Positions 1 to 42,177 of a stretch of 42,177 nt of DNA are shown here, in pieces. The translations under genes and the position numbers were made by a program. The DNA comes from Eubacteriales bacterium (GTDB taxonomy: Bacteria > Bacillota > Clostridia > Acetivibrionales > JANLFN01), in assembly GCA_024655885.1 (NCBI GenBank), contig JANLFN010000020.1:1-42177 (forward strand), given 5' to 3'. Each line of letters starts with the position of its first letter. Positions within the stretch are counted from its first letter, which is position 1. The notes beneath the pieces are model-generated. The model made no database searches and was not told the DNA's origin. It saw only the letters and a list, made by a program, of their open reading frames with translations.

Positions 1-1
1 G

Positions 2-1105
2 ATACCGCCTTTCTTGCGCTGCAAGGGCTTTAAGGGATTAGATGCGGAGTTTCTGATACATAAGAAAAAATGGCGAGTTTCTCAATCTGATGAATACTTA
101 AGACGGTATAAAGAGATCGATGAGCATGGGAAGAGATATTATTGGGATACACTTGCTCGAGATGGACTGCAAAATCCGATTGTTATAAAAATCGATTGTC
201 CTGATGGCACACAAATTACCGTTAATTCTCAAAAGTCAAAAGAAACTATCCTTGAAGGATTGAATAATGGAACAATTCGTTTTACAAAAGGGAAAAATGG
301 TTGGACATTACATCACAGAGTTTATATGCCTGAAGGACAGGTGTTTAGGTCGATATTAGACAACGTAGGTACGAATAAAACAGCAGGCGAAGAAATGAAA
401 GCACTGTTTGGAGATGCAAAAGCGTTTGATTATCCAAAACCTGAATCACTTATAAAGGTGTTAATTGAACTTTGCAGCAACGAAGGAGATCTAATTCTTG
501 ACTCATTCCTCGGCTCCGGCACCACCGCTGCTGTTGCCCATAAAATGGGACGCCGTTGGATAGGCATTGAGCTTGGCGACCACTGCTACACGCACTGCCT
601 GCCCCGGCTTAAAGCGGTTGTCGACGGGGAACAGGGCGGCATATCCAAAACTGTCAACTGGAAAGGCGGCGGGGGCTTCCGTTTCTTTGAGCTGGCTCCC
701 TCCCTGCTGAAAAAAGACAAATACGGCAACTGGGTTATTGACGAACGTTACAATGCCGATATGTTGGCGGCGGCCATGGCCAAACATCAGGGTTTTGCTT
801 ATGCGCCTGACAGTGAAGTATTCTGGAAGCAGGGCTATTCTTACGAAAAGGATTATATCTTTACAACTACGCAGTTTGTAACCTTGGAATACCTTGACCT
901 TATCCATCAGGAGATGGCCGAGGACGAGTCATTGTTAATCTGCTGCAAGGCCTTTCAGGACGGAGCTGACCAACGCTATGACAACATCAATATTAAGAAA
1001 ATTCCCTTGGTTCTCTTAAATAAATGTGATTTTGGAGTCGAGAATTATAGCATGAACATTGTCGATCTTCCTAAAATGGACGAGGAGGCGGATGATAATG
1101 AATAA
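2..1105 (+). CDS. mod: Type III restriction-modification methyltransferase Mod, C-terminal part
   Basis: This is the 3' end of a gene that is open through the left edge of the window, so its start is missing. The encoded protein should transfer a methyl group from AdoMet to adenine N6 and supply target recognition for the type III complex with Res. The visible part carries the AdoMet-binding motif I (DSFLGSGTTAA, codons at 500-532) followed by the usual RRWIGIEL strand. In beta-class enzymes motif I lies downstream of the DPPY motif and the target-recognition domain, so the first ~490 bases probably encode the recognition domain. That stretch is visibly more AT-rich than the methylase core after it. 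The stop overlaps the start of res by 8 bases, which suggests translational coupling. Confidence 0.88.
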   Translation: MPPFLRCKGFKGLDAEFLIHKKKWRVSQSDEYLRRYKEIDEHGKRYYWDTLARDGLQNPIVIKIDCPDGTQITVNSQKSKETILEGLNNGTIRFTKGKNGWTLHHRVYMPEGQVFRSILDNVGTNKTAGEEMKALFGDAKAFDYPKPESLIKVLIELCSNEGDLILDSFLGSGTTAAVAHKMGRRWIGIELGDHCYTHCLPRLKAVVDGEQGGISKTVNWKGGGGFRFFELAPSLLKKDKYGNWVIDERYNADMLAAAMAKHQGFAYAPDSEVFWKQGYSYEKDYIFTTTQFVTLEYLDLIHQEMAEDESLLICCKAFQDGADQRYDNINIKKIPLVLLNKCDFGVENYSMNIVDLPKMDEEADDNE

Positions 1106-3785
1106 AAATACCCGTTATATCACTAACCGTCTGAAATTGCGCGAGCCCCAGGCCGAAAGTCTGGAACTGTTCGAAAAAATATGTGGTGAATTGGCGATGA
1201 AAAAAGAAATTATTCTTGATAAAGAGGCAGCAAAGGTCCGCTCACTGTGTCCTACTTTCAAAAACTTTGAGCGTGATTTTCCGTCCATTTGCTTTGCCCT
1301 TGCGACCGGAGTGGGCAAAACAAGGCTGATGGGTGCTTTTATTGCCTATCTCTATTATGAAAAAGGGATTAAAAACTTTTTTGTTATGGCGCCAAACCTT
1401 ACTGTTTACAACAAGTTGATCAGGGATTTTGGGGATATAAATAACCCGAAGTATGTTTTTCGTGGGCTTGATGCTTTTGCTACACCTCCCAGGATTATAC
1501 ACGGCGAGAACTATGAATATTACCGCCAACAGGAATTGGGAACCAGCAGGATAACCATTAATGTTTTCAATATATCCAAACTCAATGCCGAGACTCGTAG
1601 CGGCAAGGAGCCACGCATGAAGCGTCTTAACGAAGTATTGGGGGAATCATACTTTAACTATCTGGTCCAATTGCCCGACCTTGTTCTGCTGATGGATGAG
1701 TCCCATCATTATCGTGCCGACCGGGGCATGGCGGTTATTAATGAATTGAAGCCGGTGCTCGGCATTGAAGTTACTGCTACTCCCCAGGTTGAAAGGAGCG
1801 GCAGGAGTATTAAGTTCGAAAACGTTGTGTATGAATACTCTCTTGCTCACGCCCTGGAGGACGGAAAATTTGTCAAAGTGCCTGCTGTCGCTACCCGCAA
1901 AAACTTTGATCCGGAACAGTATTCCGATGATGAACTTGACCGTATTAAACTTATTGATGGTATGAGGATACATATTGAAACCCAGGCTGAACTCGAAAAG
2001 TATGCCCGGGAAAACGGCAAGAAAATAATCAAGCCTTTTGTGTTGGTTGTTGCCAAGGATACGAATCATTCGGGCAAACTCAAGGATTTTATCTGTTCCG
2101 ATGCCTTTTTTAAGGGATATTACAAGGATAAGGTATTGGAAATTCACTCCAACCAGACCGGAGCAGAAAAAGACGAGAATATAGAACAGTCGCTTTCGCT
2201 GGAAGAACCGGATAATAAAATTGAAATTGTTATTCACGTCAATATGCTGAAAGAGGGCTGGGACGTAACCAACCTTTATACCATCATTCCTTTACGCCGT
2301 TCCGCTTCGGAAACTTTAACCGAGCAGACTATCGGAAGGGGACTTCGTTTGCCGTACGGTGAGCGTACAGGCGTTGATGCAGTGGACCGCCTGAACATTG
2401 TGCATCATGACAAATACGATGCTATTATCAATGCTGCTAATGATCCTAATTCCATTATCCGCAAATTAAATATTATTGAAGTAGATGATTCTACAACTCA
2501 GGACCGCAAAACAATTGTAGAGTTGCCGTCAAGGGTAGAGGAAACCATAGCCGGTTATTCTTTTGTCGAACAGATAAAACTTGCCATTCCGGATAATACC
2601 GTGCCGACAGATGAACGCAAAAGCGAAATGGCCAGGACTATTGCCCAGAATGCTTACAAGACTGTTATGGAACTGAATAAACATGTAAAAAGCTTTGACG
2701 ATGTCAAAAAACCGGAATACCGGAAATTAATCGTGGCAGCCGTTGTTCAGAAAACGAGAGAGTCATTTCCGACAGTTGATATCAATGAAGAAGTAAAAAG
2801 GTGTATTGAACAGGCTGTTGAGGAAGTTACCCAGATAGTGACCAATATTGTCATACCTGTGCCACGTGCTACTATCCAACAGGTGTTGGAGATTAAAGAG
2901 GGTTATTATGACTTCGACCTTGAGACCAGAAACTTAAATTACCGCCCTGCTGATGACACCATTATTATTAAAGAACTAAAAGATGGCAAGATTGCTGTAA
3001 TTAATTCCGACGGTAGTATAGGAGAAGAAGATACGCCTGAAAACCTGATTGTGCAGGAAATTGTAATGACAAAGTCTGATGTTGACTACGAAAAAAATGC
3101 TGATTTGTTATTCAAACTGGTCGAGCAGGCAAAGGCTAAATTTGCCACATATTTAACTCAAGATGAAATAAAAAAGGTTATGGTTACGAGAAAACGGGAT
3201 ATAGCCGAGTTTATTTACCTGCAGATGAGGGAGCATTTCTATAAAGAAGAAACCAGGTTTGAGGCATCCGACATGCTGCCGTTTACTAAAATTGAAGTCG
3301 GCTTTGGGGAAAAATACTCTGCCGATGAGCTGTATGATTTCAGGACCTTTGTCCCAGCAGGAGAAATCAGGGGCAAAGTATTTAAAGGATTTAATAAGAG
3401 CTGCCATTCCCTATACAAGTTTGACAGCAGCACTGAAAAGCAATTTGCTGTAATTTTGGAAGATGATAATGCGGTTCTAAAGTGGATGCGTCCGGCGAAA
3501 AAGCAATTTAATATCTGGTGGGATAAATACAGCCGTCAGCAATATGAGCCTGATTTTGTGGTCGAAACCGCAGACTGTATTTACATGGCAGAAATCAAAA
3601 TGAGCGGTGAAATTGAGAGTGAAGTAGTACAGTTAAAAGCCCAAGCGGGCAAAAAATACTGTGCTGCGGCGACAGAGTTTAATGCTAAGCATGGGGGTAA
3701 ACCATGGAAATATCTGCTTATTCCTCATGATGTCGTTAAAGAGGGTGTCTTTTTTGACTGGCTGGCCAAGCAGTTTGAAGTGTAA
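1098..3785 (+). CDS. res: Type III restriction enzyme Res subunit (helicase-nuclease)
   Basis: The 895-residue protein is the ATP-driven translocase and endonuclease partner of Mod. It has an SF2 helicase core: Walker A ATGVGKT at residues 69-75, a DExH-type box DESH at 200-203, a TATP motif shortly after, and motif VI QTIGRGLRLP at about 410-419. The C-terminal nuclease is a PD-(D/E)xK fold with D819, E832 and K834. I chose the ATG at 1098 because GAGGAGG at 1082-1088 sits 9 bases upstream; an ATG at 1092 and an upstream start at 1059 are less well placed. It overlaps mod and is followed after only 56 bases by the SIR2-Argonaute gene, with no terminator between. The enzyme looks intact. Confidence 0.93.
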   Translation: MNKNTRYITNRLKLREPQAESLELFEKICGELAMKKEIILDKEAAKVRSLCPTFKNFERDFPSICFALATGVGKTRLMGAFIAYLYYEKGIKNFFVMAPNLTVYNKLIRDFGDINNPKYVFRGLDAFATPPRIIHGENYEYYRQQELGTSRITINVFNISKLNAETRSGKEPRMKRLNEVLGESYFNYLVQLPDLVLLMDESHHYRADRGMAVINELKPVLGIEVTATPQVERSGRSIKFENVVYEYSLAHALEDGKFVKVPAVATRKNFDPEQYSDDELDRIKLIDGMRIHIETQAELEKYARENGKKIIKPFVLVVAKDTNHSGKLKDFICSDAFFKGYYKDKVLEIHSNQTGAEKDENIEQSLSLEEPDNKIEIVIHVNMLKEGWDVTNLYTIIPLRRSASETLTEQTIGRGLRLPYGERTGVDAVDRLNIVHHDKYDAIINAANDPNSIIRKLNIIEVDDSTTQDRKTIVELPSRVEETIAGYSFVEQIKLAIPDNTVPTDERKSEMARTIAQNAYKTVMELNKHVKSFDDVKKPEYRKLIVAAVVQKTRESFPTVDINEEVKRCIEQAVEEVTQIVTNIVIPVPRATIQQVLEIKEGYYDFDLETRNLNYRPADDTIIIKELKDGKIAVINSDGSIGEEDTPENLIVQEIVMTKSDVDYEKNADLLFKLVEQAKAKFATYLTQDEIKKVMVTRKRDIAEFIYLQMREHFYKEETRFEASDMLPFTKIEVGFGEKYSADELYDFRTFVPAGEIRGKVFKGFNKSCHSLYKFDSSTEKQFAVILEDDNAVLKWMRPAKKQFNIWWDKYSRQQYEPDFVVETADCIYMAEIKMSGEIESEVVQLKAQAGKKYCAAATEFNAKHGGKPWKYLLIPHDVVKEGVFFDWLAKQFEV

Positions 3786-3841
3786 TTCTGCATTCCAACC
3801 AGAAGTAATTATCAATTCTTATTTGTATTGGGATGGTTATT

Positions 3842-6800
3842 ATGTCTTGGAATGAACTTATAGTGGATTACGGTGTTTTTTTAAGCAGTTTTAATGTAAA
3901 GCCTAATGGTGCAATGAGCTTTTTAGTGGGCTCAGGTATATCTGTGCAGTCAGGTATACCTACTGGCGGACAATTGGTTTGGGAGTTTAAAAGGGAAATA
4001 TTCTGTCGAGAAACGCGCACTCACAGAGACTCATTTAGCGATTTATCATTGCAGAAAAATCAAGTAAAACTGCAAGCATATTTTGATAGTAAGGGAGAAT
4101 ATCCCAAACTGTATGCTCCAGAAGAGTATTCATTTTATTTCAAAAAATGTTATCCGATGGCAAGCGATAGAGAATTGTTTATCCAGAATCTTGTTAAAGA
4201 CAAAAAACCATCACTAGGACATTTATGTTTAGGGGTCTTGGCACAACAGAAAAAAGTTACCGATATATGGACTACTAACTTTGATGATCTGATTGAGGCA
4301 GGCATGCAGAATGTGGGGACAAGTCCTGTATTGATCTCTGATGCAACAAAAATGACGTTAGTAAAAACTCGCATGGATATGCCATATATCTATAAACTTC
4401 ATGGCGATTTCCGGTATGATTCTATAAAAAATACTTTAGAAGAAGTACAAAAGCTGGAAGAATACCTACTAAAACACTTTTTGCTTAAAAGCAAAGATTC
4501 TGGATTGGTTGTTTTAGGATATTCGGGATGCGATGAGTCTATTATGAGTACATTGGAGGCAGCGGTTGATAGAGAAAATTCATATTCTTATGGTCTTTAT
4601 TGGGCGCTTAAAGATGGACAACAACCAAATGAAAGAGTAATAAAGTTAATTAAAAAGCACAAAATTAAGAATATGGCTTCAGGATTTATTATAATCAATA
4701 CAGCAGACTCTTTTTTATATGATTTGTACTCCATATGTGGAGGAAAAAATGAGGCAATAGACAGCCGAGCAGTAAAACTTTTTGAAATGAAAAAAGCTTT
4801 TATGGCTCCAAAGGCAAGCAAACAGACAGACTTGGTAAAATTAAATGCATATCATATAGCAGATTTTCCCGGAACTGCATATTGTTTTGATACAGATTTA
4901 AAGTGGAAAGAGTTTAAGGAACTTAAAAAGGATGAATATGTATCTGCCTTCTTAACAAAAGGAAAAGCATATGTTTTTGGGGAATTAAATGCAATTAATC
5001 ATATTTTTCATGACCATATTTGCTCTGACATACAAGTTGTGGATCTTAATAAGTCTACCCTTTATGGGGAAGACTCCTTGTATGTTTCATTAATCTATGA
5101 AGCTTTAGAGAAGATATTAGAAAAATCATATAATTTAAAGCGTTCACATAACCTAAGGAGATATTGGAATGAAAAGTGGCTTATAGAAAAAAGGCGAGAT
5201 ATGTCTGCCTTTGAAGCGATAGAGTTCCAAATTCAGTATTTAGATGGAAAACTATGGCTAGTGCTTCTTCCTACAGTTCATATTGAACCGAATTTGAAAG
5301 TTGAATCCTATACCAATTATAACTACCAAAAACAGGTGTTTGTGAACAGTATAATTTCAAAAAGGTATAATAGACAATATGATGAAATACTAAAAAAATG
5401 GCATAGTTTGTTATTTGGAGATCAATATTGTGAAAAGCGTTTTGTTTTTGTTGAAGGATTTGAGTTTGTTATTAATCCTTTACCATCTTATGGAGGCAAT
5501 GTAGATAGAAAAGGTCATTATTTTAGAAGCATGTTTATTTTACCTGAACCTGAGCTATCATTCAGTGTTAGCAATTCAAGCGAAAGAATTATTCATCCGT
5601 TAAAAGGTCTTTTAAACTGGGGGCCACTAGATTATTCATATAATTTAAGTGGTAGATTCCAGGGAAAAATACAATTGGCAATTATTGCTCCCAAAAACTA
5701 TTTTGAACGATTGACAGGTCACCTAGAGGGGCTGGAAAAAAGTATTAATCCTTTTGATGAAAAAGATTATTTAATTGAATATCCTGGGTTCGAGAGAGCT
5801 TTCAAAAAGAAGATAGTATATCCAACGGATCCCGGTAGTTGCTATTGTATTTTATTTGATGATTCCATATTAACATATATAAATATTATGGAGTTCTATG
5901 AAAAATTAAAAAAAGCTATTAAACAGTTAAAAATTCAAGCAGCAGATACTGATGTATTAGTAATATATTTACCCGATAAGTATAGTCATTTCAGGAATCA
6001 TAAAAATGAAGGGGTTTATTTTGATTTACATGACTCAATTAAGCTCTATTGCGCAAAGGAAGGTATAAAAGTTCAATTTATTGAAGACAAATCAATAGAA
6101 TATAAGAATCAGGCAAGAGTTCGATGGTGGCTTTCGCTGGGACTATATGCGAAATCGTCTGGTAATATATGGGATAATACAAATATTGATGATGGCACTG
6201 CTTTTATTGGTATTGGATATGCTGTTTTGCCTAATGGCTTTAAAGATAAATTTGTTGTTGGGTGTAGTCAGGTATTTGATTCAAAAGGACGAGGTATTAA
6301 GGTTCTTTTGCAACCCATAAGCAAGTACTATTGGAGAAAAAGAAATCCATACATGAGTACTGACGATGCTCGAAGACTTTTATATAATTTAAAGCAGGCA
6401 TATTATGATGCTGAACCGGTTTCAAATCTAAAAAGAATTGTCATACATAAGACCACGCCGTTTAAAAAGGAGGAGATGGATGGATTTATACAAGCTGCAG
6501 AAGGAATTGCTTCTCTTGAACTTCTGCAAATACAGACACATAACTGTTGGCGTGGCTTTCAAGGTACGAGATGGGTTAAAAATGGAAAAGAGTGTATGGG
6601 GATAGATTTATTTCCTGTGCGTCGAGGAACAGTGATTCAATTAGATGATTTTAAGTTTATTATGTGGACACATGGAAATTTAAAACATGAAGATATTGCC
6701 GGAGGTAAGCTGAATTACTATCAAAATAAACGAGGGATACCGTCTCCACTTTTAGTAAAACGTTTTTACGGGAATGCGACAATTGAAACTGTTGCTTCGG

Positions 6801-6952
6801 AAATTATGGCTCTTACAAAAATGAATTGGAATAGTGGATCGTTATATAAGACCCTTCCTGCTACATTGGACTTTTCAAAGACGCTTTCACGTATTGCAAA
6901 GCAAGAAGAGAATATAAGCGAGCAGATGTACGATTTTAGATTTTTTATATAG
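3842..6952 (+). CDS. SIR2-APAZ-Argonaute single-chain defence protein
   Basis: This 1036-residue protein combines a SIR2 NADase-type domain with an Argonaute MID-PIWI region. SIR2 signatures are a GSGIS nucleotide loop at residues 30-34 followed by SGIP, TTNFDD with N146 and D148, H187 in KLHGD, and GYSG at 226-229. Residues ~330-600 fit the APAZ/linker region. The MID contains a Tyr/Lys/Gln guide-end pocket pattern (LYCAKEG, then VQF). PIWI starts near residue 780, but the first catalytic Asp is replaced by Gly792 (IGIGYAV) and the RDG-like motif is HKTTPF, so it should not slice. Split SIR2-APAZ/short-pAgo systems are known to deplete NAD+ after guide-directed recognition of invader DNA, and fused versions exist (the S1B-like arrangement). 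The start at 3842 has GGGATGG 5 bases upstream; ATG 3833 is the alternative. The neighbouring type III RM operon supports a defence role. Confidence 0.85.
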   Translation: MSWNELIVDYGVFLSSFNVKPNGAMSFLVGSGISVQSGIPTGGQLVWEFKREIFCRETRTHRDSFSDLSLQKNQVKLQAYFDSKGEYPKLYAPEEYSFYFKKCYPMASDRELFIQNLVKDKKPSLGHLCLGVLAQQKKVTDIWTTNFDDLIEAGMQNVGTSPVLISDATKMTLVKTRMDMPYIYKLHGDFRYDSIKNTLEEVQKLEEYLLKHFLLKSKDSGLVVLGYSGCDESIMSTLEAAVDRENSYSYGLYWALKDGQQPNERVIKLIKKHKIKNMASGFIIINTADSFLYDLYSICGGKNEAIDSRAVKLFEMKKAFMAPKASKQTDLVKLNAYHIADFPGTAYCFDTDLKWKEFKELKKDEYVSAFLTKGKAYVFGELNAINHIFHDHICSDIQVVDLNKSTLYGEDSLYVSLIYEALEKILEKSYNLKRSHNLRRYWNEKWLIEKRRDMSAFEAIEFQIQYLDGKLWLVLLPTVHIEPNLKVESYTNYNYQKQVFVNSIISKRYNRQYDEILKKWHSLLFGDQYCEKRFVFVEGFEFVINPLPSYGGNVDRKGHYFRSMFILPEPELSFSVSNSSERIIHPLKGLLNWGPLDYSYNLSGRFQGKIQLAIIAPKNYFERLTGHLEGLEKSINPFDEKDYLIEYPGFERAFKKKIVYPTDPGSCYCILFDDSILTYINIMEFYEKLKKAIKQLKIQAADTDVLVIYLPDKYSHFRNHKNEGVYFDLHDSIKLYCAKEGIKVQFIEDKSIEYKNQARVRWWLSLGLYAKSSGNIWDNTNIDDGTAFIGIGYAVLPNGFKDKFVVGCSQVFDSKGRGIKVLLQPISKYYWRKRNPYMSTDDARRLLYNLKQAYYDAEPVSNLKRIVIHKTTPFKKEEMDGFIQAAEGIASLELLQIQTHNCWRGFQGTRWVKNGKECMGIDLFPVRRGTVIQLDDFKFIMWTHGNLKHEDIAGGKLNYYQNKRGIPSPLLVKRFYGNATIETVASEIMALTKMNWNSGSLYKTLPATLDFSKTLSRIAKQEENISEQMYDFRFFI

Positions 6953-7011
6953 AATAAAACAGATTGATAAAATACTGGCGACAAGGCTTCAAGTCCCTGA
7001 ATAAATAAGAT

Positions 7012-7062
7012 AAAAATACCCCGCGCATCTTAAAAATATACGATGTTCGGGGTGCTATTTTT
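7012..7062. terminator. Bidirectional terminator between the Argonaute gene and immA-like gene
   Basis: ACCCCG (7018-7023) pairs with CGGGGT (7048-7053), and CATC/GATG extend the stem inside. It is flanked by AAAAAT on the left and TATTTTTT on the right, so it can end the convergent transcripts from both sides. Confidence 0.75.
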
Positions 7063-7564
7063 TCAGGAAATCTCCTGTCGCATTTAATGGAGCTTCAAGC
7101 CTGTAGCCTCTATTTTTCAATATCTGAAATTTGAAATCCATTAATTCCGGTGGTACATAAAGTTCCCTTGCGGCTCTAAAAAAATTCATTTCTGCGTCAT
7201 TTATCAGTTTAATAACCTCATTATCAGGCAAGAGGACTTCAGCGGCGAAAATGTTTGCTTCCCTTTCCGGCTTTGATGACATATCATAGCTGATAAGCTC
7301 CTGGGCCTGGGGATTCATTTTGGCCAAATGCCTGTGGAAGCGGTCATGGCCAATTTCATGAGCGCATACCAATCGTCTGGCAGGACTGTCCAATTCATTG
7401 TTAATGCAGATATATCGGCTCCGCCTTGTGTATATGTAAATCCCTTTAAGCTTGCCGAGCGGTCTGTAGAGAACATTAATATTAAGACAATCGGCAATCT
7501 CAAAAGGGTTTCGGGTTTTATGCTTTTGGATCAACCTCTTGGCTTCTCTTAAAATAAATTCCAT
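7055..7564 (-). CDS. ImmA/IrrE-family zinc metallopeptidase
   Basis: The 170-residue protein has the HExxH zinc motif in AHEIGHDRFHRH, followed downstream by a conserved EREANIFAAEVLLP segment with the third ligand Glu, as in ImmA/IrrE (DUF955) peptidases. Such enzymes cleave a partner XRE repressor and so derepress mobile elements. I chose the ATG at 7564 because GGGGTG lies just upstream on the minus strand and the protein then begins at the family's usual helix; the frame stays open to 7654 but that would overlap the upstream gene. It lies 16 bases downstream of an XRE gene in the same orientation, the classic ImmR-ImmA pairing of ICEs and prophages. Confidence 0.9.
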   Translation of the reverse strand: MEFILREAKRLIQKHKTRNPFEIADCLNINVLYRPLGKLKGIYIYTRRSRYICINNELDSPARRLVCAHEIGHDRFHRHLAKMNPQAQELISYDMSSKPEREANIFAAEVLLPDNEVIKLINDAEMNFFRAARELYVPPELMDFKFQILKNRGYRLEAPLNATGDFLKK

Positions 7565-7580
7565 ACTTTTCACCCCGCAG

Positions 7581-8030
7581 CTAATCAGTTGGCGGATTTT
7601 TGCTGCCTTTATTTTTACGGGCACCATACTTTTTGGCTTTTTTCTTTGAGTCAAAGTATATTTCGGTTAATACCTCAAAAAGCGCATCTTTATCTTCTTC
7701 TGATAATTCTCCGCCGGCAAATAAACATTTTGTAGTTTCAATGAATTTTTTTGCTTCGCTTTTTCCTCTCAACTTATCTTCTGCTTTTGCTTCCTCTAGA
7801 AATATTTCTTCCTTAGTCATTGCAATGCTTTCGCTGTCATCTGTCAGGAAATCTGAAGATACGTTAAAGAAACCGGCGATTTTATCAATAAGTCCTGCCT
7901 CCCGTGGAAAACGCTCTCCGTTTTCATAATAAACCAATGCCCGTCTTGTAATTCCAAGCTGCTCTGCAAAATCCTTCTGAGAAATCCCTGCTCTTTTGCG
8001 CAACAATCTAATTTTTTCGCTAAACTGCAT
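7581..8030 (-). CDS. XRE-family repressor (ImmR-like)
   Basis: The 149-residue protein has an N-terminal helix-turn-helix (RLLRKRAGISQKDFAEQLG, then RRALVYYENGERFP) and a longer, charged C-terminal region that ends in a lysine-rich tail. It probably represses its own promoter and the rightward promoter of the mobile element, and is the likely substrate of the downstream ImmA-like peptidase. The ATG at 8030 is preferred because GGAGGTG lies 10 bases upstream; the frame extends to an ATG at 8072, which would put the start inside the first operator. Transcription from a TATAAT box (complement of 8075-8080) would leave a short leader. Confidence 0.9.
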   Translation of the reverse strand: MQFSEKIRLLRKRAGISQKDFAEQLGITRRALVYYENGERFPREAGLIDKIAGFFNVSSDFLTDDSESIAMTKEEIFLEEAKAEDKLRGKSEAKKFIETTKCLFAGGELSEEDKDALFEVLTEIYFDSKKKAKKYGARKNKGSKNPPTD

Positions 8031-8064
8031 TTGATAAAACACCTCCGGTAATATTTTGGCTATA

Positions 8065-8141
8065 TTGTTCACTCATTATACATTTAGAGAACAAATTTAT
8101 TGACAAAAATATTGTTCACATTATATAATACAAGAGAACAA
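8065..8141. promoter_or_regulatory. Twin 30-bp operators in the divergent XRE control region
   Basis: Two sites share the same architecture, TTGTTC-N18-GAACAA, at 8065-8094 and 8112-8141, with centres 47 bp apart. The left site covers the leftward -10 of the repressor gene, and the right site covers the rightward -10. This is what is expected for an ImmR/CI-like switch; binding by the adjacent XRE protein is inferred. Confidence 0.72.
8100..8129 (+). promoter_or_regulatory. Rightward promoter of the mobile-element regulatory operon
   Basis: TTGACA (8100-8105) and TATAAT (8124-8129) are both perfect consensus hexamers separated by 18 bp. The -10 lies inside the second operator, so the repressor should silence it. 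It drives the gene at 8179. Confidence 0.8.
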
Positions 8142-8178
8142 AAAATATGTCAATAATTTTGAAAAGAGGTGAAAACAG

Positions 8179-8724
8179 ATGAGTTCTGAAAAAATGGCGT
8201 TAGCTGTGTTGAAACGAGGATTGGCTTCCATGCACATTGACGAAGAGCGGGTATATCATAAAACAAAATTGTTGCTGAAAATATACCGGGATGTGGTTTG
8301 GTGTATTGAAGACAGGGTATGCGAGATTGAAGCAGAGTATTATGCCATGGGAGGCAATCGTCTGGCTGAAGCCTTGGATTACCTGGATGATTATGACCCC
8401 AATATCAATAAGAAAGACCTTGAAGAAAAGCTGTGCTCATTATTGAAAAGCAAGTGGCTTATTGAAATTGTGGACAAGGCATTGTTAAAAATAAAGAATT
8501 ATCCTGATTATGGGGACTTGTATTTCAATATCCTATACAAGCAGTACATTGTAAAATACAGGTATCCGGAAAAGGAAATTATTGAATCTCTCAATTGTGA
8601 GAGGACAACCTTTTATAAAAGAAAAAAGGAAGCTATAAATTTAATGGGTATTGCCATATGGGGATATGTGATACCTGCTCTAAGGGATATATGGCAAACG
8701 GAATATGAACTAAATACGAACTGA
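8179..8724 (+). CDS. ArpU/sigma-like phage-type transcriptional regulator
   Basis: The 181-residue, mostly helical protein ends in a helix-turn-helix of the type used by phage late-gene regulators and sigma region 4 (IIESLNCERTTFYKRKKEAI). There are no transmembrane segments. AGAGGTG sits 8 bases before the ATG. As the first gene to the right of the repressor-controlled promoter, it is placed where an activator or excision-control gene would be expected. I cannot assign it to a named family with certainty; ArpU-like is the best guess. Confidence 0.55.
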   Translation: MSSEKMALAVLKRGLASMHIDEERVYHKTKLLLKIYRDVVWCIEDRVCEIEAEYYAMGGNRLAEALDYLDDYDPNINKKDLEEKLCSLLKSKWLIEIVDKALLKIKNYPDYGDLYFNILYKQYIVKYRYPEKEIIESLNCERTTFYKRKKEAINLMGIAIWGYVIPALRDIWQTEYELNTN

Positions 8725-8807
8725 TAAAGGACAAAATACCTACATAACAAGTACTGAATACGAACTGCCAGGGTGATACGATAATTATGATGGGTAGTTG
8801 CATACTT

Positions 8808-8857
8808 TAAAGCCCTCGATTTCAGGCTTATACGGCCATGAGTCGAGGGCTTTTTTA
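8808..8857 (+). terminator. Rho-independent terminator
   Basis: AAGCCCTCGA (8810-8819) pairs perfectly with TCGAGGGCTT (8843-8852) and is followed by a T run. It ends transcription of the regulator at 8179. Confidence 0.85.
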
Positions 8858-8886
8858 ATGCCCTGAAACCCGTCCTAAATTGCACA

Positions 8887-8940
8887 CAGGCAGCAAAAAA
8901 GGGTCGCACGGAAAATCGTGCGGCCCTTTTTTGCTGCCGG
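8887..8940. repeat. Long near-perfect palindrome, probable bidirectional terminator
   Basis: 22-base arms at 8889-8910 and 8917-8938 pair with only one G-U, around a 6-base loop (GAAAAT). The stem contains A6 and T6 tracts. It may be a second, very strong terminator or an insulator. It lies only 37 bp after the previous terminator, which is redundant for that job alone. Confidence 0.7.
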
Positions 8941-9045
8941 AAAGGGGACATCCGTGAAGCGTTTGTTTTGGTACTACATCCGGTATCCTTGATTTCCTCT
9001 GTTTTGCTAGAGTTCGCAAACAAAGCAAAACGGAGGGAAGGAAAG

Positions 9046-9450
9046 ATGAAAGAATACAAAATAAGAGTAAAAAATGAAATTGTTACTGTAAGCAAGGAAA
9101 TATATACTGCCTATTACAAGATGAGAAGACGTGAAAGGTACATAGAGGAAGTCAGCATGAAGAACAATCTTTCTTATGACCAATTAGTCGAGCTGGACTA
9201 TCCTATCGAGCAGAAAATGTGTGGTCCGCAACTTCTTGTTGAAGACGTTATTATTGAAAAAATCATGTTTGAGAAATTAATGCTGGCACTTGAAAAATTG
9301 ACAGATTATGAGCGGTTTATAATTAGCGAACTGTTCTTTAATGGCAAAAGCGAAAGAGAGCTGGCAGATTCAATGAAGCTGCCAAGAACAACTTTGCAGT
9401 CTCGCAAAAACAGCATTATCAGCAAACTTAAAAAAATTATTGAAAAATAA
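9046..9450 (+). CDS. Sigma-70 region 4-like regulator
   Basis: The 134-residue protein ends in a sigma region 4-type helix-turn-helix (ALEKLTDYERFIISELFF, then ERELADSMKLPRTTLQSRK). Its N-terminus lacks an obvious region 2, so it resembles the short sigma-like regulators of conjugative transposons. The ATG at 9046 follows GGAGGGAAGG. A hairpin with arms GTTTTGCT (9001-9008) and AGCAAAAC (9024-9031) ends one base before the ribosome-binding site and could modulate translation. It lies between two terminators and forms its own unit. Confidence 0.65.
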   Translation: MKEYKIRVKNEIVTVSKEIYTAYYKMRRRERYIEEVSMKNNLSYDQLVELDYPIEQKMCGPQLLVEDVIIEKIMFEKLMLALEKLTDYERFIISELFFNGKSERELADSMKLPRTTLQSRKNSIISKLKKIIEK

Positions 9451-9465
9451 AAATTTGTTTCGTCC

Positions 9466-9508
9466 ACCCCTTCATTTTTTCGGCTTAAAAAGTGAAGGGG
9501 TATTTTTT
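9466..9508 (+). terminator. Rho-independent terminator
   Basis: CCCCTTCA (9467-9474) pairs with TGAAGGGG (9493-9500); T6/A4 tracts continue the stem and TATTTTTTAT follows. It ends the sigma-like gene. Confidence 0.85.
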
Positions 9509-10015
9509 ATCCCTTATTGCTCTTTGAAAAATTACCGGCAAAGGCTCGCTTGTAAGCCTTAAAAGCCGTACATATCCAGCAGCTCAAATACGTTAGCTGT
9601 TCAGCCGATGAAACGGGAAGCGACATTGGTAAACACGCCAAGACAGCCTGCGGGCATTTTTTACCCGTCAAAACGATGGCATCAAAGGCTATGAGCGAGA
9701 AATGTTTGACCATAAAACAATCTGTGGTGGATTGTTTCGCCAGGATCTGAACAGCCTACAATGATACTCCTGCATAGTCTAGGTTGAGTCCCAGAGTGCA
9801 GCCCGGAGGTTCTCGGGGAGGTGGAATTCCTGTGATGCCTGCTGACCACAGGCAGTTTGAGCTGTTGCCCCGGTGCTTGGGAAGCAGTGGCAAATATAGC
9901 ACAGGATTAAGATTGATAACAAGCTTAACCGCTTTGATATCAGAAACTATGCAGCGGAACTCAAATCCGCTGCATCCTTGTGGTATTAAAGCAAAATGTA
10001 AAGGGGGATTTAACC
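9509..10015. other. Structured, apparently non-coding region upstream of the recombinase block
   Basis: No gene with a start and ribosome-binding site is visible in these ~500 bases. A 64-codon open stretch at 9556-9750 has no start codon and may be a decayed gene. The part from about 9770 to 9980 is richer in G+C and full of hairpins: CCTGTG/CACAGG around 9828-9851, and a perfect 10-bp stem with arms 9949-9958 and 9966-9975 around a 7-base loop, just before the ribosome-binding site of the next gene. It lacks the T run of a terminator, so it may be a structured leader or recombination-site DNA. Confidence 0.4.
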
Positions 10016-10177
10016 ATGTCACAGACTCAAATAACCAATGAAATCAAGTATAAAATAGCCCTTTCGCTGCTGAACAGCATGCTTGAAAAAGGGCTTATTA
10101 CTCTTTCTGAATTGAAAGAAATTGACAGATTAAATCGGAATTCATTCACTCCGTTCCTGGCGGAGGTATATGTGTAA
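10016..10177 (+). CDS. SHOCT-domain mini-protein
   Basis: The 53-residue protein contains a short SHOCT-like helical motif (SMLEKGLITLSELKEID) and nothing else. AAGGGGGA lies about 8 bases before the ATG. Proteins of this size and motif commonly sit directly upstream of large serine recombinase clusters in clostridial elements, and here the recombinase starts 83 bases downstream. Its biochemical role is unknown; oligomerisation or assisting the recombinases is an inference. Confidence 0.7.
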   Translation: MSQTQITNEIKYKIALSLLNSMLEKGLITLSELKEIDRLNRNSFTPFLAEVYV

Positions 10178-10260
10178 AAACACTTGATATGGCCGGGGTT
10201 GTGTGGTACTGTGTGTAGCTGACAAAACATCTTGTACTGAAAAGTGGAAGGAGGAAGCGT

Positions 10261-11862
10261 ATGCCAAAAGTAAGAGTCATCAAGCCGATCAATTGCATGG
10301 AAGCAGAAGCTGAAGCTCCGAAACTGCGGGTGTGCGCATACTGCCGGGTCAGCTCGGACCACACCGGGCAGCTGCAATCCTTTTCAGCACAGGTGGAGTA
10401 CTACACCCGGCTGATAGAAAGCAACGATGCCTGGACTTTTGCGGGAATTTATGCGGACGAAGGCATCAGCGGCACCGCCAAAGACAAGAGGGATGAGTTT
10501 CTAAGGCTCATTGCCGACTGTGAAGCCAAAAAGGTGGACATGGTCATCACCAAGTCTATATCCAGGTTTGCAAGAAACACCGCCGACTGCATTGAGACGG
10601 TGAGAAAGCTGAAAGCGCTGGGGATTGCCGTTTTTTTTGAGAAAGAAAACATCAACACCATGTCCGCTGAAAGCGAGCTGCTGATGACGGTTTTAAGCTC
10701 CATTGCCCAGGAGGAATCCATTTCCACATCCAAAAACAACCGGTGGGCGATACAAAAAAGGTTCATGAAAGGCGAATGGAAGCCTTCTTACCTTCCCTAC
10801 GGCTATAAGAAAGACAAGGACGGAAGAATCATCATCAATGAAGAAGAAGCCGCTATTGTAAAAAGGATTTATACTGACTACCTGAACGGGAAAGGAACGT
10901 ACGTCATCGCAAAAGAGCTCACGGAAGAAGGAGTTCCAACAAGAAAAGGGGCAGAAGCCTGGGGAGAAAATGTGGTGAAGGAAATCCTGACCAATGAAAA
11001 ATACTACGGCGACATGCTCCTTCAGAAGACATTTACCACCGACACATTGCCCTTTCAACGAAAGCGGAACCGGGGACAAAAACAGTGCTACTACATCGCC
11101 AACGACCATGAACCTATTATTTCAAAAGAGCAGGCTGAACGGGTCAGGGAGCTCATGGAGCAGCGCAAAACCGAAAAAGCCATGATGGATACCGACCCCC
11201 GAAAATATAACCAGCGGTACCCGTTCAGTAGCAAAATCCAATGCGGTGGATGCGGAAGCATTTTCAAAAGGCAAATCATATACAAGGGCAAACCTTATGA
11301 AACAGTGCAGTGGTGTTGCACAAGGCATATCAGAAATCGGATGGAATGCGGCATGACAGCCGTCAAGGACAATCACATCAAAGCTGCATTCATCAATCTA
11401 TATAACAAGCTGAAAAGCAATTATGACAAAATATTAACCCCCCTGGCCGAGGATTTGAAAAAGCTTCACTGCGGCAGGGAGTATGAATCCCAGGTCAGGG
11501 AAATCAATAAAAAAATAACGGAACTTACGGAACAGAGTCATGTATTAAGTAGACTGAGGTCGAAAGGATATCTTGACTCTGTTCTTTTTATAGAGCAAAG
11601 CAATCTGATCACCAAGCAGCTCTATGAAGCCAAAAAGCAGCGAAGCAAGCTGTTCGAATATAACGGATTTAATGATGAGGCCGCCAGGACGGAGGAACTA
11701 ATCGCTTTCCTCAAAAAGCAGGATGACCTGATGGAGAGCTTTGATGAAAACATTTTTTCTCTGATGGTAGAAAGGATCATTGTAAAGTCAAAGCTTGAAA
11801 TCGTCTTCCGTCTGATCAACGGACTGGAGATTCCAGAAATCATCGGAGAGGAAGTGGTCTAA
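10261..11862 (+). CDS. Large serine recombinase 1
   Basis: The 533-residue protein is a complete large serine recombinase. It has an N-terminal resolvase domain with the nucleophile S31 in YCRVSS, the ISRFARN arginine motif, a Recombinase DNA-binding domain (YGYKKDKDGRIIINEEEA region), a zinc ribbon with CGGCGSIFKR and later cysteines, and a coiled-coil segment. It should cut and rejoin DNA at att sites through a phosphoserine intermediate. GGAAGGAGG precedes the ATG. Its stop is followed immediately by the ATG of the next gene, so the three recombinases are one operon. Confidence 0.93.
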   Translation: MPKVRVIKPINCMEAEAEAPKLRVCAYCRVSSDHTGQLQSFSAQVEYYTRLIESNDAWTFAGIYADEGISGTAKDKRDEFLRLIADCEAKKVDMVITKSISRFARNTADCIETVRKLKALGIAVFFEKENINTMSAESELLMTVLSSIAQEESISTSKNNRWAIQKRFMKGEWKPSYLPYGYKKDKDGRIIINEEEAAIVKRIYTDYLNGKGTYVIAKELTEEGVPTRKGAEAWGENVVKEILTNEKYYGDMLLQKTFTTDTLPFQRKRNRGQKQCYYIANDHEPIISKEQAERVRELMEQRKTEKAMMDTDPRKYNQRYPFSSKIQCGGCGSIFKRQIIYKGKPYETVQWCCTRHIRNRMECGMTAVKDNHIKAAFINLYNKLKSNYDKILTPLAEDLKKLHCGREYESQVREINKKITELTEQSHVLSRLRSKGYLDSVLFIEQSNLITKQLYEAKKQRSKLFEYNGFNDEAARTEELIAFLKKQDDLMESFDENIFSLMVERIIVKSKLEIVFRLINGLEIPEIIGEEVV

Positions 11863-12843
11863 ATGGCACAAAGACATATGCCCTTCGGCTATAAAATCAT
11901 AGACGGAGCTGTAACCATCGAACCGGAAAAAGCAGACCTGGTCAGAAAAATGTTCGATGATTTTATATCGGGTATATCCTTGAAGCAGATGGCAAAGGAC
12001 CTGACCGAAATGAAGGTTCCCAATGCCAACGGAAAGCCCTCCTGGAATCATGGCTCCATCGGAAAAATTTTGAGCAACTGCAAATACGTCGGAAGTGATT
12101 TCTATCCTGCCATTATCCCGGAGGAAGTATTCAATGCCGCTAACAGGCTCAGAGAAGAAAAGAACACCCGGCTTGGCAGAAATGTCAATTACTATGCCAA
12201 CGGCATCGCCAGCACTTACCCCTTCAGCGGCAGATTGATATGCGGGGAATGCGGAAGTGTTTTCAAAAGGTACACCGAACACCATGACAAAAACAAAAAA
12301 TGCAACTGGAAATGCAAACGGTATATCGTTGACAACAGGGTCTGCTGCAAAAGCGGCGTGGTTGATGACAAGCAGCTTGAAGCTGCCTTTATACAGATTA
12401 TCAACCGGGTGATGGAGAACACTGAAATGATAGAAAAACGTCCGGCAGTTAATGCGGTGACAGAGAGTGTTGAATTAAGAAAGATAAAATTGGAAATATC
12501 CAGCGGATTCGATCAAAGCGGCATGAAACCGTCGGAAATGGCACAGCTGTTGTTCAAAAGAGCTGTAGAACAATATGGAATCTCCCAGGTGGATGACTTT
12601 GAATATAAAACCAGAAAATTGAAAGCGGTGCTTGAGAGCTGCAAGCCCATTAATACATTTGATGAGGCTTTATTCAAAGCAACCATCAAAAGCATTACGG
12701 TAGAAAGCACCGGGCAGCTCCGGTTTGAACTGATCAACGGAGTGATGTTGAGCACTTCATATAAACTACGGGGAAAAGGAGGAAAAGCCCATGGCGATGG
12801 GACAAAGAACAGTATCGGTAATCCCAGCAAATCCGATTTATGA
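11863..12843 (+). CDS. Recombinase 2, lacking the catalytic resolvase domain
   Basis: This 326-residue protein begins directly in the Recombinase DNA-binding domain (PFGYKIIDGAVTIEPEKADLV) and continues through a zinc ribbon (CGECGSVFKR) to a recombinase-type C-terminus. It has no catalytic serine domain. It starts with no gap after recombinase 1 and its end overlaps recombinase 3 by 53 bases. The likely role is a DNA-binding accessory subunit for its two catalytic neighbours rather than a pseudogene, since the frame is intact and the arrangement is tightly coupled. Direct evidence for that role is not in the sequence. Confidence 0.85.
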   Translation: MAQRHMPFGYKIIDGAVTIEPEKADLVRKMFDDFISGISLKQMAKDLTEMKVPNANGKPSWNHGSIGKILSNCKYVGSDFYPAIIPEEVFNAANRLREEKNTRLGRNVNYYANGIASTYPFSGRLICGECGSVFKRYTEHHDKNKKCNWKCKRYIVDNRVCCKSGVVDDKQLEAAFIQIINRVMENTEMIEKRPAVNAVTESVELRKIKLEISSGFDQSGMKPSEMAQLLFKRAVEQYGISQVDDFEYKTRKLKAVLESCKPINTFDEALFKATIKSITVESTGQLRFELINGVMLSTSYKLRGKGGKAHGDGTKNSIGNPSKSDL

Positions 12844-14425
12844 TTTTAAGGAAAAAGCAAAGATAAAAAAGCTGAGAGTAGCTGCCTACTGCCGGGTCAG
12901 CACGGAGCTGGAGGAACAGCAGTCCAGCTACCAGGCACAGGTGGATTATTACACGATGGAAATTATGAAAAATCCGGGCTGGAAGTTTGCAGGCATCTAT
13001 GCCGATGAGGGCATATCCGGCACCAGCACAAAAAACAGGACAGGCTTCAATAAATTGATTGAAGACTGCATGGCAGGCAAGATCGACCTGGTGCTGACAA
13101 AATCCATCAGCCGTTTTGCAAGAAACACCCTTGACTGCATTCAATACATACGGAAACTGAAAGAAAAAAACATCGGCGTGTTCTTCGAAAAAGAAAACGT
13201 CAACACTCTGGACAGTACCGGAGAATTTCTCATCACCATCCTTGGAAGCCTTGCCCAGGAAGAAAGCCGCTCCTTAAGCACCAACACAAGATGGGGTGTG
13301 GTCCGTCGGTTTGAAAAAGGACAGGTTATGGTCAATCACAATAAGTTTTTAGGCTACACGAAGAATGAGGCCGGAGAGCTGGTGATTGTACCCGAAGAAG
13401 CAGAAATTGTAAGGCTGATATTCAGACTGTATTTAGAGGGTCAAAGCATTACCCAAATTAAAAAGTACTTAGAGGAAAACGGTATAAAAACGGTTACCGG
13501 AAAAAACCAATGGTCTACTACCACCATCAACAGGATGCTCTCCAATGAGAAGTATATGGGAGATGCCCTGCTGCAAAAAAGCTACACTGTAGATTATCTC
13601 ACTAAGAAAAGAGTTAAAAACAATGGAATTGTTCCGCAGTATTATGTGGAGGACAGCCATGAGGCCATAATTTCCAAAGACTTGTTTCATCGGATACAGG
13701 AAGAAAAAGCACGCCGGGCCAGCCTTAAGAAATCTGCTGATAAAAGAGTCAAAACCGACAGCGGAAAATACAGCTCAAAATATGCTCTTACCGAATTATT
13801 GATATGCGGAGAGTGCGGCAAGCCCTACAGACGGGCATCCTGGACAGCATACAGCGAGAAAAGGATTGTCTGGCGGTGCTTTAACAGGCTGGAGCATGGG
13901 AAAAAATACTGCCAAAAGTCCCCAACCATTGATGAAGAAGTTTTACATAGTGCCATTATTGATGCTTTCAATTCACTCATACAGGATAAGGGAGATTTTG
14001 TGGACACTCTCCAGTCCAACATTCAGCTGGTGATGAGCAACCGGGCTAAACGGATGGACATAGCAAGAATAGAGGAACGGATTGCGGAATTAAAAAAAGA
14101 GATGATAGGCTTCGTAGAGGAAAATGCAAGATGTGGAGCGGATAATACGGACTTTGACGAGCACTATGCTAAAATCTCCGCCGAGCTGAAAGACCTTCAG
14201 AAGAAGAAAACCCAATATACTGAACAGGAAGCCAGGCAGGACAGCTTCCAACGGAGAGTAGAGGATATGAAAAAGTTTCTGAACGCAGCAAACTGCAAAT
14301 TATCGGAATTTGACAACCAGCTTGTCAGGCAGCTTATACATAACATTAAGGTCGTGTCGAAGGACAAGATTATCATTAGATTCAAGTCGGGCTTGGAGAT
14401 AGAGCAGGAGCTGAGTAAAAAATAA
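12791..14425 (+). CDS. Large serine recombinase 3
   Basis: The 544-residue protein is a full large serine recombinase with nucleophile S37 in YCRVST, ISRFARN, a Recombinase domain, a zinc ribbon (CGECGKPYRR and downstream cysteines) and a long coiled coil (residues ~415-510). AAAGGAGG sits 8 bases before the ATG at 12791, within the end of recombinase 2. An ATG at 12797 is possible. The last 131 codons and the terminator exist again at 29316-29766, identical over the first 182 bases and then clearly diverged. It is the last gene of the recombinase operon. Confidence 0.93.
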   Translation: MAMGQRTVSVIPANPIYDFKEKAKIKKLRVAAYCRVSTELEEQQSSYQAQVDYYTMEIMKNPGWKFAGIYADEGISGTSTKNRTGFNKLIEDCMAGKIDLVLTKSISRFARNTLDCIQYIRKLKEKNIGVFFEKENVNTLDSTGEFLITILGSLAQEESRSLSTNTRWGVVRRFEKGQVMVNHNKFLGYTKNEAGELVIVPEEAEIVRLIFRLYLEGQSITQIKKYLEENGIKTVTGKNQWSTTTINRMLSNEKYMGDALLQKSYTVDYLTKKRVKNNGIVPQYYVEDSHEAIISKDLFHRIQEEKARRASLKKSADKRVKTDSGKYSSKYALTELLICGECGKPYRRASWTAYSEKRIVWRCFNRLEHGKKYCQKSPTIDEEVLHSAIIDAFNSLIQDKGDFVDTLQSNIQLVMSNRAKRMDIARIEERIAELKKEMIGFVEENARCGADNTDFDEHYAKISAELKDLQKKKTQYTEQEARQDSFQRRVEDMKKFLNAANCKLSEFDNQLVRQLIHNIKVVSKDKIIIRFKSGLEIEQELSKK

Positions 14426-14481
14426 CATTACCCAGAAGAGACAACCGCCAAACTGTGAAAAACAGAATGGCGGCTGTTTTA
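14033..14481 (+). repeat. Direct repeat, copy 1 (recombinase 3' end plus terminator)
   Basis: This segment matches 29316-29766 at a constant offset of 15,283 bp with no gap through the coding part. Bases 14033-14214 are identical; from 14215 on, substitutions are frequent. The sharp change suggests gene conversion or a recombination junction rather than simple duplication. Confidence 0.9.
14441..14481 (+). terminator. Terminator of the recombinase operon
   Basis: ACAACCGCCA (14441-14450) pairs with TGGCGGCTGT (14468-14477) with one mismatch, followed by TTTTATT. The same structure ends the repeat copy at 29724-29760. Confidence 0.7.
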
Positions 14482-14537
14482 TTCATGTATAGTACTTGCT
14501 TGAATAGTGCTTCACAGAAATATATTCACAAAATTCA

Positions 14538-14566
14538 TTGTTTTCATTCGTTTCTTCGTATATAAT
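14538..14566 (+). promoter_or_regulatory. Promoter of the second Argonaute operon
   Basis: TTGTTT (14538-14543) and a perfect TATAAT (14561-14566) are separated by 17 bp. It lies after the recombinase terminator and 35 bases before the small HTH gene, so the Argonaute operon has its own promoter. Confidence 0.7.
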
Positions 14567-14600
14567 ATTATTTGGAAAATATTTCTGCGAGGTATAAAGA

Positions 14601-14783
14601 ATGGATTATATTACGGCAAAAGAAGCAGCAGAAAAATGGGGGATATCCCAGCGCAGGGTCCAACTCCTATGTGAGCAAGGACGAGTGGCGGGGGCGGTTC
14701 GGTTAGGATGGGCATGGGCAATTCCAAAAGAAGCGGACAAGCCTGCTGATGCTCGAAAAAATAAAAACGAAAATAATACATAA
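14601..14783 (+). CDS. Small helix-turn-helix protein (MerR/excisionase-like)
   Basis: The 60-residue protein contains a winged-helix type DNA-binding motif (ITAKEAAEKWGISQRRVQLLCEQGRV, quoted here only as far as position 36, with the segment split by family consensus) and a lysine-rich tail. GCGAGG lies upstream of the ATG. Proteins of this size are found as excisionases or small regulators in mobile elements. It is the first gene after the promoter at 14538 and is 43 bases before the Argonaute, so it may regulate that operon; it could equally be left over from the mobile element. Confidence 0.65.
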   Translation: MDYITAKEAAEKWGISQRRVQLLCEQGRVAGAVRLGWAWAIPKEADKPADARKNKNENNT

Positions 14784-14826
14784 CGGTGATTTTAAAACTA
14801 TCCCATAATGTATGAGGTGAAATCAG

Positions 14827-17103
14827 GTGCACACGAATTTTCTTGAAGTTATTCCCGAATGTGATGAATTTAAAGTATACATTGAAAGTTATAGTGATGA
14901 TCGGATAAACGAGCTTAGAAAAACTTATAATGATGCATACGCTTTTTTTAGATATAAATTTAATGATGAAGTTTGTATAGTTGCTTTTCCTTTATCAAGT
15001 GATAATAATCCATGTGATTTTTCCACAGTAAAAATTATTAAAACTACCGACGAACCTCTTTTAACAAGTAAAATTATACATGAACTACTAATAAGACAGA
15101 TGGTCAAATTAGGGAGGTATTCTGCAAAATATAGACCAATTACTTTCCTCTCTGAAAAAAAGGCAGACAATATTATTGCAGAAGCTATTCCTGAAAAGTA
15201 TAGATCTGTTTTGGGATATAAGAGAGGATATGAATTCGAGAGTCGTATATTTTATCCTGATTCAAAACCTATATTTGGGGTAATTATTAACACTTATTTT
15301 CGTTGGGATATAAAGATTACTTGTGAAGAATTATTAAAGCTTGGTTTTGATATCATTGGAAAATACGTCGTTTGCTATGAAGATTCAAAAAACAAACTCC
15401 TTGACAGCAGAAAAGTATTATTAGGGTATGTAGAATCTATAGTTGGTCAATTCGCCAATGTAAAAAAAGACGATGAAGTATCCACTGTGGAGCTTTCTAA
15501 AATATATATTGAGAATAGTTATTCAAACCGCATTGCTCTGTTATCGAAATTACTCGGGAATGAAAAAGGATCTTATTTGCTACAACAAGTTAAACAGTCA
15601 TCAGGGAAAAGAAAAAGCGCCGATTCGCAATTCCAAGCAATTGAGGCAATAGCATTATGGCTACAGAAAATGTCATTAGGAAACGGTGAGTTTACAATTA
15701 AGTTTGCATCTTTTATAGATAGTAGCGATACCCGATGGAAAACAAACTCTTTTGAAGATACTACATTTATATTTGATTTGCATGATAGTAAAAAGGATAC
15801 CATTCCATCCAGAGGTTTAAGAAATTTTGGTCCATATGATGCAACGTTTTTCACTCCTAAAACACCTAATTGTGCTGTGATATGTAATAGAACAGCACGC
15901 GGAACCGTAACAGAATTTCTTAACAAACTCCAAATGGGAATACCATCGGTTACTACATCATATGGAGCTCCTTATGGACAAGGTTTTGTAAAAAAATATG
16001 GGCTCAGTGATCTCAAATGGACGATTTTTGAGGTTGATTCAGATACTTTTTCAGAATATGAAAAAGCTATAAAAACTTGTTTGTCTTCAGGAGATACATG
16101 GAATTTAGCAATTATTCAGGTTAACGAAAAACAACGAGATTTGCCAAACAATATTAATCCATATTATCTTGCAAAAGCAAAATTTATGGCGAACAATATC
16201 CCTGTTCAAGAAGTCAGGTTTGAAACGATGAAAAAGCCTGACTCATCATTAGTATACATATTGGATAACATAGCTTTGGCATGCTATGCTAAAATGGGAG
16301 GAACACCATGGGTCATACCATCTAATAAAAGCATTGACCGAGAATTAATTATTGGTCTTGGGAGTGCAATCATAAAAAAAGGACGATTTAGATTTGACCG
16401 GCGTATTGTTGGTATTACGACTGTCTTTAATAGTGATGGTAGATATATAATGAGTAATAAATCGGCTGAATCCGATTTCTCAGAGTATTTACATGCACTT
16501 CTTGATAACTTAAGAGGTCTTTTCAAAGAAATTATAAAGGAACAAGGATGGAATAAGGGGGATAATATTCGACTTGTATTTCATTGCTTTAAGCCGTTCA
16601 GATTTGTTGAAATTAACGCCATAAAGCAATTAATGAAAGAAATCGGAAGTGAATACAATATTATTTTTGCTTTCTTGCATATTTCAAGCTACCAACCTCT
16701 ATTTGCAATTGATAAGAGTGAAAATGGAGTTTTATCATATGGAAGTGCTAATCGGAAAGGCAAGTGGATGCTATCGAGAGGGGCAGGAATAAAACTTGAT
16801 GATTATAACTATCTTCTTCAGATAACCGGAGCCAACGACATTCGTACATATAATCATGGCATGGCACGTCCAATTATGTTGAAATTACATCGCGATTCTA
16901 CTTTTACTGATTTAGATTATTTAGCTCGACAAGTATATAATTTTTCATCATTATCGTACCGAAGTTTTTCACATGCTCCGTTGCCGGTAACAATTTGGTA
17001 TTCACAATTAATAGCACAACTATTAGGAAATATGCGAGATGTGCAAGGATGGGATTCCGATGTTTTAATTAGGAACCTAAGATATAGCAGGTGGTTTCTA
17101 TGA
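14827..17103 (+). CDS. Catalytically inactive prokaryotic Argonaute (long-B-like)
   Basis: The 758-residue protein ends in clear MID and PIWI domains. The MID (about 380-500) has the pattern NPYYLAKAKFM followed by NIPVQEV and a later YAKMGGTPW, matching the Tyr/Lys/Gln/Lys pocket for the guide 5' end. PIWI starts near residue 505, but the first catalytic Asp is Gly512 (IGLGSA), the RDG-type motif is FHCFKPFR, and the last acidic position is replaced (PVTIWYSQLIA). It should bind a guide and target without cutting. Length and dead PIWI fit the long-B pAgo group, whose members act with a separate effector. The GTG start at 14827 follows GAGGTGA. Its TGA overlaps the ATG of the membrane protein gene. 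Confidence 0.88.
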   Translation: MHTNFLEVIPECDEFKVYIESYSDDRINELRKTYNDAYAFFRYKFNDEVCIVAFPLSSDNNPCDFSTVKIIKTTDEPLLTSKIIHELLIRQMVKLGRYSAKYRPITFLSEKKADNIIAEAIPEKYRSVLGYKRGYEFESRIFYPDSKPIFGVIINTYFRWDIKITCEELLKLGFDIIGKYVVCYEDSKNKLLDSRKVLLGYVESIVGQFANVKKDDEVSTVELSKIYIENSYSNRIALLSKLLGNEKGSYLLQQVKQSSGKRKSADSQFQAIEAIALWLQKMSLGNGEFTIKFASFIDSSDTRWKTNSFEDTTFIFDLHDSKKDTIPSRGLRNFGPYDATFFTPKTPNCAVICNRTARGTVTEFLNKLQMGIPSVTTSYGAPYGQGFVKKYGLSDLKWTIFEVDSDTFSEYEKAIKTCLSSGDTWNLAIIQVNEKQRDLPNNINPYYLAKAKFMANNIPVQEVRFETMKKPDSSLVYILDNIALACYAKMGGTPWVIPSNKSIDRELIIGLGSAIIKKGRFRFDRRIVGITTVFNSDGRYIMSNKSAESDFSEYLHALLDNLRGLFKEIIKEQGWNKGDNIRLVFHCFKPFRFVEINAIKQLMKEIGSEYNIIFAFLHISSYQPLFAIDKSENGVLSYGSANRKGKWMLSRGAGIKLDDYNYLLQITGANDIRTYNHGMARPIMLKLHRDSTFTDLDYLARQVYNFSSLSYRSFSHAPLPVTIWYSQLIAQLLGNMRDVQGWDSDVLIRNLRYSRWFL

Positions 17104-18041
17104 TAAATGTTAGGTTGATTAATAAAAGTGATGATGACTCTTTCTTAGTGCAATGTTTTAAGAACTATTGCTGTAAAAGTGTTGCCGTTGACAAGTCAGT
17201 CTATGAGAGCAGTATTAAAGATATGAACGATTATAGAACGGTTGCCGCAATAGGTTACTTATTAATTTCAAATGAAAAATGGAAACATACGTTAAGCGAT
17301 TTTAAGGACGGATTATCGAGGATTTCAAAGAGAGAAATAAAGTCATCTACACTTATTTATGATCAGTTAGCATTAGTCGGGATTACCGTTGCCATAAAAG
17401 AACATCAAATTATTGATTACTATCAATGGTTACACAACATTTTTTTTGAATCGGAATCATATTGTATAAGATCATCAAAGGATACTACATTCATAAAAAT
17501 ATTAAAAGCTTATTTTGACGACCAGACTTATCCGGTAGACGTCCAATTTAAAGATAAAATTCTTATTATTTGGCTCTCAACATTCTCAAAAGAGAAAAAG
17601 AATACATATAAAGAGCAGGCAGAACTAATTCAAAGAGCTTGGAAATGTGAAGGATATCTTTTTGATGATATACTTTATGATGGTCTTTGTGCGTTCCTAA
17701 TAGATCTTCTAATCCAAGATAAATTTGAGTTTGGGCTTATACCGATTGAGCAAAAATATAAAAATGCTGTAAATCATTGTAAGTGGATTGCAAAAGTTTG
17801 GGCTATAGTGATTACAATATTATTAATATTAGTAGTAGTGTGCCTTACTGTTTTTATTTCATATTTAGCTTGGAGTTACGAAGCATTTTCAAACAATAAA
17901 ATGTGGTATGTTCCATTAATCTTTCAAATTATGTCGGTAATAGGAATACCCTATGGCTTAATTAAAAATACGAAAAAGGTTAATACTTACTTGGAATCAA
18001 TGATTTTTAGTCGTGTAATGAAATCGAGAAGACTGGATTAA
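17100..18041 (+). CDS. Argonaute-associated two-TM membrane protein, likely effector
   Basis: The 313-residue protein has a soluble helical part (about 1-225) and two hydrophobic segments near the C-terminus, about 229-258 and 268-290, followed by a basic tail. There is no signal peptide or known enzyme motif. Its ATG overlaps the Argonaute stop (ATGA), so the two proteins should be made in a fixed ratio. Membrane proteins encoded beside inactive Argonautes are known effectors that permeabilise or depolarise the cell membrane when the Argonaute finds invader nucleic acid. Assigning that role here rests on gene coupling and topology; I recognise no family motif in the soluble part. Confidence 0.75.
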   Translation: MINVRLINKSDDDSFLVQCFKNYCCKSVAVDKSVYESSIKDMNDYRTVAAIGYLLISNEKWKHTLSDFKDGLSRISKREIKSSTLIYDQLALVGITVAIKEHQIIDYYQWLHNIFFESESYCIRSSKDTTFIKILKAYFDDQTYPVDVQFKDKILIIWLSTFSKEKKNTYKEQAELIQRAWKCEGYLFDDILYDGLCAFLIDLLIQDKFEFGLIPIEQKYKNAVNHCKWIAKVWAIVITILLILVVVCLTVFISYLAWSYEAFSNNKMWYVPLIFQIMSVIGIPYGLIKNTKKVNTYLESMIFSRVMKSRRLD

Positions 18042-18111
18042 TAATTGGTTGACCATTTAGGATTTTTGAAGAAATTACCCACGCAGACAAATTTATTCTG
18101 GTTAACAAAAA

Positions 18112-18150
18112 TGATGGGTGTATTTTAAACGAAGATGCACCCGTTTTTTT
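18112..18150 (+). terminator. Terminator of the second Argonaute operon
   Basis: GGGTG (18116-18120) pairs with CACCC (18138-18142) and is followed by GTTTTTTT. The loop sequence (ATTTTAAACGAAGAT-like) closely resembles the terminator at 28865-28903, so the two may share ancestry. Confidence 0.6.
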
Positions 18151-18237
18151 ATACTCTTTATTAGCTTCACAACAATTACATTTAAAAAATTAGAGGGAAA
18201 TCAATGCTTTTTAGTTTTATCTTTTTCATGCGCTCAA

Positions 18238-18402
18238 GGCACGTGGAGTGTATAGTTCTGATGACGAATAGTGGTTTGAAGGGCAAATAAGGCGAATTGA
18301 CCACAAGTTGTTGTGGTTTTAGGGGTGAAAATAGGAAAAATTTGGAGTAAAAATGTCATCTGTTGAGGCTTGTTTTTTAAACAAAAATATAGATGACATA
18401 GG
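18238..18402. repeat. Non-coding repeat element, copy A
   Basis: The head GGCACGTGGAGTGTATAGTT and the next ~60 bases match copy B at 26094-26262 closely. Both end with ATAGATGACAT followed by GG. The head contains the mini-palindrome GCAC-N5-GTGY, and a CCACAA/TTGTGG hairpin lies at about 18301-18316. No open frame runs through it. It sits between the second Argonaute system and the degraded resolvase. Confidence 0.65.
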
Positions 18403-18437
18403 AATTTTGATGATTATAACTGTGTAAGACAGAAAAA

Positions 18438-18487
18438 TAAGAGGTGAAGTCTTTGGTCAACCATACCAAGATATCGCCTCTTTTTTA
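18438..18487 (+). terminator. Strong terminator with no gene directly upstream
   Basis: The arm AAGAGGTGA...TCTTTGGT (18439-18456) pairs with ACCAAGA...TCGCCTCTT (18465-18482), with T6 following. It lies after repeat copy A and may end a non-coding transcript from that repeat, or readthrough from the membrane protein gene. Confidence 0.75.
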
Positions 18488-18599
18488 TACCATAATCAAA
18501 ATAGAAGGAATGAAAAGTTTTTATGCGTGGCATCAAGCCACAAGTCTGAAACAAATAATGTTTGTACCGGATATTACACAGAAAGGAAGTGGAGCTGTG

Positions 18600-18986
18600 A
18601 TGATGAATAAAAAAGTATTGATTATACCGCCTGCAGATACTTTTAGTAAATATGTTAAAACGGAAAAAGGTTCTTTGCGGGTAGCTTTTTATGCCGAGAA
18701 GTTATTTCCTTTCCATGCTGTTCAAATGATGCAAGGATACTATTCCTACATTTTGAGTCTGCAAAGTAATTGGAAACTGGTTGGTATTTATACAGATGAT
18801 AATAGCATCAACAAAAATAAGAATAATTTCAATAAATTACTGGACCTGTGTAAAAGTAGAAAAATAGATATGGTAATCTGCAATTCACCGGAATGCTTGT
18901 CAGAAAGGACAAAGCTACTAAATGAAATGAAAATTCCAATTTATGTTTTGGGGGATAATCGGATAATTGATAATGAAGTGATCTGA
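18600..18986 (+). CDS. Degenerate resolvase-domain protein without catalytic serine
   Basis: The 128-residue product aligns by eye with the N-terminal resolvase domain of the recombinases in this window: LRVAFYAEKL against LRVAAYCRVS, then NWKLVGIYTDDNSI and FNKLLDLCKSRKIDMV. The catalytic Ser position is Leu35 and the ISRFARN motif reads NSPECLSERT, so it cannot act as a recombinase. The DNA-binding domains are absent. It has a ribosome-binding site (GGAAGTGGAG) and an intact frame, so it could be a retained DNA-mimic or regulator, but decay is simpler: a likely recombinase 3' remnant lies just downstream. Confidence 0.6.
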   Translation: MMNKKVLIIPPADTFSKYVKTEKGSLRVAFYAEKLFPFHAVQMMQGYYSYILSLQSNWKLVGIYTDDNSINKNKNNFNKLLDLCKSRKIDMVICNSPECLSERTKLLNEMKIPIYVLGDNRIIDNEVI

Positions 18987-18996
18987 GATTCTTTGA

Positions 18997-19083
18997 TTGA
19001 ATAGTTTTACATTTAGGTATAAAACAGTATTGAATTTTGAAGATGAAATAATGCTTGATGATATCAGGAAATACATCAGATAG
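18997..19083 (+). pseudogene. Possible 3' remnant of the same serine recombinase
   Basis: Reading from 18997, a short open stretch gives FTFRYKTVLNFEDEI and ends at TAG 19083. It has the FRxK-x2-LxxE pattern seen at the ends of recombinases 1 and 3 (for example IIRFKSGLEIEQE). With the dead resolvase domain 11 bases upstream, it suggests an internal deletion of one recombinase gene. The match is short, so confidence is low. The remaining bases to 19300 show no gene; a TATAAT at 19231-19236 may serve the next gene. Confidence 0.35.
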
Positions 19084-19300
19084 ACATGGGGGAAGAGAGG
19101 GACTCCCGAGTAAAAAGTATCCATAAGGTTATCGAAATGCCTGCTTTACGGGTTTTTATTTATTATGAAACATTTGACTATTATATAGCAAATCATGTTG
19201 CTATTTGTTTAATTTTACAAGGGAAAATTGTATAATAATAGTAATATGATAAAAAATTCAATAATCACAAACTATTCAGAACAGATTAGAGGTGATGCAG

Positions 19301-19639
19301 ATGGCTAAAAAATACACAGATGAAGAGATAAGAAAGTTTCCAAAAATAACATGCAAAATTGCAGCTGATTATCTTGGGATATCGCCAATGGCAGTAAGTA
19401 TTGGAATGAGAAATGATCTGCTGCCGATCGGGTTTGCTATCCACAATGAAGATAAGTATTCCGATAGCTGGAGTTACCAAATTATTGCCGAGAGGCTGAT
19501 CGCGTATAAATATGGGAAAATATTGGAGGTCCAGGTTCAGAATATAGAAAAGAGCCTTAATACAATTATTTCACAATTTGAAGAAATGAAAAAAGATCTG
19601 CTTTTTATATTAAGCGAAAACGCGGAGCAAGGGACTTAA
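19301..19639 (+). CDS. Small DNA-binding-like protein of unknown function
   Basis: The 112-residue protein has an N-terminal segment that looks like a helix-turn-helix (CKIAADYLGISPMAVSIGMR) and an amphipathic C-terminal helix that could form a coiled coil (LEVQVQNIEKSLNTIISQF). AGAGGTGA lies 5 bases before the ATG at 19301; two in-frame upstream starts overlap that site and are less likely. Similar small proteins occur on clostridial mobile elements. I do not recognise a named family. Confidence 0.6.
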   Translation: MAKKYTDEEIRKFPKITCKIAADYLGISPMAVSIGMRNDLLPIGFAIHNEDKYSDSWSYQIIAERLIAYKYGKILEVQVQNIEKSLNTIISQFEEMKKDLLFILSENAEQGT

Positions 19640-19743
19640 AATTATTTGAATACGCGTTTTCGCTTGATTCTAAAGCCAAAGATGTTTAAGACCAAAATGC
19701 TCCATTTCAGACCTTTAAGCTATAAATGAAAAGAGGAATTGTT

Positions 19744-21384
19744 ATGCTTGAAGAACAATTCATAAAACTGAGCAGAGAGCTTTTATACAACGAAATATGG
19801 GAAATCTCAGCTTCCGGCGTTGCAAAGAAATACAACACTCCCTATGCTGAACTGCTTAGGCTCTGTAAAGAAATAGATATCCCTATTCCGCCGTCCGGAT
19901 ACTGGACAAGATTAAGACTTGGAATGCCTGTAGAACAAATCCAATTGCCGGAATCATCGCAAAGTGAAGTTATACTTCCGATTAATGTTGAGCCAAAACG
20001 TTCTAGGCGTTCAACTAATTCAGAATTGGCGAATGATATGGAAGAGGGTAAATCTAAAGTAATAGCCTCAGAAGATGAGACTCCATTGCAGACTGAAGAT
20101 GCCGAGGAACAATCAGAGGATGATGCTACTAATGATAATGATAGTAGCCAGCTTACATATCGTACAGTGTCAGGACAGTGGAATACCTATAACAGAGAAA
20201 AGCTCTACGAGGAGGTGTGGGCGAAGCCGGTAGTTCAAGTTGCAGTTCAATATGGTGTATCTGATGTAGCGATACATAAAATTTGTAAATCTCTCAATGT
20301 GCCCGTTCCTCCACGAGGCTACTGGGCAAGGCTCCGTGCCGGAGAAAAAATTAAAAAGCCTCCTCTTCCTGCTACGAAAGGGATTACTGAAAAAACCGGG
20401 CTGAAATCTTTTGTTGGGGCTAAAGAGCCAATTGCACCGCAACAAACACTTGCCTTTTTAACGGAAGATGAACGTCAAAAGGTATTGCTTGCAGCAGAGC
20501 AAATTCGAGTTTCTGATGAGAATACAAAACTACATAAGAAAATTATTTCCTATAGCTCTAAAGTGAAAGAATGGAATAAAAAAGACTGGAAACCAGAAGG
20601 TGCTCAAAGAGGCTTTAAAAATTATTCTAATCGTCCTCCATTTCTTGCTGGTGTAATATCAAATGAGACTCTTCCTCGCGTTTACCGTATTCTCGATGCC
20701 CTTTATCGTCAAGTTGAAGTTTTGGGCGGTTCTATTAATGATGATCTTTCACTCCAAATTAGAAATGAACGTGTGACTCTTGAAATAGCTGAAGCTCAGG
20801 ATGAAATAAAGCATGAAATTACAAGGCAGGAGGCACAGGAATTAATTATCTATGAAGATGCAAAGCGCCATAATAAGTGGGCAAGTCAACCAAATATTCG
20901 AAAGTATGATTATGTTTTCAACGGAAAACTAAGGATTTGTATCCGCCAAAGCAGGTATTTCAGAGACTCAGATAAGGAAAAAGTGGAATCCAGGCTCGGT
21001 GATATGCTGATAGAGCTTTATGAGGAATCTGAAGTGGTTCGCAAAAACCGAGAAGCTTATGATGCGGAAAAGCGGAGAGAAGAGGAAGAAAAAAGACGAC
21101 GTGAAGAACGCAGAATTCGATATAATGAAGAAGTTGATAAAACTATTGCATTAACAAACATGGCACAAGACTATGATATAGCCTGTAAAATTAGAGCTTA
21201 TATTAATGCATTGGAACCAGTAGCAGATATGAATGATGAAAAAACAGCTCAATTTATTGATTGGGCAAAGAAAAAGGCGGATTGGTTTGATCCGACAGTA
21301 GCAAGGGAAGATGAATTATTCGGGGTCAGAGATCATGAAGAAAATGAAGAGAGAAAAGCACTAAGAAAATCGTATTCTTGGTAA
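19744..21384 (+). CDS. Protein with two tandem HTH-like domains, unknown function
   Basis: The 546-residue protein carries the same ~57-residue domain twice, at about residues 9-65 and 149-205. Each runs L-x-x-LY-x-E-x-W, an A-x-x-Y helix-turn-helix core, and IP-x-PP-x-GYW-x-RLR-x-G. An acidic linker (about 95-140) separates them. A charged coiled coil (around 430-465, rich in Arg/Glu) lies near the C-terminus. I recognise the repeated motif as one seen in mobile-element proteins but know no function. AGAGGA lies 6 bases before the ATG at 19744; the upstream ATG at 19726 is less likely. A nucleic-acid-binding role is inferred. The GYW-containing loop is highly conserved between the two copies. 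Confidence 0.65.
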   Translation: MLEEQFIKLSRELLYNEIWEISASGVAKKYNTPYAELLRLCKEIDIPIPPSGYWTRLRLGMPVEQIQLPESSQSEVILPINVEPKRSRRSTNSELANDMEEGKSKVIASEDETPLQTEDAEEQSEDDATNDNDSSQLTYRTVSGQWNTYNREKLYEEVWAKPVVQVAVQYGVSDVAIHKICKSLNVPVPPRGYWARLRAGEKIKKPPLPATKGITEKTGLKSFVGAKEPIAPQQTLAFLTEDERQKVLLAAEQIRVSDENTKLHKKIISYSSKVKEWNKKDWKPEGAQRGFKNYSNRPPFLAGVISNETLPRVYRILDALYRQVEVLGGSINDDLSLQIRNERVTLEIAEAQDEIKHEITRQEAQELIIYEDAKRHNKWASQPNIRKYDYVFNGKLRICIRQSRYFRDSDKEKVESRLGDMLIELYEESEVVRKNREAYDAEKRREEEEKRRREERRIRYNEEVDKTIALTNMAQDYDIACKIRAYINALEPVADMNDEKTAQFIDWAKKKADWFDPTVAREDELFGVRDHEENEERKALRKSYSW

Positions 21385-21688
21385 TAACGAGTTTATAAGC
21401 TAATAGCGTTTTTTATATGTACTAGATTAAATATATGGTAAAATTTTAGAGCTTCAAAATATATTTGAATGAATTGAGTATTATTTAAATTGTATCGCTG
21501 TTTGAAGGGCGTTTTTACATATCTTTAAAATTTACGCAATAATCTTTACAAACAAAGAATATAGTGTTATTAAAGTAAAATGATTATACAATGGTTAAAT
21601 GGTAATAATTTAGAGCATGCTTGAAAATTTGTACCATAATCTTTAAATGTGAAGATTTATGTGCGAATATTAAAGTGAGGTTGGAATT
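21385..21688. promoter_or_regulatory. AT-rich intergenic region upstream of abiE with repeated CTTTA/TAAAG boxes
   Basis: CTTTA occurs at 21523, 21544 and 21651, and TAAAG at 21571 and 21671, the last just before the abiEi ribosome-binding site. AbiEi antitoxins repress their own operon through inverted repeats, so these boxes are candidate operators. Spacing between pairs differs (27 and 20), so this is tentative. Confidence 0.35.
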
Positions 21689-22456
21689 ATGACGGGCTAT
21701 AAACAACTTGCGCTGCTTGGAGCGTTTTCATTTTCTGATGTTGAAGCTCTAACCGGTAATAAAAAAACTGCTTATTCGCTTCTTTACAGATTAATGAATA
21801 AGGGACTTGTGAAGAAGGTTAGAAGCAACTTATATACATGTGTGAATGTTGCAACAGGAGAAGTTATAGCTTCTAGGTACCAGATAGCCTGTGCATGCAA
21901 TAATACTGCCTATTTATCACATCACACAGCCTTCGAATATTACGGAATAGCAAACCAGGTATTTTATGAAGTATATGTGTCTTCCGACACCAGATTCAGA
22001 GATTTTGAGTTTGAAGGAATTAAATATAAATATGTTGCTTCAAAGTTAAGTAAGGGTATAATACAGCCTAAAAATACCCGGGGTATAAGAGTAACAGACA
22101 TGGAGCGTTCTGTTGTTGATAATATAAAGGACTTGGAAAAAATAGGTGGTCTTGAAGAATTGCTAAATTGCCTTTCGTTAATACACTATTTAGATCCTGA
22201 AAAGCTTATAAATTATTTAGATGGCTATAATATACAGGCACTTTATCAAAAAACAGGCTTTATTCTGGAGCATTATATGCATGGAATGCAGTTGACAACT
22301 GAATTTATAGATTACTGTAAGAGTAAAATAGGCAAAAGCACCCGATATTTACTCAAGGAATCAATACATACCGGTATATATAATAAGAAATGGAGATTAA
22401 TTGTGCCGGAAGGCCTATTCGATTTAACTGAGCAAGGTGGTGGTGAACTTGTCTGA
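21689..22456 (+). CDS. abiEi: AbiEi-type antitoxin and autorepressor
   Basis: The 255-residue protein has an N-terminal winged HTH (FSFSDVEALTGNKKTAYSLL, then MNKGLVKKVRSNLY) and the AbiEi C-terminal domain (LSHHTAFEYYG, VTDMERSVVDNI). In AbiE systems the antitoxin represses the operon and neutralises the AbiEii nucleotidyltransferase toxin in a type IV manner. AAGTGAGG precedes the ATG. Its end overlaps the toxin start by 14 bases. Confidence 0.88.
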   Translation: MTGYKQLALLGAFSFSDVEALTGNKKTAYSLLYRLMNKGLVKKVRSNLYTCVNVATGEVIASRYQIACACNNTAYLSHHTAFEYYGIANQVFYEVYVSSDTRFRDFEFEGIKYKYVASKLSKGIIQPKNTRGIRVTDMERSVVDNIKDLEKIGGLEELLNCLSLIHYLDPEKLINYLDGYNIQALYQKTGFILEHYMHGMQLTTEFIDYCKSKIGKSTRYLLKESIHTGIYNKKWRLIVPEGLFDLTEQGGGELV

Positions 22457-23405
22457 TTATGATAAAACCTTTATTGGAAAAAGGGCGGAAGAATTAGGCT
22501 TTGTTCGCGATACGCTGGAAAAGGTTTACCGCCTTGCGGATATTCTTGAGTATCTTAATACGAATCCACTGCTCAAGGAGAGCCTCGCATTAAAAGGTGG
22601 TACAGCGATTAATCTTACAATTTTTAATCTGCCAAGATTATCTGTCGATATTGATCTGGATTACCTAAAGACGGATAGCAGGGAAGAAATGCTGAAAAAC
22701 AGAGAGATAATAAATACAACTGTAACAAGATATATGCAGTCACAGGGCTATAAGCAAAGCCCAAAAACAAAAACACCGCATAGCCTTGATTCCTGGGTAT
22801 ATGAATATATCAATGCCGGAGGAAATAAGGATATTATCAAGCTGGAAATCAATTATTCATTACGGGCCCATATACTTCCGCCTGAAGAACGGCCTATTAT
22901 AACAGAGCATTTTTCCAGTGAATATAAAGTAAAGACTCTGGCAGCATTAGAGATATTTGGAAGTAAGCTTAATGCCTTGATCAATAGAGCAGCGCCGAGA
23001 GACTTATATGATGTTGCCAATATGATTAAATTTGGCTTATTTGATGAAAGTGAACTGCCGTTGCTTCGAAAGTGTGTAATATTCTATGCTGTGGTATCTG
23101 CAAAAGAGCTAAGAAAGACGTTTGATACAAAAGCCATTGATGCATTAAGTCATCATAGAATTAAAACTGATTTGCTGCCTGTAATTAACCGAAAAGAGAA
23201 ATTTGATCTGGAAGCAGCAAAGAAAACTGTAAAAGAATACATTAAAAATCTGATGACTCTATCCGGAGAGGAACAAGAGTTTATTGAGTGTTTTGAACGT
23301 AAGGAATATATACCGGAACTCCTTTTTGAGGATGATAGTATAGTATCCAGAATTAAAGTGCATCCAATGGTTCTATGGAAAATAAGAGAACTTGGTGATT
23401 TATAA
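22443..23405 (+). CDS. abiEii: AbiEii-type nucleotidyltransferase toxin
   Basis: The 320-residue protein is a DUF1814-type nucleotidyltransferase with GGT at residues 52-54, the R-x-S-x-DID strand with D69 and D71, and a helical C-terminal half containing APRDLYDV. Family members transfer nucleotides to tRNA and stop growth, aborting phage infection. Three consecutive GTG codons (22437, 22440, 22443) are possible starts; the last gives the usual MNLSDYDK-like beginning and leaves AAGGTGG upstream. It is coupled to the antitoxin. Confidence 0.88.
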   Translation: MNLSDYDKTFIGKRAEELGFVRDTLEKVYRLADILEYLNTNPLLKESLALKGGTAINLTIFNLPRLSVDIDLDYLKTDSREEMLKNREIINTTVTRYMQSQGYKQSPKTKTPHSLDSWVYEYINAGGNKDIIKLEINYSLRAHILPPEERPIITEHFSSEYKVKTLAALEIFGSKLNALINRAAPRDLYDVANMIKFGLFDESELPLLRKCVIFYAVVSAKELRKTFDTKAIDALSHHRIKTDLLPVINRKEKFDLEAAKKTVKEYIKNLMTLSGEEQEFIECFERKEYIPELLFEDDSIVSRIKVHPMVLWKIRELGDL

Positions 23406-23438
23406 ATATGTTTAGTATGTGGAATGAGGCGATGCAAT

Positions 23439-23951
23439 ATGTCCAGGCAATTTTTTATTGCAGATACGCATTTTGGACATAAAAATATTATTGAATATGA
23501 AAATAGACCATTCAATAATACTGAGGAAATGGACAATGCGATTATAGAAAATTGGAACAAGACTGTTAAGAAGATGGATAGAATCTTTATTCTTGGCGAT
23601 TTTGCTCTATCAAATAAAAAGAGAATTATTGAGTTAATAAAGTTACTTAACGGTTATAAGATATTTATTCTTGGCAACCATGATAAATGTTATTCATATG
23701 CGTGGTGGAATACTGCTGGCTTTGACATGGTGTGTGCATATCCTATAATAATTGATGAATGGTTTATATTATCTCACGAGCCGCTTTATACGAACACAAA
23801 TATGCCATATGTAAATATATTTGGTCATGTTCATGGAAACCCGGAGTATAGTAACTTTTCAAAACAGCATTTCTGCGTGTCATGCGAGAGGATTAATTAT
23901 ACTCCGATTGAATTGAAAGAAATTATTAAGATGGTAAGTAAGCAGACCTGA
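23439..23951 (+). CDS. Calcineurin-like metallophosphoesterase
   Basis: The 170-residue protein has all signature blocks of a compact metallophosphoesterase: ADTHFGH at the N-terminus, ILGDFAL, ILGNHDK, LSHEP and FGHVHGN. It should be a dinuclear metal phosphodiesterase or phosphatase; the substrate is unknown. GAGG sits 8 bases before the ATG at 23439. It is 33 bases after abiEii and may be co-transcribed, but similar genes occur in many phages and elements. Confidence 0.88.
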   Translation: MSRQFFIADTHFGHKNIIEYENRPFNNTEEMDNAIIENWNKTVKKMDRIFILGDFALSNKKRIIELIKLLNGYKIFILGNHDKCYSYAWWNTAGFDMVCAYPIIIDEWFILSHEPLYTNTNMPYVNIFGHVHGNPEYSNFSKQHFCVSCERINYTPIELKEIIKMVSKQT

Positions 23952-24048
23952 ACTGCATAAATAGGATACTTAAAAGTATTTTATAAATAGAAAATCACTG
24001 AACCAATAAGATGACTTCATGGTGAGCAGAAAGCGAGGAATCTAAAAA

Positions 24049-24330
24049 GTGGGGCACTATTGCAGGATATGCGGAAGAACACGGGCCAATGAGAAGTTTT
24101 CGGGGAAAGGACATAAAAATCATGTATGTAAAGATTGCTCCGGCAAATCCGGCAGAAAAGCCAAGAAGAACAGCCTAAACGAAAACGCTTTTGCCTCTAA
24201 AACCATAGTGCCATCAAATGCTTTGCCGATCCAATCGGAAAGTATGTATTACGATGATAACTGGTTTTCTGAAATTGATTTTGGAAAACAAAATATAGAT
24301 GATGAAAATGGTGAAGAACTGCCATTTTGA
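24049..24330 (+). CDS. Small zinc-ribbon protein
   Basis: The 93-residue protein starts with a CxxC...CxxC pair ([12 protein letters not shown], then HVCKDCSG), a likely zinc ribbon, and then a polar, probably disordered acidic tail. A GTG start at 24049 follows GAGG at a good distance. It lies 14 bases before the SEC-C gene and is probably co-expressed with it. Proteins of this layout often accompany SEC-C proteins; their role is unknown. Confidence 0.65.
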
Positions 24331-24344
24331 AAGAGGGAATATTG

Positions 24345-25577
24345 ATGGATGAAAAAATTGATAAGAAAACAGAAGCGGCTCTGATGAAAGCGCTGGAAAA
24401 TGCAAAGGCTTTTAGCCAAAAGCTGCAGGAAAACAAAGAGAAACGGCTTTGGAAGAAGGTCGATATTCCATGCAGCCTTTATGACGCCATTAACGGGTTA
24501 ACAAGGGCTGAAATGGATACAATCCGCAAAAATTATGATTTCAAAAATTTAAGCGCTCTCAAAAAAGCAGATCTGGCAGCGGAGCTTGCCAGGTTGATTC
24601 CCTTTAAGTTTAAGAAAGTCATATATACATTGGATCAAAGCAGGTATGACTTTATCAAAATAATCATTAAGAATTCGGGAGTTATACCTGACATAGGTAT
24701 TTCGGTTACGAATGTGGAAGCATTTATGGGATTCAGTATCATTTTCCCCGGATTATATGATGATCAAAAGGTATTATTTATGCCGGATGAACTGATAAAC
24801 ATTTTTTCTCAGATAGATGGCAGTGAGTTGGAAAACATTGTTCAACGAAATACCGAGTGGATACGCTTAACCCATGGATTGCTTTATTATTATGGTGTCA
24901 TGGATGCATGGCTCGTTAAGGAGAAGATCAAAGAGCTTACAGGACAGGAAGTTGACCTTCTGGAATTTATGAATGTGATGTCCTTTGCCTGTGATTTCTA
25001 TGGACAGGCCCGTTGCACACCATATGGATATCAGGATGACAGAGTTTTCGATGCGAAGAAAATTGTTGAAGAACACAGAATGAGACCGGGCGTTGATTAT
25101 TATCCTTTTACAAAAAAGCAGCTGTTAAAAGCCGGCGATCCGGATTATGTTGACAAAACACCGGAGATGAACAGCTTTATCAGTTTCCTTCTGAAATATT
25201 ATAAACTATCTGATAGGGAAACAAACGAAATAGCATTGCAGATAACCAATATGATCAATGCGGATTCAAAGCCGACACTGATTATTCAATACCTGCAGAG
25301 CTGGATGGAGTTCCCGTCATTTGAATTTGTGCAGCAGTTAACTGCGAAAATAATGGAGTTATATAATAATACCCGTCAGTGGGTGTTAAAGGGGCATACT
25401 CCCAATGAGTTGTTTCAGGAGGAAAGGAAATACTTAAAGCCTTTGCCGGCTGAGCCTTTTAAGATAGGTCAGCTAAATTCGAAAGTAATTGATTTGTCAA
25501 CCCGCACTAAGGTCGGCCGAAATGATCCTTGCCCTTGCGGCAGCGGCAAGAAATATAAAAAGTGCTGTGGAAAATGA
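24345..25577 (+). CDS. SEC-C motif protein
   Basis: The 410-residue protein ends with a perfect SEC-C zinc motif ([20 protein letters not shown]), which in SecA binds zinc and SecB or nucleic acid. The body is helical with no enzyme signature that I recognise; near residue 50 there is a segment resembling a SAP/Rho-type helix-extended loop ([17 protein letters not shown]). AGAGGG lies before the ATG at 24345. SEC-C proteins of this size are frequent in mobile and defence regions, but no function can be assigned. Confidence 0.7.
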
Positions 25578-25591
25578 TTTGATGGGAGTAA

Positions 25592-25864
25592 CAAGAAATC
25601 ACAGGCGTAAGAGATGAGTATAGCGGATTTCGAGTGTCATTAAGTACAGTATATCCACCAATGGAAGTGCCGCTGAAGTTAGACATCACTACGGGCGATA
25701 GGATTACACCGACGGACGTCGTCTATGAATTCAAGCTTCTTTTGGAAGACAGGAGCATTCAGGTATTGGAATATTATCTGGAAACTGTTATGGCTGAAAA
25801 GCTTGAAACAGTGAAATCACGAGGTGACCAGAATACAAGGCCAAGAGAAATCATTATTATATAA
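25592..25864 (+). pseudogene. Remnant of a second AbiEii/AbiGii-type nucleotidyltransferase
   Basis: Read from the stop at 25589, the frame gives QEITGVRDEYSGFRVSL, then YPPMEVPLKLDITTGDRITP, then LETVMAEKLETVKSRGDQN, and stops at 25864 where the family's RDFYDIY segment should follow. This is the middle of a DUF1814 toxin, with both the catalytic N-terminus and the C-terminal half missing. It differs in sequence from the intact AbiEii 2 kb upstream, so it is a separate, lost system. Confidence 0.75.
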
Positions 25865-26093
25865 ATTGGAGATTCGAGTGAAATTCGTATTATCAAGATA
25901 ATATATTTTTAACATAAAACGCATCCGGAATAAAATAGATTTATTGTAATAACCTCGCCCTACCCTTGAGAGTATAAAAAAGATGACGTGAATTTTTATA
26001 CAAAAAATGCAAAACTAAACTATCAAAACGGCTAAAATATGCAATATTTATGCATAAATATTCAAAAATCTGGTTGATATGTTTCCGAGAATG

Positions 26094-26262
26094 GCGCACG
26101 TTGAGTGTATAGTTCTGATGACGAATTGTGGTTCTAAGGGCAAATAAGACAAGTCAACCACTATATGTTGTGGTTTTGGAGCAAAAAAAAAACAAAAATC
26201 GGGCTGAAAAAGTGCATTTTTTGGCCCTGTTTTTTTGGCTTATTTTATAGATGACATTGGGG
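26094..26262. repeat. Non-coding repeat element, copy B
   Basis: This copy matches copy A (18238-18402) over the first ~80 bases: the GCACGTTGAGTGTATAGTT head, then CTGATGACGAAT and AAGGGCAAATAAG, and a following AACCAC/TGTGGTT hairpin. It ends with the same ATAGATGACAT. The inner parts differ; here a terminator-like hairpin lies inside. The preceding bases from 25865 show no gene and are AT-rich. Confidence 0.65.
26200..26236 (+). terminator. Terminator-like hairpin inside repeat copy B
   Basis: GGGCTGAAAAA pairs with TTTTTTGGCCC (26201-26227, two G-U pairs), followed by TG and T7. It lies 42 bases before the VOC gene, so it would block readthrough into it or end a transcript of the repeat. 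Confidence 0.6.
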
Positions 26263-26278
26263 ATTGGAGGGTTATCGG

Positions 26279-26752
26279 ATGAAATATACCTGTACATTAA
26301 TCGCAGTCAAGAATATGGAAAATGCAAAACAGTTTTATCATGATGTATTAGGATTAGAGGTTATTTCGGATTTTGGAGCGAACGTGACGCTGACAGGTGG
26401 CTTAGCATTGCAGACATTGGATTCATGGAAAGACTTTATTCATAAGAATGACGATGAAATGATTTTCGGAAATAATGTAAGTGAGTTATATTTTGAAGAA
26501 GAGGATATGGACACTTTTATTGCCAAATTATCAGATATAAAAGATATCGAATATGTCCATATGCTCTTTGAGCATTCATGGGGGCAGAGAGTGGTTCGAT
26601 TCTATGATCGGGATAAACATATCATTGAAGTTGGCGAAAAGATGAATACGGTTATCAAGCGTTTTATAGACAGCGGTCTTTCTATTGAGGAAACCGCCGC
26701 TCGGATGGATGTACCAGTTAGCTATATAGAATTCGAATTAGGCCTGTGCTAA
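26279..26752 (+). CDS. VOC-superfamily (glyoxalase/bleomycin-resistance-like) protein
   Basis: The 157-residue protein has the vicinal-oxygen-chelate fold pattern (CTLIAVKNMENAKQFYHDVLG, with FEHSWGQRVVRFYDRDKHIIEVGE as the metal-end strand; shortened here). It probably binds a small molecule or metal. The C-terminal ~35 residues (FIDSGLSIEETAARMDVPV) resemble a helix-turn-helix, which is unusual for a plain VOC protein. GGAGGG precedes the ATG at 26279. It is likely cargo of the mobile element. Confidence 0.78.
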   Translation: MKYTCTLIAVKNMENAKQFYHDVLGLEVISDFGANVTLTGGLALQTLDSWKDFIHKNDDEMIFGNNVSELYFEEEDMDTFIAKLSDIKDIEYVHMLFEHSWGQRVVRFYDRDKHIIEVGEKMNTVIKRFIDSGLSIEETAARMDVPVSYIEFELGLC

Positions 26753-26769
26753 TTTATGAAAGCAATTAC

Positions 26770-26798
26770 TTGACTGCATTGATTGACTGTGTTATTTT
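26770..26798 (+). promoter_or_regulatory. Promoter of the rsgA leader
   Basis: TTGACT (26770-26775) and TATTTT (26793-26798) are 17 bp apart. It would start a transcript near 26805 that reads through a leader and the hairpin at 26958 before rsgA. Confidence 0.5.
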
Positions 26799-26817
26799 TA
26801 GTATGAAAAAATAATTG

Positions 26818-26973
26818 ATGAGGTGTCTGTTTGGAGATTGTTCTGTAAGGAACACGAATTGCATAGAAGCTAAAAAACGATGGCTGATCGTTTTATTTGG
26901 CATGCAATCATGTTTCATACAGGACTATGACAAACAGTACTTTTATAAGAACTGCTTGGGCATAGTTATGTGA
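26818..26973 (+). CDS. Putative leader peptide controlling rsgA
   Basis: A 51-codon open frame (beginning MRCLFGDCSVRNT and ending NCLGIVM) ends at TGA 26971-26973, inside the loop of the terminator hairpin. A ribosome finishing this frame would sit on the 5' arm and prevent the hairpin. It lacks a good ribosome-binding site, and a 5-codon alternative (TTG 26831 to TAA 26848) has GAGGTG upstream, so which peptide is made is unclear. The layout resembles the attenuated leaders of ribosome-protection genes such as tet(M). Confidence 0.4.
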   Translation: MRCLFGDCSVRNTNCIEAKKRWLIVLFGMQSCFIQDYDKQYFYKNCLGIVM

Positions 26974-26987
26974 CTATGCCCTTTTTA
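26958..26987 (+). terminator. Attenuator hairpin before rsgA
   Basis: GGGCATAGT (26958-26966) pairs perfectly with ACTATGCCC (26973-26981) around a 6-base loop, followed by T5. It sits only 26 bases before the rsgA start and inside its leader, so it fits attenuation better than simple termination. Confidence 0.75.
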
Positions 26988-27012
26988 TTATCGAATAACG
27001 AGGTGAAACATC

Positions 27013-28092
27013 TTGAATCAATTAATCCGTTATGGCGCAAGTGAGCGTTATTTTGCCGAGGCGACTCTTTATCCCATGTTATTTCTGGCGAGAGTAGTTT
27101 CGCAATATAAATACCTGTATAAGCTCGTCACCGAGAGCGGGGAATGCCTGGCTGAGATTTCCGGCAAATTTCGCTATGAGGCGACTGGGCTATCTGAGTA
27201 TCCTGCGGTGGGTGATTTTGTTATGGTAGACCGCATCCAAGGCAGTTCCGGAAATGCCATTATCCATCGGGTGCTGACAAGGAAAAGCGTCTTTGAACGT
27301 ACAGCTGTGGGCGACGAGCATCAAATACAGGTGGTTGCAGCCAACATTGATACGGTATTTATCTGCATGTCTTTGAACAACGACTACAACCTGAATCGTC
27401 TTGAACGGTATCTCTCGGTGGCTTGGAAGAGCCGGGCAACCCCAGTAGTCGTGCTGACAAAAGCTGACCTCTGTGAAGATTTACCCAGCGCTTTGACCGA
27501 AATCTCAGTCGTGGCTCCCGGTACAGATGTGGTCGTAACTTCAAGCCACGATCGGGCTTCCTGCGACAAACTGTTGCCTTGGCTGCAACCGGGGATGACT
27601 GCGTCTTTTATCGGTTCATCTGGTGTAGGGAAATCCACGCTGATCAATCGACTGATGAGAGAAGAGCTTCTGACAACGTCGGAAACCCGGGAGGATGATA
27701 AGGGCAGGCATACCACTACCCGCAGGGAGCTGCTTATTCTGCCGCAGGGTGGTATCGTTATCGATACGCCCGGTATGCGGGAGCTTGGCGTTGAGTCGGT
27801 CGATCTATCCAAATCATTTTCCGACATAGAGGACTTGGCAAGCAAATGCCGTTTTCGGGATTGTGCTCATTCCGCAGAACCCGACTGCGCCGTCCGGCAG
27901 GCACTCGAAGAAGGAACACTAAATCCCAGGCGTCTGGAAAGCTATCAGAAGTTGAAGCGTGAAGCCCGGTATGACGGCCTTTCCTTTAAACAGGTTGAAA
28001 CCCAAAAGCTCAATACTATGTTCGAGAGCGTGGGCGGCATGAAAAAGGCAAGAAAGTTTATCCGCCAAAATAATAAACGAAAAGGAGAATAA
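27013..28092 (+). CDS. rsgA: Ribosome small-subunit-dependent GTPase RsgA (accessory paralogue)
   Basis: The 359-residue protein has the RsgA architecture: N-terminal OB fold, circularly permuted GTPase with TKADL (G4) before GSSGVGKST (G1) and DTPG (G3), then a zinc motif (CRFRDCAHSAEPDC). RsgA acts in 30S maturation and ribosome release. It is about 50 residues longer at the N-terminus than many chromosomal RsgA proteins. The TTG start at 27013 has GAGGTGA upstream. The codon use is more GC-rich than in the flanking defence genes, and it lies among element cargo, so it is probably a transferred second copy. Its leader carries an attenuator. It ends 2 bases before a short frame that leads into the GNAT gene. 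Confidence 0.9.
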   Translation: MNQLIRYGASERYFAEATLYPMLFLARVVSQYKYLYKLVTESGECLAEISGKFRYEATGLSEYPAVGDFVMVDRIQGSSGNAIIHRVLTRKSVFERTAVGDEHQIQVVAANIDTVFICMSLNNDYNLNRLERYLSVAWKSRATPVVVLTKADLCEDLPSALTEISVVAPGTDVVVTSSHDRASCDKLLPWLQPGMTASFIGSSGVGKSTLINRLMREELLTTSETREDDKGRHTTTRRELLILPQGGIVIDTPGMRELGVESVDLSKSFSDIEDLASKCRFRDCAHSAEPDCAVRQALEEGTLNPRRLESYQKLKREARYDGLSFKQVETQKLNTMFESVGGMKKARKFIRQNNKRKGE

Positions 28093-28141
28093 AAATGGAA
28101 AATACAAAAGCAATAAGCACGACAATAAGCTTGTCCGTAAT

Positions 28142-28789
28142 ATGAGCGCAAATTTGCGATTGGAGCAGCCAGCGGTCAATCGTAACGTGGAAGAACTTAC
28201 GAGGGAAGCATTTTGGAACCGTCATGTGCCAGGCTGCAACGAGCACTACCTGTTGCATATCATGCGGGATTGTGAAGCGTTTATCCGGGAACTTGATGTC
28301 GTTGCGGAAATCGATGGAGAAATCGTCGGGAACATCGTTTACACGAAGGCTAAGATACTCGGCGATGACGGGATAAGCCGCGAGGTATTAAGCTTTGGTC
28401 CGGTATCGGTGTTGCCTGCGTTTTGGGCGAAGGGCATCGGCAGCGCGTTGATTGAATACACCATTGCCCGCGCAAAAGAATCAGGCCACCGCGCGATATT
28501 GATATATGGCGACCCCGAGTATTATAAGAGATTTGGCTTTATTCCCGCTGAAACGTTTGGTATCGGAACGGCGGATAACATGTACTCGGAACCCCTTCAG
28601 GCACTGGAATTGTGGGAGGGGGCGCTCAGAGGCTGTAATGGGAGGTTTTTAGAGAATGCTGTATACGATGTAGACGAAGATGCAGCCGCAGAATTCGATA
28701 AGACTTTTCCCCCAAAAAAGCTTCAGGATGGTTTGCCTAGCCAGGAAAGGTTCCGGTACTTATCGGGATTGAGGCGACCGAGGGGGTAA
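28142..28789 (+). CDS. GNAT-family N-acetyltransferase
   Basis: The 215-residue protein has the GNAT core: VAEIDGEIVGNIVY, then FGPVSVLPAFWAKGIGSALI with the acetyl-CoA loop, then ILIYGDPEYYKRFGF. The substrate is unknown. The best ribosome-binding site (AAGGAG 28083-28088) serves an ATG at 28095 in a different frame, which reads 16 codons and stops in ATGA at 28142-28145. In the gene's own frame the sequence just upstream of 28142 reads HDNKLVRN, as in full-length relatives, so a small indel near 28098-28108 may have shifted the original start. Translation now may depend on reinitiation at 28142. Confidence 0.82.
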   Translation: MSANLRLEQPAVNRNVEELTREAFWNRHVPGCNEHYLLHIMRDCEAFIRELDVVAEIDGEIVGNIVYTKAKILGDDGISREVLSFGPVSVLPAFWAKGIGSALIEYTIARAKESGHRAILIYGDPEYYKRFGFIPAETFGIGTADNMYSEPLQALELWEGALRGCNGRFLENAVYDVDEDAAAEFDKTFPPKKLQDGLPSQERFRYLSGLRRPRG

Positions 28790-28863
28790 GTATACCATAC
28801 CCTTTGCTCGAGATTAAATATACTAGAAAACATTACGGGCTATAAATCAAATTACAGAAAATC

Positions 28864-28903
28864 AGCGGGCGTATTTTCTAAACGAAGATACCCCGCTTTT
28901 TTT
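28864..28903 (+). terminator. Terminator of the rsgA-GNAT operon
   Basis: GCGGG-C-GTAT (28865-28874) pairs with ATAC-CCCGC, followed by T7. The loop TTTCTAAACGAAG is shared with the terminator at 18116-18142. Confidence 0.75.
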
Positions 28904-28960
28904 GTGCTCTTTTTTAGAGCTTCAAATTAATGATGCCAATAAAGAATGGAGGAAAACAAA

Positions 28961-29332
28961 ATGGCAAACGAAACAATGCGTATCTTTTTCCCTCTGAAAA
29001 TCGTCACCTATCCCAAAGGCGAATATGGATTGGAGGACAATCCGGTCGAGATTTCACCTGCGGAGGCTGTGGCCTATGAGGGTGCTATCCTCGCTTCCAT
29101 CGCAAAGGAGAACCGGCTCTTTGAAAACGACCGTGGCCTTGCCGAATACATCCACGACGAAGCTCTCAATAAAAAGGTGTATAGCCTGTACCCGTCAGTG
29201 GAGATCGTCGACGGCGAGCTGTGGGGAGTCATGACCGCCGGGCTGACAGAACCTCTTTCCGGAGAGGAAACAACCGAACTTCTGGATTATGTGGTTGGAC
29301 AAAACGCAGACGGTTATGAGCAACCGGGCTAA
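28961..29332 (+). CDS. DUF6329-like protein, 3' end replaced at a recombination junction
   Basis: The 123-residue protein resembles DUF6329 proteins of clostridial conjugative elements (MRIFFPLKIVTYP, SPAEAVAYEGAILASI, ELLDYVVGQNADG). Relatives continue for a few more residues after GQN-x-DG; here the frame enters the recombinase repeat at 29316 and stops 5 codons later. GGAGG precedes the ATG at 28961. It is probably non-essential cargo whose end was lost when the repeat was joined. The family name is from memory and should be treated as likely, not certain. Confidence 0.6.
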   Translation: MANETMRIFFPLKIVTYPKGEYGLEDNPVEISPAEAVAYEGAILASIAKENRLFENDRGLAEYIHDEALNKKVYSLYPSVEIVDGELWGVMTAGLTEPLSGEETTELLDYVVGQNADGYEQPG

Positions 29333-29708
29333 ACGGATGGACATAGCAAGAATAGAGGAACGGATTGCGGAATTAAAAAAAGAGATGATAGGCTTCGTAG
29401 AGGAAAATGCAAGATGTGGAGCGGATAATACGGACTTTGACGAGCACTATGCTAAAATCTCCGCCGAGCTGAAAGACCTTCAGAAGAAGAAAACCCAGTA
29501 TACTGAACAGGAAGCCAGGCAGGACAGCTTCCAACGAAGAGTCGAGGACATGAAGAAGTTTCTGAAAACCGCAGACTGCAAATTGTCGGAATTTGATAAC
29601 CAGCTTGTCAGGCAGCTTATACAAAGCATCAAGGTCATGTCAAAGAATAAGATTATCATAAGATTCAAATCAGGTTTTGAAATGGAGCAGACGCTGGCTA
29701 CAAAATAA
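29316..29708 (+). pseudogene. Detached C-terminal part of a large serine recombinase
   Basis: Reading in the frame of 29316 gives the last 130 residues of a recombinase 3 homologue, from MSNRAKRMDIARIEERI through the coiled coil to FKSGFEMEQTLATK. The resolvase, Recombinase and zinc-ribbon domains are absent. An ATG is present at the junction but there is no ribosome-binding site. It is what remains of a second, lost recombinase gene. Confidence 0.88.
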
Positions 29709-29723
29709 CATTATCGAGAAGAG

Positions 29724-29762
29724 ACAACCGTCAAACTGTGAAAAGCAGAATGGCGGTTGTTG
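29724..29762 (+). terminator. Terminator of the lost recombinase
   Basis: ACAACCGTCA (29724-29733) pairs with TGGCGGTTGT (29751-29760), all 10 positions including one G-U. The T run after it is weak, so it may terminate poorly. Confidence 0.5.
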
Positions 29763-29823
29763 TTAACTTTAACTTAATTAATAGGCAGTAATAGGTACCC
29801 GGTGTAAAATAGGTAAACAAAAC

Positions 29824-29873
29824 TTGTAATTGATTATAGCATATGTTATATTGTTTATAACATATGCTATAAT
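29824..29873 (+). promoter_or_regulatory. Promoter with perfect 18-bp inverted-repeat operator before the XRE-AAA-subtilase operon
   Basis: Arms at 29833-29850 and 29856-29873 (ATTATAGCATATGTTATA and its exact complement) flank a 5-base centre. TTGTAA (29824-29829) and TATATT (29847-29852) are 17 bp apart, so the -10 overlaps the left arm and the start point would fall in the right arm. A repressor bound here would shut off the operon. The XRE protein encoded 14 bases downstream is the obvious candidate. Confidence 0.7.
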
Positions 29874-29886
29874 TTGAGGTGTAAGC

Positions 29887-30102
29887 ATGGAGTTTTCGAA
29901 ACTAGTTAGAAAAGTACGGAAACAGCTTGGAATGAGTCAGCAACAGCTAGCAGACGCATTATGTGTCAGCTTTGCGACTATTAATAGATGGGAAAATGGA
30001 CATGTAATACCTAGCAATCTTGCCCAAAAAAGTTTTTTTGATTTTTGTGAAAATAATTTCATAGATATTACTTCGCTTAAGGAAGAGAAACACGAAGATT
30101 GA
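29887..30102 (+). CDS. XRE-family regulator of the AAA-subtilase operon
   Basis: The 71-residue protein is almost only an XRE helix-turn-helix (VRKQLGMSQQQLADALCVSF, then ATINRWENGHVIPS). GAGGTG lies before the ATG at 29887. It is 43 bases upstream of the ATPase gene in the same orientation. With the long palindrome over its promoter, it most likely autorepresses the operon and keeps a toxic defence system low until needed. Whether it is inactivated by the subtilase is an attractive but untested idea. Confidence 0.82.
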   Translation: MEFSKLVRKVRKQLGMSQQQLADALCVSFATINRWENGHVIPSNLAQKSFFDFCENNFIDITSLKEEKHED

Positions 30103-30145
30103 TTTTTTCAATATGTAGGGAATTTATAAACGGGAGGACGCGCAT

Positions 30146-31156
30146 ATGGCAAGAGCAGATTTGCTATGTGAATTGATAAAAAACGGTCTTATTGGTGATA
30201 ATGTTAATTTTAGAAAAGCAGCTGAAGCTATTTGCGCTGAAGAACGCGCGAAGCAACATGGTGTTTTAGCAGATAAAATTGAAGAATTATTAAAAATGTC
30301 TAGCCGACCAACAGTAAAAGAAAGTACTTCGCCTGTCATTATGAAAAACGGGGTGAGTGAACAGTCTTTATTTTGGGAGAAAACTCCTCGCAAAAGACTG
30401 GACCGATTAGTTTTACCTTCAAATGTGATTGACTTATGTAAAGGTTTAATTGAAGAGCAAACACGTGCAGATTTATTGCGTTCATATGGCGTAGAACCAA
30501 GAAACAAACTTTTATTGATTGGGCCTCCCGGGAACGGAAAAACCTCTTTAGCTGAAGCAATCGCCGAATCGCTGATGTTACCATTCCTTATTGTTAGGTA
30601 TGAAGGCATAGTCGGGGCATATCTTGGAGAGACAGCTAGCCGACTTTCCAAGCTTTTTGAATATGTGAAGACCAGAAAATGTGTGCTGTTTTTTGATGAA
30701 TTTGAAACACTAGGCAAAGAACGTGGTGATGTTCACGAGACAGGTGAGATTAAAAGGGTTGTCAGTTCACTCCTGCTTCATATAGACTCCCTACCAAGTT
30801 ATGTTGTAGTCATCGGGGCAACAAACCATGAGAATTTGCTCGATAAAGCAGCTTGGCGGAGATTCCAATTGAAATTAGATTTACCTCGACCAACTCGTTC
30901 TAATTTAGAAAAATGGTTTTCTATGTTTGAAAAGGAAAAGGATTTTGACTTTGGTATTGAGCCTAGTACTTTAGCTAAACGTACGCTAGGTTATAGCTAT
31001 GCTGAAGCAGAAGAACTAGCTTTGGAGATATACCGGCAGTATATTTTGCAACTACCTAATGCCTCGACAAAAACTATTTCAGAAAAAGTATTAAAACTTT
31101 GGAGCACTCAGCGAAAAAGCATAGATACATGTTCTCAAGAGGAGGCTGATGAATAA
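30146..31156 (+). CDS. AAA+ ATPase paired with a subtilase
   Basis: The 336-residue protein is a single-domain AAA+ ATPase of the FtsH/Cdc48-like classic clade: Walker A GPPGNGKT at residues 126-133, Walker B FFDE with D184 and E185, sensor-1 GATN, and an Arg-finger region (AAWRRFQLKLDLPRP). The first ~90 residues are helical and may bind the partner or substrate. GGGAGG precedes the ATG. Its TAA shares one base with the ATG of the subtilase (TAATG), so the two are translated together. AAA+/subtilase pairs recur in bacterial defence islands. The ATPase probably unfolds or gates substrate for the protease, or senses the trigger; this is inference from pairing. Confidence 0.88.
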   Translation: MARADLLCELIKNGLIGDNVNFRKAAEAICAEERAKQHGVLADKIEELLKMSSRPTVKESTSPVIMKNGVSEQSLFWEKTPRKRLDRLVLPSNVIDLCKGLIEEQTRADLLRSYGVEPRNKLLLIGPPGNGKTSLAEAIAESLMLPFLIVRYEGIVGAYLGETASRLSKLFEYVKTRKCVLFFDEFETLGKERGDVHETGEIKRVVSSLLLHIDSLPSYVVVIGATNHENLLDKAAWRRFQLKLDLPRPTRSNLEKWFSMFEKEKDFDFGIEPSTLAKRTLGYSYAEAEELALEIYRQYILQLPNASTKTISEKVLKLWSTQRKSIDTCSQEEADE

Positions 31157-33720
31157 TGCCGGAAAGACCTTTAATTCTATTTCCAACACCGGAGCAGGCT
31201 GAACGTATCAAAAGAAAAATGTATACACCTCCGCCTGCATACCCTTCAATAGAGAGACAATATGACAGGCTTAATCCTTATTTCAGTGTTTTAAGGCAAG
31301 CTTTTCAACAAAAGGCTATTGCTATTCAGAATTCACCTGTAGGATTAAATCCGGAATTTGCTCTCGTTTTTGAAGTAGTGGGTTCTGTTGAGAATTTTTA
31401 TACTGCAGTTAAAAGAGTTGAAGGAATGGAGTGGATGTTTGAAGCATTTACAGATGAAATTGAACCGGACAATGATTTTTATAACATAGATGATTCAGGC
31501 CAGAGGAAAGAAAGTAATTTATCTGGAAGGGTTTACTGCGTAATGTCAAACCAAGAGGCTATGAATCAATTGCTTTCTTTGTGGGACAGATATGTTGCTG
31601 GTGAAACTAATGTATTTAAGAGCGGTTTTGCCGGCTTAAAAGATATTTTTGTACATATAAAAACAATTAGACGATGGGGTCCAGAGGACAGAATCTATGA
31701 AACTAATATTATGGAATATTGGAAGGAAAGCCTCGAAATAGCAGGAAATCAGGAGGTTCCTTTCGAGATTGAACTATTTTTTAGGAATGATCCTACTAAG
31801 CGCAGGGTTGCTTATGAAACAGTAAGACGAGCTGTTGTTGAACTTGGGGGAATCGTACGCAGCCAATGCGAAATTGAATCAATTAACTATCATTCAATGC
31901 TTGTTGTTCTTCCAAGGCAGCAAATTCAATTACTCGTAGATACTTATGATCAAATTTCCATTGTTACTATTGATGATATTATGTTTTTTAGACCCGTTTC
32001 ACAAGCTGTATTAAAAGGATATGAGGATAGTTCAGCTTTGGATACAGATTCAGATCGAACAGATATTCAACCCGATGCCGATCCCATAATTGGTATTTTT
32101 GATGGCATGCCAGTTCAAAATCATAGACTTTTATCGGGAAGGTTGATAGTGGACGATCCGGACAATTATGAAAATAATTATTTAGAAAAATATCGATGTC
32201 ATGGAACAGCTATGGCTTCTTTGATAATATATGGAGATTTAAGCAGAAATGATCAGGTACATAATCGTAAGGTTTATTTTCGGCCCGTATTAAAACCCAT
32301 TTTAGATTTTAGAGGAAATGCAATTGAACGAGTGCCAACAGATATAATCTTTGTTGATGTTATTCATCGTGCTGTAAGGAGACTGTTTGAAGGGGAAGGA
32401 GCAACTCCTGCGGTAGCCCCTACTGTAAAAGTCATTAATATTTCTATCGGAGATCCGGTAAGACAACTTACAAGTATAATGAGCCCTCTTGCACGGCTGT
32501 TAGATTGGTTAAGTTTTAAATACAAAGTTTTATTTATTGTGAGTGCTGGAAACCAGAATACCGGAGGATTAGATATAGGAATTTCCTTTGATGAATTTAA
32601 GAGGTTGACACAGGAACAACGAAATGAGCGAATCTTTTCATATCTGAAAGATGAGATACGTAATCTTCGCGTTTTATCTCCTGCTGAAAGCATAAATAGT
32701 TTAACTATAGGAGCCTTGTATACAGATGCATGTCAGGTGACGGAAAACGAAAGACAGGCAGCAGCTGTAAGTGATGGCTTGCCAAGCCCGGTATCTTCAT
32801 TCGGACTGGGCTATAATCGTATCATAACCCCTGATTTGTACTACTATGGGGGTAGAAAGTTTTTAATACGTTCAATAGATGGTGGACTTAGATGGCCTAT
32901 AAGTGGCAGGGAGCCAGGATGTAAGGTTGCAGCTCCATATGCAGATGGTTCCGAATCAGGACAAGCCTTTTCCTTTGGGACGAGTGACGCTGCTGCTCAG
33001 ATTACTCATGAAGCTGGTAAATGTTACGATGTCCTCAATGAAATATTCTTTAATGAAACTGGTCATTCGATTCCGAATGATTATACGGCTATATTATTAA
33101 AAGGTATGTTAACTCATGGAGCATCATGGGATACTTGTTCAGATGAATTATCGAAGCTGACACAGTTGCCTCCTAATAAACTTCATCGTTGGTTGGGAAA
33201 TGGCGTCCCGGATATTTCTCGTGTGATTGAGTGTACCGATAGAAGAATCACTTTGATTGGTTTAGGGGGGTTAAAGCCAGAGGAGGCGCATGTATATACT
33301 CTGCCGTTACCGTTTGATTTTTCAACACAACTTGTAAAAAGAAGGTTAACAGTAACATTAGCATATTTTTCACCTATATCCCCAGCCAAACAGAGATATC
33401 GTACAGCACAAATTTGGTTTGAGATTGAGCAGCCACATAAGCTGTTTCCTACCCGGCAGAATACAGATTGGAACAGTGTTCGTAGAGGAACTCTTCAGCA
33501 TGAGATTTTTTCAGGAGATAATGCAGTTGTGTGGGATACTGACGACAGTATAAAGATAAAAGTTAATTGTAAAAAAGATGCTGAAAATTGCAAAGAAACA
33601 GTCGCATACGGTTTGTTTGTAACTTTCGAAGTAGCAGAAGGTCTGGATGTAGATGTTTATACAAGTATCGTTAATAAAATACGGCAAGCGGTTCCTATCA
33701 CTACACTTGGCCGAGCATAG
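31156..33720 (+). CDS. Intracellular subtilisin-like (S8) serine protease
   Basis: The 854-residue protein has a complete S8 triad: D316 in IGIFDGMP, H349 in CHGTAMA and S610 in GTSDAAA, with the oxyanion N466 in SAGNQ. There is no signal peptide, so it acts in the cytosol. About 300 residues precede the protease domain and may form a regulatory or sensor part; about 200 follow it and look beta-rich. The unusual 260-residue distance between His and Ser comes from insertions around residues 370-430 and 480-590. It starts on the last base of the ATPase gene. A defence role by cleaving host or phage proteins on infection is inferred from the coupling and neighbourhood. Confidence 0.88.
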   Translation: MPERPLILFPTPEQAERIKRKMYTPPPAYPSIERQYDRLNPYFSVLRQAFQQKAIAIQNSPVGLNPEFALVFEVVGSVENFYTAVKRVEGMEWMFEAFTDEIEPDNDFYNIDDSGQRKESNLSGRVYCVMSNQEAMNQLLSLWDRYVAGETNVFKSGFAGLKDIFVHIKTIRRWGPEDRIYETNIMEYWKESLEIAGNQEVPFEIELFFRNDPTKRRVAYETVRRAVVELGGIVRSQCEIESINYHSMLVVLPRQQIQLLVDTYDQISIVTIDDIMFFRPVSQAVLKGYEDSSALDTDSDRTDIQPDADPIIGIFDGMPVQNHRLLSGRLIVDDPDNYENNYLEKYRCHGTAMASLIIYGDLSRNDQVHNRKVYFRPVLKPILDFRGNAIERVPTDIIFVDVIHRAVRRLFEGEGATPAVAPTVKVINISIGDPVRQLTSIMSPLARLLDWLSFKYKVLFIVSAGNQNTGGLDIGISFDEFKRLTQEQRNERIFSYLKDEIRNLRVLSPAESINSLTIGALYTDACQVTENERQAAAVSDGLPSPVSSFGLGYNRIITPDLYYYGGRKFLIRSIDGGLRWPISGREPGCKVAAPYADGSESGQAFSFGTSDAAAQITHEAGKCYDVLNEIFFNETGHSIPNDYTAILLKGMLTHGASWDTCSDELSKLTQLPPNKLHRWLGNGVPDISRVIECTDRRITLIGLGGLKPEEAHVYTLPLPFDFSTQLVKRRLTVTLAYFSPISPAKQRYRTAQIWFEIEQPHKLFPTRQNTDWNSVRRGTLQHEIFSGDNAVVWDTDDSIKIKVNCKKDAENCKETVAYGLFVTFEVAEGLDVDVYTSIVNKIRQAVPITTLGRA

Positions 33721-33957
33721 AAATTTGGAAGAAACCAAGTGTATTTGCTTATACACATTTAATCTTTTTGGGGATGTATGTTTTATGTATAGACATAAAG
33801 ACGAATGTTCTGTTGAAGTGATTTGCTACGAGCAAGTTCATGTTCAAATTTAAAACTAAACTGAGAATTATTATTACTAAGAATTCGTTAATAATTAGGA
33901 GAAGAATCCTTATTATCTATGTTTGAAGAGTATAGTTATTGAGGCAGGAGGAATACA

Positions 33958-36900
33958 ATGTCCGAAATAGGTAAACGAGGTAGTTCTCGACGAAAAGGTG
34001 ATGAATACCAAGACCTTACTGCTCTGCGGCTGGCCTTGGAAGCATATATTGACCGTAAACCCTTCGAAATGTTTTTGGAGTACGAAAAATCTGGCAACCT
34101 TGATGACATCGTCCTCTTTCAGGGATCTGATATCTTTCCCCATCAAGTGAAGTATGCTGTTAACTCGCTCGAAAACTACGAAATGGTTGACTTCCTTAAT
34201 CCAGATAGTCCAGTAAGCATTATGAAATTTGCTGCGAGCTGGCAATTTTTAAAACAGCGGTTCCCTGATCGCAGGCTTACTGTATGTTTATGTTCAAACA
34301 GGGGTTTGGATAGCACTCTCTTTGATATTGTGAATCCGGATGGGACATTTAAACAAGAGGTAATCGAAGACCGCAAACGTGGTAATGCTAAAAAATTGAG
34401 ATCGGATCTGGCATCGGCCTCAGGTCTTAATGCAGACTCATTCGCGGCATTCTTGGCAGACTTCAAGTTTGTACTGCGACAGCCGACTCTGTCGGAGCTG
34501 GAGCAATATATTCGAACGGTTCTTCTCGACAAGGAATTGGGGCTATCTGATGACACGGTCTTCTTAGACCTAAAGGAAACCATTAAGAACAACGCAATTT
34601 TCTCTCGAGAGGAAATTACCGCCCAATCTATTGACAGCCTCCTAGAGCGACTCCAGAGCAAGTTGCTCATTCCCCAGGTATTCCCCGTCAACCAAGACCA
34701 CTTCGTGGAACAAAAGTACCTTTCAGAGCAACTAGACAGGGTGTTGCCAAATATTAATGGAGGATATCTGATTGTTACCGGACTTCCTGGCAGCGGGAAA
34801 TCAACATCGCTGACTATGTACTTCGATGCGCTTAGTAGTTCTACGTATGAAGTGTTCAGATACTACTGTTTCGTAGGAGTCAATGATAACGCCCAAAGGA
34901 TGCGTGTTCAGGCCGAAAGCCTCCGTGCCAACCTTCTAAGTGAGTTCCACCGGAGATATCCGGATGTACTCAAAAGACGTTTTGATTACAGCGAACGTAA
35001 CTTCCTCGAATGCCTGACAACACTGGCCAGGTTCTTTGTAGATCATGGTCGCAGATTTGTTATTCTCCTTGATGGATTGGATCACGCTGAACGACTTGAG
35101 CCGGAAATCAGAGAAACGGTGATCTCGGCATTGCCCTCAAGTGTCCCTGAGGGTGTCACTATAGTTGTTGGTACACAGGAATTACATAAGTGGCCATACT
35201 TTCTTAAGCGAGCGAGAGAGTGCCCGGATAGCCATATCAAGATGCCGCTATTCTCAGAAGCCGAGACGAGAGACTATCTGGAAAATAAGCGGGGTATTTC
35301 AGGCCTGACACATGCTGACATTGCAGAGATTCACAAGAGGTGTGAAGGCCTACCTCTATATTTGCGGTATGCGGTTGAAATCCTCATTTCAAGTGAGTCA
35401 TTGACGGAGGCCATTGCTTCTCTAACTCCGGCCTCGGGTGGAGATATTCGGAATTACTACGGACTACTCTGGGACGAGTTTGAGAGATTTGGTATGGGGG
35501 AGGCAAAGCACCTTTGTGCAGCTATGGCTTGTATGCGCTTTAGTGTGCACAGGGATGAACTCTATAAGATCGCGGCACTTAATCGGCCAGCATTTGAAGA
35601 TGCCTACAAATGCATCTGCCACTTGCTCCGCGATTCTGACGGCAGATTGACTGTGTTCCACAACAGCTTCCGTGAGTTCGTGATTAGTCAGGTTTCTGAC
35701 GGCTGGATTAAAGAAATAAGAAATAATATCTGTACCTTCTTAAAGGATAACAAGAATTCCCCTCGCTGGTTTGGCCACGTTTTTAAATACTGCTATGATG
35801 CAGAAGATTACACATATGTCCTTGATGAAGTAAATGAAGAATTCGTTGATCGTGCTTTACTGCATTGCCGTCCATCTGCAGAAATTATGGATGCAATACA
35901 CTGGGCTGTTGAAGCCGCATTCAATCGGCAAGATATCGTTCAACTGAGTCGTCTTGGGGCATTGAAGTATAGAACAGGTGAGCGCCTTGAGTATAATCTC
36001 AATCGAGCCATACTTGTAGATGCTCTTCTCGCTCTGGGGCGAGAACAAGACGTAATCACTTTTGTGTATTCGCCAGAGGCGAATCATTGGCTTGTGGAGA
36101 GTCGCACCTCGCTTGCAGTCATGTATAGGTTGGCCGAAGCTGGGAAATTTGAGCTTGGACGGCGTCTCTTTGATGTTTTCACAAATGAGTTTCGAGGTAT
36201 TCGTTCTGACAATGCAGATGACAAACGGTCGCAAGTAGTTGGCATAGCACGATGCTTAGGTATTTATAAGGATAATCAGGCGCGTCCGTTGCGATGGCTT
36301 GCTCAATTCAACTTCTCCCTCGGAATTCTGGAGCAACAGGACTTATATTCCCCAAGCTATAGTCCACACTTAGATGCCTACATCGATACACTTGTTAAAT
36401 TTGGCTTTTCGGAAAAGTGGAAGCGGCTCAAGCGTGTGAAAAGAATATTCCCAAGCAGCTTGGTGCGGTATCTGTTGATCCGTGCTCTTGCTCGCTATAA
36501 CCTAATCGAGGAGCTACGGACTGCCGTGTCTGAGTATTGGGAACAGGAGCAGCCTTCTGGTAATGTCGAGCTTGCTTTTTATGCCGCCAAGGCGGGCATG
36601 CCGGCTTCGATAGTGACTGCGATTGCAGGCACTATCGAAGCCCCAAAGACGGTGGCACCAGACTACGTTTCCCCAAGCAATCCGATGCTCAGACACTATG
36701 TATACACTTTCATTGTTGTTGCTTATGAGGGTAACGAGGAAGCCTATGCAAGCCTCTTCGCCACGGTCGGCACAGCTCGAACACTTTGGAACGCGGCTCT
36801 TAGACATTTGCTCGTGGCCTGCCACTGCATCGGGCAGTCGTTTCGAGGTACTGATCATGATTGGTATGAAGAAGCGCGGCAAAGTATTAACATTCTGGTT

Positions 36901-39900
36901 CATACTGAACAGGGGGATGGCGAAAGAATTTTTGAGTCGATTGAGCTTATTAGAGAAGTACTACAGCTGTCCATTGGCCTTCTAACTGAGCAGGTACAGA
37001 AGTATTTTCCTGAGCGTCTGAGCGAATGGATCATATGCTTGGGTTCCCTACGTGACTCTATACTATGGAACACACATTTCGGAATAGGGGAATCCCGTCA
37101 AGATTATGGTTTTGAGCTTCGGATTTGGGAAACCCTTGCGAGAATTCCGCAAGTGGGCACCAGGCTCGCTCCAATTTTGAGAAGTTGTGCCGAAACCTAT
37201 GAGAAGTCAACCCTGCTTAAAGGTGGTTCCCGTTCGGATCATTTCATTTGGCTTTCAGCGATTATGGCTAAGTGTGGTATGCGTGATGATGCCGAAAAGT
37301 GGCTCCGCTATGGCATACGCTCATCGCAAATATATGGGTATCACAAGGATATCACCCTTTTACACTTGATCGACATCCTTAATCTCGTCAATCAGCGTCA
37401 GCCTAAGTTGGCACTTGAACGGTGTGCTCGCGTGCTGTCAATGGTGGACTGGATGCCACATCTTACGGATGGCAGGGAGACCAAGTGGTTTCCCCAGAAA
37501 GCTTTCGCGGCCGTTTTAAAAGTCAATCGGCAGGCCGCGTTTGATTTGCTAACTCATTTCTCACGGTCTATAGCAAGATGGAAGATGCAGGATTGCCTTG
37601 AGGAATACATTCTTAGTATGGAAGAGGGCGACCCCGAGTACCTCTGGTGTCTCACGGAGCTCTTTGCCAATCACTTTAGCGAAGATGGTAGGCATTGTAA
37701 TCAAATTATGGAAACCAGGCAGCACATCGTCGATTTGGTGCACGAATCCTGTTCAGTAGAAATCTACAATGAATTCGAAAACCGCTTCCGACGCTTCATA
37801 CTAACGGAGATCACACCTAGGCACTGGCCCGAAGACCTGAAGAAAGAGCTCGGCATCCCTGGTAGCACTAATGTTAAGAATGACAATGCTGACTCATGGG
37901 CTAAGCCGCCATCAGAGTTCAAACTGGATGGTGAAAGCATAACCATTGAAGGCATAGCTGAGAAATGTCGGGTATCATTTACTGAGTTTCTGAAGACGCT
38001 TGACAAGCTGAAGAACCAGAATGAGCATTTTTACGAACGGGATCTAGTAAATACCTCTTTAAGACATCACATAATGACTGCCAAGACATTAGAAGACCTC
38101 ATATCGATCAAGGAATATGCTGAGTCTGAAGGTCGCTGGCAGGATGCAACTGTAATTGAACAATTAGCTGAACGTTTTGTGGAATTCGGAGATCATGCTA
38201 ACGCCATATCGTGCTTCGGGATAGCATACGCTTGCTATGGAAGCTGGTCCCGTTGGCGAGATAACAGAAAATATCTGGCGGCAGTAGCGGCAAGGGACAG
38301 ACAAACTGCGAAGAAGTTTGTCCTAAAGGAATGCTATGAATCAACATGCGGTTCCGGTGGTGGCTATGATACACCGCCTATTGCGGCTTCTGGACTGGAT
38401 GTGCTGGATGAACCTCAAATGCTTGAGGATGTATTCAATGACTTCCTGACGCATTGTGAAAGCATGTTTGCGCAATTGCCTAAGAATGATAACTATGCAT
38501 GGCTGAAAGAGTACAAGGAACCGTCCGCCGATGCCAACCAGCTCATTCTTAATTTTGTTGTGGACGAGTTGTCGACTTCTGAGATTGACCACGGCGAGAG
38601 ATTGATCAGGGCAGTGACGAAGTTGGCGATTGCCAGACCCGATGAGGCAATACCTGTGCTTATTACCAGGATGGTATCAGCTTCCGGAAGGATTCTGCGT
38701 CGTTTGCTGACGGTATTTTACTGTCTTGCTACCCATTGTCCCCAGCTCTTGGTGCCGCACCAGCAGGTGTTCGCCCAAATTCTTGAGAGGGAGGACTTTT
38801 TCTGCCGTCAAACAGTTCTGCGTATTCTTCGCCGTGTGGACGAAGCTTCTCCTCTTGAAGCTTCCGTTAACAGTTCTGTCCAGCGTATCGATAGGAATTA
38901 CTCAGATGCCATATATTATTCGTCATATATACTTCCGTCTTGTTCTACTCCTGAATTCAAGCATTTTCTAAAACGAAACACCCTGTTTGATTTTTCCAAG
39001 CAGGTAGAGTTGATGGAGAAAATTCTTCAAGTACCTCCGGGGAGTCTTGTGGCTGCCATTGAAGAACGACTGATTGCCCCAAAATGGTCGATAGATGATG
39101 AGAGAGACCGTGTAAAAGATGACTGGTACGGCCATGTACATCCGCAGGGCTGGCCTGTTGTCTGGATTACAACCGAATTTCAGGAACTTGTTACAGAGAC
39201 TCTTTGGGGCATACTGGACGAAGTGGCTATAAAGCTGAAGATGAGCAAAGAACAGATTAACTGGCTCTGGCAGACAATCCAGCCTGCCGATCCGGAATAT
39301 GTTTTCCGTGGTTTAATGCCGCGCCCTCTAGACATCGAGCCACTTAATGTCCATGACAAAGAGGCCTGGTTCAGCGAGCTGGACGCGTTCAAATCTCTGG
39401 AAATTGGAGATACAAGAATCCAGGGTGATGATGGAGAATGGATAACAATATTTGAGAAGCGGAGAATGGCTCAGGAAGAAACGTACAATGTTCCATATAG
39501 ACAAGAGATCTCCCTGCAAGGATTTCTGATCCCTCAACAGGTGTACGGTGGATCCTATAGGTTAGATGAACTTGAATTATGGACCGAGAGAATCCTCCCA
39601 AATTCCTCAATGTCTGTCACAATTAAACAGACTCAGACAGAACTATCTGGTAGAGGACACAGAGTCTTGGAAAAGTCAGACGAATGTATCCCGATTATCG
39701 CTGAGCACGAGAATCCTTTAACTTTTTTGGGGTACTTAAATGTGTGTACTCTGACCTCTTTCATCATAAAGGAATTCAATCTGTCGTTTGAAGGGTTGAA
39801 TCTTCTCAGAAATGGCGAAGTTGTTGCCAAGTATGAGGCATGGCAGGAAGGCTACCAGGATGAGTGTTACACACGGGAGAAACTGTCACTTGGCTTTAGA

Positions 39901-40062
39901 CTTCGGGTGCGCCAAGACTTCTTAACCGAGATTTGTCGTTGTTATCGCAAATTACTGTGTATTTGTATTGATGAAAAACGGGAGTATTACGAGTCTATTT
40001 ACCGTCCAGAACCTAATGATAGTCGATATTCAAGACGATATGTATTGTATTATTTGAGCTAA
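33958..40062 (+). CDS. Giant STAND NTPase with N-terminal Cap4-like nuclease (Avs-like)
   Basis: The 2034-residue protein begins with a Cap4/DUF4297-type PD-(D/E)xK-like nuclease (RRKGDEYQDLTALRLALEAY, then the GNLDDIV strand and the HQVKYA catalytic Gln-x-Lys). A STAND/NACHT-type NTPase follows, with Walker A GLPGSGKS at residues 275-282 and Walker B LLDGLDHAE with D372 and D375. The remaining ~1400 residues are helical repeats, expected to be the sensor. The layout matches Avs-type anti-phage sensors, in which repeats recognise a phage protein and oligomerisation activates the nuclease. I cannot say which Avs class, or which ligand. GCAGGAGG precedes the ATG. Base composition is clearly richer in G+C than the genes on either side, suggesting separate acquisition. 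The 237 bases before it hold no gene that I can support. Confidence 0.82.
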   Translation: MSEIGKRGSSRRKGDEYQDLTALRLALEAYIDRKPFEMFLEYEKSGNLDDIVLFQGSDIFPHQVKYAVNSLENYEMVDFLNPDSPVSIMKFAASWQFLKQRFPDRRLTVCLCSNRGLDSTLFDIVNPDGTFKQEVIEDRKRGNAKKLRSDLASASGLNADSFAAFLADFKFVLRQPTLSELEQYIRTVLLDKELGLSDDTVFLDLKETIKNNAIFSREEITAQSIDSLLERLQSKLLIPQVFPVNQDHFVEQKYLSEQLDRVLPNINGGYLIVTGLPGSGKSTSLTMYFDALSSSTYEVFRYYCFVGVNDNAQRMRVQAESLRANLLSEFHRRYPDVLKRRFDYSERNFLECLTTLARFFVDHGRRFVILLDGLDHAERLEPEIRETVISALPSSVPEGVTIVVGTQELHKWPYFLKRARECPDSHIKMPLFSEAETRDYLENKRGISGLTHADIAEIHKRCEGLPLYLRYAVEILISSESLTEAIASLTPASGGDIRNYYGLLWDEFERFGMGEAKHLCAAMACMRFSVHRDELYKIAALNRPAFEDAYKCICHLLRDSDGRLTVFHNSFREFVISQVSDGWIKEIRNNICTFLKDNKNSPRWFGHVFKYCYDAEDYTYVLDEVNEEFVDRALLHCRPSAEIMDAIHWAVEAAFNRQDIVQLSRLGALKYRTGERLEYNLNRAILVDALLALGREQDVITFVYSPEANHWLVESRTSLAVMYRLAEAGKFELGRRLFDVFTNEFRGIRSDNADDKRSQVVGIARCLGIYKDNQARPLRWLAQFNFSLGILEQQDLYSPSYSPHLDAYIDTLVKFGFSEKWKRLKRVKRIFPSSLVRYLLIRALARYNLIEELRTAVSEYWEQEQPSGNVELAFYAAKAGMPASIVTAIAGTIEAPKTVAPDYVSPSNPMLRHYVYTFIVVAYEGNEEAYASLFATVGTARTLWNAALRHLLVACHCIGQSFRGTDHDWYEEARQSINILVHTEQGDGERIFESIELIREVLQLSIGLLTEQVQKYFPERLSEWIICLGSLRDSILWNTHFGIGESRQDYGFELRIWETLARIPQVGTRLAPILRSCAETYEKSTLLKGGSRSDHFIWLSAIMAKCGMRDDAEKWLRYGIRSSQIYGYHKDITLLHLIDILNLVNQRQPKLALERCARVLSMVDWMPHLTDGRETKWFPQKAFAAVLKVNRQAAFDLLTHFSRSIARWKMQDCLEEYILSMEEGDPEYLWCLTELFANHFSEDGRHCNQIMETRQHIVDLVHESCSVEIYNEFENRFRRFILTEITPRHWPEDLKKELGIPGSTNVKNDNADSWAKPPSEFKLDGESITIEGIAEKCRVSFTEFLKTLDKLKNQNEHFYERDLVNTSLRHHIMTAKTLEDLISIKEYAESEGRWQDATVIEQLAERFVEFGDHANAISCFGIAYACYGSWSRWRDNRKYLAAVAARDRQTAKKFVLKECYESTCGSGGGYDTPPIAASGLDVLDEPQMLEDVFNDFLTHCESMFAQLPKNDNYAWLKEYKEPSADANQLILNFVVDELSTSEIDHGERLIRAVTKLAIARPDEAIPVLITRMVSASGRILRRLLTVFYCLATHCPQLLVPHQQVFAQILEREDFFCRQTVLRILRRVDEASPLEASVNSSVQRIDRNYSDAIYYSSYILPSCSTPEFKHFLKRNTLFDFSKQVELMEKILQVPPGSLVAAIEERLIAPKWSIDDERDRVKDDWYGHVHPQGWPVVWITTEFQELVTETLWGILDEVAIKLKMSKEQINWLWQTIQPADPEYVFRGLMPRPLDIEPLNVHDKEAWFSELDAFKSLEIGDTRIQGDDGEWITIFEKRRMAQEETYNVPYRQEISLQGFLIPQQVYGGSYRLDELELWTERILPNSSMSVTIKQTQTELSGRGHRVLEKSDECIPIIAEHENPLTFLGYLNVCTLTSFIIKEFNLSFEGLNLLRNGEVVAKYEAWQEGYQDECYTREKLSLGFRLRVRQDFLTEICRCYRKLLCICIDEKREYYESIYRPEPNDSRYSRRYVLYYLS

Positions 40063-40266
40063 GTGCCATGATACCAGCAGTAACAAGTACCCAATTTTCC
40101 ATCTATAGTTTTTAAAAAAGCGGAATTCTTACAGAGAGCCGAGATGTGTTGGTATCTCATAGTTGTTTTGATGATAAGTTGGGATGACTGTAAGTTATTT
40201 TTTGGAGACACTTACCATCTTTTTTGGTGTATTTTACTGAGCAATTTATCTATTCCATACCATCAA

Positions 40267-40429
40267 GGCACGTCGAGTGCATAGTTTCCATCAAAAGAAA
40301 ACACAGTGAGTAAAGCCGTTTACGGCAAGGGCTGGAGGGTGTTTGGTAGGATGTGGGTATGTTCCCGTGAACGAAGGGAGAAAACAGCTTGTTGTTACTA
40401 AATGGATAATGAGATAAAATATATTTATC
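40267..40429 (+). promoter_or_regulatory. Repeat element, copy C, with built-in promoter for the HNH gene
   Basis: The head GGCACGTCGAGTGCATAGTT is shared with copies A and B. From about 40310 on, the sequence matches copy D (41501-41662) closely, including GGGTATGTTCCC...GGGAGAAAACA. It ends in TTGTTA (40392-40397), 17 bp, TAAAAT (40415-40420), a promoter-like pair in the same place in both copies. The rest of the gap 40063-40497 shows no gene. Confidence 0.65.
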
Positions 40430-40497
40430 AATGTGGAGAAAGGTTTGCAAAGCCTCAAAATATGTAGATAAATTCTTGAAGGAGAGAGAACTTTGAA

Positions 40498-41436
40498 ATG
40501 AAGTTCTTTGTGGGGGTTACTGATAACAATTGGTATAATTTTTTAGCAAACAGCAGACCTGATGAAGCGAATTTCTGGCGACCTGGAGGGGGACAAGCTT
40601 TTAAGGCAATAGAGCCTAATGACCTATTTCTATTTAAATTGCATAATCCATTAAACTTTATTGCCGGGGGAGGTTTTTTTGTCAGGTATGTATCTTTGCC
40701 TGTTTCTTTAGCTTGGGAAGCATTTGGAAATAAGAACGGTACAGGGGATTATCACAGCTTTCTGAATGCAATTCACAAATACCGCAAGACTGACCAAAGA
40801 AGCGAACCTGATCCGGTTATCGGATGTATTATTCTAACATCTCCATTTTTCTTTAATCAGAATGAAGGGATACCGGTTCCGGAAGACTGGAGTCCTAATA
40901 TTGTTCAAGGCAAGACTTATGATACCGGCACATTGACTGGCAGGCGATTATACCAACAGGTACAGGAAAGGTTAAATAGAAGTGCATCAGCAGATAATGC
41001 AAGCTGCATAGTGTGTGAAGATAATGCAGCAAATAGATACGGTTCAGGCCAGATTGTTTATCCCCGAATCGGACAAGGCACCTTCAAAGTACTGGTAACA
41101 GAGGCTTATCACAGACGTTGTGCGGTAACGGGAGAAAAGACATTACCGGTACTTGAAGCATCGCACATTAAACCTTATTCACAGGAAGGCCCTCATAGCA
41201 TAACGAATGGGCTGCTTTTAAGAAAGGATCTGCATGCGTTATTTGATAGAGGATATATAACCATAGATGAGGATTTGCATATTGAAGTCAGTAAAAGAAT
41301 TAAAGAAGATTATGGTAATGGTCGAGAGTATTATGCCTATCATGGAAAGAAACTTGCAGTAATTCCGGATACAATGTACGAGAGGCCGGATCCGAAATTT
41401 TTAAGATGGCACAATGAAAATGTATTTTTGACGTAA
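40498..41436 (+). CDS. HNH endonuclease with N-terminal PUA/EVE-like domain (McrA-type)
   Basis: The 312-residue protein has an N-terminal ~150-residue domain that begins FFVGVTDNNWYNFL and contains LFKLHNPLNFIAGGGFF, resembling PUA/EVE-type modified-base readers. A C-terminal HNH nuclease follows (CAVTGEKTLPVLEASHIKPY, then NGLLLRKDLHALFDRGYI). The arrangement fits a type IV-like restriction enzyme that cuts DNA with modified bases. The start at 40498 follows AAGGAG. It has its own repeat-borne promoter, shared in sequence with the next gene. Confidence 0.82.
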   Translation: MKFFVGVTDNNWYNFLANSRPDEANFWRPGGGQAFKAIEPNDLFLFKLHNPLNFIAGGGFFVRYVSLPVSLAWEAFGNKNGTGDYHSFLNAIHKYRKTDQRSEPDPVIGCIILTSPFFFNQNEGIPVPEDWSPNIVQGKTYDTGTLTGRRLYQQVQERLNRSASADNASCIVCEDNAANRYGSGQIVYPRIGQGTFKVLVTEAYHRRCAVTGEKTLPVLEASHIKPYSQEGPHSITNGLLLRKDLHALFDRGYITIDEDLHIEVSKRIKEDYGNGREYYAYHGKKLAVIPDTMYERPDPKFLRWHNENVFLT

Positions 41437-41500
41437 AAGTGAATGCTGAAAGAAGAAAAGTGTCAGAAAGCTGAACGCGGTAAAACAGCACATACAATTT

Positions 41501-41662
41501 GGTGCGAGGAGGGTTGCAGTTCCGCCCTTCTACTCTGTGTGAGTGAAGCTGCTTGGGACAAATATTGGAGGATGTTTGACAGGATACGGGTATGTTCCCC
41601 CGGACGTGGGGAGAAAACACTCTGTTGTTATCGAATGGATACTAATGTAAAATATAGTTATA
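41501..41662 (+). promoter_or_regulatory. Repeat element, copy D, with built-in promoter for the DUF5655-like gene
   Basis: Head GGTGCGAGGAGGGTTGCAGTTCC corresponds to the head of copy C at lower identity. The rest matches copy C: TGTTTG, AGGAT, GGGTATGTTCCC, GGGAGAAAACA, TGTTGTTA, AATGGATA. TTGTTA (41625-41630) and TAAAAT (41648-41653) are again 17 bp apart. Confidence 0.65.
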
Positions 41663-41685
41663 AGTTTTAAGAGGTTGAGGTGTAC

Positions 41686-42111
41686 ATGAGCGATATAAAG
41701 CTTTTTAAAATAAATGGCGCTGTTGAGGAACTTCCGGCCACTGCAGTTAGTATTGAAAAGGAACTTCAAAACCTTATAGAAAAAAATATGGAAAAATTCT
41801 TTGGGGTCCGCTTTCTTTGTTCGGAGTATTCCACAACCCATGGAGGAAGAATCGACTCACTGGGGATCGATGAAAATAACTGTCCGGTAATTTTTGAATA
41901 CAAGAGAGCCAGTAATGAGAATGTAATGAATCAAGGTCTTTTTTATCTTGACTGGTTGCTTGATCATAAAGCCGACTTTGAATTGTTAGTAATGAAGATG
42001 CTTGGAAAGGAATACTCTGACAAATTGGATTGGAGCATGCCCCGGCTTATTTGTGTAGCTGGCGATTTCACGAAATATGATGAACATGCTGTAAAACAGA
42101 TGCCTAAGTAG
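41686..42111 (+). CDS. DUF5655-like PD-(D/E)xK protein, probably shortened
   Basis: The 141-residue protein resembles DUF5655-associated nuclease-like domains: SDIKLFKI at the start, GVRFLCSEYSTTHGGRIDSL with the first acidic residue, and VIFEYKRA carrying the E-x-K of a PD-(D/E)xK site. Relatives run on after the DEHAVKQ segment with an IELIRY-type strand; here the frame ends in MPK and TAG. It may be a truncated or frameshifted copy. I chose ATG 41686, with GAGG 5 bases upstream, over GTG 41680. The 66 bases after it to the window end hold nothing I can name. Confidence 0.7.
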   Translation: MSDIKLFKINGAVEELPATAVSIEKELQNLIEKNMEKFFGVRFLCSEYSTTHGGRIDSLGIDENNCPVIFEYKRASNENVMNQGLFYLDWLLDHKADFELLVMKMLGKEYSDKLDWSMPRLICVAGDFTKYDEHAVKQMPK

Positions 42112-42177
42112 TAATTCGAAATCAGTTTAAATGTTTAATGGTGCAAGTTGCAGAATATTAGCAGGCTGTAATTTTAC

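Follow-up and report, generated by a model that had tools for sequence, protein, structure and literature searches.

The window (the whole analysed stretch of 42,177 nucleotides, a contig of a Eubacteriales bacterium from the class Clostridia) carries an extra copy of rsgA on its forward strand at 27013..28092. The gene starts with TTG at 27013 and encodes a protein of 359 amino acids, which was assigned by a Pfam match (RsgA_GTPase, 6e-49), alignment, and predicted fold. The protein has the GTPase domain, the zinc-site residues, and the fold of the RsgA family, and the conserved columns of its alignment (A1) are, on a reading of the motifs, presumably the GTPase and zinc-site residues. Its AlphaFold model (mean pLDDT 80) has RsgA chains as best PDB matches (7boi_W, 2rcn, and 5no2_Z), and several of the RsgA chains matched by the model sit on the 30S subunit. 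Three strong RsgA genes were found in the genome, together with a fourth, marginal Pfam match (30.6 bits). The Pfam RsgA_N model matches the housekeeping copy but not the window copy. The housekeeping gene belongs to a separate operon, in which it overlaps a preceding PASTA-domain (prkC-like) gene and is followed by rpe- and thiN-like genes. A second extra RsgA, a 55% relative, is encoded on contig 60 behind a leader of the kind described below as type A (L002, by eye). As in the case of HflXr, the window gene is thus an additional paralogue beside a housekeeping copy.

Downstream of rsgA a gene for a GNAT acetyltransferase is found (28142..28789, forward strand), which occurs in the same order in one relative (L035) and may be part of the rsgA unit. 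The other neighbours scanned around extra rsgA genes vary from locus to locus, as expected for a gene that moves, which the extra rsgA may do. The first-pass annotation of the window, made from the sequence alone, had suggested that this RsgA copy may protect ribosomes from toxins such as the AbiEii toxin nearby. The nearest AbiEii match is a 76-aa fragment (25634-25864), a fuller copy lies at 22437-23405, and nothing ties rsgA to AbiEii. Moreover, AbiEii was not among the 12 neighbour proteins scanned in three relatives with the same leader (L036, L037, and L039). Protection from AbiEii therefore found no support at the window or among these neighbours, and this proposal was dropped. Elsewhere in the window, positions 30146-33720 encode a pair with strong PADLOC matches to the IetA/IetS anti-phage ATPase-protease system; NCBIfam names this family IteA/IteS, and the window pair scores below its cut-off. 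At 33958-40062 a 2034-aa protein is encoded whose residues 9-233 resemble a PDDEXK/endonuclease effector and whose residues 219-741 resemble Avs1b (an AAA/NACHT-type ATPase), which makes it a probable defence protein. Genes for an HNH endonuclease (40498-41436) and a PDC-S18/NucS-like protein (41680-42111) are also found; the stretch from IetA/IetS to the NucS-like gene gives the right end of the window the appearance of a defence cluster. A pemK RNA leader (RF02913) was matched above the gathering score at 9758-9835.

The region upstream of the extra rsgA contains a series of regulatory elements, all on the forward strand. A promoter-like sequence, TTGACT-17-TATTTT with a TG preceding the -10 element, is found at 26770..26798. 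The pattern scan alone gives no evidence for it, being near the shuffle mean (2 sites found, shuffle mean 1.7); TTGACA-, TTGACT-, or TTGTCA-type promoters were seen by eye at the same place in four relatives (L036, L037, L038, and L039). A ribosome binding site, GAGGTG (26820..26825), precedes a five-codon leader frame, TTG-GAG-ATT-GTT-CTG-TAA (26831..26848), which encodes fMEIVL and stops at UAA. This frame forms part of the 5' arm of P1, a long stem (26828..26936) which was obtained from the consensus fold of four leaders and is assigned as an anti-antiterminator. An antiterminator (26918..26972) is built from the 3' arm of P1 together with the terminator's 5' arm. Its pairings are UACA/UGUG, GACUAUG/CAUAGUU, CAA/UUG, and CAGU/ACUG, and it was identified by folding and by its energy relative to shuffled sequences. 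The intrinsic terminator (26958..26986) precedes rsgA and was found both by a terminator scan (1 found, shuffle mean 0.3) and in the consensus fold. Its stem at 26958-26981 reads GGGCATAGTT-ATGT-GACTATGCCC, with nine Watson-Crick pairs and one G-U pair, and T5 follows at 26982-26986. Just past the terminator lies the ribosome binding site of rsgA, GAGGTGA (27000..27006). The promoter-like sequence, the 9-bp hairpin with its T5, the ribosome binding site of rsgA, and the better one on the five-codon frame had already been pointed out in the first-pass annotation and are all present, the hairpin with the one G-U pair in addition. The long stem and the antiterminator were absent from it and were found here by folding.

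Further comparison revealed the same leader in intact form in three relatives, which are L036 (bacterium MS4, Amazonia massiliensis, 75% RsgA identity), L037 (Soleaferrea massiliensis, 70%), and L039 (a Clostridia MAG, 67%). Four intact leaders of the exact window type were therefore available, the window included. In the two relatives nearest by RsgA the leader is damaged: most of the P1 stem is missing in L038 (84% RsgA identity), and the terminator end alone remains in L035 (92%). In L006 and L007 (64-68% identity) the leader was not visible by eye. The window and L035-L039, six rows in all, form one clade on the protein tree (SH-aLRT 93), which was built by a quick method without rows L033, L045, and L113 and is poorly rooted by a single housekeeping row with an extreme branch. 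The damage in the two nearest relatives would fit a decayed leader in which regulation has been lost and rsgA is expressed by constitutive read-through. However, all elements of the window leader are intact and strong, which makes decay a quite improbable account of the window itself.

The four intact leaders also distinguish between two candidate leader frames. The first-pass annotation had proposed a 51-codon frame (26818..26973) starting at ATG 26818 and ending at a TGA in the terminator loop, so that translation into the loop would disrupt the hairpin. The frame does exist, its TGA (26971-26973) is positioned at the loop, and its openness speaks in its favour, as only 65 of 2000 shuffles stay open equally long after an ATG. 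However, its predicted anti-SD pairing is merely -1.8 kcal/mol, as opposed to -10.8 kcal/mol for the five-codon frame (TTG 26831) and -11.8 kcal/mol for rsgA. Furthermore, in L036, L037, and L039, on which this comparison rests (the L038 row being excluded), the ATG is absent and an in-frame stop occurs early. The 51-codon frame is thus not conserved in homologous loci, whereas the five-codon frame is. The long frame was rejected as the leader on these grounds, and such a role for it is highly improbable. In each of the four intact leaders the short frame consists of TTG, four codons, and UAA, encoding MEIVL, METVL, MVIVL, and MVIVR. Its SD, start, and UAA are found at fixed places while the sense codons vary, and with its own ribosome binding site it is translatable as judged from the sequence, although TTG is a weak start codon, which counts against the model. 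The constancy of these three elements amid changing sense codons also argues against a terminator that is controlled by a ligand or protein, as in a riboswitch or by an RNA-binding protein, with the short frame being incidental. The long conserved stem and the stability of P1 alone are compatible with such control. However, no Rfam family was matched over the gathering threshold in the window leader, and nothing but tRNAs was matched in 20 related loci; in addition, other rsgA leaders share a uORF and not the RNA of the window type. Control of this kind is therefore regarded as improbable.

The folding of the leader was compared with that of shuffled sequences. For positions 26803-27030 the predicted folding energy is -75.1 kcal/mol, whereas shuffled versions average -45.1 (z = -6.8) and none of 200 reaches so low a value; positions 26820-26941 by themselves give a z of -7.3. 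P1, the antiterminator, and the terminator each fold in all four intact leaders, with energies of -37 to -42 (P1 alone), -17 to -23, and -14 to -18 kcal/mol, respectively. P1 and the antiterminator exclude each other in these folds, as do the antiterminator and the terminator. In the consensus fold, two pairs of P1 and one pair of the terminator have changed on both sides, and in L037 the tip of the antiterminator is re-paired using other bases. Covariation among the four sequences is modest (covariation term -1.56), and 6 of the 38 consensus pairs are broken, each in one sequence. When the upstream sequence was shuffled, antiterminator energies as low were obtained in 3 of 400 cases for the window, 4 of 400 for L036, 2 of 400 for L037, and 18 of 400 for L039. 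By mean pairing probability the window antiterminator does not stand out, with 43 of 300 shuffles reaching its value.

The effect of a ribosome was then modelled in silico. Without a ribosome, the predicted pairing between the terminator 5' arm and the antiterminator segment is 0.00 in the window, L036, and L037 and 0.78 in L039. With a ribosome over the start or stop codon it is 0.77-0.87 in all four leaders, as computed on RNA extending to the terminator loop. In L039 the antiterminator is thus predicted even without a ribosome, and no terminator is seen in the minimum-energy fold of its full-length leader. When the complete terminator is included and a ribosome is placed, the equilibrium still favours the terminator state over the antiterminator state in the window, L036, and L037 (-44.3 vs. 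-40.7 in the window with the ribosome at the start codon; -47.4 vs. -38.7 in L037). The switch must therefore be kinetic and depend on co-transcriptional folding. Attenuators are usually kinetic switches.

Taken with the comparison of leaders, this folding argues that the region is very probably a ribosome-mediated transcription attenuator with a five-codon leader frame, in which a held ribosome would free the antiterminator and turn rsgA on. By default, the short frame would be translated quickly or not at all, and P1 would close over it. The closed P1 would lock up ACAGGACUAUGACAAA, the terminator would form, and transcription would end before rsgA. If a ribosome were held on the short frame, whether at the start codon, within the frame, or at the UAA, it would instead cover the 5' arm of P1. 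The freed ACAGGACUAUGACAAA could then pair with GGGCAUAGUU to form the antiterminator, so that the terminator would be blocked and the extra RsgA would be made. The likely purpose would be an additional GTPase acting on the 30S subunit when translation is blocked, comparable to the role proposed for HflXr on the 70S ribosome. Comparison and folding hence support the leader-peptide attenuator of the first-pass annotation, with its 51-codon leader replaced by the five-codon one, and induction by perturbed translation follows as the natural inference.

Leaders were also sought before other extra rsgA genes. A protein search of the whole genomes of the class gave matches at 1e-60 in 70 of 391, the source genome included, and a species collection held at least 565 relatives among the candidates; the best 80 loci of the latter were kept, and the set is therefore biased to close relatives. 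Altogether 111 extra-rsgA loci were collected (the window once, as L001), 108 of which have at least 220 bases upstream, and the counts are not independent since near-copies are included (L016 and L078 are identical). The common design, type A, is translational and consists of a uORF containing GGAGG, then CCTCC, and then the rsgA SD GGAGG. An automatic search found it in 57 of the 108 loci, compared with 1 of 1242 other ORFs in the same loci, and in a few of the 57 (e.g., L093 and L095) the frame that was picked is perhaps not the true uORF. The remaining 51 loci were sorted by eye into 8 of type A, 6 of type B (the window type, two of them damaged), 3 of type C, and 5 of type D. In total, some leader was seen in 79 of 108 loci, and no recognisable leader was seen by eye in the other 29, with L055-L114 viewed over 200 bases only. 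Type C (L016, L078, and L107) has a five-codon frame, MSVVR or MSVIR followed by UAA, inside the 5' arm of a long stem, and by eye a terminator-like hairpin with a T-run. A model of the type B leader (R1) matched L107 at 24 bits (E = 0.003) and left L016 and L078 unmatched. Because the stem is nearly palindromic, R1 picks up the opposite strand of the leaders of the window, L036, L037, and L039 as well (19-41 bits), and the L107 match is therefore only a hint. Type D leaders were seen by eye before more distant extra rsgA genes (L029, L031, L032, L033, and L034) and have a uORF and end in GGGC..TATTTTTATGCCC-like stretches. In a plasmid collection, four records were viewed of the 184 that match (from Peptoclostridium, Cetobacterium of the Fusobacteriota, Brevibacillus, and Listeria), and by eye each has a uORF before such an rsgA. 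The Listeria monocytogenes locus (L129) adjoins pnp, and upstream of its position 2495 the extra rsgA follows a uORF, MAIVKMENLIINTGVFYL, with a GGGGG/CTCCC pair (by eye).

Searches with the leaders themselves gave few matches. The window leader DNA matched nothing in plasmids and phages, the L036 and L078 leader DNA matched nothing in plasmids, and no extra RsgA was confirmed in viral contigs. When R1 was used to look for this leader before other genes, it matched 2 of the 391 class genomes, namely the source genome (on both strands) and G397; given the strict filters and 7 candidates per genome, this is a weak negative. The G397 match (L116) was rejected as a chance terminator before an ORF, in a genome with merely a partial, weak RsgA match. 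A strict type A pattern had a single match in the 391 genomes (G391, C5:161936-161973), just before an rsgA match at C5:162010, and is therefore too narrow for judging other genes.

The uORFs of type A have about 18 codons. Among the 40 uORFs that share the most frequent spacing, Glu/Asp predominates at codon -12 (27), Ile at codon -11 (26), and Val/Ala at codon -10 (34). The third base of codon -12 varies most freely; an invariant Glu at codon -6 is forced by the choice of rows and was disregarded. The Glu-Ile-Val of MEIVL may be the same signal, as three shared residues suggest. When the 57 type A leaders were folded with a ribosome mask, the predicted mean accessibility of the rsgA SD was 0.49 with no ribosome, 0.45 with the start codon occupied, 0.02 with the motif occupied, and 0.12 with the stop occupied. 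Access above 0.5 was found in 30 of 57 leaders without a ribosome and in 26 of 57 with a ribosome at the start codon. In L083 and L100 the CCTCC lies inside the uORF, where a ribosome standing on the stop codon would mask it.

Types A and B are thus predicted to respond in opposite ways to an empty uORF and agree solely when the ribosome is held at the start codon. This bears on the alternative that the leader senses a low supply of ribosomes or of 30S maturation, as feedback on the job of RsgA, instead of drug-stalled ribosomes. RsgA acts in 30S maturation, and together with the 30S-bound RsgA structures this would suit such feedback, as would the more open rsgA SD of type A when the uORF is empty or a ribosome is at its start codon. 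However, an empty uORF has the opposite sign in the window design, where P1 and the terminator win (in the window, L036, and L037), and the agreement of the two designs is confined to the start-codon-held ribosome. Feedback on 30S maturation is thus considered unlikely. Under the preferred attenuator model the agreement at the start codon, with the holding of ribosomes there that is reported for tetracycline and retapamulin (PMC12121999), suggests start-codon holding as the most economical common input.

The presence of a comparable leader before most of the related extra copies examined points to an overlooked response to blocked protein synthesis. A broader reading is offered tentatively, in which the extra RsgA would be a so far unrecognised factor of translation stress, widespread in Bacillota, Synergistota, and some Fusobacteriota, and would act on drug- or toxin-blocked 30S subunits as the counterpart of HflXr. 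It would be controlled through short sensor peptides with an E/D-I-V core by two kinds of switch, transcription termination in the window type and SD sequestration in the common type, which agree for start-codon holding only. Antibiotic protection by the extra RsgA is plausible by analogy with HflXr and with a Streptomyces paralogue. Reports on housekeeping RsgA and antibiotics are mixed, and some point away from protection: the loss of S. aureus rsgA is tabled in a review with tolerance to several antibiotics (PMC10117726), and E. faecium RsgA fell under chloramphenicol (PMC12441150). The extra RsgA may also proofread metabolites like CpgA (PMC12445079) or inhibit phages as is reported for E. 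coli RsgA (PMC10475562). If the extra RsgA is made upon stalling, a 30S assembly or checkpoint GTPase would be added to the induced defences against blocked translation, beside ABC-F proteins, rRNA methylases, and HflXr, and many Firmicutes would carry it under an ordinary ribosome-biogenesis annotation. With their very short sensor frames placed in different circuits, the leaders would also form a natural collection from which it could be learned what a ribosome senses within its initial five codons.

The mechanism belongs to a known class. What appears to be new is the target, the family of five-codon leaders, and the wide distribution; no description of a leader before rsgA was found among the matches listed in the open-licence literature. 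The layout resembles that of tet(M), named in the first-pass annotation, in which a leader frame and a terminator precede a ribosome-protection GTPase of another family. In Streptomyces coelicolor, one gene of the RsgA/EngC pair SCO6149 and SCO5211 is named among the WblC-activated genes and the other is not; by the order of the source sentence the activated copy is SCO6149 (PMC7157823). As would be the case here, one RsgA copy is activated beside a paralogue that is not, but control there is by a transcription factor, and a shared RsgA subfamily is not implied. The msrDL leader of msrD is likewise very short (MYLIFM-UAA) and precedes an intrinsic terminator; UAA is prevalent there and present in all four leaders here, and Ile is third-last in both MEIVL and MYLIFM (PMC10314930). 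However, Glu or Val here replaces the Leu, Thr replaces the Ile in METVL, and the msrDL target and drug are an ABC-F protein and a macrolide. In toiL/topAI the uORF is also paired in a long hairpin, several drug classes act, and stalling inside the uORF, the start codon included, opens the switch (PMC12121999). It differs in being a translational switch with Rho-dependent termination in an E. coli toxin-antitoxin operon. A further likeness is found in hflXr/rli80 of Listeria monocytogenes, in which a paralogue of a ribosome-associated GTPase is preceded by a small uORF in an anti-antiterminator region and by alternative antiterminator and terminator structures, and for which mutants show a ribosome-dependent mechanism (PMC6310831). 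The uORF of hflXr encodes 14 aa with an RLR motif, which is absent from MEIVL, METVL, MVIVL, and MVIVR, whereas the window frame has five codons, and HflXr is proposed to split 70S ribosomes whereas RsgA acts on the 30S subunit.
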